A stretch of DNA of 47,673 nt, taken from Clostridiaceae bacterium (GTDB taxonomy: Bacteria > Bacillota > Clostridia > Saccharofermentanales > Saccharofermentanaceae). The position numbers and the translations under genes are program-made. The notes under the pieces were generated by a model. It was given only the letters and a program-made list of their open reading frames with translations. It ran no database searches and was not told the DNA's origin. The DNA is taken from positions 1 through 47,673 of the forward strand of contig JAAYCT010000019.1 in the NCBI GenBank assembly GCA_012729635.1. The letters run 5' to 3'. The number at the start of each line of letters is the position of its first letter. Positions within the stretch are counted from its first letter, which is position 1. Below are positions 1-47,673 of the stretch, in pieces.

Positions 1-561
1 CTCCACTTCCACGATATTCGTCTCGTCTCCGTCGTCGATCTGAAGCTCGGACTTAAAGCGGTTCACTCTCTCAATCAGTTTTTGTTCCTCGGCGGAGCCG
101 GAAGCGGGAACTTCCCTCGGAACATAGAGCAATTCGGTTATAATGCCGTCGTCCGAAGAGAACAAATACGCTTTGTTTGTTGCGATGTCGTCACCGATAT
201 AGCAATAAAGTGTTACAGTGATGCTGTCACCCGTTGGCGTGGAATTATGAATCAACACCCGATAATTTGAGGAATCGAACGTCGCGTCAATCTTCCGGAT
301 CTCGGCGATCATCGCGTTGATCTCTTCCCCTTTCATGTCGGCTAAGGGCATCTCTGTTTCCATAACATACTTCGAAAAGTCGATCGGGATACTCAGGTCC
401 TGCTTGACAACCTCTCCGATTTCCGCGTTGCCGGTCGTTGACGCTTCCTGTTGCCGCGAGGCATCGGTACTTTCACTTGTTGTGCTCGGCGGCACCGTTT
501 TACATCCCGCAAGCATAAAAACAAGACCGACCATTAAAACACATGCCGTGAACTTATACAT
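1..561 (-). CDS. Lipoprotein of unknown function, cut by the left window edge
   Basis: The reading frame opens at an ATG at 561 behind an AAGGAG-type ribosome binding site and stays open to the window edge, so its 3' end is missing. The first 20 residues form a lipoprotein signal: a basic start, a hydrophobic core and a lipobox ending LAGC with Cys20. A Ser/Thr/Gln-rich linker follows, then a soluble domain of about 130 visible residues that I do not recognise. It should be exported and anchored to the outer face of the membrane. A second, damaged copy lies immediately upstream at 629-1143. Long stretches of the two copies are nearly identical, so the duplication is recent. The function is unknown. 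Confidence 0.8.
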   Translation of the reverse strand, partial: MYKFTACVLMVGLVFMLAGCKTVPPSTTSESTDASRQQEASTTGNAEIGEVVKQDLSIPIDFSKYVMETEMPLADMKGEEINAMIAEIRKIDATFDSSNYRVLIHNSTPTGDSITVTLYCYIGDDIATNKAYLFSSDDGIITELLYVPREVPASGSAEEQKLIERVNRFKSELQIDDGDETNIVEVE

Positions 562-628
562 GTTGAAGCTCCTTTCCGTTGATGATTATCCTTTAAACCT
601 CCGTTCTGATGTGTTAGTCAAAACCTTT

Positions 629-1143
629 TCACTCGATCGGCATTTCAACAAAGTCATCCACAATATAACCGTCAAGGACCTGACGATATACGATACGCAC
701 ATATGTCAGTTCGCCCGTCTCGCAACGGTAGTTATAGCTTTCCTCCACTTCCACAATATTCGTGTCGTCTCCGTCGTCGATTTGAAGCTCGGACTTAAAC
801 CGATTCACCTTCTCGACCAGTTTTTTTCCTTGACGGAATTGGGGACGGGAACTTCCCTCGAAACATAGAGCAATTCGGTTATAATGCCGTCATCCGAAGA
901 GAACAAATATGCTTTGTTTGTTGCGATGTCGTCACCGATATAGCAATAAAGTGTTACAGTGATGCTGTCACCCGTTGGCGTGCAATTATGAATCAACACC
1001 CGATAATTCGAAGGATCAAACGTCGAGTCGATCTTCCGAAGCTCGGCGATCATTGCGTCGATCTCTTCCCCTTTCATGTCGGCCAAGGGTATCTCCGTCT
1101 CCATAACGTACTTCGAAAAGTCGACCGGGATATTCAGCGAGCA
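629..1143 (-). pseudogene. Truncated, frameshifted copy of the adjacent lipoprotein
   Basis: This matches the lipoprotein at 1-561 almost base for base over more than 130 bp (for example 857-990 against 112-245). The copy lacks the signal peptide and linker: similarity begins near 1143, just past the stop codon of the preceding small gene. Near 820-827 one base is missing from an A-run compared with the intact copy. The frame therefore ends at a stop at 805-807 instead of continuing to the expected stop at 629-631, which would end in MPIE. The restored tail would read VNRFKSELQIDDGDDTNIVE and onward, as in the intact copy. No convincing start or ribosome binding site exists for it. It is most simply a decaying duplicate; the odd feature is that the frameshift sits on a classic slippery heptamer. 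Confidence 0.75.
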
Positions 1144-1183
1144 CTCATAATTTACACTACCGAATATGTTTTCACGCTTTGAG

Positions 1184-1435
1184 TTACTCTTTTTCGATAA
1201 TAAGTTCACAGTTTGCCTTATCGAAAAAATTGTCATAATCCAAATGTATGTGCTGTCCTGAATTATAATGAATGGCAATGTGAGCTAAATAATCCGCAAG
1301 CATAATCAGGCCTATTTTGTTTCCTTTTATAATCACTTCGTTTGCATTAACTTCAATTTCATTCTTTGCTACCCAATCATCTTTTTCTCCCAATAGACCC
1401 ATATTCTTCAATTGTTTAAGTACTATTTCTTCCAT
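1184..1435 (-). CDS. Small acidic protein, likely immunity partner of the Rhs tip
   Basis: This is an 83-residue soluble protein without signal peptide. Its ATG at 1435 sits behind a perfect GGAGGG site that overlaps the last codons of the Rhs toxin-like gene, so the two are translationally coupled. The middle has a GLIMLADYLAHIA helix and then GQHIHLD; small immunity proteins of polymorphic toxin systems show similar patterns, and Imm32 is the family it most recalls, though I cannot confirm that. The position, directly after a DPxG-delimited Rhs tip, is the strongest argument: a cytoplasmic immunity protein would neutralise that tip. It could still be an unrelated small gene. Confidence 0.65.
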   Translation of the reverse strand: MEEIVLKQLKNMGLLGEKDDWVAKNEIEVNANEVIIKGNKIGLIMLADYLAHIAIHYNSGQHIHLDYDNFFDKANCELIIEKE

Positions 1436-1438
1436 GAA

Positions 1439-2605
1439 TTAACCCTCCAAAAAAATGTGCATATTATCTTGTATAGTCATTTTACCTGGTTTAAGAGGAT
1501 TCGGAACCATTGTTTCAAAGTTAATATGTGGGCCTCCGCCATGCAAGCCCAAGATATCAGACTCTCCAATTCTAACTTGACGTGTTCCGTCAACAGAGAC
1601 AAATCTTCCATTACCCATATCTCTATAGCCGGGTCCCAAAAAATCTTCCGCCGCCGTAAGCGCATCATCTGTTGTCATTCTAGCGCCGTCATATAGGTCC
1701 TGACTCGCATCTGCCGCATCATCGCCGGCTCCACTCGCGCCGGCCGAGGGATTGAATCCACCCAAACCGTTTCCTTTGTAATAAATCCTGGTCGCGAGGA
1801 ATAAATTCAGGATCGCTCCGGCACTATACAAGATCCCTTCCAGGATGTTGCCGTTCCGAAAAGCATCAATTGCTTTCCACGCAAATACTCCTGTCATTAT
1901 ACCAAAATAGGCGTTGAGAAGATGGGCGATCAGCATACAGTTTGCTGCCAAATATATAAGTCCGGCAAACAGTGCCCCCATCGTAAACCCGAAGACGAAT
2001 TCTGTCGCGAACATACACCAGAAATTTCCATCCATGGAGGCACCGTTCATCAGGCGCATGATCCCGCTCGGAATGGAGTTCATCGTTCCTGCGATGATCC
2101 CTGAAATCACCATTGATGTTTCCATTTCCGTCAGAGTATAATACCCGTTCGGATCCCTATTCATCACCGGATTCGCGTTGGCATACAAATACTTATGCAG
2201 GGAGACCGGATCGAAAATCGTGCCGGCATAGGCATCCGGGGAGGTGAATGTGCCCGTAGACGGATTCATATAACGGGCGCGCAGGTAGTAGAAGCCGGTG
2301 TTTATATCGTACTGCTCGCCGGAATAGAGGAAGTCGTTTTCGGTCGTACCGGTTTTTGAAAGAAGATTTCCGAACGCATCGAAAAGGTAGGTGTCGGTCA
2401 CTTGGCCATCGGCGTCCGAGAGGGCGCGGACGGTACCGTGCCCGTCGTTTAGGTAGTAGTGCTTTTCGCCCGGGCGCGAGAGGCTGATGAGCTCCGCTCC
2501 GCGGGTGTAATGGGTGATGAGCGCGCCGGTGTGGTCGAGTTCGGCCAGGACCTGTGAGAGAACGCCTCCGGTGTCGACGAGGTAATACGTGAGGACGCCG
2601 TAACT
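1439..2605 (-). pseudogene. 5'-truncated Rhs core with C-terminal toxin-like tip
   Basis: The frame carries the end of an Rhs/YD-repeat core (HYYLNDGHGTVRAL, then YLFDAFGNLL, YLRARYMNPSTGTFTSPD and YLYANANPVMNRDPNGY). The DPNG motif marks the usual boundary after which the variable toxin tip begins. The tip, about 235 residues, has hydrophobic helices, a Gly/Ala/Asp-rich linker and a terminal domain with RIGESD, GGGPHINFE and DNMHIFLEG, which looks like a small His-containing catalytic domain. Coding similarity extends upstream of the first usable start (GTG at 2401) back to 2605, where it hits the stop codon of the next gene in the same frame. The large N-terminal part of a normal Rhs protein, including secretion regions, is missing, so this is an orphan tip module or a decaying gene. 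Confidence 0.7.
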
Positions 2606-3319
2606 TCAGCCTTTCCGCCCCTCTTTCACCGTAATATACCCGAAAAGCAGGAACATTCCGATGTGGACCGAGGCGGTCGTCAGACCGAGAACGAGCGCGG
2701 AGGAGGGAAAGATCAGGCGCAGCGTAGAAAGGATCGCGGCGACCGCAATCGGGCTCAGGAGAGCGACGGGACGGGGATATTCAGTCTTTCCGGCAAGGAT
2801 CGCGCCCGCGAAAAGAAGAAGCGTCACGGCCATCAAAAGCATGAAGATCAGAAGCGAGGGCAGAAGGATCCACAGGAGCTCCCCGGCGAGATTTGCGGCG
2901 ACCGTCGGCACGCCCCGTTGGCTCAGATACGCAAAAACGTACTGAGGATAACAGAAAAACGCGTGCGTCAGAAGCCATCCGCAGGCGGAGGCGAAGCCGG
3001 TAATACGCAAAAGGCGTGCGAGCCGCGGGAAGGTGGCGCGCGTCTTTTCGAAAAACACGACCATCCCGAGAAGATAGAAAGGAAACGCGACGGAGGCCAG
3101 AAGCATCGATACGCCGGGCCGCCACAGGGCATAGTCCGCCCAACCGACCTGGATGATGCCGCCGGGGCCGATGTTGCCCGGCTTCGACCAGCCGAGGATC
3201 AGATCGGAGACAATACCGACCGATGAGGCGATCCACGTCAGGAGCGCGTACCGGAAAAGGCGGCGGTCGGATTTCTCCGGCGCGGCGAATCGGGGTGAAG
3301 GTTCTTTCGCATTCCTCAT
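2606..3319 (-). CDS. Multipass membrane protein of unknown function
   Basis: The product is a 237-residue protein with about six hydrophobic segments (LFRYALLTWIASSVGIVSDL near the start, then LLASVAFPFYLLGMVVFF, ASACGWLLTHAFFCY, LLPSLLIFMLLMAVTLLLFA, LSPIAVAAILSTLRLIF and VHIGMFLLFGYI). I chose the ATG at 3319 because a GGGAGGGCAGAGAAG site precedes it; a longer start at 3343 has none. The arrangement recalls small uncharacterised integral membrane proteins such as the DUF4386 and DUF6796 groups, but I cannot assign a family. It stands alone on its strand. Its TGA stop is immediately followed, in frame, by the truncated Rhs core, so this is a recombination junction. The upstream interval is shared with the divergent diguanylate cyclase gene. 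Confidence 0.7.
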   Translation of the reverse strand: MRNAKEPSPRFAAPEKSDRRLFRYALLTWIASSVGIVSDLILGWSKPGNIGPGGIIQVGWADYALWRPGVSMLLASVAFPFYLLGMVVFFEKTRATFPRLARLLRITGFASACGWLLTHAFFCYPQYVFAYLSQRGVPTVAANLAGELLWILLPSLLIFMLLMAVTLLLFAGAILAGKTEYPRPVALLSPIAVAAILSTLRLIFPSSALVLGLTTASVHIGMFLLFGYITVKEGRKG

Positions 3320-3506
3320 CTTCTCTGCCCTCCCGATAAGCACGAATTCTACCGAATCATTTTACCACGGCAAATGAATCGGAAGAAGTGGTCTCGAAGA
3401 ACGGGGCCGGGCACGCCCCCGGGGAAATTCACTGTTTATTAACACTTCGGTACTATAATTAGCTGGGTTTTATTGATAAGTGCATCATCTGAGGAAAAGC
3501 ACCGCC

Positions 3507-4478
3507 ATGAGCAACGATAAAGAATTTTTTGACGAAATGAATGCCCCCTCCGGCAGACCGGGTGATTCGGTCATCCCCGAGTCCCTCTTGATTCTTGCGA
3601 TTCGAAATTCATCGCAGGATACCATTTATTTTAAGGATAAGCATTCCCGATTCATCTGGAACAGCCTGGCCCATGTGCGCCAATTCGGATTCAGCAGCCC
3701 GGAGGAAATGGTCGGAAAAACGGACGGCGATTTTTTCCCGCCCGAGTTTTTCAAGCGTACACTCGCGGAGGAAAAACGAATCATGGAGACCGGCGAGCCC
3801 TTGATCGCACGGATTGAGTCATGGACCGACGCGAAGGGAAAAACACATTGGTTCTCGGCATTCAAGTATCCGCTTTACGACCTTGAAGGCAATATCATCG
3901 GGACGTGGGGAACCTCGCGCGATATCACCGCGCTGAAGGAAGCCGAAGCGGAGCTCGAACGAAAAAACCGAATGCTCAAAAGGCTTTCGCGGATGGACGA
4001 ATTGTCGGGTCTGTACAACCGGAGATATTTTTACGAGATTCTCAAGAAGCAGGCGTCTTTGTTTACACGATGCAACGGAAATCCGGAGCGCACCTTCTCT
4101 CTGATCGCGCTTGATGTCGATAATTTTAAAACGATCAATGATACCTTCGGACACGCCAAAGGCGATGAGGTAATCCGTCATATCGCGGATGTTCTTTTGA
4201 GCAACAGCCGGGAGTCCGATTTCGTTTTTCGCATCGGCGGAGACGAGTATATGGTTCTTCTTCCGGATACCGACCGGAACGCCGCACTGGCTCAGGCGGA
4301 GCGCCTGCGATCCAGATTTGAGCGAATCCCGATCGTTCTCGGAGGGAACCCGGTCATTCTGACCATCAGTCTGGGCGTCTCCTGTTTTAGCGACCACGGC
4401 AGTATCGAGGAAATGATTCATGTCGCCGACGATCGGCTCTATTTATCCAAGCAAATGGGTCGGAATCGCGCGACCTGA
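3507..4478 (+). CDS. PAS-GGDEF diguanylate cyclase (GGDEY variant)
   Basis: A cytoplasmic signalling protein of 323 residues. A PAS domain (about 35-145, ending in the typical GTWGTSRDIT) is followed by a short helical linker and a GGDEF domain starting at DELSGLYNRRYFYE. Such domains make cyclic di-GMP from two GTP. The catalytic loop reads GGDEY (residues 244-248) in place of GGDEF; the metal-binding acidic residues remain, so activity is likely but not certain. The product-inhibition site RxxD is present as RESD, five residues before the loop. The ATG at 3507 follows a GAGG site; a GTG at 3480 is possible. A TATAAT box lies at 3454-3459. A close paralogue is at 17649-18674, and both share an unusual DTIYFKDxxSRF PAS core. 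Confidence 0.9.
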   Translation: MSNDKEFFDEMNAPSGRPGDSVIPESLLILAIRNSSQDTIYFKDKHSRFIWNSLAHVRQFGFSSPEEMVGKTDGDFFPPEFFKRTLAEEKRIMETGEPLIARIESWTDAKGKTHWFSAFKYPLYDLEGNIIGTWGTSRDITALKEAEAELERKNRMLKRLSRMDELSGLYNRRYFYEILKKQASLFTRCNGNPERTFSLIALDVDNFKTINDTFGHAKGDEVIRHIADVLLSNSRESDFVFRIGGDEYMVLLPDTDRNAALAQAERLRSRFERIPIVLGGNPVILTISLGVSCFSDHGSIEEMIHVADDRLYLSKQMGRNRAT

Positions 4479-4547
4479 AGCACCGGTGTTTCCGGCTTGA
4501 TCGATGCGCCCCGCCTGACCGAACCCTGTTCCCCGGAGGATTTGATT

Positions 4548-5423
4548 GTGCTTATAATCGTCACCGCCTTACGAAAAGAAGCGGATCCCCTGATCTCGCA
4601 TTTTCGCCTGAAGCGCGACATGCGCTCCCGCGCGCTCCCGGTTTTCGAGAGCGAGTCGGTCACTCTGGCGATTTCCGGTACCGGGAAGCTCCGCGCCGCG
4701 ATTGCCGCAACGCAGCTGCTTTCCCGCCCGGGGCTTTCGGCGGAGGAAACCTTTCTTTGTAATTTCGGCTTCTGCGGGACTCGCGATGAGGCCTTGCCGT
4801 CGGGCACGCTTGTTGCGGTGCATAAGGTCCGCGACGCGGATACCGGAAGAGACTACTACCCCGATTATCCGCTTGCCGTGTCCGAACCGATTCCGCACGC
4901 GGTCTGCATCTGTGTACCGCACCTCGTCCGGAGCGGGGACGATCCGGTTTTTAAGCGGTATCCGGACGCTCAGATCTGCGACATGGAATCGGCCGGGATC
5001 GCGGAAGCCGCCGGGCAATTTCTGAGCACCCGTCGGGTATTGATCGTAAAGCTCGTGTCGGATTCGCTGGAGCCGAAAATTGAGGACATGAAAGTCCTTG
5101 ACCGATTCCTTCTCGAAAACGCGCCGCGTGTGATGAGAATTCTCGAGGAGGCCGCTCGATCGGCGGCGGATTCGAACAAATGCTCCGACCGATGTTTGCG
5201 CGAGCACATCGCACCGATTTCCGGGCGACTGCGCCTGACGGTTCAGATGCAAAACCAACTGATTGCCGAGCTGCGGCGCGCCATCTTGTCGGGCATGCCG
5301 GTCGAAACCTTGCCGAGTGCGGACGATTATCCGAAGCCGGTCGATAAAAAAGAAAGGAAGAACGCTTTTGAAAATGTCCTCCGACATCTCCGGAACCCGT
5401 CGATTTCGGACGATTTACATTGA
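4548..5423 (+). CDS. Nucleoside phosphorylase/nucleosidase superfamily protein
   Basis: The N-terminal 200 residues have the PNP/UDP fold marks: the opening strand LIIVTALRKEADPL, an ISGTGKLRA loop, and the nucleoside-binding DMESAG at 145-150 followed by a KLVSDS strand. The superfamily cleaves the N-glycosidic bond of nucleosides such as methylthioadenosine, S-adenosylhomocysteine or futalosine. The C-terminal 90 residues are a helical extension not found in ordinary MTA/SAH nucleosidases. The GTG at 4548 is chosen because GGAGG lies eight bases upstream. The 3' end overlaps the start of the SPL-family gene by about 50 bases, so the two are coupled. SPL is a radical SAM enzyme, so a role in clearing its nucleoside by-products is plausible but inferred. 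Confidence 0.8.
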   Translation: MLIIVTALRKEADPLISHFRLKRDMRSRALPVFESESVTLAISGTGKLRAAIAATQLLSRPGLSAEETFLCNFGFCGTRDEALPSGTLVAVHKVRDADTGRDYYPDYPLAVSEPIPHAVCICVPHLVRSGDDPVFKRYPDAQICDMESAGIAEAAGQFLSTRRVLIVKLVSDSLEPKIEDMKVLDRFLLENAPRVMRILEEAARSAADSNKCSDRCLREHIAPISGRLRLTVQMQNQLIAELRRAILSGMPVETLPSADDYPKPVDKKERKNAFENVLRHLRNPSISDDLH

Positions 5424-6384
5424 GGAAACCGCCCGGGAATCACCGGTCGCGCTTCACATCCTCAAGAGATTTCCCGACGTCCCGCGCGTCTTTATTCGAA
5501 ATTACAAGGACGTCTTCAATCGCCCCCGTCAGGACACGCGTTGGCAGGCACGTTACCCAGCGCTGATTCTTGCCGTTCAACCCGGACCTCATGTCTTTCC
5601 GGGACCGGAGGTCTGCCAGAGCTTCGGCTTCAAGGCTTTTTTCTACGCAAGCCTTCTCCTGAATTGCCCGTTTGACTGCGAATATTGCTTCCTTCAGGGG
5701 ATGTATCCCTCCGCGTATACGGTTGCGTTCGTCAACACCGATGACTTTATCCGCTCCATTCGGGAGGAAGCCGCGCAACACGAATCGATGCTTCTGGCGT
5801 TATCCTACGATACCGACCTTCCGGCATTTGAAAACACATTTCCCTACGTACGCACGTTGTCGGATGCTCTCCGGAATCACCCGGGGCTGACCTTGGAATT
5901 TCGCAGCAAGTCCGCCGTCACGTCCATTTATACGGAAATACCGCCTTCCGAAAATATCCTTTTTGCCTTCTCTCTTTCGCCGCGAGAGATTGCCGGTCGC
6001 TTCGAGAACGGGGCGCCGGGTACCGAGGCCCGGCTTCACGCCGCAGAGACCGCAATTGCCGCCGGACATCACATCCGCCTTTGTTTTGACCCGATCTTTA
6101 TCGGCGAGGTTCCGGATCGGGTGTATGAGGATTTCTACGCGGAGGTCTTTTCGAGGCTTCCCGCGGAGAACATTCGCGACGCGAGTCACGGATTTTTCCG
6201 GATGAATCGGAGTTTTTTCGGAAACATCGCCAAGTCCCGCCCCGACAGCCGGCTGTTCGCCGCGGATTACGAAGTAAAAGACGATGTGCTATCCTTTTCT
6301 CAGGATCAAATGCATCTGATTCGCGAAAAACATCTGGACGTCCTCGCCCGATATCTGCCGAAGGAGAAAATATTCACTTTATGA
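5374..6384 (+). CDS. splB: Spore photoproduct lyase family radical SAM protein
   Basis: A 336-residue protein, close to the usual length of spore photoproduct lyase. Cys98, Cys102 and Cys105 form the motif NCPFDCEYC, spacing CX3CX2C, which holds the 4Fe-4S cluster and starts 5'-deoxyadenosyl radical chemistry. The following FLQGMYPS and the later AFSLSP segment fit the SPL family. The enzyme reverses the 5-thyminyl-5,6-dihydrothymine lesion that UV makes in spore DNA. The start is the ATG at 5374, with a TTG at 5368 as an alternative that has better spacing to AAGGA. The gene overlaps both neighbours (nucleosidase before, SDR after by four bases), showing a single operon. I did not verify the substrate-specific residues, so a divergent SPL-like role cannot be excluded. 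Confidence 0.85.
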   Translation: MSSDISGTRRFRTIYIEETARESPVALHILKRFPDVPRVFIRNYKDVFNRPRQDTRWQARYPALILAVQPGPHVFPGPEVCQSFGFKAFFYASLLLNCPFDCEYCFLQGMYPSAYTVAFVNTDDFIRSIREEAAQHESMLLALSYDTDLPAFENTFPYVRTLSDALRNHPGLTLEFRSKSAVTSIYTEIPPSENILFAFSLSPREIAGRFENGAPGTEARLHAAETAIAAGHHIRLCFDPIFIGEVPDRVYEDFYAEVFSRLPAENIRDASHGFFRMNRSFFGNIAKSRPDSRLFAADYEVKDDVLSFSQDQMHLIREKHLDVLARYLPKEKIFTL

Positions 6385-7145
6385 AAAATGATAATTTGAC
6401 TTCCGTTTTGTCGGAAAGGTCCGCGAAAAACGCAATTATCACCGGAGCATCATCCGGTATCGGAAGCGCGATAGCCGCCATGCTTCTTCGCAAGGAGTGG
6501 AATGTATACGCGCCGGCTCGTCGGGAATTCAATGCACCGGAGGTTTCCGGCCGCCTGATCCGCATCCCCTGTGATCTTTCGGATTCAGGCAGTGTCCGGT
6601 CATGTATCCGGCGCATTCTGGAAGAAGCCGACACAATCGATTTGCTCGTCAACTGCGCCGGAATCGGTCGATTCGGACCGCATGAACAAATGAAGGCGGA
6701 AGACATTTCCGGGATGGTCCGCGTGAATCTCGAGGCTCCGATCTTACTGTGCGCCCTTACCTTGCGCGCGCTAAAAGCATCAAAGGGAAAAATCATCAAT
6801 ATTTCTTCGGTCACCGCCGATAAGGACAGCGTCTTCGGCTGTGCGTATGCGGCAACCAAGGCCGGCTTGTCGCATTTTTCTGATTCGCTTTTCGAGGAGG
6901 TTCGAAAATCCGGGGTCGGGGTCACCGTGATACAACCGGATCTGACCCGGACCGAGTTTTACGATCATCTGGATTTTGAACCCGATCCGGATCCATGGGC
7001 GGCGATTTGGCCCGAACAGGTTGCGGATCATGTCGCGTACGTGATCGACACGCCCGATAATATGTCGGTCGGGAAAATCACGCTTCGCCCTCAAATCAAC
7101 AAAATCCGCCGAAAAACCGGAGATGCCGGAAAGACATCTCACTAA
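6381..7145 (+). CDS. Short-chain dehydrogenase/reductase
   Basis: A classical SDR of 254 residues. It has the cofactor loop TGASSGIG at 21-28, NCAG at 91-94, the catalytic serine in INISSVT near 142 and the active-site pair Y156xxxK160 in YAATK. It should be a soluble NAD(P)-dependent oxidoreductase; the lack of an acidic residue after the second strand (VYAPARREF with Arg) suggests NADPH. The start codon overlaps the stop of the SPL-family gene in an ATGA arrangement, so it is co-translated with it. Its substrate is unknown; its operon partners suggest a linked step in nucleoside or spore physiology, but that is inference. Confidence 0.88.
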   Translation: MKNDNLTSVLSERSAKNAIITGASSGIGSAIAAMLLRKEWNVYAPARREFNAPEVSGRLIRIPCDLSDSGSVRSCIRRILEEADTIDLLVNCAGIGRFGPHEQMKAEDISGMVRVNLEAPILLCALTLRALKASKGKIINISSVTADKDSVFGCAYAATKAGLSHFSDSLFEEVRKSGVGVTVIQPDLTRTEFYDHLDFEPDPDPWAAIWPEQVADHVAYVIDTPDNMSVGKITLRPQINKIRRKTGDAGKTSH

Positions 7146-7161
7146 ACGGAGGATCGGACGG

Positions 7162-7260
7162 TCAGGGATCGGACTGAAAAAAATCCTTTGCGATTTCTTT
7201 AAAAAACCAGGTTAAAAAAATAAACAGCAGAACAAACATCATCGGTACAACGGGATCCAT
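7162..7260 (-). CDS. 32-residue membrane protein
   Basis: A short frame on the minus strand, from an ATG at 7260 to a TGA at 7162-7164. A textbook AAAGGAG site lies seven bases before the ATG. The product begins MDPVVPMMFVLLFIFLTWFF, a single transmembrane helix, followed by a short charged tail (KEIAKDFFQSDP). It lies just downstream of the GDPD gene of the BlaI/M56 operon, on the same strand, and may be its last gene. Its short length makes it easy to miss. No function can be assigned; single-helix proteins of this size often modulate a larger membrane partner. Confidence 0.6.
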   Translation of the reverse strand: MDPVVPMMFVLLFIFLTWFFKEIAKDFFQSDP

Positions 7261-7383
7261 ACGACGACTCCTTTCGAGCGGGGTGATTCGGCGGAGGACT
7301 TTCTTTCCCCCTCATTATCGCCCATCGGCTGTCCCATTTGTGTCGCTTTTGAATATATGTTCGCTTTTTGATTCGCTTGTTTT

Positions 7384-9267
7384 CTAATAACGGAAGGGAA
7401 AAACGGTCACCCCCCGACTGACCAACTCGGGCGATTCAAAAAAGAGCCCGGCAACAAAAATGACATAGTCGTTCGCGCTGTGTGAGTAAATCGTTTCCGT
7501 TGCCAACAACGGGTCGGCCGTGATGATATTGTCCGCACCGTACTCGACCATTCGCCGAATGGTCTGAGCATCCTTTGCACCCCAGACATGAATCTCGTAT
7601 CCGAGCGCGTGAATCATTTCTGCTTGGCGCGCCGAAAGAAAAAGCGCGTTCAGACTGTAGAAATCCACATCCATAAGTCTTGTGTAGCTTCCGAGCGGCA
7701 TGGTAATAATCAGACCGGTCCGAATTTCCGGAGAAACCGACTTCACATCGCTTAAGGCCTCCCGACTGAAACTCGTGACGACACATTCGCGCTCCCATTC
7801 CTTTTCGAGAATGATTCGCGCCGTTTCCCGGGCCAAATCGGGGGTTTCGGACGAGGGCTTGATCTCAATGTTCAGACGGATTCTTCCGTTTGATACATCA
7901 ATCGCCTCCTCGAGCGACGGAATGCGCGCACCCGAATATTCGGAGGAGAAAAAGGATCCCGCCTCGAGCTGATCCAAACGCTCCCGGCTGATCTCCCAAA
8001 CATTGATCTTTACACCCGCGGTCCGCTGGAGCGAGGCGTCATGCATCAAAACGACGTACCCGTCCGCGGTCATCCGCACGTCGATTTCCGCAAAATCCGC
8101 ACCCTCTTCCATCGCCTTTTCAATCGCCTCCAGCGTGTTTTCCGGTGCGCGGAGCGAGCTTCCTCTGTGCGCCGTTATTTCGGTCGTTCGAAAAGGAACG
8201 ATTCTTCGCATTATCCCGTCGGTAAGCGAGCGGTTGAAAATACCCGCGTTTGCCGCCACGATCGTTACCAGCACAAGCGCCATGATCAGCCGATGACTTT
8301 TGAATCGACGAATCGAAAATTGCCCCTGTCCGGTCGAGGCTTCCTCTACGGCTTCGCCGTTGAGACGGGAAAAATACGCGCTGACGATTACAAAGAAGAA
8401 GGGAGTGAAAAAGCTGTACAGCAAAAAGGTCGCCGCATGTCCGACCCACCGCGAAAAGACCAGAAAAGCGGACGGAGCGGATTCGGCCGGAAAAACCACC
8501 GAGATGACTCCTGCCGAAAGAAAAATTACGATGGTATATACGATGAAATGCACAAGAAAGACACCGGAGTACCAGATCAGAAATCTCAAATTAAGCCCCG
8601 CGCGATGTCCGTGCACTGCTTTTCGGGTAGCTTTGACGGCCTCTTTCAGGCTTCGGTTATGAAGGACCGTATGGTGGATCACGAATATATACGACCAGAA
8701 AAGCCATAACACCACAACGCTCAGGACGATAAGTCCCGCATACATGAGAGGCTTCTTCAAAAAGGTGTTATCCAGATAATCCGGTATGCCGGTCACAGAG
8801 ATCAGCGAGGACGCAAACGGCAGATCAAGAAGTGTCGTCGCCGCAAGGATCACGAAGAAAAAAATAAACCCTCCGGGGTGAAAAAATTTACGGAGCCGGG
8901 TCAGTCCGGCGAACGCGACCTCAACCGTGTTCACCTTTTGTCCGGTACGACTCATCTCAAACAATACGGTCAGAGCGGATAATTCATACAGCGCAAAAAC
9001 GACCGTTGTCAGAACAAGCAGAATTCCGATCAATAATGACACCGGGTTGGAGAGGAATGTCGAGAAATTCTTGTCGGTCAGAAACTCCAGCCCGGAGCGA
9101 TCGATGGCCAGATCGAGAAAAAACAGGATGATCGGATAGAGAACCAGCGACGAAAGCAGCTTATAAAGCACCTCAAACCAGAGAAGCGCGGAAAAGTTCG
9201 CCCCAAGAAGCGAAAGACTCTGGCGATACAGTCCCTTGAACCTTCGTTGTCGCTTTGTTGCCTTCAC
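7384..9267 (-). CDS. Glycerophosphodiester phosphodiesterase with N-terminal membrane domain
   Basis: A 627-residue protein. The first 340 residues hold about seven membrane segments of the type found in the glycerophosphoryl diester phosphodiesterase membrane domain. A catalytic GDPD TIM-barrel domain follows from about 360: ITAHRGSSLRAPENT (His367, Arg368), EIDVRMTADG (Glu394, Asp396) and LMHD (His409, Asp410), the metal-binding and general acid/base set. It hydrolyses glycerophosphodiesters, at the membrane face, to glycerol-3-phosphate and an alcohol, and related proteins act on lipids or teichoic-acid material. The GTG start at 9267 lies six bases after the stop of the BlaI-type gene and behind AAGGAAG, so it is the distal gene of that operon and probably under BlaI control. 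Confidence 0.88.
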   Translation of the reverse strand: MKATKRQRRFKGLYRQSLSLLGANFSALLWFEVLYKLLSSLVLYPIILFFLDLAIDRSGLEFLTDKNFSTFLSNPVSLLIGILLVLTTVVFALYELSALTVLFEMSRTGQKVNTVEVAFAGLTRLRKFFHPGGFIFFFVILAATTLLDLPFASSLISVTGIPDYLDNTFLKKPLMYAGLIVLSVVVLWLFWSYIFVIHHTVLHNRSLKEAVKATRKAVHGHRAGLNLRFLIWYSGVFLVHFIVYTIVIFLSAGVISVVFPAESAPSAFLVFSRWVGHAATFLLYSFFTPFFFVIVSAYFSRLNGEAVEEASTGQGQFSIRRFKSHRLIMALVLVTIVAANAGIFNRSLTDGIMRRIVPFRTTEITAHRGSSLRAPENTLEAIEKAMEEGADFAEIDVRMTADGYVVLMHDASLQRTAGVKINVWEISRERLDQLEAGSFFSSEYSGARIPSLEEAIDVSNGRIRLNIEIKPSSETPDLARETARIILEKEWERECVVTSFSREALSDVKSVSPEIRTGLIITMPLGSYTRLMDVDFYSLNALFLSARQAEMIHALGYEIHVWGAKDAQTIRRMVEYGADNIITADPLLATETIYSHSANDYVIFVAGLFFESPELVSRGVTVFPFRY

Positions 9268-9273
9268 AAGGAC

Positions 9274-9666
9274 TTATTCTTCCTTGCTTTCGTCCGCGAA
9301 GCCCTCGTCGGACAACCAGTCTTTCAGATTAGCGATACTTTTTTTGTTGATATCGTTTGTCTTGTACAAAGATGCTATGAGGTTTTTGATGGGGCCGATC
9401 CCCGTCCCGAGCATCGCGTCTCGGGTGACACGCAAGGAGTATTCCTCCCGGGACATCGTGGGAAGATAAAAATTGGTCCTTCCCTTTTTTTCGACGATCT
9501 TCAGCATTCCCCGGCCGGTCAGGCGCGAAAGAAATGTCGTGACCGTGGTCATTTTCCACTTGACGTTTTCCGGAAGATTTCCGATTACATAAGCGGAATT
9601 CACCTTTTTCCCCGCATCCCAAATCAGGTCCATGATGATCATTTCGGACTCGGTTACCTTCTGCAT
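9274..9666 (-). CDS. blaI-like: BlaI/MecI/CopY-family transcriptional repressor
   Basis: A 130-residue winged-helix repressor. It opens with VTESEMIIMDLIWDAGKKVN, followed by the recognition region TTVTTFLSRLTGRGMLKI and the wing KKGRTNFYLPTMS. The second half has the helical dimerisation region. The start at 9666 follows AAGGAGAG; a longer in-frame start at 9759 runs into the sensor gene. Family members bind palindromes in their own operon promoter and are removed by proteolysis triggered by an M56 membrane sensor. That sensor is encoded directly upstream (20 bp gap). The region matching the BlaI cleavage site reads IKNLIASLY here, Asn-Leu instead of the Asn-Phe of BlaI, which is an inferred alignment. 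Confidence 0.88.
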   Translation of the reverse strand: MQKVTESEMIIMDLIWDAGKKVNSAYVIGNLPENVKWKMTTVTTFLSRLTGRGMLKIVEKKGRTNFYLPTMSREEYSLRVTRDAMLGTGIGPIKNLIASLYKTNDINKKSIANLKDWLSDEGFADESKEE

Positions 9667-9686
9667 TTTTCTCTCCTTTTCTCGGC

Positions 9687-12296
9687 TCAGCCGATTTTCA
9701 ATATTTCGACGAAATCTTTTCCGTTCGAACCGTAATATATGTCCACGGATGCAACGCATCCGGAGGAACCGACCAAACGCCGGGAAACCCGTTCGTATAT
9801 CACTCCGTACGAACCGGAATCCACGCGTAAAACAAACGTATCAACGAGGCGACTGATGCCGACCGCACCGAATTCCGCCGAGTACAGAGACCGTCCGTAT
9901 CGTTTGACCGGTCCGTCCGGCGTTTCAAACTGCTCCGCCCGGAAGTCGGTCATAAAAAACAATTCCGTCCGTCCGCCCACGGAAACAAGAGCAAAATCGG
10001 ATACGTCACCGGCGATCATGGCCGGCTTCCCGGTTGAGCTGATCCGATGGAGTGTTCCGTCCTCCGTGAGATAATACACGGACCGGTCACCGGCAAACTT
10101 CACCTGTCTTTCTGAGGAGATGGTTCCCGGAATATCGACCGGTTCGGTGTTCTTGTTCCCGAACACATCATCAATAAAGACCGAATCCCCCAAGCCCGAA
10201 GCACACACGACACGGAATGCGTCACGGCTTACTCCGATAACCGACCCGTCGATCGACACCGTTTCAACGGCACCTTCCGGATCAATCCGGGCCCCTTTGC
10301 TCCGGTTCTGTCCTTCGTATACGCCGAAAACGGACGCCTGTCCGACGATTCCGTCCCGCGCTTCTTCCACCGAAAGGATGACATTGCCCGGAAGAGAGTA
10401 TCGGTTAAGGACGGTCGTTTCCATCGGACAAAGCATTCCCGACGCCTTTTCGATGGCGACCGTCCGGCGTCCGTCGATCATCGTGACCGCTTTTCTGTCG
10501 GAAAAAATCAGAGCGTTCGATCGATCCCGGTCCAATATCAAACGAACGAATCCGGCTTCGGAAAAATCGGCGCCGGAAAAAAGCACCGTCGATTTTTCTT
10601 CCGTATCCGCCCGCAGAACCGTCTTTCCTTTCTCCTCCGTTACCCGATACAAGAAATCCGCCGTGTCGGACACGGCCAGCGCAATCCCCTCCCGATCCGT
10701 AACGGATAAACTGCCGTCAGCGGCAGAAAACAAGGCGACGGAACCGCTCGGAGAAAATGCGATGATATTCGCATCCGGCGATATCGAAAATACTCCCCGC
10801 TGTCCGGATATCGTATTCCCGGAAGTCCCGACGTTCGCGCGGAACACCCGGATCGAAACCGAGGTCTCCGATCCGTCGTCGATCGTCGCGTACACAACGG
10901 TCAATCCGTCCGAAGAAATATGAAATTCGGTCGGTTCTTCGGCGATGGCCGTCACGGCGTTTCCGTCGGAATAATAAAGCGATGTCCTTCCCGTCTCGCT
11001 TGAAATCACCCGAAAAGCGACCGCCGTTCGATCCGATGAATACCGAATCGCCTCGTCGGTCGCGTCGATGTAACCGGAAACCGACTCCCGGATATTCCTG
11101 CCGACGACGGTTGTATTCTCGCCCTTGGAAAACACATATAATTCTTGCGAATATGCCTCCGTTACGGGCGGCGGATTTTCGACCGGCTCCGTCTCTGTCG
11201 AACTCTCGATCGGAACCGTCTCCGAAGGCTCTGTCTCGGGAACCGTTTCCGCCGCGGGATCGGGACGGGCGTTTTTGACCGACAGCGTCAGGGAAAACCC
11301 GGTCAGAAGACCGATAGAAATCACCAGAAGAATCACGCAAACCGAGAACGCCAGTGCAGACCGGCTCATTTTCTTGTATCTCATGATGTTTTTGAGTCGT
11401 GTCTTGACATGGTCCGCATCTCCGGAAAAAGACATCAGCGTCGGGGGATAATTCGGTTCGGGAGCCGCGGAATAATCCATAAAATCCAGTATCGCCATCG
11501 CATAGCCCTTGCGCCCCTCCTCGTTCAGGCGATCGGCGACCGCTTCGTCACAAGCGTTTTCGCAGGCAAGGGTCACCCGGTTCCGGATTACCCACGCGAA
11601 AGGATTAAACCAGTGCAGAACCGCGACGGCCTCCGCAATCGTTTTGGTCAGAAGATCTTTTCTCTCAATGTGAAGAAGCTCGTGCATCAAGGCAAAGCAG
11701 ATATCTTCCTTATTCTCGGCATGACCGGGCATCACAACCGTCGGACGAAAGATACCAAAGACAAAAGGGGACGGTATCTGCGCATCCCGAAGCTTGATCT
11801 TTGACCGGATTTGGTCGGGAATCGCGAATATCCAACGCTCATCGCTCGGCTCGCTCTTTTGGATAATCATGTTTCGAAAGGAGTAATACCGATACAGCTT
11901 GACGGCGGACAAAACAATGACGCCCGTGATCCACAGGATAAACAACACTGTTTTTACCGGAAAATCGCCGATCGTCCGGATCAGTCCGGAGGAATACGCC
12001 GCACCGTCCGGAGAAATCCCGAGGATGTGGGAGAGCGACTGGTCCATGAATCCGATATATACCGTCCGAAAACGATCAAGCCGGAGGATTTTATCCGTAA
12101 ATCCCGATTCGATATTCACCCGGCCGATGATCCAGGTCACCGGTATCACAAGCAGCAGCATCGCAATAATCCATCCGGTTTGAAACCACGTTCCGGAAAA
12201 GACATTCCGCCCTAACCACGCGACCAACAGCATCAGCAACGCGATCACTGACGCCGCAATCCCCATAAATATTAGATTATCAACGATTTCAAGCAC
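9687..12296 (-). CDS. BlaR1-like M56 metalloprotease sensor with propeller-like outer domain
   Basis: An 869-residue membrane protein. The N-terminal 340 residues follow BlaR1/MecR1: four hydrophobic segments, the zinc protease motif HELLH at 205-209 and the downstream acidic ligand region ACENACDEAVADR near 249. After the last helix (about 312-334) comes a Pro/Glu/Thr linker (345-375). The remaining 490 residues would lie outside the cell. In BlaR1 this part is a penicillin-binding serine domain of about 250 residues; here no SxxK/KTG set is visible. Instead there are repeated beta-rich blocks with turns such as SSDGLTVVYATID and SPDANIIAFSPSG, like TolB/WD-type propeller blades. It should sense an unknown extracellular signal and cleave the BlaI-type repressor. 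GTG start at 12296 after GGGAG; the exact start is uncertain. Confidence 0.82.
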   Translation of the reverse strand: MLEIVDNLIFMGIAASVIALLMLLVAWLGRNVFSGTWFQTGWIIAMLLLVIPVTWIIGRVNIESGFTDKILRLDRFRTVYIGFMDQSLSHILGISPDGAAYSSGLIRTIGDFPVKTVLFILWITGVIVLSAVKLYRYYSFRNMIIQKSEPSDERWIFAIPDQIRSKIKLRDAQIPSPFVFGIFRPTVVMPGHAENKEDICFALMHELLHIERKDLLTKTIAEAVAVLHWFNPFAWVIRNRVTLACENACDEAVADRLNEEGRKGYAMAILDFMDYSAAPEPNYPPTLMSFSGDADHVKTRLKNIMRYKKMSRSALAFSVCVILLVISIGLLTGFSLTLSVKNARPDPAAETVPETEPSETVPIESSTETEPVENPPPVTEAYSQELYVFSKGENTTVVGRNIRESVSGYIDATDEAIRYSSDRTAVAFRVISSETGRTSLYYSDGNAVTAIAEEPTEFHISSDGLTVVYATIDDGSETSVSIRVFRANVGTSGNTISGQRGVFSISPDANIIAFSPSGSVALFSAADGSLSVTDREGIALAVSDTADFLYRVTEEKGKTVLRADTEEKSTVLFSGADFSEAGFVRLILDRDRSNALIFSDRKAVTMIDGRRTVAIEKASGMLCPMETTVLNRYSLPGNVILSVEEARDGIVGQASVFGVYEGQNRSKGARIDPEGAVETVSIDGSVIGVSRDAFRVVCASGLGDSVFIDDVFGNKNTEPVDIPGTISSERQVKFAGDRSVYYLTEDGTLHRISSTGKPAMIAGDVSDFALVSVGGRTELFFMTDFRAEQFETPDGPVKRYGRSLYSAEFGAVGISRLVDTFVLRVDSGSYGVIYERVSRRLVGSSGCVASVDIYYGSNGKDFVEILKIG

Positions 12297-12325
12297 TCCT
12301 CTTTTTCTCCCGTTAATAACTTCGC

Positions 12326-13324
12326 TTACGCCTTTGCAAATTCGAAGCGATCATTCACGATATATACAACCGGAACACTTGCCGTATTCTCCGGGTCCTC
12401 CGTCCATACGCTCACTTTTCCGTCCCCGGCACAATCGATCCTTCCGTAAAAAACCTTCGAGCGAATACTGTTTCCGTCATAACGCATGATCCTCGATACC
12501 GGCGTTCCGTTTCCGTCCGTATATTCAAAAACAACTTCTTTCCGGCTGTCCGATATGTCCGTATCGGTGATATACGCGCCCGAAAAGGAAGAAACATCCG
12601 AAATCACAAAACCATCCTCGCCGTTGATTCGAACCAAGCAATCGAAGTTCACCTTTTTCGCGAAATTCTCGGAACGGACATTGACCATTTCCGTCGCCCC
12701 GTCCCCGTTCATATCCGTTGCCAACGTGACACCGCCGTCCCGGAAAGGATAATACAAGCCGCTTTCGATCGAATAGTATCTCGGCGTCGAACCCAAGGCC
12801 GATTCCCGCCGGAGCTCGGATGATCGCTCCGTAATAAAAACCCGATCGTAGTATACGATCCATTCCCGCCCTTCGGGAGCAAGTCCGCCCGGAGAAAGAT
12901 CAAAAACTCTCCATACCGTGTGTTCCCGATCGAAAAGCACCGAATAACTCCGGTCATAATCCGGAATGTACAGCAAATGAGGGGCGCCGTCCGCAGGGAC
13001 CGCTTCGCTTACAACATACGGAAGATATGAACCGCTTTGCTCATAGCAATACGCGAGGAGCTGATCCGCATCGGGATCGAAAGCGAAAACGGGAGCGGGA
13101 TTGTCCGCATAGGAAAGAAGCGTCCCTTCCGTGTCCGATAAAGGAAACCAATCCGGAACCGATGTTTCCGAAAAGGAGGATATCACGGTTTCCGACGGCA
13201 CGGTTTCAAGACTTGAACGAGTCGGTTCCGATGTCGTTTCGACCGGTTCCGAACACGCAGAGGAGACGGCAATGCCGGTCGATATAATGAGTATTCCGGC
13301 GATTCTCCCCCATTTTTCGGACAT
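12326..13324 (-). CDS. Lipoprotein, first gene of the BlaI/M56 operon
   Basis: A 332-residue lipoprotein. The start is the ATG at 13324, behind GGAGGG; a longer in-frame extension to 13411 lacks a site and overlaps the promoter. The signal peptide is MSEKWGRIAGILIISTGIAV, followed by a lipobox ending SSAC and a Ser/Thr/Glu linker of 40 residues like that of the neighbouring sensor. The soluble part is beta-rich and contains TDMNGDGATEMVNV, an Asp-rich FG-GAP/VCBS-like calcium-binding turn. It lies 29 bp before the M56 sensor gene and is read from the promoter at 13353-13381. It could present or bind the signal for the sensor; that is inference. I do not recognise a family for the whole protein. 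Confidence 0.75.
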   Translation of the reverse strand: MSEKWGRIAGILIISTGIAVSSACSEPVETTSEPTRSSLETVPSETVISSFSETSVPDWFPLSDTEGTLLSYADNPAPVFAFDPDADQLLAYCYEQSGSYLPYVVSEAVPADGAPHLLYIPDYDRSYSVLFDREHTVWRVFDLSPGGLAPEGREWIVYYDRVFITERSSELRRESALGSTPRYYSIESGLYYPFRDGGVTLATDMNGDGATEMVNVRSENFAKKVNFDCLVRINGEDGFVISDVSSFSGAYITDTDISDSRKEVVFEYTDGNGTPVSRIMRYDGNSIRSKVFYGRIDCAGDGKVSVWTEDPENTASVPVVYIVNDRFEFAKA

Positions 13325-13352
13325 TTCAGACCCTCCAGTACGTTTCTTAACT

Positions 13353-13381
13353 ATTTTACGACGTAACGTAATGTATGTAAA
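13353..13381 (-). promoter_or_regulatory. Promoter with embedded palindrome, likely BlaI-type operator
   Basis: On the minus strand a -35 TTTACA (13376-13381) and a -10 TAAAAT (13353-13358) are 17 bp apart. The spacer holds an inverted repeat TTACG-N6-CGTAA at 13356-13371 (plus-strand coordinates). It sits about 30 bases before the lipoprotein ATG. An operator overlapping the -10 and spacer is the usual way a BlaI/CopY repressor blocks its own operon. The repressor assignment is inferred from the operon content. Confidence 0.6.
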
Positions 13382-13483
13382 GGCAAAGATTCTCGAGAAA
13401 AAACGTTTCATCTTACTTTTTTCATGTAAAATGAATTTATCATTCTTTTCATTCCGCTTTATCGTGTTCCGGGAGGTATGCTT

Positions 13484-14362
13484 ATGGAAGAAACCAAGCG
13501 AAGTTCTTTTCTCCGAATCCTGATTGTTCTTTCTTTTCTATTGATGGTCGCGGTCAACGCGCTTGCCATGCTCTTGCCGATCAACGGAAAAACCACCGCC
13601 GAGATTTCCGATTCCTACCCGAACCTTTTCGCTCCGGCGGGAATCACCTTCAGCGTTTGGTCGGTCATCTACGTATTGCTGGCCGCTTACGCCGTTTACC
13701 AAATCATCTTCTTTTCCAAAAACCGGGATGCCGATTCCTATTTAACCATGCGTAAGGTCGGCGTGGTATTCGTACTGTCCTCGCTGATCAACACCGTCTG
13801 GATTTTCTCCTGGCATTACGAGCAACTCCTTCTGTCCGTCGCACTGATGCTCGGACTTTTGCTTTGTTTGATTCTGATCCGCCTGTTTCTGCGAAAGAAG
13901 AATTTGTCCCTCGCCGAAAAGATACTCGTCCGCCTCCCGTTTTCGATCTACTTCGGATGGATTACGGTGGCTACCATCGCGAACATCACCACATATCTGG
14001 TCAGTATCGACTGGTCCGGGTTCGGGCTTTCCGCTTCCCTTTGGACGGTCATTATTCTTATCGTCGGGACGTTGATTGCTTTCGCAACCGTTCTTTTCGC
14101 CAAAGATCCGGTGTACGGTCTTACCGTCATCTGGGCGTTCGCGGGCATCATCATCAAACACATGGACGTGAACGGACACGACCGGGCATATATGTCGGTG
14201 GTGATTACCGCATGCGTATGTATCGCGATATTGCTTTTGGAATGTGTGGTTATCGCCGTTTTCGGTAAACTGCCCTCCGGCTCAAAAAAGAGCGCACCAT
14301 TCGAGGAAAAGGAGGTCGGAACGATTTCCGATTCCGCCGATACTCCGAAAGAAGAGGCCTGA
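13484..14362 (+). CDS. TspO/MBR-like multipass membrane protein
   Basis: A 292-residue protein with about seven hydrophobic helices. The segment YPNLFAPAGITFSVWSVIYVLL is the hallmark of the tryptophan-rich sensory/TspO family (NLFAPAGITF.VW..IY). Later segments include LINTVWIFSWHYEQ and YFGWITVATIAN. Family members bind porphyrins or related hydrophobic ligands in the membrane; the longer Gram-positive versions are uncharacterised. The ATG at 13484 is preferred over that at 13478 because GGGAGG ends at 13476. The last 30 residues are a charged, Glu/Lys-rich cytoplasmic tail. It is transcribed divergently from the BlaI/M56 operon and ends at a strong terminator, so it is monocistronic. Confidence 0.82.
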   Translation: MEETKRSSFLRILIVLSFLLMVAVNALAMLLPINGKTTAEISDSYPNLFAPAGITFSVWSVIYVLLAAYAVYQIIFFSKNRDADSYLTMRKVGVVFVLSSLINTVWIFSWHYEQLLLSVALMLGLLLCLILIRLFLRKKNLSLAEKILVRLPFSIYFGWITVATIANITTYLVSIDWSGFGLSASLWTVIILIVGTLIAFATVLFAKDPVYGLTVIWAFAGIIIKHMDVNGHDRAYMSVVITACVCIAILLLECVVIAVFGKLPSGSKKSAPFEEKEVGTISDSADTPKEEA

Positions 14363-14380
14363 GCTTTTACGGATTAATGA

Positions 14381-14419
14381 AACGGTGTGTCGCATTGTAT
14401 TCGACACACCGTTTTTTGT
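14381..14419 (+). terminator. Rho-independent terminator after the TspO-like gene
   Basis: A 12-bp perfect stem (AACGGTGTGTCG pairing with CGACACACCGTT) closes a 9-base loop and is followed by TTTTTTGTTTTT. It lies 18 bases after the TspO-like stop and also faces the end of the convergent minus-strand gene. Confidence 0.9.
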
Positions 14420-14440
14420 TTTTATTCGCCCGAAAAGGTC

Positions 14441-15643
14441 TTATCCCTCCGAAATTCGAGGGGCTTTGACCGTTTTCATCGAAAGACCGGCCTCCTCCGT
14501 CCGCCGGAGAAACTCGACCGGATCGAACGCTTCGACCGTGAAAGCGCCCGGTGCGCGGAAGGTTCCGTCCAATATCATCGTCGCGCCGATTGCCGCGGGA
14601 ATTCCCGCCATGAAATCATTCGCCGAGGATTTCATTTGCTCGTAGCATTTCGCGTGATCTGCCGCAGAATAGATCATGTGCGCAACACTTTTTCCGTCTT
14701 CTTCTCCGGATATCAAGCAACCGACACCGGTTTTCCCTGTCGTATTTGCGGCCAAATCCTCCGGTCGGGGTAACACTTCCTCAAGAAATGCCAGCGGAGA
14801 AATGCTTAACCCGCTAACGGTAATCGGCTCCGATGAGGTCATTCCCACACTGCCCAACGTCTGAACAAGATCCAAAAACGGCTTCTTATATGAACTGAAG
14901 TAACGTAACCGCTCCGAATCGGCGGCAATCGCGGGCAAGCGCTCCATCACCTCGTGATCCATCATAAACGCGCGGATTTTGCCGACCTCCGGAAACGTCA
15001 GAGAAATACTCCGGCTCAAAGGCTCTTCGGTCACCCATTTTCCGTTCTCCATAAAACGCGCGGGGCACGAAAGCTCCCGAACATTTTTTCCGATCTGAGA
15101 ATTCATCAGATACGGATGACCGTTATTTCCCGCATTCGCGTCAATTACGTCGACGGTCCGTATGCGGTCCATCAGCTTCTGCCGCGCATACTCAACGAAT
15201 ATACCGGTAACGCCCGGATTGAATCCGCATCCGATGATGGCCGTCAATCCGGCTTTTTCAAATTTGTCTCCGAGCTTTAGCTGTTCCGAAAGACCGCATT
15301 TTGCACTCCCTTTCGGGTAATAATAGGAGGTGTCCAGATAACTCGCCCGGGCATGAAGGCACAACTCCATGATTTTCAGATTCAGATGCGGCGGCGCCAG
15401 GTTGATAATCAGATCCGGCCGAAAAATCTTAACGGTCAATAAAGTCTTTTCGGCATTGGTTGCGTCAAATGCCGCCGTAATGACCTTAATGCCGGATTCG
15501 ACGACCTCTTTTTTGAGCGCGTCGCACTTCGTCTTGGTTCGTCCCGCCAAGCAAATTTCGGTAAAAATATCCGGGTGCGCGCAACACTGTCGCACCGTGA
15601 CGTTGGCCACCTTCCCGCTTCCGATAATCAGAACTTTACTCAT
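14441..15643 (-). CDS. Saccharopine dehydrogenase family, likely carboxynorspermidine synthase
   Basis: A 400-residue enzyme. It begins MSKVLIIGSGKVANVTVRQC, a Rossmann GxGxxA loop for NAD(P)H, followed by LAGRTKTKCDAL and the INLAPPHLNLKIMELC strand typical of saccharopine dehydrogenase-like folds. Features of the carboxynorspermidine branch are YLDTSYYYP, GCGFNPGVTGIFVEYA and IDANAGNNGHPY. That enzyme condenses aspartate semialdehyde with a diamine on the alternative spermidine route. The ATG at 15643 is preferred to the long N-terminal extension back to 15916, which overlaps the upstream gene and looks like shadow sequence. The expected partner, carboxynorspermidine decarboxylase, is not in the window. 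The gene follows the kinase-like gene by 16 bp, so the two may share a transcript. Confidence 0.85.
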   Translation of the reverse strand: MSKVLIIGSGKVANVTVRQCCAHPDIFTEICLAGRTKTKCDALKKEVVESGIKVITAAFDATNAEKTLLTVKIFRPDLIINLAPPHLNLKIMELCLHARASYLDTSYYYPKGSAKCGLSEQLKLGDKFEKAGLTAIIGCGFNPGVTGIFVEYARQKLMDRIRTVDVIDANAGNNGHPYLMNSQIGKNVRELSCPARFMENGKWVTEEPLSRSISLTFPEVGKIRAFMMDHEVMERLPAIAADSERLRYFSSYKKPFLDLVQTLGSVGMTSSEPITVSGLSISPLAFLEEVLPRPEDLAANTTGKTGVGCLISGEEDGKSVAHMIYSAADHAKCYEQMKSSANDFMAGIPAAIGATMILDGTFRAPGAFTVEAFDPVEFLRRTEEAGLSMKTVKAPRISEG

Positions 15644-15659
15644 ACATACTCCGCATGCC

Positions 15660-16829
15660 TTATATTTTATACTCCGACTCGGGAAATGAACAACCCCCGA
15701 CTTCACGAAGGATGATCGGGCGACGGTAATTGGTATTGTCGATCGCGTATTCACAACGCTCGACCGGAATGTGTCTTTGCATGTACATTTTCTGTGCGGG
15801 AACCCGTTTGATCTTGAATTCCGCCTCCTTCGTCTCTTCACCGAGGAACAGATCCCGGACCAACGCCCGATGCATCGCCTCCTGCTCATCCATGAAAAGA
15901 AAAATCTTAAAGTCAAAAAGATCCATCAGAGGCTCCCGATACATCAGCTCTCCCTGAAGGATCATCACTCCGCCGGGATCTATTTTGTAGTGGCTCTCAA
16001 TACCGTGCCGGCTGTTGTTTCCCTGAAAACTGGTCAAAACCACATCGACGGTTCCGTTCTCCAAAAACGGGAGCAAAAGCTCATCCATCAGCTTGTTGAC
16101 GTTGAATGCATGAAAATAAAAGGCTTCCGCTTCGTCCTCTCCTTTGTATGTCACCTCGATCGGACTCTTGAATTCGGAAAGACGAACCACCGTCGTCTCC
16201 ATTCCGTGAAGTTTGAGAAAAGAGGATAACTTGGATGAGAAATACGTTTTCCCGACCAACTCGATTCCGTCGACCCCAATCAGCCGACAGCGATCGAGCG
16301 CGCGGATTTTACGGGATATTTCGTCAAACATCACGGCCTGAATGACGACGTCGTCGACCACGCCGAAGCGTTCCGCCGTAATGGTTGCGGATCCTTTTTC
16401 CGTAATGGTTTCATTCAAGACCCGTATGGTAGGGATCTTTAGTTTTCGTGCGGCGGAGATAATCTCCTCACTTCGACAGACCACGACACTGAAATCATCG
16501 GATTCGGCAGCAATCTCACGCAAATGCGCGTCCGTGTTTCGGGAAGAAAAGCTCCCCGAAAAATACGGATCGATCATGGTCTGCTCCAACTTCGCCTGCG
16601 TCTCCTTAACGGAAAGTTCCGATATCACGGTCAGAGAATAGCCCAAGACCGAAAGGCAGTCTAATACCTCCACCGCATCTTCCGCCAACAGGCGATGGTT
16701 GACGTACACATTTCTGCGGTCCCTCTGCTCCGAGATGATGACTTTGCCTGCATTCCGGATATTTCGGTCGTCAAAGGCATTCTCACCTTCCGAAAACAAG
16801 CAGCATCTCTCGATGACGACCCTCTTCAT
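15660..16829 (-). CDS. Uridine kinase-like P-loop protein
   Basis: A 389-residue soluble protein. The central P-loop GIELVGKT (in LIGVDGIELVGKTYFSS) fits GxxxxGKT, and downstream blocks (GVMILQGELMYREPL, FKIFLFMDEQEAMHRALVRD) resemble the uridine kinase / phosphoribulokinase fold, where a nucleoside or sugar is phosphorylated with ATP. The first 170 residues are an additional domain with conserved-looking VNHRLLAEDAVEVLD and VVVCRSEEII segments that I do not recognise. The ATG at 16829 follows GAGGAGAGG. A TATAAT box lies on the minus strand at 16911-16916. The substrate is unknown. Confidence 0.7.
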   Translation of the reverse strand: MKRVVIERCCLFSEGENAFDDRNIRNAGKVIISEQRDRRNVYVNHRLLAEDAVEVLDCLSVLGYSLTVISELSVKETQAKLEQTMIDPYFSGSFSSRNTDAHLREIAAESDDFSVVVCRSEEIISAARKLKIPTIRVLNETITEKGSATITAERFGVVDDVVIQAVMFDEISRKIRALDRCRLIGVDGIELVGKTYFSSKLSSFLKLHGMETTVVRLSEFKSPIEVTYKGEDEAEAFYFHAFNVNKLMDELLLPFLENGTVDVVLTSFQGNNSRHGIESHYKIDPGGVMILQGELMYREPLMDLFDFKIFLFMDEQEAMHRALVRDLFLGEETKEAEFKIKRVPAQKMYMQRHIPVERCEYAIDNTNYRRPIILREVGGCSFPESEYKI

Positions 16830-17043
16830 TGTTACAAATCCTCTCCTCGGCAAATCCATCGTCGTCCGCATACATACCAATAAACGCGAAAGATGAAAGC
16901 TTATCTGTTTATTATACCTTAACTGACTTCATTTTCTCGACTCTTTTTCGACACAATTTAAACGGAGCGTAACATTTCGCTCATCCAAACGATGTCAAAA
17001 AATGCTATACTTTGAATGAAGATGATTTGAAAGGAAGATGATC

Positions 17044-17532
17044 ATGAGGCACGCCCGAAAAGATTCCGATTTTGATGAGCCGTATTACAGGGATGCTTAT
17101 CCGACGGAATCCGATGCCCGTTCCGATGAGGATGACGAGCCGATTGCGATTCATTCCGGTATTTCCATGCCGGTCTGGAAAACCCCGAATACACCTTCCG
17201 CGCATTCCCGGAAATCGGATTCGTCCGGAACGCTTTTTTCCGGAATATCAGATCCGACCGACCGCCCGATCGACCTTTCCTTATCGGATTTGGATCTTGT
17301 CGATTCTCCGGAGGATTCCGATACTTCGGGAGAGGTCCATGCAACCATTCTTTCCGAAAAACCCATTAAGCTTTCCCTTTGGCGAAAATTTAAGGGAATC
17401 GTCGGAAGGTACGTACCGGGCTTCTCGGACGAGTCCTCTCTTCTGAGGCTGAACCTTTATTTGGGCGGGGCCTTACTGGTTGTTGCTGTAACCATCGTAA
17501 TCCTCGTATTGATTATAAACCCGGGGGCCTGA
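17044..17532 (+). CDS. Tail-anchored acidic protein, unknown function
   Basis: A 162-residue protein. The first 125 residues are acidic, rich in Ser, Asp and Pro and probably disordered, with heptad-poor stretches such as DLSLSDLDLVDSPEDSD. A basic patch (KLSLWRKFKGIVGRY) precedes one C-terminal helix, YLGGALLVVAVTIVILVLII. No signal peptide is visible, so the bulk should lie in the cytoplasm with the tail in the membrane. The ATG at 17044 is eight bases after AAGGA; the ATG at 17038 is too close. A TATACT box lies at 17006-17011. It precedes the second PAS-GGDEF gene by 116 bp on the same strand. No homologous family comes to mind. Confidence 0.65.
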   Translation: MRHARKDSDFDEPYYRDAYPTESDARSDEDDEPIAIHSGISMPVWKTPNTPSAHSRKSDSSGTLFSGISDPTDRPIDLSLSDLDLVDSPEDSDTSGEVHATILSEKPIKLSLWRKFKGIVGRYVPGFSDESSLLRLNLYLGGALLVVAVTIVILVLIINPGA

Positions 17533-17648
17533 TGTTCTTCGCGGGGATTTATCGGGCCGATCGGCTCTATTGTTTGTCCCTCTTTTTTTGTGTATTATAT
17601 AGGATAAAGTATGGCAGGGGGTTTAGGCCATCTTTTTCCGAGGTGATT

Positions 17649-18674
17649 ATGACAAGTAAATCGAGTTCTTCTTCCAAAGAAACCGGGAAGAATAAGCCGG
17701 GGTTAAAGGACGAAAGCGTTACCTGCGGTTTTACGGCTCGCGTTCTTTCCGACTCTCAGTTGATTCAGACAATTATGGAAAACTCTCTGGATACGATTTA
17801 TTTTAAGGACAGAGAGTCCCGTTTTCTTTTTAACAGCAAGGCTCATGTCATCCAATTCGGTGTCGAGAATCCCCGCGATGTGCTCGGAAAAACCGATTTT
17901 GATTTTTATCCCAAGTGTTTTGCGGAAAACGCAATGCGCGACGAACAGGAAATCATGCGAACGGGGCGTCCGATCGTCGGGCGAGTCGAGCGTTGGGAAA
18001 AGGACAACGGGGAGGTCATATGGTTTTCCGCGTCGAAGTATCCGCTCTATGATGACGAAGGTAACATCGTCGGAACCTGGGGAACCACCCGCGATATCAC
18101 GGATTTAAAAAATGCCGAAAAAGAACTTGAGCATGTGAATCAGGAATATGAAATTCTGAATAACAAACTCAAGGAGCTATCCGTCGTTGACGAACTCTCC
18201 GGCCTTTACAACCGACGCCATTTTTACGAAACACTCAACAAGACCATGAAGATATTTTCACGCGTCCGCGGTCGCGGTTACTCGTCGACCTTCAGCCTGG
18301 TTTTGATGGATATTGACGATTTCAAAAACATCAACGATAACTACGGTCATTTGGTCGGGGATGACGCAATCCGACACATCGCCACCCTTCTTAAGAAAAA
18401 CACCCGGCTTTCCGACTATGTCTTCCGTTACGGAGGAGACGAATTCGCCATCGTTCTGCCGGACACGGACAAGCCCGGAAGCAAGGAGCTCGCCGAGCGT
18501 CTTCGGAAAATCGTGGAGGCGACACCCTTTCTTTTCAACTCCTCCCGCCTTCCGCTTACAATCAGCCTCGGGACCGCCACGTTCACGGATCAGGTCGACA
18601 GTGTCGAACTGGTTCAGGAAGCGGATATGAATCTTTATTCCTCGAAAAGCAACGGAAAAAACCGGGTCACCTGA
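17649..18674 (+). CDS. PAS-GGDEF diguanylate cyclase
   Basis: A 341-residue cytoplasmic protein built like the one at 3507-4478. After a Ser/Lys-rich head there is a PAS domain (DTIYFKDRESRFLF through GTWGTTRDIT), a coiled linker and a GGDEF domain (DELSGLYNRRHFYE, then the intact active loop GGDEF). The inhibitory RxxD site is RLSD, five residues before the loop. All residues for cyclic di-GMP synthesis look present. The ATG at 17649 follows GAGGTG with five-base spacing; a long upstream extension lacks a site. The two paralogues share close similarity across both domains, so they come from one duplication. The PAS ligand is unknown. Confidence 0.9.
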   Translation: MTSKSSSSSKETGKNKPGLKDESVTCGFTARVLSDSQLIQTIMENSLDTIYFKDRESRFLFNSKAHVIQFGVENPRDVLGKTDFDFYPKCFAENAMRDEQEIMRTGRPIVGRVERWEKDNGEVIWFSASKYPLYDDEGNIVGTWGTTRDITDLKNAEKELEHVNQEYEILNNKLKELSVVDELSGLYNRRHFYETLNKTMKIFSRVRGRGYSSTFSLVLMDIDDFKNINDNYGHLVGDDAIRHIATLLKKNTRLSDYVFRYGGDEFAIVLPDTDKPGSKELAERLRKIVEATPFLFNSSRLPLTISLGTATFTDQVDSVELVQEADMNLYSSKSNGKNRVT

Positions 18675-18696
18675 TTCTTGCGCGATACCGTTTCGT

Positions 18697-20757
18697 TCAT
18701 TGCTGTTCAAAAAGATACCCGTAATAATCTTTTCGATACATCATCCTGGAGTACTTGAAAAGCGCCTTGACGTAGGAAATGCAGCCGTCCAGGTATTCCT
18801 CGGTGATTTCTTCGTCGACGAGCCGTATGACTTTCTTGTTTCGATTGTCGTACATGATCTTATCGTTGATGAAGCTGTAGTCCTTGAAAATGACATACGG
18901 AATACTCGACGAAAGAATATCCGTACCGATATAAAGCCTGGAATCATATTCCAGTCCGAAAAGGTTGGAAAGCGTCGGCGCCATATCAAGGCTCGAACAA
19001 AACTTATCCACTACAACCGGCTCTTTCATGTCCCCGCACCACAGAATGAAGGAATTCTTGTACAACTCGAAGGTAGCCTCGATTTCCTTGCCGGCCAATT
19101 CGTTCACGTACTGGAATGAGTTTTCATAATCCTCAACGAGCGCATACGGATAATGGTCGGCGCTGATTGCGATTACGGTATTTTCAAGCTGTCCCGCCTC
19201 TTCCAGACGTTCAAGCAGTTCTTCCAGCGCAAACTCAAACTCGAGCTGAGCGGCCAAAAACGCACGGACCGGCTCCGAGTACGGAAGATGATCGACCTTG
19301 TCTTTATTCTTGGCCGAGATATAATTTCCGTAAAAATTATAATTGCAGTGTCCGCTCACGGTCAGATAATAAACGTGAAAAGGCGGATCGTTGATATATT
19401 CCGGACACGTGAGATTGATCATCTCAAGATCGGATTCGGGCCATGTATATTTGACGTCCAGTCCGCTTCCGTAGCCTTTGTAGTCATACCCCAGATTCGG
19501 GTACGTGATATGTCGACTGTAGTATGTGTACGTGTGATTGTGATACGCCTTTGTCGAATACCCGAGCTTCGCGAACTGATGTCCGAAGGAAAACGGCATC
19601 GCGCGATCCTGAATGACAACATACTTAATGGTTCCCAAGTCGGGAAGCAATCCGTTCATCGCAACATATTCCCCGGAAGCGGTGCTGACGTTCCAGATCG
19701 GCGTGTAGAAATTATTGAAAACAAATCCTTCGGTCGATAGCTTATAAAGCGTGGGCGTCAGCTCCGGGTCGATGACGTGCATGGAAAACGCCTCGGCAGT
19801 GATCAGGATCAGATTCTTTCCCTTAAACAATCCGGTATACTCATTTTTTTCCGTCGGCTGACGTCTGGAAAAAAACAGATTCATCTCCAAATACTCCGAG
19901 TCCTCTTCTTCCATATTGAAGTCGATTTCCATCACATTCGGACCGGTTTCCACAGGAAAAACCGTTTCTCCGGGCTCCGCGGACTCCGACGGATCCTGCG
20001 GATCCGTCGAAGCGGGATGGCTTGGACTCGAAGGATCCGTCCCAACGGGATCCGTGAACCGGTCCTCGAAATCCACTTCGCCGATATCGGCCGATCCGGT
20101 CGCTTCAAATCGAATGCCCAACACATTGTACCGAATATCCAGTCCCGTCGCGGTCAGCAATCCGAACTTATCGACGGACTGCTCGTGAATGAATTCGGAA
20201 AGCATCAGGTCCCGCGCGCAAATCGCTTCGGACCGATCCACGAGCACCGCCGAAGTCGTCACCGTTCCGGACGCAAGAAACAAGGCCGCCAGAGCGATCG
20301 GAATCCTTCGGTCCGCCGGAACGGTGTTCATCGCTTTTCGCACAAAAACAAAAAACACCGGAACGGGAACGACCAGAATCAACACACCGAGCAGGTTCGA
20401 GCCGATCTTTTCAAACGCGATGTCCGCGAAAAAAGCCGCGTCCCCGGCCAAAGAAAGAATTTGAACGAAAAAGAGCGTGTTGAATATTCGAAAATAGATC
20501 AGCTGAACAATAAAAATCAGACACACGATTACGGTCACGATTCCCATCAGGATAAATCGAACCCTTGCATTACGAATCAGGAAAATCAGTCCGGTCAGCA
20601 ACGCCGCAAAGCAAAGAGAAAAGCCCACGGCATAAAAGCCGAACGGATGCTTGAGCAATATCGCAAAGACAATCTCCTCGAAAAGGAACACAAAAAACAG
20701 CCAGCTCAAAGATGCCGCAACGGGCAGTTTTTCGATTATTCTTTTATGTCTTTTCAT
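18697..20757 (-). CDS. LTA-synthase-type membrane sulfatase (phosphoglycerol transferase-like)
   Basis: A 686-residue protein. Five hydrophobic segments occupy residues 10-180. A Pro/Glu/Asp-rich outer linker leads to a sulfatase-fold domain from about 305. Marks of the family are NLILITAEAF (metal ligand Glu), WNVSTASGEYVAMNG (catalytic Thr), FSFGHQFAKLGYSTKAYHNH, YLTVSGHCNY and VIAISADHYPY (metal Asp-His). Members transfer phosphoglycerol from phosphatidylglycerol to teichoic acid or related glycans outside the membrane. The ATG at 20757 is clear from the basic N terminus. The linker is unusually acidic and long. The exact acceptor cannot be read from the sequence. Confidence 0.87.
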   Translation of the reverse strand: MKRHKRIIEKLPVAASLSWLFFVFLFEEIVFAILLKHPFGFYAVGFSLCFAALLTGLIFLIRNARVRFILMGIVTVIVCLIFIVQLIYFRIFNTLFFVQILSLAGDAAFFADIAFEKIGSNLLGVLILVVPVPVFFVFVRKAMNTVPADRRIPIALAALFLASGTVTTSAVLVDRSEAICARDLMLSEFIHEQSVDKFGLLTATGLDIRYNVLGIRFEATGSADIGEVDFEDRFTDPVGTDPSSPSHPASTDPQDPSESAEPGETVFPVETGPNVMEIDFNMEEEDSEYLEMNLFFSRRQPTEKNEYTGLFKGKNLILITAEAFSMHVIDPELTPTLYKLSTEGFVFNNFYTPIWNVSTASGEYVAMNGLLPDLGTIKYVVIQDRAMPFSFGHQFAKLGYSTKAYHNHTYTYYSRHITYPNLGYDYKGYGSGLDVKYTWPESDLEMINLTCPEYINDPPFHVYYLTVSGHCNYNFYGNYISAKNKDKVDHLPYSEPVRAFLAAQLEFEFALEELLERLEEAGQLENTVIAISADHYPYALVEDYENSFQYVNELAGKEIEATFELYKNSFILWCGDMKEPVVVDKFCSSLDMAPTLSNLFGLEYDSRLYIGTDILSSSIPYVIFKDYSFINDKIMYDNRNKKVIRLVDEEITEEYLDGCISYVKALFKYSRMMYRKDYYGYLFEQQ

Positions 20758-20979
20758 GTAAACAACCCATTTCCTCTCCGCTACTCTTCATTATTATCCT
20801 ACGAACCGGAAAATAATCAAGTGCGGACCTCGTTTGATTCATCACCTGATTCCGTGAAAAGGCTTGCTTTGCGAACGGAGGAGAAACGCCCCATGTAATT
20901 AATCGGTAACGGATCATTATATCGACAAATCAACAAATTCTTATTTCATGCCGATTAAATTGCGATAGAATAAAAAAAG

Positions 20980-21060
20980 GATGCGATGAGTCCGGCGAAA
21001 CGGGATATTCCCGACCTTTGCGCCTTCAAATGTTATTTACCGTCTCGATCCTGACGGTGA
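20980..21060 (+). ncRNA. Candidate structured leader of the nucleobase permease
   Basis: The 331-base gap 20758-21089 holds no gene. Its last third is structured: CGGGATATTCCCG (21001-21013) is a tight hairpin nested inside GGCGAAA/TTTGCGCC arms. ACCGTC/GACGGT (21039-21058) forms a second hairpin 31 bases before the permease ATG. AGTCCGGCGA at 20989-20998 partly fits the PyrR-binding core ARUCCNGNGAGGYU but then departs from it. Together this suggests an RNA control element for nucleobase uptake; its class is not established. Confidence 0.35.
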
Positions 21061-21089
21061 TATAAATATTTCAATTTGGGGAGGGAATT

Positions 21090-22547
21090 ATGGGAAAATC
21101 AGGTAAGCTCGAAAACAAGCTGGACGCCAAGACATTTGTCTTAAGCTTCCAACACATGTTCGCGATGTTCGGCGCGACGGTCCTGGTCCCGATCTTGGCC
21201 AACATGAGCATCAGTGTCGCTTTGCTCTCGGCCGGTATCGGAACCATTATTTTCTATTTCTTGACCAGCAAAAAGGTCCCCGTTTTTCTGGGGAGCAGCT
21301 TTGCGTTTCTCCCGGCCTTAATGTCCATCGTTGGCCAAGACAAGGTCTTTGCCACAAACGATTGGAACGTGGCAATGGGTAAGGCCTCCGTTGCTCTGGT
21401 GCTTGCCGGAGCGGTTTATGTCATATTGTCCTTTGTCATTAAAGCGGTCGGCGTCGCGCGAATTCGCAAATTGTTCCCGCCGATCGTCGTCGGTCCGGTC
21501 ATTATCGTCATCGGTATGATTCTGGCACCCAAGATGTTCTGGAATAACATTATCGCCAATTACGCTCAGGGCGATGTCAATTTCAATGCGTGGGGCGGCG
21601 GTGTGGATGCGTGGAAGCAATGGACGGCCGCGGCCATCACCGCGTTAACCATCATTGCGGTCAATGCCTACTCGAGGCCCAAAAGCTTTATGAAGGTCAT
21701 TCCGATCCTCGCCGGATTTATTGTCGGTTACGTGTATTCTCTGATCATCGGAATCGTCACTTTCGACGGACTCCGGACGGCCTGGGATGCTCGCGAGTTT
21801 GTTATTTTTCAGCCGCATATGTTTACGAGAACCTTCGGTTTTTACACCGAGCTTTCGTTTGACGGTTCCGCCATTCTCGCAATCGTACCCTTGGCTATCG
21901 TTACATTCATGGAACATCTGGGCGACATCAACGCGAACAGCACCATTTGCGGCAAGGACTTTATGGTCGATCCGGGCGTACATAAGACTGTCCTCGGCGA
22001 CGGTGTCGCGACGATGGTTGCCGGCGCGCTGGGCGGTCCGGCCAACACCACCTACGGCGAGAACACCGCGGTCCTGGCGATCACAAAGAACTATAATCCG
22101 AGAAACATCTTTATCGCGGCTTGCATGGCGGTTTTCTTCGGATGCTTTACGATTTTCGGTGTCGCGATTGCGACGATCCCCGCCGCGGTCATCGGCGGTG
22201 CCTCGATTGTGCTTTTTGGTATGATCGCGGCCTCCGGCCTTCGTTCTCTCGTAGATGGAAAAGTTGATTTTTCCGACTCGAAGAACCTGATCGTCGTTTC
22301 GGTCATCCTTTCCGTCGGCCTCGGCCTCGGCGCGATGAGCCTTGCCGGAGACATCACCGGAATGAATTCGCTGAAGATTATGATCGGTTCGGTTGAGGTC
22401 TCTCCTCTGGCGACCGCAACGATTATCGGCATCATACTGAATCTGATTATTCCCTCGTCCAACAAGGGCGATGATGAGCCTTCCCCGATCATGGCTCCGA
22501 CAACCGTCGACGCCGAAGCGGTTAAGGAGAAGAAACAGAATTTGTAA
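21090..22547 (+). CDS. Uracil/xanthine permease (NCS2 family)
   Basis: A 485-residue transporter with about 14 membrane segments. Opening residues LSFQHMFAMFGATVLVPIL are diagnostic of NCS2 nucleobase:proton symporters. FLGSSFAFLPAL, the substrate-region motif MEHLGDINANSTICGKDF and GALGGPANTTYGENTAVLAITK fit the uracil-permease branch (UraA). It imports uracil or a related base with protons. The ATG at 21090 follows GGGGAGGG. A structured leader lies just upstream and a strong terminator follows, so it is a single-gene unit. Uracil is favoured, but xanthine cannot be ruled out from motifs alone. Confidence 0.92.
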   Translation: MGKSGKLENKLDAKTFVLSFQHMFAMFGATVLVPILANMSISVALLSAGIGTIIFYFLTSKKVPVFLGSSFAFLPALMSIVGQDKVFATNDWNVAMGKASVALVLAGAVYVILSFVIKAVGVARIRKLFPPIVVGPVIIVIGMILAPKMFWNNIIANYAQGDVNFNAWGGGVDAWKQWTAAAITALTIIAVNAYSRPKSFMKVIPILAGFIVGYVYSLIIGIVTFDGLRTAWDAREFVIFQPHMFTRTFGFYTELSFDGSAILAIVPLAIVTFMEHLGDINANSTICGKDFMVDPGVHKTVLGDGVATMVAGALGGPANTTYGENTAVLAITKNYNPRNIFIAACMAVFFGCFTIFGVAIATIPAAVIGGASIVLFGMIAASGLRSLVDGKVDFSDSKNLIVVSVILSVGLGLGAMSLAGDITGMNSLKIMIGSVEVSPLATATIIGIILNLIIPSSNKGDDEPSPIMAPTTVDAEAVKEKKQNL

Positions 22548-22564
22548 TTCGTAGGTAAATAAGC

Positions 22565-22600
22565 AAAAAGGTCCCCGGTTTCGCCGGGGACCTTTTTCTT
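22565..22600 (+). terminator. Terminator after the nucleobase permease
   Basis: A 13-bp stem (AAAAGGTCCCCGG with CCGGGGACCTTTT) around a TTTCG loop, followed by a T-rich stretch. It also faces the end of the convergent gene at 22612, so it can act in both directions. Confidence 0.92.
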
Positions 22601-22611
22601 TTCGTCAATTA

Positions 22612-23052
22612 TCATCCGCGAAGAAAACGAACGAGCAGACGACAGGTGTCCGCGCCGCCCAGGATCGACCGGATCAACTCCACCTCCACGCAGCCCGGAC
22701 CCATCGCCGCCTCGAAGTTGTCGATCAGACTCAACCGGGAGCACTCGCAAAGCTCGGGCGCCGTTACATAGCCTTGCCGATACAATTCGCAATAGCATTC
22801 CGGGAACTCAAACGCGACAGAGCCGTCGTCATTTTTTTCGATGGCAACCCCCTCCATGCGCTCGGGTATTTTCTTTAAAAAATCATCGCGGTCCGTAGAA
22901 TCGGCGTATGCTTCGACAAATATCTTCGCAGGATAAGAGTCCGAACAGGCCTTCGCGCATGGGCGAAAAAAGGCGCTCCTCGCCTCCGGATTCATCTCCC
23001 GAATCGTCCGGTCGAAGCCTTCAAACCAAATTTTTAAAAAATCGTTTCCCAT
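22612..23052 (-). CDS. Small cysteine-bearing protein, ATC hydrolase-like
   Basis: A 146-residue soluble protein. Cysteines cluster as CAKAC near the middle, CYC, CEC, then MGPGCVEVELIRSILGGADTCRLLVRF at the end. The closing pattern, a Cys followed by a G-x-D-x-C and a beta strand, recalls L-2-amino-thiazoline-4-carboxylate hydrolase-like proteins and V4R-type small-molecule domains. The ATG at 23052 follows GAGGAAACAG; the longer frame to 23115 has no site. It is convergent with the permease and shares its terminator. The assignment is tentative and no substrate is proposed. Confidence 0.55.
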   Translation of the reverse strand: MGNDFLKIWFEGFDRTIREMNPEARSAFFRPCAKACSDSYPAKIFVEAYADSTDRDDFLKKIPERMEGVAIEKNDDGSVAFEFPECYCELYRQGYVTAPELCECSRLSLIDNFEAAMGPGCVEVELIRSILGGADTCRLLVRFLRG

Positions 23053-23353
23053 CTGTTTCCTCAAAAAAACACTCTTTTGGTTACATAATATACTTTTTTC
23101 TTCACCATTTCTCATTTCTCATTTTTTATGCGCTCTGCACATATTTTTATTGATTCTTCATGGTTTTCGCAATACGATGAAGGGTAATAGCAGGATGGTA
23201 GCATGGTGATATAATGCGGAAGGTATTTTCGGGTCGTCATCGTTCGACTCCCCCTTATGCATATTTTATCGTTCTGTCTCCCCTGTATCGGAAATATCGT
23301 CCAACAAAGAGCCGAGCCCGCTTGATTAAGCGGAAGGAAGAGAGGTGTGATTC
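23053..23353 (+). promoter_or_regulatory. Intergenic region with promoter for the symporter pair
   Basis: About 300 bases without a gene. A sigma-A-like promoter is visible: TTGATT (23150-23155), 17-bp spacer, TACGAT (23173-23178), directed at the small symporter partner and giving a leader of about 170 bases. I see no clear riboswitch or other coding sequence in the rest. Confidence 0.45.
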
Positions 23354-23542
23354 ATGGTACTGGGAATTCCCGATTTCTGGATTTGGAGTGTGTTTATTTT
23401 ATGCTTCCTCAGCACACTGCTTTGTGTCGTTTACGGTTTGATCAACTGGAACAAGGGCGCCGATAAGGAGCCGACACAAATGGAAGAGCATAAAGACTGG
23501 GAAGAGAAGCAAGAAAAAATCATTGAGGAGGAAGGACTCTGA
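23354..23542 (+). CDS. Small accessory subunit of the sodium:solute symporter
   Basis: A 62-residue protein: MVLGIPDFWIWSVFILCFLS begins a single helix to about residue 28, followed by the NWNKGADKEP turn and an acidic coiled tail (EEHKDWEEKQEKIIEEEG). Small proteins of this shape are encoded directly before SSS-family transporters in many Firmicutes and are thought to be accessory subunits. The ATG follows GAGAGGTG. It ends 33 bp before the symporter gene, which is on the same transcript. Confidence 0.8.
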   Translation: MVLGIPDFWIWSVFILCFLSTLLCVVYGLINWNKGADKEPTQMEEHKDWEEKQEKIIEEEGL

Positions 23543-23575
23543 CGATCGTCGGAGTTTTCCGGTAAGGAGGGCCCA

Positions 23576-25192
23576 ATGCTTTTTAAGATCATTGCAACCG
23601 TTATCTATCTGGCCATTCTGTCTTTTCTGGCCTATTCCGGGTTTAAGGGAACCAAGAATGCCAGCGACTATCTGGTCGGCGGAAGACAGATTCACCCCGT
23701 TATCATGGCGCTTTCATACGGCGCAACCTTTATCAGCACATCGGCGATTGTCGGTTTCGGCGGGAATGCCGGCCTTTTCGGCATGTCGCTTCTGTGGCTG
23801 ACATTTCTGAATATATTCGTGGGCGTTTTTATCGCATTCGTCTTTTTCGGAAAACGGACGCGCAAGATGGGCCTGAATTTGGACGCGCATACCTTCCCGG
23901 AGCTTCTGGGCCAGCGTTATCAATCCAAGTTTATTCAGGGCTTCTCTTCGATTTTGATTTTCCTGATTATGCCGGTATATACGGCGGCGGTCCTCAAGGG
24001 CGGCGTCGAATTTATGGCGACCACGTTCCAGTTAAACTACGATGTTACCTTGTTCTTTCTGATTCTGATTCTGGCGGTCTTCGTTTCGATGGGCGGCATG
24101 AAGGGCGTCATGTACGGTGACGCTTTTCAGGCAATTATCATGTTCTTCGGAATGGCCGCACTGATTATTGTCGTCTATTTGCAATTGGGCGGAATCGTAA
24201 GCGCCAACGAGAAACTGACCGCTTTGGCCAGCAACCCCGTCGCGATGGAGCAGATGGTCGGAAAGACCCCTCCCGGATTTCAGGGGTGGACCAGCATGCC
24301 GGTCTTTAACTCTCCGCTTTGGTGGACGGTTGTATCTTCAATCGTCATGGGCGTCGGAATCGGCGTTCTGGCTCAGCCGCAGTTGGTCGTTCGCTTCATG
24401 ACCGTAAAGAGCAATCGCGAGTTGAACCGGGCGGTTGTCTCCGGCGGTGTTTTCATTCTGTTTATGACCGGTGCGGCCTTCACGGTCGGTGCTTTGTCAA
24501 ACGTACTGTTTTTCGAAAAATTCGGACAGGTCGCCGTTACCTATGCCGGAGGCTCGGATAAAATTATTCCTTCTCTGATCACCGAGTTTCTGCCGAGCTG
24601 GTTCTCGACGATTTTCATGCTTGCGCTTCTGGCGGCCGCGCTTTCGACGTTGACCAGCCTTTTTCACGCGATCGGTACTTCGTTCGGCCGGGACTTTTTC
24701 GAAAAAACGCTCGGAATGAAGAAAAATTCCTTGATCGTCACCCGAATCGGCGTGATCATCGCAATCCTGATTACGGCGATGCTTGCATTTGTTGCGCCGC
24801 GTATTGAGGAAACGGACGGCTTGATCGTCATGGGCACATCGATTTTCTTCGGTCTTTGCGGAGCGGCATTCCTGCCGAGCTACGTCGGTGCGATTTATTT
24901 CCGGAATATTTCCCGGAAAGCCGCGATCTCAAGCATCTGCACCGGTGCCTTTGTCTGTCTGTTCTGGCTTTTCTTTATCCATTCCAAGGCCGCCAAAACG
25001 ATCGGACTCTGTCCGGCGCTTTTCGGAAAAGATAACCTTCTGGTTGATACGGCATTGGCGAAACTCTCGCAGATCGACAGTATTATGATTGCTCTGCCGA
25101 TTTCCGTTATCGTAATCGTTGTTGTCGGTATTCTCACCAAGAACCAAGCCGACAAGGCGCACGCCGATAAGTGCTTCGACGGCGTTAAATAA
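23576..25192 (+). CDS. Sodium:solute symporter (SSS family)
   Basis: A 538-residue transporter with about 13 membrane helices in the LeuT fold. The N-terminal GGRQIHPVIMALSYGATFIS and the STSAIVGFGG sodium-site region are typical, as are the unwound helix GGMKGVMYGDAFQ and LAALLAAALSTLTSLFHAIGT. It moves a solute with sodium; the group is close to acetate/monocarboxylate and pantothenate carriers, but the substrate cannot be read from the sequence. Start ATG behind AAGGAGG. It pairs with the 62-residue protein just upstream and ends in a strong terminator. Confidence 0.9.
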   Translation: MLFKIIATVIYLAILSFLAYSGFKGTKNASDYLVGGRQIHPVIMALSYGATFISTSAIVGFGGNAGLFGMSLLWLTFLNIFVGVFIAFVFFGKRTRKMGLNLDAHTFPELLGQRYQSKFIQGFSSILIFLIMPVYTAAVLKGGVEFMATTFQLNYDVTLFFLILILAVFVSMGGMKGVMYGDAFQAIIMFFGMAALIIVVYLQLGGIVSANEKLTALASNPVAMEQMVGKTPPGFQGWTSMPVFNSPLWWTVVSSIVMGVGIGVLAQPQLVVRFMTVKSNRELNRAVVSGGVFILFMTGAAFTVGALSNVLFFEKFGQVAVTYAGGSDKIIPSLITEFLPSWFSTIFMLALLAAALSTLTSLFHAIGTSFGRDFFEKTLGMKKNSLIVTRIGVIIAILITAMLAFVAPRIEETDGLIVMGTSIFFGLCGAAFLPSYVGAIYFRNISRKAAISSICTGAFVCLFWLFFIHSKAAKTIGLCPALFGKDNLLVDTALAKLSQIDSIMIALPISVIVIVVVGILTKNQADKAHADKCFDGVK

Positions 25193-25214
25193 TCTCAAAT
25201 TTTCATAGGATCAG

Positions 25215-25250
25215 GAAGCCCCGAAGAATCATCTTCGGGGCTTCTTTTTC
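25215..25250 (+). terminator. Terminator after the symporter
   Basis: A perfect 12-bp stem (GAAGCCCCGAAG with CTTCGGGGCTTC), AATCAT loop, then TTTTTC. It lies 22 bases past the symporter stop codon. Confidence 0.93.
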
Positions 25251-25299
25251 GTTCATTTGTAAGCAGACCGGGAATCCACCGGGAATCCATACAAAATGA

Positions 25300-25818
25300 T
25301 TATAGGTCAAACGACTCCAAAAAATCCTCGCCCTTTTGCACCTCATGAAACGACAGGCCGGGATATCCGAGTTGACGCATCACCTCGTAGATCGTTATCG
25401 CAACGCTGTTGGAAAGATTGAGACTTCGCGCCTCCGCGGTCATCGGAATTCGGAAGAGCCGATCCGGTTTTTTCGAAAGCAGCGCATACGGAATGCCCGT
25501 GCTCTCCTTTCCGAAAATCAAATAGATGTCCTCATGAAAATCCGGAAAGCAAATGTCCGACGGCGGGTGTTTGCCGTACCGGGTCAGGAAAAAATACTCT
25601 CCCTTATTTTTTTCGCTGAATTCGGAAAAATTCGAATAGACCGTCCAATGTGCGTGTTCCAGATGATTGGATGAATAGCGTCCGACGTTTTTTCGGTTTA
25701 AATCGAAACCGACCGGCTCAATAATATGAAGCTCGGTACCGGTAGCGACACACAATCGAATGATGTTCCCGGTATTATGGGGAATTTCCGGCTCGAACAG
25801 AACGACGTGAACGGACAT
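25300..25818 (-). CDS. trmL: tRNA (cytidine/uridine-34-2'-O)-methyltransferase
   Basis: A 172-residue SPOUT methyltransferase. [20 protein letters not shown] near the N terminus, [11 protein letters not shown] and the knot region [19 protein letters not shown] match TrmL/YibK, which methylates the 2'-O of wobble C34 or U34 in tRNA-Leu with S-adenosylmethionine. Length and all three knot motifs are normal. The ATG at 25818 follows GGAGAAAATGA and lies 13 bases after the stop of the Na/Pi cotransporter gene, so the two are probably co-transcribed. Confidence 0.93.
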
Positions 25819-25831
25819 TCATTTTCTCCGA

Positions 25832-27547
25832 TCAGGCTTTGACTGCCGAATCATGATGTACGTCCGGCTCCTGTGCACCCTCCTGCTCGCCTTCCTGCGG
25901 TCCGCGCAACTCTTCCATCTTGGAAGCCGATACCGCCTGGGCAATATTGAGCATATGATCTCCGAGACGCTCAAAATCCGTCAGCATCTCCGTATATATG
26001 ACGCAGGCCTCTCCGTTACAATCACCGGCCATCAGGCGCTCGATCTGTTTGCCGCGGAACTTCGCGGTAATGTCATCCATCTCCTGCTCCGCCTGACTCA
26101 TTTGCGTCAACAACTCCTCCGCGCTCCGGTCCTTGTGCGCGTACAGTAAGTCCAGTGCCTCCAGACATGTATTTCTCATGACATCCACTTCGGCCTGTGC
26201 CTTAGCCGACAGTTTCAGTCCCTTGCTGTCCAGCAGATGAGCGTAGCCGGCTATATTAATCGCGTGATCTCCGATTCGTTCGATGTTTCCGGTAATTTTA
26301 AAATACGCGTTGATTGCAACCGAGTCATTCTCGGTCATCTCCATGGCAATCATATGAGAAATAAAATACGAGATTTCTTTATTCAGATAATCAATATAAT
26401 CTTCAACCCGTTCGATTTCCTCCTGAAGCTTTTGACTGTTCGCTTTGACGGCTTCAAAACTACGGTCAATATTGTCTCTGGCCATCGCGAGCATTCGCTC
26501 GACCTCCAGGCGAAGCTGAACGATAAAGATTGCGATCGAACCGATCGGATACTCATTCTTGAGAATGGAGCGGTCCAGATATCGAAGGCGCGGGCCCAGC
26601 TCAAGCTCGAATGCGCGGTCCGGAAGAAGCTTTCTTACGAAGCGAACCAGGAGCGCTCCGAAAGGTAGCAGGATCAAGGTGGTCGCAAGGTTAAAAATCA
26701 AGTGGAAATTCGCGATTTGCGATACGGGTTTGTCCGGAGTAAATCGCATGACCATTCCTGTGATATCCGTCGAAAAGACCAATGCCAGAAAAATCATCGT
26801 TCCGATGATATTGAATATCAGATGAATAAGCGCGGCTCGCTTGGCGTTCCGGTTCGCGCCTACGGAGGCCAGAAGCGCTGTTACGCAGGTTCCGATATTC
26901 TGTCCGAAAAGAACAAACACCGCGCTCGGAAGACCGATCAGACCGCCCGCGGCCAATGACTGTAAAATTCCGACGGAGGCCGAGGACGATTGAATAATCG
27001 CGGTGATACCCACTCCGATCAAAACCCCAAGTAACGGGTTAGAGAAACCGGACATCAGTCCGCGGACCATCGGATCATCGCGCAGACTTGCAACCGACCC
27101 GCTCATCATCCCCATTCCGAGAAAAAGGATGCCGAGCCCGGCAATGACCAAGCCGATATGATGAAGCTTTTTGGATCGAAAGAAGACGACAAGGACGACT
27201 CCGGTCAAAGCGATCAGGGGCGCAAGCATACCGATGTCCAAAGCAATCAGCTGACTGGTGATGTTGGTGCCGATATTGGCGCCCATGATAATCCAGGTCG
27301 CCTGCATCAGCGTCATAATCCCCGAATTTACAAATCCGACGACCATAACGGTCGTGGCGGATGACGACTGAACCGCAGCGGTGATTCCGGTTCCGACCAG
27401 TACGCCGAGAAAACGATTGGAAGTCAGGCGTTCCAGAATTTTTTTCAGTTTATCCCCGGCGACCGCTTCCAGGCCGCCGCTCATCATTTTCATTCCGTAC
27501 AGAAAAAGGGCGAAGCCGCCGAGAAAGGCGAGATAATCAAATTTCAT
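25832..27547 (-). CDS. Na/Pi cotransporter family protein with PhoU-like domain
   Basis: A 571-residue protein. The membrane half has two inverted repeats with the substrate motif QSSSATT at 60-66 and QSSSASVGILQSLA in the second repeat, plus GxNIGT loops, as in NptA/YjbB phosphate carriers. From about residue 340 the C-terminal region is helical with two PhoU-like bundles (IERIGDHAINIAGYA, FERLGDHMLNIAQAV), which in this family probably gate or sense transport. It handles inorganic phosphate, either sodium-coupled uptake or export. Start ATG at 27547 with an AAAGGAAAAAG site. trmL follows downstream. Confidence 0.92.
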   Translation of the reverse strand: MKFDYLAFLGGFALFLYGMKMMSGGLEAVAGDKLKKILERLTSNRFLGVLVGTGITAAVQSSSATTVMVVGFVNSGIMTLMQATWIIMGANIGTNITSQLIALDIGMLAPLIALTGVVLVVFFRSKKLHHIGLVIAGLGILFLGMGMMSGSVASLRDDPMVRGLMSGFSNPLLGVLIGVGITAIIQSSSASVGILQSLAAGGLIGLPSAVFVLFGQNIGTCVTALLASVGANRNAKRAALIHLIFNIIGTMIFLALVFSTDITGMVMRFTPDKPVSQIANFHLIFNLATTLILLPFGALLVRFVRKLLPDRAFELELGPRLRYLDRSILKNEYPIGSIAIFIVQLRLEVERMLAMARDNIDRSFEAVKANSQKLQEEIERVEDYIDYLNKEISYFISHMIAMEMTENDSVAINAYFKITGNIERIGDHAINIAGYAHLLDSKGLKLSAKAQAEVDVMRNTCLEALDLLYAHKDRSAEELLTQMSQAEQEMDDITAKFRGKQIERLMAGDCNGEACVIYTEMLTDFERLGDHMLNIAQAVSASKMEELRGPQEGEQEGAQEPDVHHDSAVKA

Positions 27548-27650
27548 CTTTTTCCTTTTTCACACGATTGTTCATATGTTGCTTGCAACTGATTTCCAGA
27601 GGATTTTACATAAATAACGGCAGTCTGTCAAAACAAAAAAATACTTGATT

Positions 27651-28931
27651 TTACGTAGGTTCCTGACGTTTAGACGGGCATCTATGGGACGCCGTCTTGA
27701 TTGTTTTCATGCCGCTTTTTTCGCTCCCCGCACGCATGGCATAATACGCTGATACAAGCGGCACATATCCCATTCTCTGAAGCTCCGAGTACGGAAGGTT
27801 CTTATAGTTTTTTTTGGTATGCCGTCCGGTTTCCAGATAACGAAGCATGGATTGCATATATGAATCGATTTCCCGTAAATCATCCGCGTCACTGATCAGC
27901 GGGAAATACCATCGGCTCCACGTTAATTCATCGTCCCGGTCTCCGGTTCCGAAAAATTTGAATCGAAATTTACGAATCATCGCGCGGACGGCCCGTTCCG
28001 TAGAAGCCTCTTTGCGCACCTTCCACCGGTACAGCTTTCTGGCCGCTCGCGAGATTTTCCCCTTCATTTTGCGAACGGATGCTTCCGACAGTCCGATTCT
28101 TCCGGCCCGATAGGAAAGCCCCAAAAATTCCCAGCCCTCACCCGGGGACACGACGACGGATTTTTCCTCGTTGCGGCAAAGACCGTGAAGCAAAAGCGCC
28201 TTTTCAATTCTGTCCCACAGACTTTTCACTTCCCCGGGGTTGCAGAAAAAAATCATATCGTCCGAGTATCGTGCATATACCGGCGCCCAGGTAACGGCCT
28301 CCCGATCAAAATCCGTAAGATACAGGTTCGCCAGTAACGGAGAAAGCGGCATGCCGGCCATAATCCCTTTACTTTCATCCCGAACGACCCGTCCTTTTTC
28401 ACGCACCCGATCATTACGAAGCATGGCCGTAACGGATGCCGCCACGCCCGGCTCCCGCTCCAGTGCATCCGTAAGAATCCGAACCATGCGTTCCACCGGC
28501 ACGCTGTTAAAATAATTCCGGATGTCGATTCGTATGCATGCGTAATCCGGGCGGTAGCGCAAAACGACGGATCGAAAAGCGGCGCGGATCGAAAAACCCG
28601 GCCGAAACGCCAGACAGCACGGGGACAGCCCGATCTCCGTTCGTGCCAGACAGTAATGAACGGCCTTGAGCATCAGGCGATCGGTGTCCGGATACACATA
28701 GACCACACGCTTCTTGTCGCTTCCGAGTTTACGGATTTGAACCCTTTCCGGAAGATCCGGGGTACCGATTCCTCTTACAAAGGCTTGCGCGCGATCCAAA
28801 ATTGCATCGACACAGGGAAACGCCGACTCCGCCGCATCCTCAAAAAATCGGTGTCTCCGTTTTTCCTTTTCGATTTCCTCCGCAAGAAAAGTCGAAACCT
28901 CCTCCTGCCGAAGCATCTGATCTGCATCCAT
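27651..28931 (-). CDS. Stand-alone reverse transcriptase (unclassified)
   Basis: A 426-residue RNA-directed DNA polymerase. The motifs in order are an AFRPGFSIRAAF finger block (108-119), catalytic Asp136 in RIDIRNYFNSV, AGMPLSPLLANLYL (192-205), the catalytic YSDD at 222-225 and FLGLSY near 269, followed by a basic helical thumb and an X-like region of 150 residues. The core is complete and looks active. YSDD in place of YADD, and AGMPLSP in place of QGxPLSP, set it apart from standard group II maturases; no HNH, maturase zinc or En domain is present. It lacks the retron NAxxH pattern and the diversity-generating SQ variant. It resembles the stand-alone RTs often found in defence (UG/DRT-type) loci. 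Start ATG at 28931 after AAAGGGA. A structured non-coding block precedes it. Confidence 0.88.
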   Translation of the reverse strand: MDADQMLRQEEVSTFLAEEIEKEKRRHRFFEDAAESAFPCVDAILDRAQAFVRGIGTPDLPERVQIRKLGSDKKRVVYVYPDTDRLMLKAVHYCLARTEIGLSPCCLAFRPGFSIRAAFRSVVLRYRPDYACIRIDIRNYFNSVPVERMVRILTDALEREPGVAASVTAMLRNDRVREKGRVVRDESKGIMAGMPLSPLLANLYLTDFDREAVTWAPVYARYSDDMIFFCNPGEVKSLWDRIEKALLLHGLCRNEEKSVVVSPGEGWEFLGLSYRAGRIGLSEASVRKMKGKISRAARKLYRWKVRKEASTERAVRAMIRKFRFKFFGTGDRDDELTWSRWYFPLISDADDLREIDSYMQSMLRYLETGRHTKKNYKNLPYSELQRMGYVPLVSAYYAMRAGSEKSGMKTIKTASHRCPSKRQEPT

Positions 28932-29314
28932 CTGATGATCCCTTTTTGCATAATTGTGATATCGAGGGAAAAGCCTTCGTCCGTCGCGGATATGCGCCGA
29001 TTACGAAGGCTTGAATTTCGGGGTTTTCGGCCGTAAGAAGCGTTGTGAAATTGCTGTAAGCAATACCGGAGTGAACCCGAACGCCCTTCCTTCAAAGTCC
29101 GTATCGGTCCGGGCTTCCCCCATTCGAAGGAACAACCAGAGTTGTATCTTGGCCGCTACCCTTATCCCAGATCAATTATATCACCCGTCACCCAATATTG
29201 CATCGACCCGACACCGGATACGTCGATACCGACGATACGCCTTCTCGCACACTCACTCCGTTAAATCAAGGGATGAACGTGCGGTTCTCCGTACGGCGAA
29301 CGTGAAAACCTTCG
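28932..29314 (-). ncRNA. Hairpin-rich non-coding region directly upstream of the RT
   Basis: Between the rhodanese stop and the RT start, 383 bases carry no convincing gene. Read on the RT strand, several stems are visible: a perfect 10-bp arm pair AAGCCTTCGT/ACGAAGGCTT (29003-29012 with 28971-28980); ATTGCT/AGCAAT around a 3-base loop (29050-29064); CAAC/GTTG around TCTG (29133-29144); and CCTTCGAA and GAAGG arms flanking 29080-29130. Near 29279-29296 is a 7-bp GC-rich hairpin whose one wobble pair works only on the plus strand. Bacterial RTs of retron, DRT and RT-associated types use such adjacent RNAs as template or primer. A functional RNA here is inferred. Confidence 0.45.
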
Positions 29315-29824
29315 CTATGCGGCGCCCTCTGCGGCAACCACCTCATAGGGCCAACTGATGATCCCGCCGAAATCATATACATTTTTGTATCCCATATCGA
29401 AAAGTATCTGCGCTCCAGCCGCACTCCTTCGCCCGCTTCTGCAATACACGAGCAGTACGCTTTCTTTATCCGGAATCAATTCCCCGGCCAGCTGCTCGAT
29501 GGACCCGAGCGGAATCAGCACGGCCCCCTCAATGTGCCCCGCATCAAATTCATATTGTTCCCGAACATCGACGATGACATACCCCGAAAGCGTATCCATC
29601 ATCTCTTTGGCCTCCTGCGCGGTAATGAGGCGGACCCCCGACTCATCCGTCGTTGTTTCGGAGACGTCGGCCGAAAGTTTTGAATCGTCGGTCCCGGGCT
29701 CATCCGACGGATTGAGAAAGGATGATATCCTTTCTGTTGCGGCCGAACACGATGTACATATAATCAAAATACAAAGAAGTATACACAGGACATATCGTTT
29801 ACTCGCATTCTCTTCTCTTCTCAT
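29315..29824 (-). CDS. Rhodanese-like lipoprotein
   Basis: A 169-residue protein. A signal peptide (hydrophobic CILLCILIIC) ends in a lipobox-like ICTSC with Cys26. An acidic Ser/Thr linker follows, then one rhodanese domain from about 65: VIVDVREQYEFDAGHIEGAVLIPLG and the active-site loop YCRSGRRS with Cys128. It should sit outside the membrane and carry persulfide or redox sulfur on Cys128. The ATG at 29824 lies behind AAGGAAACC. It ends 383 bp before the reverse transcriptase on the same strand, but the two functions are not obviously related. Confidence 0.88.
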   Translation of the reverse strand: MRREENASKRYVLCILLCILIICTSCSAATERISSFLNPSDEPGTDDSKLSADVSETTTDESGVRLITAQEAKEMMDTLSGYVIVDVREQYEFDAGHIEGAVLIPLGSIEQLAGELIPDKESVLLVYCRSGRRSAAGAQILFDMGYKNVYDFGGIISWPYEVVAAEGAA

Positions 29825-30027
29825 CCCGGTTTCCTTTCCTGCCCGTGAAAGCGTCTTTCATTCATTATACGATGGGACCGTCCCAAAGAAAATCCTTTGT
29901 TTCGTCCCTTGCGGATGAAACGTCGGCGACCCCGATCATACGTATCTTTCGTCGAAATAGTTTGAAATACAAACCGCTTTTATTGTGCAAATCGCACAGC
30001 GAATCGTTCTGTTTTCGTCAAATCGCC

Positions 30028-30056
30028 TTGACGAAAGCCCTTTCGGGAACTATAAT
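30028..30056 (+). promoter_or_regulatory. Strong sigma-A-type promoter of the sugar ABC operon
   Basis: TTGACG (30028-30033), exactly 17 bp, TATAAT (30051-30056), followed by AT-rich sequence. It lies in the 428-base gap 29825-30252, where no gene is seen, and gives a leader of about 190 bases before the binding-protein gene. Confidence 0.75.
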
Positions 30057-30080
30057 TTTTATGTAATCGTGCTCGAGAAC

Positions 30081-30159
30081 GGAACGTTTCGCGGTAAATA
30101 AATACGGATTTCCGCGGGCACGCTGATTGCTTTTTCGGAACTGTCGATAAAATTATCGA
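30081..30159 (+). promoter_or_regulatory. Two candidate operators in the leader of the sugar ABC operon
   Basis: GGAACGTTTC at 30081-30090 is a near-perfect palindrome with the central CG usual for LacI-family operators. TCGATAA-AA-TTATCGA at 30144-30159 is a perfect 7-bp inverted repeat. Both lie downstream of the promoter, where a bound repressor would block elongation. The LacI-type gene at 34622 is the likely binder of one of them; this is inference. Confidence 0.4.
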
Positions 30160-30252
30160 TACAAGTCTTGCGTATCGGAAGGAGGGGATATTCGGCGCAG
30201 TCAGTTTGTTTTTTCCAATATTCCAAACCAAAAAACCAAAGGAGTGTGCAAA

Positions 30253-31335
30253 ATGAAAACAACTAAGAGAATACTCGTTCTGATCGTTGCTCTCGCTTGC
30301 CTGATGTCCGTAATGTCCCTGGCGGCTTGCGACAAGGCCGGCGGAAAAGGGACCAAAGTCGGTGTTGCTATGCCGACACAGTCTCTCCAGCGCTGGAACC
30401 AAGACGGTGCGAACATGAAGAAGTCCCTTGAGGAAGCCGGCTTCGTCGTTGATTTGCAGTATGCAAACAATGAAGTCGCTACTCAGCTGTCCCAGATCGA
30501 GAACATGATCACCAGCGGCTGCAAAGTTCTGGTTATCGCTTCGATCGACGGCTCTTCGCTCGGAAACGTCCTCGCGGACGCCAAGAAAGAGAAGATTCCG
30601 GTTATCGCTTATGACCGTCTTATCATGGAGACGGATGGAGTTTCTTACTACGCCACGTTCGACAACTTTAAGGTCGGAGAACTGCAGGGTAAGTTCATCG
30701 AAGAGAAACTCGATCTGAAAAATGCCGCCGGTCCTTTCAACATTGAGCTGTTCGCCGGATCTCCCGACGATAACAATGCTCTCTTCTTCTTCAACGGCGC
30801 CATGAGCATCCTTCAGCCTTACATCGACAGCGGCAAGCTGAACGTTGTTTCCGGTCAGACCGATTTCGCGACCATCGCGATCAATGAGTGGAAGACCGAG
30901 AGAGCTCAGAACCGTATGGACGACCTTCTGACCGCGAACTATGCGACCGGAACGAAGCTTGACGTCGTTCTTTCTCCGAATGACTCTCTTGCGCTCGGTA
31001 TCGCCAATGCTCTCGAGCAGGGCGGATTTGTTCCCGGAACCAACTGGCCGATCGTTACCGGTCAGGACTGCGACGTTGCCAACATGAAGAACGTCATCGC
31101 CGGCAAGCAGTCCATGTCGATCTTTAAGGACACCCGTACTCTTGCGGACAAGGTTGTTGAAATGGTTAAGGCCATCATCGAAGGCACGACCGTTCCGGTC
31201 AATGACGAGAAGACATACAACAACGGCGTTAAAGTCGTTCCTTCTTTCCTTTGTGATCCGGTTTTTGCCGATGTGAACAACTATGAGGATATTTTGATCA
31301 AGAGCGGCTACTATACCGCAGATCAGCTGGCATAA
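30253..31335 (+). CDS. Sugar ABC transporter substrate-binding lipoprotein
   Basis: A 360-residue lipoprotein. Signal peptide with lipobox SLAAC, then a two-lobe sugar-binding fold: KVGVAMPTQSLQRWNQDGANM at the start, LVIASIDGSSLGNVLADAKK, PVIAYDRLIMETDGVSYYATFDN, LAL and VTGQDCDVANMKNVIAGKQ. This matches the ChvE/multiple-monosaccharide group, which binds aldoses such as xylose, arabinose or galactose. The ATG at 30253 follows GGAG. Codon choice differs from its neighbours (many GTT, GCT, CTT), as in a highly expressed gene. It is the first gene of a binding protein, ATPase, permease, LacI cluster; a hairpin separates it from the ATPase gene. Confidence 0.92.
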   Translation: MKTTKRILVLIVALACLMSVMSLAACDKAGGKGTKVGVAMPTQSLQRWNQDGANMKKSLEEAGFVVDLQYANNEVATQLSQIENMITSGCKVLVIASIDGSSLGNVLADAKKEKIPVIAYDRLIMETDGVSYYATFDNFKVGELQGKFIEEKLDLKNAAGPFNIELFAGSPDDNNALFFFNGAMSILQPYIDSGKLNVVSGQTDFATIAINEWKTERAQNRMDDLLTANYATGTKLDVVLSPNDSLALGIANALEQGGFVPGTNWPIVTGQDCDVANMKNVIAGKQSMSIFKDTRTLADKVVEMVKAIIEGTTVPVNDEKTYNNGVKVVPSFLCDPVFADVNNYEDILIKSGYYTADQLA

Positions 31336-31386
31336 TCCTCATTAACGCCCGAAACACTGGGTAGTCAAAATTAACTGTATTGTGTG

Positions 31387-31429
31387 AGACGGGCATGTTA
31401 TCTGTTGAATTACGGTTGCATGCCCGTCT
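31387..31429 (+). other. Intercistronic hairpin between binding protein and ATPase
   Basis: An 11-bp perfect stem (AGACGGGCATG with CATGCCCGTCT) closes a 21-base loop. There is no T-run after it, so it is more likely to stabilise the upstream binding-protein message or attenuate the downstream genes than to terminate fully. This fits the higher demand for binding protein. Confidence 0.65.
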
Positions 31430-31467
31430 TACTCTGTGCAAACACAAATCGAAATGGGGTGGCGTGT

Positions 31468-33003
31468 TTGGATAATATCCTGCTGGAAATGAAAGGAATC
31501 ACGAAACTTTTCCCGGGTGTTCGCGCGTTGGATAATGTTAATTTATCTGTAAAAGAGGGAGAAATTCACGCAATCGTCGGTGAAAACGGCGCCGGAAAAT
31601 CAACGTTGATGAACGTACTCAGCGGAATCTATCCCTACGGAACATATGAGGGTGATATATTCTACGACAATCGAGAATGCCGATTCCGCATGATTAAGGA
31701 CAGCGAGAAACTCGGAATCGTCATCATCCACCAGGAACTGGCACTGGTCCCGTATCTTACGATCGGCGAGAATATTTTTCTCGGGAACGAACGCCAGAAT
31801 CTCGGATTCATCGACTGGAACATGACCTATCACAAAGCGGACGAATTACTGAAAAAGGTCGGCTTGAAGGAAAGCTCCCGAACACTGATCAAAGATATCA
31901 GTGTCGGTAAACAGCAACTTGTCGAAATCGCCAAGGCGCTCGGGAAAAATGTTCGCCTTCTGATTCTTGATGAGCCGACCGCTTCGCTGAACGATGTGGA
32001 TTCCAGAAAGCTTCTGGATCTCATCCTTGAATTGAAATCAACGGGAATTACCTCCATTATAATTTCACACAAATTGGAAGAAATATCTTATGTGGCGGAC
32101 CGAATTACCATCCTTCGGGACGGATCGACCATCGAAACCCTGGATAAGTCCGCGGACGATATCACCGAGCCGCGCATCGTTCGGGGAATGGTCGGAAGAG
32201 AAATGGTTGACCGATTTCCCCAACATGAATCAAACCCCGCGGAAGAAGCGCTGAGAATTGAGAACTGGTCCGTACGGCATCCCCTGTACTCCGAGAGAAT
32301 GGTCGTAAAGAACGCTTCTCTGAACGTTCGAAAAGGTGAAATCGTCGGTATCGCCGGTCTCATGGGCTCCGGAAGAACCGAGTTGGCCATGAGCATTTTC
32401 GGTCAGGCATACGGAACGTTGATAAGCGGTGACTTATATAAGTTCGGGAAAAGAACAGACGTTTCCTCCATCTCCAAAGCCATCCGTGAAGGCATTGCAT
32501 ACGTCACGGAGGACCGAAAAGGAGACGGTCTGGTTTTACCGGAAACCGTCGCGAAAAACATCACTTTGGCCAAGCCGGAGAAAATACAAGCCGGCATTTT
32601 TGTGGACAAGGACTTAGAGTCTCGTTATGCCGGTGAGTACTGTAAAAAACTGACGATTAAGACACCGTCGATTCACCAGTTCGTCGGAAATCTGTCCGGG
32701 GGAAATCAGCAGAAAGTGCTGGTCAGCAAATGGATGTTTACCGACGCCGATATCCTGATTATGGACGAACCGACCCGGGGAATCGATGTCGGTGCAAAAT
32801 TCGAGATTTACTGTATTATGAGGGACCTTGCCGCTGAAGGAAAGGCAGTTATTATGATATCTTCGGACCTTCAGGAAATTCTCGGTATGTGCGACCGTAT
32901 ATACGTAATGTATGAGGGTCGGATCATCGGTGAATTGAAACGCAAAGATGCTTCTCAGGAAGTGATTATGAGTATGATACTATCCGCGAGTAAAGGAGCG
33001 TAA
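31468..33003 (+). CDS. Sugar ABC transporter, double ATP-binding subunit
   Basis: A 511-residue protein with two fused ABC domains, the normal length for this class. The first has Walker [10 protein letters not shown], signature ISVGKQQ and Walker [12 protein letters not shown]. The second has a degenerate Walker A (GLMGSGRTE) but LSGGNQQK and [16 protein letters not shown], the usual asymmetry in XylG/MglA/MmsA-type subunits. It powers uptake from the inner face of the membrane. I chose the TTG at 31468 because GGGGTGG lies five bases upstream; the 28-residue extension in the same frame covers the intercistronic hairpin. The permease follows after five bases. Confidence 0.92.
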
Positions 33004-33008
33004 CGACC

Positions 33009-34595
33009 ATGAAAGACAAAACCGTGCCCGAAACGAAGAACTCTCCGGATTCCGATACCAAGCGCTTTTCTCTGCCGGAAATGCCTTCGCCGCAGTATCT
33101 GGATGAATTGTCGGAGGAAGAGGCAACCCAAGCGATAAAGGATGCCAAGGATAATTTGAAGGCGTACCTCTTGACCCTCGATCGGAAGGATCGTGCCGTT
33201 GCCCGCAGGGAAGCAAAGTCCATCCAATCTCAGGCGATGAGAAGTTACCTTGATTCTTTATCGAAAGCACCCCGAATTCCTTCGAAAAAGGAATTCGCCT
33301 CTCTTCCCGCACCTGAATGGAAACTGAAGATCGCCGAGGCTCAAAAAGCTCGTACAGCGTATTTGGATTCCCTTCCGAAACGTCGACTGAAAAGAGTTCT
33401 TGCCATGGAAAAAGCCGAGCAAAGAACGGAGATTCTGTCGGTTTTGGGAAACACGTCCAAAAAATACTCCATGCTGATTGCTCTGATTGCGGTTATTCTG
33501 TTTTTCGGCATCTCCACGCAGGGAGTTCTGTTAGCCCCCCGAAATGTTTCCAACCTGATTTTTCAAAACTCATATGTTGCGATTCTTGCGGTAGGAATGC
33601 TTCTGTGTATCCTGACGGGAGGTAACATCGACCTTTCCGTCGGTTCCGTGGTGGGATTTGTCGGTGCCGTTGCGGGTGAACTGATGATCAACCGGAAAAT
33701 CGGTGTATTGCCCACCATCATCGTTTGCCTGCTTCTCGGTCTCTTTATCGGTTTTTTCCAAGGAGGGTGTATCGCATATATCGGGGTTCCGCCATTTATC
33801 GCTACCCTCGCGGGAATGATGATTTTCAGGGGACTGACTCAGTTTGTCCTGCGAGGGCTTACCTTAGCCCCGTTCCCCGACGACTTCCTCAAATTGTCTA
33901 CCGGTCATATCGAAGACTTTTTCCCGATCCAGTCTATTCCGCTCAATATTACCTGTCTATTGTTCGGTTTTACTGCGACGGCGATTTTCGTGATCCTCAA
34001 GCTCGTCGGTCGCTTCCGTAAAATCAAGAAGGGTTACGAAACCGGAAGCACGACCATGTTCATCGTGAATATCGTTCTGATTTCCGTCGCGCTGATTGCG
34101 GTGACGATTCGTCTGGCGGAATATAAGGGTATCCCGACGGTTTTCTTTATTCTGCTTGCAATCGTCTTAATCTACGCAACCCTGACGAGCAACACCGTTC
34201 CCGGACGATACCTGTACGCTTTGGGCGGGAACGCAAAGGCGGCCCGACTTTCCGGAATCAACACCAAACGAGTCATGTTCCTGGCGTACACCAATATGTC
34301 CTTCCTGGCAGCTGTCGCCGCACTGGTATTTGCCGCCCGGCTGAACTCCGCGAACCCGACGGCCGGGTTGAGTTTCGAACTGGACGCGATCGGATCCTGT
34401 TTTATCGGCGGTGCTTCGGCATACGGCGGAATCGGTACGGTCGGCGGAGTTCTGATCGGCGCCACGTTCATGGGTGTCATGAACAACGGCATGAATATTT
34501 TGGGCTTCGATACCGCGGTCCAACAGGTCGTCAAAGGCCTGGTATTACTGGTCGCTGTCGCCTTTGATGTGGTCTCCAAAAGAAAGTCGCGTTAA
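33009..34595 (+). CDS. Sugar ABC transporter permease with long N-terminal extension
   Basis: A 528-residue protein. From about 153 onward it is an ordinary branched-chain-type sugar permease with about ten helices: NLIFQNSYVAILAVGMLLCI, GGNIDLSVGSVVG, PPFIATLAGMMIFRGL and LYALGGNAKAARLSGINTKR, the EAA-like coupling loop. The first 150 residues are an added cytoplasmic region, charged and helical. It has four spaced YLxxL-type motifs (near 30, 53, 80 and 118, for example SYLDSLSK and AYLDSLPK) that look like degenerate repeats. Typical permeases of this class have about 350-400 residues. Start ATG after AGGAG. It completes the transporter with the two genes before it. Confidence 0.92.
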   Translation: MKDKTVPETKNSPDSDTKRFSLPEMPSPQYLDELSEEEATQAIKDAKDNLKAYLLTLDRKDRAVARREAKSIQSQAMRSYLDSLSKAPRIPSKKEFASLPAPEWKLKIAEAQKARTAYLDSLPKRRLKRVLAMEKAEQRTEILSVLGNTSKKYSMLIALIAVILFFGISTQGVLLAPRNVSNLIFQNSYVAILAVGMLLCILTGGNIDLSVGSVVGFVGAVAGELMINRKIGVLPTIIVCLLLGLFIGFFQGGCIAYIGVPPFIATLAGMMIFRGLTQFVLRGLTLAPFPDDFLKLSTGHIEDFFPIQSIPLNITCLLFGFTATAIFVILKLVGRFRKIKKGYETGSTTMFIVNIVLISVALIAVTIRLAEYKGIPTVFFILLAIVLIYATLTSNTVPGRYLYALGGNAKAARLSGINTKRVMFLAYTNMSFLAAVAALVFAARLNSANPTAGLSFELDAIGSCFIGGASAYGGIGTVGGVLIGATFMGVMNNGMNILGFDTAVQQVVKGLVLLVAVAFDVVSKRKSR

Positions 34596-34621
34596 CCACC
34601 GATACAACGTGGGGAAAGCAG

Positions 34622-35647
34622 ATGACTTCGATTAAAAAAATAGCCGAAATCGCCGGTGTATCCCGAGGCACGGTAGATCGTGCGCTCAATAACCGCGGTG
34701 AGGTCAACGAGGAGGTTGCCGAAAGAATTCGGGCAATCGCGCGTGACCTCGGTTATAAAACAAACCGTGCCGGTCTCGCGCTTGCCGCCAGAAAGCATCC
34801 GCTTAAGATCGGCGCGGTTTTTCCGTCCGAAGGAAATCCGTACTTCACCGACGTAATCGAAGGAATACGGACCGCCGAAAAGGAACTCATGGATTACGCC
34901 GTTTCCGTCTCGCTCAAAACAACGCGGGGCTTTTCGGCCGAAGCCCAAATTCAAAAAATAGACGAGCTGGTTTCGGAAGGCATTCAGGCGCTGATACTAT
35001 GCCCGGTCAACGAGAAGATCATCACCGAAAAAATCAACGCCCTGGTCGATTCCGGTATTCCGGTCATCACTTCAAACACGGACCTTGAGAACTCCGATCG
35101 TCTTTGCTATGTCGGAACGGACTACACGAAAAGCGGTCGGGTCGCCGCCGGCCTGATGGGATTGGTCGCCTCCGGAAAACCGATGAGTGTCCTGATTCTG
35201 ACCGGCTCCATTCATGTGTTGGGCCACAATCAAAGCATCTCGGGGTTTTATTCCGTAATCAAGAACGATTATCCGAACATCACCGTATCGGATGTGGAAG
35301 AAACACTCGATAATTCGGATATTTCCTATAAAATTACGAAACGCGTCCTTCTCTCGGCCCGGGTTCCGGACGCCATATACATGACGGCGGGCGCGGTCGG
35401 AGGCACCTGCAGGGCACTTTCCGAGTCGGACACGGGTCGGAACATCAAATTATTCACGCACGATATTACATCGGAGTCCCGTCCGTATCTTCTCTCCGGA
35501 ATCATCAGCGCGACGATTCCTCAGGATCCGTACCGCCAGGGATATCTTCCGGTAAAAATGCTTTTTGATTATTCTTTGGATAAACAACCGCCGAAAAGCG
35601 ATCGGATATACACCGACTCGTATATCATTGTGCGGGAAAGCCTGTAA
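34622..35647 (+). CDS. LacI-family transcriptional regulator
   Basis: A 341-residue repressor. The N-terminal helix-turn-helix is SIKKIAEIAGVSRGTVDRAL with the hinge helix NRAGLALAARK. A periplasmic-binding-protein-like sensor domain follows, with KIGAVFPSEGNPYFTDVIEG, ALILCPVNEKII and GIPVITSNTDLE, so a sugar is the probable effector. The variant RGTVDRALNNRGEVNEE is common in the monosaccharide-transporter group. The ATG follows GGGGAAAG, 26 bases after the permease stop, so it belongs to the same operon. It most likely controls the operon through the palindromes near 30081-30159. Confidence 0.9.
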   Translation: MTSIKKIAEIAGVSRGTVDRALNNRGEVNEEVAERIRAIARDLGYKTNRAGLALAARKHPLKIGAVFPSEGNPYFTDVIEGIRTAEKELMDYAVSVSLKTTRGFSAEAQIQKIDELVSEGIQALILCPVNEKIITEKINALVDSGIPVITSNTDLENSDRLCYVGTDYTKSGRVAAGLMGLVASGKPMSVLILTGSIHVLGHNQSISGFYSVIKNDYPNITVSDVEETLDNSDISYKITKRVLLSARVPDAIYMTAGAVGGTCRALSESDTGRNIKLFTHDITSESRPYLLSGIISATIPQDPYRQGYLPVKMLFDYSLDKQPPKSDRIYTDSYIIVRESL

Positions 35648-35670
35648 CGCGCGCGACGGAAAAAGCAGGA

Positions 35671-36438
35671 TCACTTTTCAAAAGGCTTTTCGCGCGATAT
35701 TTCATCCAACGCACGGCTCACCTCATCGCTGATTTCGCTCGCTTCCTCGGTCGCCAGCCAAATCGCACCCTCCGCGCCCGATACGCCTCCGGCCGCGACC
35801 AATCGAGTATCGATCCCGTAGAGAATTTTCATCGCCTCGATTTCCGTAATGATTTCTCCGCTTACGGGCATCATGCGAAACCCGCTCGCACCCGGTGCGT
35901 TCATCAAACCGGCAACCTCATGAATGTTTTCGCAAACCCGTTTTTCCAGACCGACGGGAAGGATCAGTCGGGCACGTCTTCCGATCACTGCGGGAATGGC
36001 TTTCATAATGGTTCCGCCCTGCGGGTGTCCGATCAATATTCCGGCCGTGCCCGCCGATCGATTCACAAAATTCGCGCCTTTTACTATAACATCTCCGCTT
36101 CCGACACGCTCGATAACGTCCTCGATGGTCTTACCGGAAACATACCGTCCTTGATCGATAACCACATCTCCGAAAAAAGCCGAATCGCTCTTCAGACGCC
36201 CGGCTTCGTCCGTATCCTTATGATTCGCCGTTGTAATTCCCCGAAAAAAGTGACGACTCAGAAATTCTTCGGAAAGACCGATACGGGAAAGAAGCTCTTC
36301 GGCAACATAGGCGTTGGTCGTTCCCGCGACGACAATCACCATTCCGGTTCGGATCGCTTCCGACGCACAAATCATTTTAGCGACGGCTTTCCCGATCAGG
36401 CGCTTTCCGGCCGCCGGGGTCAGAAGAATGAGTTTCAA
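35671..36438 (-). CDS. Unrecognised soluble protein, 255 residues
   Basis: I do not recognise this family. The sequence looks like a Rossmann-like alpha/beta enzyme or ligand-binding protein: KLILLTPAAGKRLIGKAVAK, a VIVVAGTTNAYVAEELL strand-helix, VIDQGRYVSGKTIEDVIERV, DVIVKGANFVN, GILIGHPQGGTI and LVAAGGVSGAEGAIWLA. The many Gly-rich turns would suit phosphate or sugar binding. There is no signal peptide or membrane helix. The TTG start at 36438 has GGGAGGG at good spacing. It is convergent with the LacI gene and could belong to the same sugar pathway; that is only positional. Confidence 0.65.
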   Translation of the reverse strand: MKLILLTPAAGKRLIGKAVAKMICASEAIRTGMVIVVAGTTNAYVAEELLSRIGLSEEFLSRHFFRGITTANHKDTDEAGRLKSDSAFFGDVVIDQGRYVSGKTIEDVIERVGSGDVIVKGANFVNRSAGTAGILIGHPQGGTIMKAIPAVIGRRARLILPVGLEKRVCENIHEVAGLMNAPGASGFRMMPVSGEIITEIEAMKILYGIDTRLVAAGGVSGAEGAIWLATEEASEISDEVSRALDEISREKPFEK

Positions 36439-36510
36439 CAATATCCCTCCCAAAACAGCGCCGTTTTCGTTTCATCCGAAATCGGCGATCCGTGAAAGAA
36501 TACACGGAGT

Positions 36511-36990
36511 TCAGATGGCCAGTCCGCCGGACGCAAGCGCGCAATTGATCGCCAACACTGCGGCCAACACCTGAACTTCATTATCCTGACTTTTAATATC
36601 GATCGAATAACTGTCGCCCATCGATAAAAAGACCTTGCTCACTGTCGCGACAATACCGTATCCGCCGACAATTTTGTATTCATGGGAAAAAAGCTCTCCC
36701 TTGATCGACCAATCCAGACCAACCATGTTGAACTCCGGTCGGAGAAGAGAGAATTTTTTATTCACTTCGAAACGATAGCGGTCATCAATATAGACCTCAA
36801 AACGGGGAAGAATGGATATCGCTTTTTGCCGAATGGCCGCAACCTCATTATCGTTATTGTCGAAAATATGAAGCTTTCGACCCCAACTCAAAAGTTCTCC
36901 CTGAATATAATACTTGTCATTTCCGTTGAAATCCTTCACCGTAAAACGCTCGGACCATGAAAAAATTCTTTGTTTCAAATATAGTTTCAT
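36511..36990 (-). CDS. LURP-one-related (LOR) family protein
   Basis: A 159-residue beta-barrel protein of the LOR/YxjI group. The pattern KLYLKQRIFSWSERFTVKD, YYIQGELLSWGRKLHIFD, EVAAIRQKAISILPRFEVYI and WSIKGELFSHEYKI matches the repeated strands of this tubby-like fold, which ends in a hydrophobic helix (VLAAVLAINCALASGGLAI here). Tubby-like proteins bind membrane lipids; the bacterial role is unknown. ATG at 36990 after GGGGGATATT. Expressed alone on its strand. Confidence 0.85.
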   Translation of the reverse strand: MKLYLKQRIFSWSERFTVKDFNGNDKYYIQGELLSWGRKLHIFDNNDNEVAAIRQKAISILPRFEVYIDDRYRFEVNKKFSLLRPEFNMVGLDWSIKGELFSHEYKIVGGYGIVATVSKVFLSMGDSYSIDIKSQDNEVQVLAAVLAINCALASGGLAI

Positions 36991-37243
36991 TTTAGAATAT
37001 CCCCCGCAAGCACAAAAACCCTCGACTACAAAGTCATTCTAGCACGGTTTGATATAATAAGCGATAAGAGGGAGATGTTTTTCCCCCACCAGTTCTTGTA
37101 TCAAATTATCATGACGTCCGTCACAATTCTTGCTATTTCTGCTCTTTCTGCGATAATCTATAAGTAGAGAATACTCGTAACCCCGAACAAATCGGTCCAT
37201 AAGCGAAACGATTAAGGCATAAACCGAGCAAGGAGACAGTCCC

Positions 37244-37984
37244 GTGAAAACAACGATATTGATTGCGGACGGTCAAAAGGAAACCCTCAACACTCTTCGA
37301 CTTCACCTCGAAAAGGAAGGGTATCGTGTTCTCGAGGCCCAAAACGGATCGGACACTCTGGAATTGTTATACCTGCACCGTATTGATTTAGCCATTCTGG
37401 ATATTTCACTTCCGGGAACCGGTGGGTCCTTCCTGATCAAAAAAATGCGCGAAACCTCCGATTTTCCGATCCTCTTTCTTTCTTCGAGCGACGGAACCGA
37501 TGAATTGCGCCAGGCCTTTCGGCTCGGAGCGGATGACTTCATCTCAAAGCCGTTCGTGCCCTTCGAACTGATGAATCGAGTCAAGGGTCATCTTCGTCGG
37601 ATGCGCCAGTTTTCGGACGCTAAGAGGTCGGATTCGGGGATATACCGTTACGGTTCGCTTCAAATCAACACGGATGATTGCGAGGTCACCAAGGACGGCG
37701 TGACGCTTGCGTTGGATCCGACCGAATACAAGATTCTTCGCCACCTGATGGAAAACCCGGGAACTTCCTTCGACCATCACCGTCTGTACGAGGTCGGTTG
37801 GAACGATACCCGCTTTGTCGATGACACAACGATTGAAGGCACCCTCCTGCAGATTCGCTTCAAGCTCGGAGATCCCGAAGGCTCATATATCCGTATATCC
37901 GACTCGCGATATTCCTTCAGCGTCGATCCGCCTCCTTCCGAAACCGATGCCGATCGGATTGACACGCCCCCCGGGAATTTGTAG
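37244..37984 (+). CDS. OmpR/PhoB-type response regulator, orphan
   Basis: A 246-residue regulator. The receiver domain (1-120) has the phosphorylated Asp53 in DLAILDISLPG, the switch Ser in LFLSSSDG and the conserved Lys in ISKPF. The acidic pocket reads IADGQ with one Asp where two are usual, so phosphorylation may be altered. A winged-helix DNA-binding domain follows (ALDPTEYKILRHLMENPG, VDDTTIEGTLLQIRFKLG); the usual HIxxLRxKL is altered to EGTLLQIRFKL. A GTG start follows AAGGAG. No sensor kinase gene adjoins it. It is followed by tRNA-Ser. Confidence 0.88.
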   Translation: MKTTILIADGQKETLNTLRLHLEKEGYRVLEAQNGSDTLELLYLHRIDLAILDISLPGTGGSFLIKKMRETSDFPILFLSSSDGTDELRQAFRLGADDFISKPFVPFELMNRVKGHLRRMRQFSDAKRSDSGIYRYGSLQINTDDCEVTKDGVTLALDPTEYKILRHLMENPGTSFDHHRLYEVGWNDTRFVDDTTIEGTLLQIRFKLGDPEGSYIRISDSRYSFSVDPPPSETDADRIDTPPGNL

Positions 37985-38035
37985 AATAATCGGGCATCTT
38001 GCCGAAGTCCGAAACTCGGTAAAAACAGAAAACAA

Positions 38036-38127
38036 GGAGAGATGGTCGAGTTGGTTTAAGGCACCGGTCTTGAAAACCGGCGAAGGTTTATAGCCTTCCG
38101 TGGGTTCGAATCCCACTCTCTCCGCCA
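38036..38127 (+). tRNA. tRNA-Ser (anticodon UGA), CCA encoded
   Basis: A 92-base sequence with a 7-bp acceptor stem (GGAGAGA/TCTCTCC), long variable arm as in class II tRNAs, anticodon loop CTTGAAA giving UGA, T loop GGTTCGAATCC and an encoded CCA. A rho-independent terminator follows at once. Confidence 0.97.
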
Positions 38128-38131
38128 TACG

Positions 38132-38168
38132 AAAAATAGGCACCCCCTTACGGGGTGTCTATTTTTTG
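38132..38168 (+). terminator. Terminator of tRNA-Ser(UGA)
   Basis: Stem AAAAATAGGCACCCC with GGGGTGTCTATTTTT (one mismatch) around a CTTAC loop, then T. An exact second copy is at 38344-38380 as part of a 61-bp direct repeat. Confidence 0.92.
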
Positions 38169-38180
38169 TCTTGCAGTTGC

Positions 38181-38380
38181 AGAGAGTGGGATTCGAACCC
38201 GAGAGGGCTGACGCCGACAAGACGGCCACCCTGCGGGTGTCCGTCCGGCGGAAGCGGAGGAGCGACAGCGACGACGGGACAGCACGCGAAGACCTTGCGA
38301 GCAAGGGCGAAGCGAGCGGGAATCCCACTCTCTCCGCCATACGAAAAATAGGCACCCCCTTACGGGGTGTCTATTTTTTG
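38181..38380 (+). repeat. tRNA-derived element: inverted T arm, core, repeated tRNA 3' end
   Basis: Three parts follow the tRNA-Ser(UGA) terminator. First, 20 bases (38181-38200) are the exact reverse complement of the tRNA T arm and acceptor edge. Second, a GC-rich core (38206-38266, ending GCGGAGGAGCGAC) also occurs after the other tRNA-Ser. Third, after a further 50 bases, 38320-38380 is an exact 61-bp copy of the tRNA 3' end plus terminator (38108-38168). Apparent reading frames here are translated tRNA sequence. The layout suggests a decayed integration or duplication at the tRNA. Confidence 0.8.
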
Positions 38381-38479
38381 TTTGGGTTGTTGATGGGAGG
38401 GAGTCGGCTTCGAAAAGGAATGCAATGGTTGATCTCCGCCTCCGATTCGCACGCACTCCACCCGATGCGTCCCATTCAA

Positions 38480-38568
38480 GTCGAGCCCGCCTTTTCTCGA
38501 ATGAGTTCCGCAGGATCGCCCGGGCGATCCGAGGACCTGTTCGAATGAGAGAAAACCGGCGGGTCGAC
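38480..38568 (+). repeat. Palindromic repeat P1
   Basis: An 89-bp imperfect palindrome: GTCGAGCCCGCC at one end and GGCGGGTCGAC at the other, with inner arms TTTTCTC/GAGAAAA, GAATGAG motifs and GGATCGC/GCGATCC around the centre. Two more copies lie at 40544 and 40721. It would form a long hairpin as DNA or RNA. Confidence 0.85.
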
Positions 38569-38570
38569 TT

Positions 38571-38610
38571 CCGAGGACCTGTTCGAATGAGAGAAAACCG
38601 GCCGGTCGAC
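38571..38610 (+). repeat. Extra 3' arm of palindromic repeat P1
   Basis: Forty bases that repeat 38529-38568 with a single difference (GGCCGG for GGCGGG), placed in tandem two bases after P1. It is a partial duplication of the element. Confidence 0.85.
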
Positions 38611-38621
38611 GTCCGAATTTA

Positions 38622-38650
38622 TTGACATATGTCCGTTATCGGAATACCAT
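38622..38650 (+). promoter_or_regulatory. Promoter of the FAD/NAD(P) oxidoreductase
   Basis: TTGACA (38622-38627), 17-bp spacer, TACCAT (38645-38650), about 50 bases before the start codon. It lies just after the repeat cluster; the remainder of the 38128-38699 gap is repeat sequence. Confidence 0.65.
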
Positions 38651-38699
38651 GTTATCGTAGATTTATACAAATATAATAAATGCGAAAGAGGGTACAATT

Positions 38700-40049
38700 A
38701 TGCGCAAGACAGATGTATTGGTAATCGGCGGAAGTGCCACGGGCCTGGTCGCGGCGATGACGGCAAAGTCGAATTATCCCGACAAAGATGTGACCGTGAT
38801 TCGTAAGGAAGAGAAAGTGATGATTCCTTGCGGGATTCCATATATTTTTAACACCGTTCAAACCAGTGACAACAATATCCTTCCGGACGGTGGACTCGTC
38901 AACATGGGTGTCAATATCATCGTCGACGAAGTCACCTCGGTCGATGCCAAAGCGAAAACATGCGTGACCGCCGCAAACGGTGAGATTGCTTTTGATAAGC
39001 TGATTGTCGGCACCGGTTCCCTTCCGGTTATTCCGGGCTGGCTCAAGGGCGCTGACCTTCAGAATGTTTACACGATATACAAGAACAAGGTCTACCTTGA
39101 TGATCTGCATCAGAAGCTCGAAAATCTTAAGAAAATCGTAGTAATCGGCGCCGGGTTCATCGGTGTTGAGGTGTCCGACGAGTTGGTTCTTTCCGGAAAA
39201 GATGTCACGCTCGTCGAGCTTCTCCCGAACATCCTCGGTTCTACCTTTGACGAGGAGTTCGCCTCCGAAGCCGAGAAAATCCTCGCGGATCGCGGCGTTA
39301 CAATCAAGACCGGTTGCGGCGTCAAAGAAATCCTCGGAGAAGGTACCGTGAAGCAGGTCTCCCTGGCCAACGGAGAAATCCTCGACGCGGATGCCGTTAT
39401 CCTTTCACTCGGATACGCACCCAATACCACGCTTGCCGAGAGCATGGGCCTTGAGCTCAACGATTGCGGCTTCGTCAAAGCGGATCAGTATCGCCGCACC
39501 AATCTTCCCGATGTTTTCGCCGCCGGCGACTGCGCAGAGAAGGTAGATTTTTCGACCGGTAAGGTGAGCCGCGTGATGTTGGCCTCTACCGCTTGTACCG
39601 AAGCAAGAACCGCCGGCCTGAACCTGTACGAACTCAACACCTACAGTGAATTCAAGGGCACCGTCGGTATCTATTCAACCTGCATCGGCGAGACCGCATT
39701 CGGCGTTGCCGGCCTCATTGAAGCGGCCGCGGTCGCCGAGGGCTTCAGCATCGTCACCGGCTCTTTTACCGGCGTCGATCGTCATCCCGGTAAGATTCCG
39801 GATGCACACAAAGAAACCGTCAAGCTGATTGTTTCCAAGCAATCCGGCATCATCCTGGGCGGAGAAGTCATGGGCGGCAAAGGAGCCGGGCAACTGGTCA
39901 ACGTACTCGGCGTTGCCATCCAGGGGCACATGAGCGTCTATGATCTGCTGAATATGCAGATCGGAACCCAGCCTCTTCTGACCGCGTCCCCCGCGGGATT
40001 CCCGTTGATCAAGGCCGCGGAAGCCGTCGCCAAGAAGCTCAAAGTATAA
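38700..40049 (+). CDS. FAD/NAD(P)-dependent oxidoreductase, NADH oxidase/CoA-disulfide reductase type
   Basis: A 449-residue flavoprotein. The FAD loop VIGGSATG (8-15), the NAD loop VVIGAGFIGVEV near 150, the second FAD motif DVFAAGDCAE and a C-terminal dimerisation domain are in the standard order. Cys44 in IPCGIPY is the redox-active cysteine of NADH oxidase, NADH peroxidase and CoA-disulfide reductases. It reduces oxygen or disulfides or polysulfides with NAD(P)H; which one cannot be fixed by motif. The ATG follows GAGGG. Codon bias suggests strong expression. It is a single-gene unit between the two tRNA-Ser loci. Confidence 0.92.
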   Translation: MRKTDVLVIGGSATGLVAAMTAKSNYPDKDVTVIRKEEKVMIPCGIPYIFNTVQTSDNNILPDGGLVNMGVNIIVDEVTSVDAKAKTCVTAANGEIAFDKLIVGTGSLPVIPGWLKGADLQNVYTIYKNKVYLDDLHQKLENLKKIVVIGAGFIGVEVSDELVLSGKDVTLVELLPNILGSTFDEEFASEAEKILADRGVTIKTGCGVKEILGEGTVKQVSLANGEILDADAVILSLGYAPNTTLAESMGLELNDCGFVKADQYRRTNLPDVFAAGDCAEKVDFSTGKVSRVMLASTACTEARTAGLNLYELNTYSEFKGTVGIYSTCIGETAFGVAGLIEAAAVAEGFSIVTGSFTGVDRHPGKIPDAHKETVKLIVSKQSGIILGGEVMGGKGAGQLVNVLGVAIQGHMSVYDLLNMQIGTQPLLTASPAGFPLIKAAEAVAKKLKV

Positions 40050-40115
40050 CCTTCTGTCCTCTCTTCCCGAAAAGCACCGATTCGGCACTTTTCGATCGAA
40101 AAGCCGTTCTCCGCA

Positions 40116-40159
40116 GGCGCACCCCGTTTCGGCAAGGCCAACATGCCGAACGGGGTGCC
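40116..40159 (+). terminator. Hairpin after the oxidoreductase gene, possible terminator
   Basis: GGCACCCCGTT-type arms: GCGCACCCCGTTTCGGCA pairs with TGCCGAACGGGGTGC around an AGGCCAACA loop. The T-run after it is poor (CCCTTATGCTCGTTT), so termination may be weak. Confidence 0.55.
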
Positions 40160-40273
40160 CTTATGCTCGTTTGCATCGATCCCCTGTGCAAAATCATACC
40201 GCCGAGATATAGTCAACAAAAGCAATCTATGCTAAAATACCGAATAGTCACATTCAGCCGCCGTGACCGACTC

Positions 40274-40364
40274 GGAGAAGTACCCAAGAGGCTGAAGGGG
40301 AGGCTTTGCTAAAGCTTTAGACGGGGCAACTCGTGCGAGGGTTCGACTCCCTCCTTCTCCGCCA
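40274..40364 (+). tRNA. tRNA-Ser (anticodon GCU), CCA encoded
   Basis: Acceptor stem GGAGAAG/CTTCTCC, a long variable arm, anticodon loop TTGCTAA (GCU), T loop GGTTCGACTCC, and an encoded CCA. It is followed by a terminator. Confidence 0.96.
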
Positions 40365-40373
40365 AGACAAATG

Positions 40374-40399
40374 AACACCCCTTTATGGGGTGTTTTTTT
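40374..40399 (+). terminator. Terminator of tRNA-Ser(GCU)
   Basis: An 8-bp stem AACACCCC with GGGGTGTT around TTTAT, then a run of T. The stem is extended outward by AAGACAAA/TTTTGTCTT pairing. Confidence 0.9.
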
Positions 40400-40416
40400 G
40401 TCTTGAATGATGTAAA

Positions 40417-40655
40417 GAGGGAGTCGAACCCTGCGAAGGCTGCCGACGAAGTGGAGGACACCCGGTGGGTGTCCGACCGGCGGCAGCGGAGGAGCGACCA
40501 TTGATTTTTCGCACTCCCTCCCCCCCGAAGCGCCCCCTGCCAAGTCGAGCCCGCCTTTTCTCGAATGAGTTCCGCAGAATCGCCGTTAGGCGATTCGAGG
40601 ACCTGTCTGAATGAGGGAAAATCGGCGGGCGACGACTGACTCCCTCCTTCTCCGC
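40417..40655 (+). repeat. tRNA-derived element after tRNA-Ser(GCU)
   Basis: This has the same plan as the element after tRNA-Ser(UGA). Bases 40417-40432 are the reverse complement of this tRNA's own T arm (GAGGGAGTCGAACCCT). A core at 40438-40498 matches the other core and again ends in AGCGGAGGAGCGAC. Bases 40638-40655 repeat the tRNA 3' end (18 bp, as at 40345-40362). Palindromic repeat P2 lies between core and repeat. Confidence 0.75.
40544..40633 (+). repeat. Palindromic repeat P2
   Basis: About 90 bp, a close copy of P1. The central loop differs (GCCGTTAGGC) while its arms stay complementary: GAATCGCC pairs with GGCGATTC where P1 has GGATCGC/GCGATCC. It has lost one base near its right end. 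The preceding 30 bases (CACTCCCTCC... GCCAA) are shared with P3 and partly with P1. Confidence 0.85.
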
Positions 40656-40720
40656 ATTTGAAGGTTTTTACTAAGTCCACTTCAGGCAAGCACTCCCTCC
40701 ACCCGAAACGCCCCTGCCAA

Positions 40721-40810
40721 GTCGAGCCCGCCTTTTCTCGAATGAGTTCCGCAGGATCGCTTCCAGCGATCCGAGGACCTGTCTGAATGAGAGGAAATCG
40801 GCGGGTCGAC
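40721..40810 (+). repeat. Palindromic repeat P3
   Basis: A 90-bp copy of the same palindrome, centre GGATCGCTTCCAGCGATCC. Like P2 it is preceded by CACTCCCTCC, a CCCGAA block and CCTGCCAA, so the mobile or duplicated unit is nearer 120 bp. The 40365-40886 gap consists mainly of these repeats. Confidence 0.85.
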
Positions 40811-40886
40811 GCCCGGGTTCTTGTTTTTTTACTCCCCAAGGCAGAAAATGATTGCAGAATACGAATAATTATAGAGGAGTATCACC

Positions 40887-42158
40887 ATGAACGAAAATAT
40901 GCTCCGGGAATACGCCCGTCTGATCATTCACATCGGCGTTAATCTGCAAAAAGAACAGAAGCTCGTCATCGCGAGCCCGGTCGAGTGCGCGTTTTTCGCA
41001 CGGCTTCTGGTGTCGGAGGCATACGAGGCCGGTGCCGGGGATGTCATCCTCAACTGGCGGGATGATCATTGCGCCCGGGAACACTGGCTTCACGCGGAGG
41101 ACAGCCTTTTCGACAATGTGTATCCTTGGGACGCGCTTCAGAAGAACACGCTCGCGCGCGAGGGAGCGGCCTATATCGGAATTTCGGCCACCGATCCGGA
41201 GAACCTCCGGGGTGTCGATCCCGGGAGGCTTCGTCGTTGGGAGGTCGCGACCGGCCGGGACTTGAAGGAATTCAACCGGCTTCAGATGAATAACGGTTTT
41301 CCCTGGTGCGTCGTCTCGATTCCGATCGCGAGCTGGGCGGGAAAGGTTTTCCCGGATCGGACGGACGATGAGGCGATGGAGATGCTCTGGGCGGAGATAT
41401 TCAAGGCAGTTCGTATCACTAATGATGGCTGCGCCATCAACGATGGCGGAGCCATCAAGGACGGCGACGCGGTCCGGGAATGGCGCGATCATTGCGACCG
41501 GCTCAAGTCCCGCGCGAAAAAACTCAACGACTGCAACTTCAAAACTCTTCATTACACAAACGCGCTCGGGACGGATCTGACGATCGAAATGCCCGCGGAT
41601 CACGTGTGGCTGGCGGCGGAGGAATCTGCCGCATCCGGGGTCCCTTTTATCGCGAACATGCCCACGGAGGAGATCTTTTCCGCGCCGCGCCGGGATTCCG
41701 CAAACGGCGTGCTGGTCGCGTCCAAGCCGCTGGTTCGAAGCGGAAACATCATTGACGGAATCCGGCTGGTTTTCGAGCAAGGCAGGATCATCGAGGCGCA
41801 CGCGCAGGTTGGCGAGGAGACCCTTCTGGCCGCGATAAACGTCGACGAGGGTTCGCATTTCCTCGGTGAGATCGCGCTCGTCCCTTACGATTCGCCGATT
41901 TCTCGGAGCGGCATCCTTTTCTATAACACACTCTTTGACGAAAACGCATCGTGCCATTTCGCGTTCGGCGAAGCGTATCCGGGTTGTATCCGGGGCGGAG
42001 ACAAGATGAGCACGGAAGAATTGATCGCGCGGGGGATCAATGCGGAAAGCAGTACGCATGTGGACTTTATGATCGGCACGAAGGATCTGTCGATCGTCGG
42101 AACGACGCAGGACGGACGGAAGGTAGCGATTTTCGAAAACGGCAATTTCGCGTTCTGA
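40887..42158 (+). CDS. M29-family metalloaminopeptidase (aminopeptidase T/AmpS type)
   Basis: A 423-residue cytoplasmic metallopeptidase of the AmpS/aminopeptidase T/PepS family. It has VIASPVECAFFARLLVSEAYEAGAGDV, YIGISATDPENLRGVDP, MPTEEIFSAPRRDSANG (metal ligand Glu), DEGSHFLGEIALVP, FYNTLFDENASCHFAFGEAY and THVDFMIGTKDLSIVG in the family order. It removes N-terminal residues from peptides. The ATG follows GAGGAG. Near residues 172-190 (DGCAINDGGAIKDGDAV) there is a short tandem repeat with underlying GCCATCAA repeats, where relatives are shorter; it looks like local slippage expansion. Confidence 0.92.
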   Translation: MNENMLREYARLIIHIGVNLQKEQKLVIASPVECAFFARLLVSEAYEAGAGDVILNWRDDHCAREHWLHAEDSLFDNVYPWDALQKNTLAREGAAYIGISATDPENLRGVDPGRLRRWEVATGRDLKEFNRLQMNNGFPWCVVSIPIASWAGKVFPDRTDDEAMEMLWAEIFKAVRITNDGCAINDGGAIKDGDAVREWRDHCDRLKSRAKKLNDCNFKTLHYTNALGTDLTIEMPADHVWLAAEESAASGVPFIANMPTEEIFSAPRRDSANGVLVASKPLVRSGNIIDGIRLVFEQGRIIEAHAQVGEETLLAAINVDEGSHFLGEIALVPYDSPISRSGILFYNTLFDENASCHFAFGEAYPGCIRGGDKMSTEELIARGINAESSTHVDFMIGTKDLSIVGTTQDGRKVAIFENGNFAF

Positions 42159-42308
42159 TTCGAAAAAAGCATCTGTCGGGCTGCTTTTTCCATAAATTCC
42201 TGCTTTTCGAGAGTGATTTCTCAACCCTTGTCCGCACATTCTCACTGACGTTTCTGTAGAATGGAATCAATCGAAAAAGCCAAAACTGCACATACGGAGG
42301 GAATCATC

Positions 42309-43529
42309 GTGGAAAAGAGATCGATCGGTCGCTTTTTGGCGGCACTGCGAAAAGCAAACGGAATGACTCAGAAAACACTTGCCGAAAAATTAAACGTGTC
42401 CGACAAGTCGGTGAGTCGTTGGGAGCAGGACGAGTGCGCACCGGACCTGAGCTTGATCCCCGTGATTGCGGAGATATACGGCGTGACCTCCGACGAGATC
42501 CTCCGGGGCGAGCGAGTGCATCGCGATTCGTCGTCCGGGGAAGCGATCAGCGAGAAATCGGAAAAACAAATCGAGCGCATTATTCGAAGTTCCGTGACGC
42601 AATTTCAAGTCCGAAGTCTGATCGACGTCGGGATATCGGTCACCGGCCTTCTGGTCGCGATGATCTGCAACTTCGCCTTTTTGCGATCCCAGCTCGGCTT
42701 TTTTCTCTCCTGTGTATTCTACTTAGCGACCATTGTCGTTGAATCTGTTTTCCTGATCCTTTCTCTTTCGAAAATCAGCGGGAACGAGTTCGATGCCGAG
42801 ATTGTAATGGCCGCCAAAAGGCGCCTGGTCCGGAGCTTCGGATTCACCGTATCGGCAGCAATTTGTATGTTTGCGTTCTCCCTGCCTCTGGCGATTATGG
42901 GTGGTACGCACTGGGGACTTCTGTTCGATGAATGGCTGATTACCGGCTTAAGTCTTGGGCTCTTGGCTGTCTTAATGTGCTTAGCCGTTTCGGGCTTTGT
43001 TTCATCGGCACTTGTTAAAAAAGGGACATATTCACTTCCTGTTATCGAAACGGAGTCAAAACCCATGCTCCGTCGACTGAAAAGCAAAGTGATTATTGCG
43101 GTCACTGTCATTATATTTATTGTTCACATCGTCGGCTTCTTCTTAAGTCAGGCGAATGAAATGGGCGAGTTTACGGGCACTTCCTACGATAATTATGGTC
43201 AATTCAAGGCGTTTATGGAGTACAATCCGAACCTGGACGCAAATGATTATCCTGTCGATCATGAGGGTAACGAATACTTCACAGAAATAACAGGCGAAAA
43301 CGGAGAGGTTCTTTGCCGGTACCAGCCGAGAAACGATTCAGTCAGCGATTGGAAATATGGTTCGGGGGAAGACCGACTTCCGATCGTTGTTTATACAGAG
43401 CATGATTATAATGTCGAAAATTCAATCCGTATGGCTATTGGCACTGGGGCACTCAGTCTGACCATAGGAAGCATTGTCGCAGGTATCATCATATATCACA
43501 AAAAGCGAAAGGCGATTCTCTCTAAATAG
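42309..43529 (+). CDS. XRE-family HTH protein with membrane domain
   Basis: A 406-residue protein. The first 60 residues are a Cro/C1-type helix-turn-helix (LRKANGMTQKTLAEKLNVSDKSVSRWEQDECAPDLSLIPVIA), followed by SDEILRGE. From about 105 there are six to seven membrane helices, and between the last two a soluble loop of about 80 residues with NPNLDANDYPVDHEGNEYF. Such membrane-tethered regulators occur in Clostridia next to genes they control. I chose the GTG at 42309 after GGAGG over the ATG at 42261, which has no site. Its target is unknown. Confidence 0.85.
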   Translation: MEKRSIGRFLAALRKANGMTQKTLAEKLNVSDKSVSRWEQDECAPDLSLIPVIAEIYGVTSDEILRGERVHRDSSSGEAISEKSEKQIERIIRSSVTQFQVRSLIDVGISVTGLLVAMICNFAFLRSQLGFFLSCVFYLATIVVESVFLILSLSKISGNEFDAEIVMAAKRRLVRSFGFTVSAAICMFAFSLPLAIMGGTHWGLLFDEWLITGLSLGLLAVLMCLAVSGFVSSALVKKGTYSLPVIETESKPMLRRLKSKVIIAVTVIIFIVHIVGFFLSQANEMGEFTGTSYDNYGQFKAFMEYNPNLDANDYPVDHEGNEYFTEITGENGEVLCRYQPRNDSVSDWKYGSGEDRLPIVVYTEHDYNVENSIRMAIGTGALSLTIGSIVAGIIIYHKKRKAILSK

Positions 43530-43586
43530 TTGGCGGCCGCTGAAACAGACTCGGGAAAAGCGGGAACTCTGTTCACACTTCTTCTT

Positions 43587-44627
43587 CTACACATCGGGAA
43601 TCTTATGATGGGAATCTCTGTCTCCGTGATCACACGCTAATTCTTTCAGTTTGTTCACCTGCTCGTTGGTCCCGAGAACGATCATGGAATCTCCCTCCCG
43701 CAGTATTTCATCGGGGCCGGGATTAAAGCTCATTTTTTTCGCGTTCTTTTCCTGCAGTGCAAGAACGACCAGACCCGTTTTGTCCGGGATTCTCGCGTCC
43801 TTCAACGACTTTCCGATCAGCTCCGATCCGCCGAAAATAACGACGTCTTCCAAATCGAGAACCACATCTCCGACATGGGTGATCATGTCCAGAAAAGAAA
43901 TGACCGTCGGCCGAAGCATGATCGCCGCCATACGACGCCCGCCGATCTCGTTGGGAGAGATCGTTCGGTTCGCGCCGGCACGCATCAATTTTTCACTCGC
44001 GTGATCCTCGATCGCCCTTGATATGATATATAAGTTCTTATTCAAAAATCGCGAGGTCAGCACCGTAAACACGTTGTCCGCATCATTCGAGAGCGAACAG
44101 ATCATCCCGCGCGCTTTCATAATGCCCGCCTCCAAAAGCGTCTCTTCATCCGTCGCGTCCCCGAAGATCGTCATCACATCCCGCTTGATCAACTCGTCCA
44201 CCCGCTCCCGATTATTGTCGATCACAACAAACGGAACATTGCTCTTCTCGAATTGCCGGATCACATTCGCGCCGGTCTCTCCCGCGCCGCAAAGGATACA
44301 GTGATTGCTAAGCGTATTCATCTTATTCTTCAGCCTCCTCATGTGAACGATTTCTTTGATGTTGCCTTCGAGCAGAAATGACGCGATATTCGTAAAAATA
44401 TACCCGACAAAACTGAGCCCGAGAAAAATAACGACGATGAAAAACATTTTTGCTTCCGGCGTCATTACGGATATCTCTTTGTATCCGACGGTCGAGATCG
44501 TGATCACGGTCATGTACAGCGCATCCAGAAAAGAAGCCTGTAACAACCGGCTTTACCCGATGACTCCGATCGCCAGAATCGCAAAGAAAGCAATAAGGAT
44601 ATATATTATTTTTCGATTGTTTTTCAT
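43587..44627 (-). pseudogene. RCK-type potassium channel broken by one in-frame stop
   Basis: A two-helix ion channel with TrkA-N/TrkA-C domains. The frame starts at an ATG at 44627 behind GAGGTATTT and encodes MKNNRKIIYILIAFFAILAI, the first helix. It then meets a TAA at 44553-44555, at the position after IGVIG where relatives usually have Tyr. The same frame continues intact for 319 more residues: FLDALYMTVITISTVGY (selectivity filter TVGY), the second helix, the NAD loop CGAGETGANVIRQF and the C-terminal TrkA-C domain ending in MIVLGTNEQV. One base change (TAC or TAT to TAA) explains it. No good restart site follows. It would regulate potassium flux if functional. Confidence 0.85.
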
Positions 44628-44847
44628 AAATACCTCGAAAGAACGATCCATCATGCTCGGGAACAGCCAAACGAATTAACTTCATTGTAGCAAAAATCGA
44701 TCCGTATGGGCATGGTTCCGGTTGTTGCGAAAGCTTTTCGCTGGTATATTCCATGAGCATTCGTCATATCGAGCGGTTATAATATAAGTACAACTCTCTG
44801 CTGTTCCTCCCCGGAACACTTTCGCCCCCGCGAAAAGGACCAAGCCG

Positions 44848-45540
44848 ATGAAACTTCTTATTGCCGATGATAATCAACAGATCACATCCATTCTGGAGGA
44901 GTACGCCAAGAAAGAGGGCTACCGGACGGTCGTCGCGCATGACGGCGCGGAAGCCTTGCGGCTTTTCGCGCGCGAAAAGCCGGATGTCGTCCTTCTGGAC
45001 GTGATGATGCCTCTTAAGGACGGTTTCTCGGTGTGCCGGGAGATCCGCAAGGAAAGCAATGTTCCCATTATCATGATCACCGCGCGCGGCGAGGATTTCG
45101 AGAAGATCATGGGACTCGAGATCGGGGCGGACGACTACATCGTCAAGCCCTTTTCGCCCGGCGAGGTCATGGCGCGCATCAAGGCGATCATGCGCCGGAT
45201 CGAGCGCGAGACGGCGCAGGCGCAGGTATTTGTTTTCGACGACCTGACCGTCAATCTGGACGATTATACAGCAAGGATCAATGATCACGCCGTGCCGCTG
45301 ACCAAGAAAGAGATCGAGATCCTCTGGACGCTCGCGGCAACGAAGAACAAAGTTTTTTCGAGAGAAAATTTATTGAACACGCTGTGGGGCTACGACTACT
45401 TCGGCGACAACCGGACGGTCGACAGCCACATCAAGCGATTGCGCGCCAAGCTCGACGAGTACGCGCACCCCTCGTGGAGCATCAAGACCATCTGGGGCGT
45501 AGGCTATAAATTTGAGGTGCAAGAAGATGCCGAAGAGTAA
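44848..45540 (+). CDS. OmpR-family response regulator of a two-component system
   Basis: A 230-residue regulator. The receiver has Asp7/Asp8, the phospho-acceptor Asp51 (VVLLDVMMPLKDG), MITARGEDFEK and YIVKPF. The winged-helix domain ends with VDSHIKRLRAKLDEY and WGVGYKFE. The ATG lies eight bases after AAAGGA. It overlaps the kinase gene by 14 bases, so both are co-translated. A TATAAT lies at 44778-44783 with a weak -35. The genes it controls are not in the window. Confidence 0.94.
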   Translation: MKLLIADDNQQITSILEEYAKKEGYRTVVAHDGAEALRLFAREKPDVVLLDVMMPLKDGFSVCREIRKESNVPIIMITARGEDFEKIMGLEIGADDYIVKPFSPGEVMARIKAIMRRIERETAQAQVFVFDDLTVNLDDYTARINDHAVPLTKKEIEILWTLAATKNKVFSRENLLNTLWGYDYFGDNRTVDSHIKRLRAKLDEYAHPSWSIKTIWGVGYKFEVQEDAEE

Positions 45541-46984
45541 AATCGCCCGGAGGCTGAGCCTCTACTTTGTCGTAGCACTCCTGGTCTTCGCGATCGTCGT
45601 CGGCGCCGTTTTCCTTCTTTTGTTCCGAAACTATACCGTTTCCGTACACCGCGAAAAGCTCCGCGGCTACGCCGAGTCCCTGGCCGAATCGCTTTCCGGA
45701 CAAAGCGGCCCGGGCTCGAATCAATTCGGCCCCTACCTGCGCTTTGCCGGCGAGGTCGCCGAGGCGGATGTCTGGATCGTCGACGAGAACATGGAGCTCC
45801 TTACGATCAGCCGCGGGCAGGGAATGGCGAGCGGACGATATAATTATACCGAGCTTCCGGAAAATGCCGGCGAGCTGATCGACGAGGTTTTCGAGGGCGA
45901 AACGGCCTTTAGTGAAGACTTCAGCGGCGTTCTTTCGACCCCGACCCTCACGGTCGGCGCACCGATCACCGATTCGAAAGGCGACGTAATCGGCGCAGTC
46001 CTTCTTCACTCTCCGGTCGAGGGCACCGCCGCGGCCGTCAACCGCGGCACATGGATGCTTCTGGGCAGTCTCGTACTCGCCCTGATTGTCGCGTTCGTCC
46101 TTTCCGTCATTCTTTCCGGCTCGTTTACCCGCCCGCTCTCGAAAATGAAAACAACCGCCTTACGCCTCGCCGACGGCGATTATTCGGCGCAAAGCGGCGT
46201 CCGCCAAAACGATGAGATCGGCGAGCTGTCCGGGGTGCTTGATTCACTGGCGGTCCGCCTCGACAAGGCGGACCGGGAAAGCGCAAAGCTCGAGACGATG
46301 CGCCGGGACTTTGTCGCCAACGTCTCCCACGAGCTCAAGACCCCGGTCACCGTCATACGCGGCTCCCTCGAGGCGCTCTGCGATCAGGTCGTCACCGACC
46401 CGGAAAAGGTCGATGATTACCACCTCCGGATGCTCGACGAGTCCAAATATCTTCAGCGACTGGTCGAGGATCTTTTAGACCTCTCGCGCTTGCAAAACGC
46501 CGACTTTTCGATCGAAAAACAACCGGTCAACCTCTGTGACATCCTTTCCGACGCCGCCAAAAGCGCCTCCGCCTTGGCACGCGAGCGAAACATCCGGATT
46601 CGCACCGATTTTCAAAGTTCCTGTCTCCGGATCGAAGGTGACTACGGCCGCCTCCGGCAGATGTTTCTGGTTATATTGGATAATGCGGTCAAGTTCTCCC
46701 CTTCCGAAGCGAGCGTCGATGTTACCGCTTCGGAAGCGCGCGTTATTGTCCGTGACTATGGTCCCGGCATCGAGCCGGAACATCTTCCCTACATTTTCGA
46801 CCGCTTCTACAAGAGCCGCGACGAACGCAACAAGTCCGGAACGGGCCTGGGTCTTTCGATTGCAAAGCAAATTGCGACGCGGCACGGGATCGCCCTTACC
46901 GCACGCAATCACCCGGAAGGGGGAGCGGAGTTCGTTTTCGAGCTGCCGACTTCGACTGCAGACGCGACTCCTCCGTCCGAATAG
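45527..46984 (+). CDS. Sensor histidine kinase
   Basis: A 485-residue membrane kinase. The first helix (11-33) and second helix (about 175-197) enclose an outer sensor of 140 residues of dCache/PAS-like type (VWIVDENMELLTISRG, TLTVGAPITDSKGDVIGAVLL). HAMP follows (TRPLSKMKTTALRLADGDYS), then HisKA with His268 in FVANVSHELKTPVTV, and the ATPase domain (N box LVILDNAVKFSP, G1 VRDYGPGIEPEHLP, G2 GTGLGLSIAKQIA). The ATG at 45527 follows GAGGTG and overlaps the regulator gene. This is a complete pair with the OmpR-type regulator. The ligand is not evident. Confidence 0.94.
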   Translation: MPKSKIARRLSLYFVVALLVFAIVVGAVFLLLFRNYTVSVHREKLRGYAESLAESLSGQSGPGSNQFGPYLRFAGEVAEADVWIVDENMELLTISRGQGMASGRYNYTELPENAGELIDEVFEGETAFSEDFSGVLSTPTLTVGAPITDSKGDVIGAVLLHSPVEGTAAAVNRGTWMLLGSLVLALIVAFVLSVILSGSFTRPLSKMKTTALRLADGDYSAQSGVRQNDEIGELSGVLDSLAVRLDKADRESAKLETMRRDFVANVSHELKTPVTVIRGSLEALCDQVVTDPEKVDDYHLRMLDESKYLQRLVEDLLDLSRLQNADFSIEKQPVNLCDILSDAAKSASALARERNIRIRTDFQSSCLRIEGDYGRLRQMFLVILDNAVKFSPSEASVDVTASEARVIVRDYGPGIEPEHLPYIFDRFYKSRDERNKSGTGLGLSIAKQIATRHGIALTARNHPEGGAEFVFELPTSTADATPPSE

Positions 46985-47034
46985 CGGCACAAAAACGAAC
47001 CCTCTGCCCTTACTGAGTAATCCGTGACAAAATG

Positions 47035-47230
47035 AGCCAGCTTTCCGGTGTGAGTGAGAACCACCAGTCCGAAGAGTGAGAGCCACCTTCGCAAGAAGAT
47101 TGCTCCCAGGTTTAGGGGATGCTTGTGCGCATGGACAGTTTCCCCTGAAAGATGATTTTGAAAGCCTGAACGGAGAATCGATCGGTAATCGATTCCGAAG
47201 CGACCGAAATCGGGATCTAGTCCAGCCATT
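47035..47230 (-). mobile_element. Possible decayed IS21-like end
   Basis: On the minus strand GTGGCTCTCACTCTTCGGAC followed by TGGTGGTTCTCACTC shows the repeated GTGG-CTC-TCGGA pattern I associate with IS21-family termini. A broken frame starting near 47229 contains IDYRSILRSGF, like the first residues of an IstA transposase. No complete transposase remains. The identification is weak. Confidence 0.3.
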
Positions 47231-47309
47231 CCTGTGATTCAAACCGTTAGACAATAATCATTGCATTTTGGCGATTTTTCTCCGGCGGTCACAATACCGC
47301 CGATAGACA

Positions 47310-47376
47310 ATGAAGATCAACAGTTGCGTATCGTCATCCTTGAATGAAGATCAACAGTTGCGTATCGTCCTCCTTG
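47310..47376 (+). repeat. Two tandem copies of a 34-bp sequence
   Basis: ATGAAGATCAACAGTTGCGT and the following 14 bases occur at 47310-47343 and again at 47344-47376 with one difference (CATCC against CCTCC). A GGCGGT/ACCGCC hairpin lies just before. No gene is seen in 46985-47415. Confidence 0.9.
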
Positions 47377-47415
47377 ATGGGAATCAGAACCATTCGTCAA
47401 TGAACAGAAGTTCAA

Positions 47416-47673
47416 CCTACTCAAATGCGCTCAATTGCCGAATGAGTAGGCTCGTTAATGATAGAAATCCCGCGCCGGGTGGCAGGCGGGCCTACTCAAA
47501 TGCGCTCAACTCCCGATTGAGTAGGCTTGTTAATGATAAAAACCCCGCGCCGGCGGGGTGGCGTACCTACTCAAATGCGCTCAACTGCTGATTGAGTAGG
47601 CTCGTTAAGGATAGAAACCCCGCGCCGGGGAGCCGGCGTACCTACTCAAATGCGCTCAACTGCCGATTGAGTA
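47416..47673 (+). repeat. 75-bp tandem repeat array, runs off the window
   Basis: Units start at 47416, 47491, 47566 and 47641, each exactly 75 bp; the last is cut at the window end. Each begins CCTACTCAAATGCGCTCAA and contains TTGAGTAGG (GAGTAGG in the first), so CCTACTCAA can pair with TTGAGTAGG. On the minus strand each unit also has a GC-rich hairpin (CCCCG...CGGGG) followed by TTTCT or TTTTT, like a terminator. The period is 25 codons, and a frame stays open for two units before stopping, so coding is unlikely. Confidence 0.92.

What the first reader, a model, noticed from the sequence alone, without database searches (positions are those of the whole stretch)
27651..29314. Stand-alone reverse transcriptase with a structured RNA-like block upstream
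The RT core is complete (Asp136, YSDD 222-225) but departs from group II maturases (AGMPLSP, YSDD, no En or HNH domain), from retrons (no NAxxH) and from diversity-generating RTs (SP, not SQ). The 383 bases before it on the same strand have no gene but several perfect stems, one being a 10-bp arm pair 40 bases before the RT start. Established knowledge: many such RTs in retron and DRT loci work with an adjacent non-coding RNA as template. A defence or other retro-system is the inference.
Basis: partly seen in the sequence, partly recalled or inferred. Interest (0 to 1): 0.8.

Follow-up and report, generated by a model that had tools for sequence, protein, structure and literature searches.

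The report
UG26 reverse transcriptase with partner RNA
This is a bacterial reverse transcriptase of a catalogued but apparently untested group (UG26) together with its own structured partner RNA, probably a small machine that copies part of that RNA into repetitive DNA, most likely for phage defence.

Summary
The gene at 27651-28931 (-) is a complete reverse transcriptase (RT). It belongs to the UG26 group of UG/DRT RTs (361.8 bits; next best, UG17/DRT10, 109.7), not to intron maturases, retrons or DGRs. The "gene-free block" before it contains a real noncoding RNA at 29020-29161 (-), a divergent member of Rfam RT-5. Relatives show covariation, including a closing stem and a pseudoknot. The RNA accompanies nearly every UG26 RT examined; in 13 loci it lies 1.2-8.7 kb upstream on the same strand, so it acts in trans and is not a leader. 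Its 3' single strand, between the last hairpin and the closing stem, is where DRT10 keeps its telomerase-like template, and short direct repeats (A-B-A') are moderately enriched there across UG26 RNAs. In the window itself that repeat is only 3 nt. Most likely it is a Class 2 DRT-like, RNA-templated maker of repetitive cDNA. Defence is inferred, not shown. The window clade lacks the COG2852-type partner, and the window's family carries UG26 in 79 of 115 genomes.

The parts
27651..28931 (-). UG26-group reverse transcriptase, 426 aa, catalytic Asp136 and YSDD 222-225, thumb/C-terminal helices, invariant Tyr381
29020..29161 (-). noncoding RNA core, closing stem to closing stem (divergent RT-5 type)
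29036..29135 (-). match to Rfam RF03026 RT-5 (44.6 bits, gathering 45.7)
29175..29183 (-). extended -10-like element TGATATAAT; TGnTATAAT is present in all five members of the window clade
   Evidence: conservation; the generic promoter scan found no full sigma-70 site
29147..29161 (-). P1 5' arm (GGGTAGCGGCCAAGA), pairs with 29020-29038
   Evidence: sequence differs but pairing is kept in L092-L095
29020..29038 (-). P1 3' arm (TCTTACGGCCGAAAACCCC)
29132..29145 (-). P2 hairpin ACAAC-TCTG-GTTGT
29126..29131 (-). pseudoknot strand PKa (TCCTTC)
   Evidence: 5 of 6 pairs change on both sides within the window clade
29088..29093 (-). pseudoknot strand PKb (GAAGGA), in the loop inside P3
29068..29121 (-). 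P3 stem with internal loop, enclosing PKb
29050..29064 (-). P5 hairpin ATTGCT-TAC-AGCAAT, identical in the five window-clade RNAs
29037..29049 (-). putative template between P5 and P1: A-B-A' = TTC-ACAACGC-TTC (10-nt unit)
   Evidence: position by analogy with DRT10; a 3-nt repeat alone is not beyond chance
   Evidence: also formed in L094 and L095

Best explanation
A two-component Class 2 UG (DRT-type) system. A UG26 reverse transcriptase binds a separately transcribed ~140-nt RNA of the RT-5 family. It copies a short single-stranded template, between the RNA's last hairpin (P5) and its closing stem, into repetitive cDNA, realigning on a short repeat as in DRT10 and telomerase, probably primed on a protein side chain. 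The cDNA or the RT-RNA-cDNA particle then serves anti-phage defence. Shown here: RT group, RNA identity and structure, co-occurrence, trans arrangement, purifying selection in relatives. Supported but not shown: the template position and the repeat mechanism. Inferred: RNA binding, priming, and the defence role.
For: UG26 HMM 9e-109. Tree: UG26 is one clade (98/91), apart from group II, UG2 and UG27; the window's RT with two relatives is a deep branch of it. RT-5 in the window (E 1.2e-6) and above the curated cut-off in four relatives. RNA covariation: 33 of 48 pairs change on both sides, 0/500 shuffles; window clade 0/500 on covariation score. RNA found by model R1 in 72 of 79 family genomes with the RT; five of the other seven are the window clade, whose RNA R1 is too narrow to find; only 1 of 73 RNA-positive genomes lacks the RT. 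RNA 1.2-8.7 kb upstream, same strand, in 13 loci. dN/dS about 0.1 in relatives. Catalytic residues invariant. Solved Class 2 DRT structures (DRT2 Z 21.1, DRT9 Z 20.9) are among the fold matches. A-B-A' enrichment: 11 of 49 RNAs with 5 nt or more vs 3.4 expected; within-locus vs re-paired P = 0.03 for all 49, 0.003 for 27 representatives. Class 2 DRTs use cis-encoded ncRNA templates for tandem-repeat cDNA (PMC13174585), with the DRT10 template next to the last stem-loop (PMC12632851).
Against: No cDNA, RNA or phage data. In the window A-A' is only 3 nt, which chance often gives (33.5 of 49 expected at 3 nt or more). The representative set was my own choice. Several UG26 RNAs show no repeat longer than 2 nt. 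The window clade lacks the COG2852-type partner genome-wide, no neighbour is a known defence gene, and the near-fixed carriage and fixed position in some genera are unusual for a defence gene. Best fold matches are group II RTs (Z 26.9), so the fold does not separate the classes. Model R1 does not find the window RNA at E 0.1.
Confidence: 0.6

Rival explanations
1. Same RT-RNA machine, but the cDNA serves a resident, non-defence function in this bacterial family (for example regulation or chromosome biology).
For: 79 of 115 family genomes carry one copy, against 16 of 391 in the class sample; fixed chromosomal neighbourhoods within genera; purifying selection in relatives; no defence gene near the window copy.
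Against: In another large family it is patchy, 16 of 120 genera. The family's own UG26 RTs fall in several separate branches of the tree, so it was probably acquired more than once. UG26-like RTs occur in viral contigs. All characterised relatives known to me are defensive.
Confidence: 0.15
2. A DRT2-like use of the RNA: the RT copies most of the RNA, possibly by rolling circle, so that the cDNA becomes an expressed gene.
For: DRT2 is also a Class 2 UG RT, and the RNA ends are paired in a closing stem. UG26 matches the Drt2 profile weakly (64.3 bits).
Against: The 3' single strand is short and the core is highly structured; A-B-A' enrichment points to a short local template. No search for an open frame across a joined RNA was made.
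Confidence: 0.1
3. A retron-like element making msDNA, with P1 playing the a1/a2 repeat.
For: The RNA ends pair as a1/a2 do, and a structured RNA lies beside the RT.
Against: No NAxxH and no VTG-like motif; retron model 63.6 bits against a cut-off of 235; a UG26 model fits far better; RNA up to 8.7 kb away.
Confidence: 0.04
4. A domesticated group II intron maturase with intron remnants.
For: Best solved-structure matches are group II RTs.
Against: No intron RNA by Rfam, no maturase domain, 95.2 bits against a cut-off of 300, separate clade in the tree.
Confidence: 0.02
5. The RNA is a cis-acting leader or attenuator of the RT messenger.
For: In most loci it lies directly upstream on the same strand, and in the window a terminator-like hairpin follows it.
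Against: In 13 loci it is 1.2-8.7 kb away with mostly opposite-strand genes between; conserved pseudoknot architecture across families.
Confidence: 0.04

Closest known systems
UG26 RTs (PADLOC PDLC03764, catalogued DRT-type, function apparently untested)
   Same: Profile match over 47-400 of 426 aa at 361.8 bits; same clade in the tree; same upstream RNA family.
   Different: The window clade is a deep branch, 26-36% identical to UG26 RTs outside its own clade, and lacks the upstream COG2852-type gene.
RT-5 RNA (Rfam RF03026)
   Same: All main stems of the model match.
   Different: The window RNA is just below the curated cut-off; closing stem P1 and the pseudoknot described here are not in the model's structure line as shown.
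DRT10 (UG17 RT + SLATT + ncRNA)
   Same: Second-best RT profile; ncRNA with a single strand beside the last stem-loop; A-B-A' pattern in many UG26 RNAs.
   Different: Different RT group, no SLATT gene, weaker repeat, product unknown here.
DRT9 (UG28 RT + ncRNA)
   Same: Two-component RT + ncRNA; 3'-proximal template; fold match Z 20.9.
   Different: DRT9 has a conserved U-rich template; the UG26 single strand is variable.

Membership tests
UG26 reverse transcriptases | Best match to the UG26 profile, well above other RT groups | tested here: met
   361.8 bits vs 109.7 for UG17
UG26 reverse transcriptases | Falls inside the UG26 clade in a tree with other RT groups | tested here: met
   98/91 support
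UG26 reverse transcriptases | Adjacent COG2852-type gene (PDLC03793): frequent, not defining | tested here: not met
   Absent genome-wide in G000, G778, G779, G774, G775; also absent in other clear UG26 genomes such as G583 and G450, so it is not a defining feature
Class 2 UG/DRT systems | Cis-encoded structured ncRNA | tested here: met
Class 2 UG/DRT systems | ncRNA-templated repetitive cDNA | not testable with these tools
   Needs cDNA sequencing
Class 2 UG/DRT systems | RT-dependent phage defence | not testable with these tools
   Needs plaque assays
RT-5 RNA (RF03026) | Score at or above the gathering cut-off | tested here: inconclusive
   Window 44.6 vs 45.7; close relative L002 46.9, others 58.5-85.1
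DRT10 (UG17) | UG17 RT | tested here: not met
   UG26 fits far better
DRT10 (UG17) | SLATT partner gene next to the RT | tested here: not met
   Nearest neighbours are rhodanese and Na/Pi cotransporter genes; no PADLOC model among neighbours apart from unspecific ATPase matches of an ABC transporter
DRT10 (UG17) | A-B-A' template beside the last stem-loop | tested here: inconclusive
   Present but 3 nt in the window; group enrichment moderate
Retron | NAxxH and VTG-type motifs; retron model cut-off | tested here: not met
Group II intron maturase | Intron RNA around the ORF, maturase domain, model cut-off | tested here: not met
DGR RT | SQ in motif 4 | tested here: not met
   AGMPLSP; no SQ in the protein

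The most novel reading that the evidence does not exclude
A telomerase-like RT-RNA pair that has become a resident, partner-free cellular machine in one clostridial family, making constitutive tandem-repeat DNA for a role other than, or beyond, phage defence.
Probability: 0.12. Interest if true: 0.85.

Novelty: new member of a known kind. Interest (0 to 1): 0.52.

Why it matters
UG26 is catalogued, but I found no functional study of it in the library searched. Tying it to the RT-5 RNA, with a covarying pseudoknot, a named template candidate and a predicted repeat for each locus, turns an orphan RT group and an orphan RNA family into one testable system. If the A-B-A' prediction holds, telomerase-like repeat synthesis extends beyond DRT10 to another Class 2 group, one that can lack any known effector gene.

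Tried and rejected
Retron, group II intron, DGR and leader-RNA readings were tested and set aside. Single-sequence folding energy gave no support (z -1.5). A generic promoter scan found nothing, although TGnTATAAT is conserved. A first A-B-A' test with crude halves gave P about 0.02-0.04; it was repeated with better anchoring and shuffles. Relatives were not found in phages or plasmids at E 1e-20, and the wider searches there gave only distant RTs. No R1 RNA was found beside the viral UG26-like RTs. The only UG17 relative obtained (L230) is one long branch and joined the group II rows, so the tree does not settle UG17's position. Mestre 2022 and Weinberg 2017 are not held, so whether they already link UG26 with RT-5 could not be checked. 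The upstream partner's predicted fold gave only weak matches, mostly to PD-(D/E)xK nucleases (best Z 6.3).

Full report
What is there. The ORF at 27651-28931 (-) encodes a 426-aa reverse transcriptase with Asp136 and YSDD at 222-225. Pfam sees RVT_1 only. It is the only RVT_1 match in the genome. Among PADLOC models the UG26 RT fits at 361.8 bits (E 9e-109), the next being UG17 at 109.7. Group II, retron and Drt models of NCBIfam all stay far below their cut-offs. In a 53-row tree the UG26 rows form one clade (98/91) separate from group II, UG2 and UG27 RTs. The window RT with L092 and L094 is a deep branch inside it, and a set of viral UG26-like RTs is sister to the rest. The single UG17 row is a long branch whose place is unsure. 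AlphaFold2 gives a confident RT model (pLDDT 88). Its best solved matches are group II RTs (Z 26.9), followed by G2L4, DGR, DRT2 (Z 21.1) and DRT9 (Z 20.9), so the fold shows an RT with thumb but does not decide the class.

The RNA. Rfam RT-5 (RF03026) matches 29036-29135 (-) at 44.6 bits, E 1.2e-6, slightly below its cut-off. L002, L005, L006 and L007 score above the cut-off. Reading the upstream regions of relatives extends the RNA to a closing stem P1 that joins its two ends. In an 18-sequence alignment of other UG26 loci, 33 of 48 pairs change on both sides, and none of 500 shuffles reaches the observed covariation. A 7-bp pseudoknot between the strand after P2 and the loop of a hairpin inside P3 is formed in 99% of cells. 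MAFFT misaligns P5, whose pairing is therefore undercounted there. In the five-species window clade the pseudoknot changes on both sides in five of six pairs and P2 in two of five, while P5 and its flanks are invariant. P1 pairs in all five despite different sequence. A TGnTATAAT element precedes the RNA in all five. Energy alone would not have revealed the RNA (z -1.5).

One RNA per RT. Model R1, built without the window clade, gives 55 matches in fetched UG26 loci at E 1e-5 or better, and L095 at 0.026. It also finds the RNA in 17 further loci. Across the 115 genomes of the window's family, 79 carry a UG26 RT and 73 an R1 match. All but one of the 73 (G795) also have the RT. The RT-positive genomes without an R1 match in that scan are the five of the window clade, where the RNA is seen by alignment, and G861 and G877, whose loci do match R1 when searched with looser filters (L097, L099). 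Of 51 loci with RNA and RT coordinates, the RNA is always on the RT's strand and upstream. In 13 it lies 1.2-8.7 kb away, behind genes mostly on the other strand. It is therefore an independent, trans-acting RNA.

Partners and distribution. Many UG26 loci have, just upstream of the RNA, a small gene that PADLOC calls RTasCOG2852. Its predicted fold resembles PD-(D/E)xK nucleases weakly (Z up to 6.3), and the usual catalytic ExK is not evident in the alignment. It is absent from the whole genomes of the window clade and of some other UG26 carriers. The window's neighbours are housekeeping or transport genes such as a rhodanese and a Na/Pi cotransporter, with no specific defence model. Gene order around the RT is conserved within genera. 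dN/dS is about 0.1 both in loci with and without the partner beside the RT; the window clade itself is saturated at synonymous sites. UG26 is frequent in the window's family (79 of 115) but patchy elsewhere: 16 of 391 in the class sample, 16 of 120 genera in one large family. The family's UG26 RTs fall into several branches, which suggests repeated acquisition followed by stable keeping.

How it probably works. Class 2 UG RTs studied so far copy a short part of a cis-encoded ncRNA into tandem-repeat cDNA (PMC13174585). DRT10 does so through an A-B-A' template just 3' of the last stem-loop, with protein priming near the C-terminus (PMC12632851). That UG26 belongs to Class 2 rests on its profile kinship and on established classification as I know it. 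The corresponding place in the UG26 RNA is the 3' single strand between P5 and P1. There, direct repeats occur in many RNAs: TTCTTTC-AAAG-TTCTTTC (L147), TGTTTC-AAAGC-TGTTTC (genus g478), GGATTT-AA-GGATTT (L140), CGATTT-AA-CGATTT (L126). Eleven of 49 RNAs reach 5 nt or more against 3.4 expected from shuffles. Matching within a locus exceeds re-paired halves with P = 0.03 for all 49 and 0.003 for a representative set chosen by me. These sequences are related, so the P values are optimistic. In the window the pattern is TTC-ACAACGC-TTC; the other four clade members also have TTC at both ends with a variable middle, but 3 nt is within chance. Tyr381 is invariant near the C-terminus and is a candidate primer; this was not tested.

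Judgement. RT group and RNA: very likely (about 0.95). RNA as template: likely (about 0.8). Telomerase-like repeat addition: about 0.5. Defence: likely by kinship, untested. A resident non-defence role cannot be excluded. The find is a divergent and partner-free member of a known kind. Its value lies in joining UG26 to RT-5 with a specific template prediction; whether that link has been published could not be checked, since two key papers are not held.

Noticed in passing
L078, L080, L112, L113, L115, L116, L118, L119, L121, L123, L125, L127, L128: In one branch of genus g268 the RT-5 RNA and its UG26 RT have been pushed apart by 1.2-8.7 kb of mostly opposite-strand genes, yet keep strand and order.
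   Followed up: partly
L150-L154 (viral contigs): A clade of UG26-like RTs in viral contigs, sister to the cellular UG26, without a recognisable RT-5 RNA within about 6 kb.
   Followed up: partly
L156, L160, L161, L162, L168 (viral contigs): UG27 RTs in viral contigs form the neighbouring clade to UG26; whether they have an RNA of their own was not examined.
   Followed up: no
L006:5037-5651, L005:2-1564, L087:9995-10549: The COG2852-type partner varies in its N-terminus (zinc-ribbon-like, long coiled coil, or a short MGxFxKLFG start) with one shared C-terminal domain that looks like a nuclease fold with degenerate catalytic residues.
   Followed up: partly
L135 and L149 (genome G927): One genome carries two different UG26 systems, each with its own RNA.
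   Followed up: no
window 29046-29073 (-): CACTCCGGTATTGCTTACAGCAATTTCA is nearly identical in five species whose RTs are only 48-67% identical to the window's; P5 varies freely in other UG26 RNAs, so this clade seems to have an extra constraint there.
   Followed up: no
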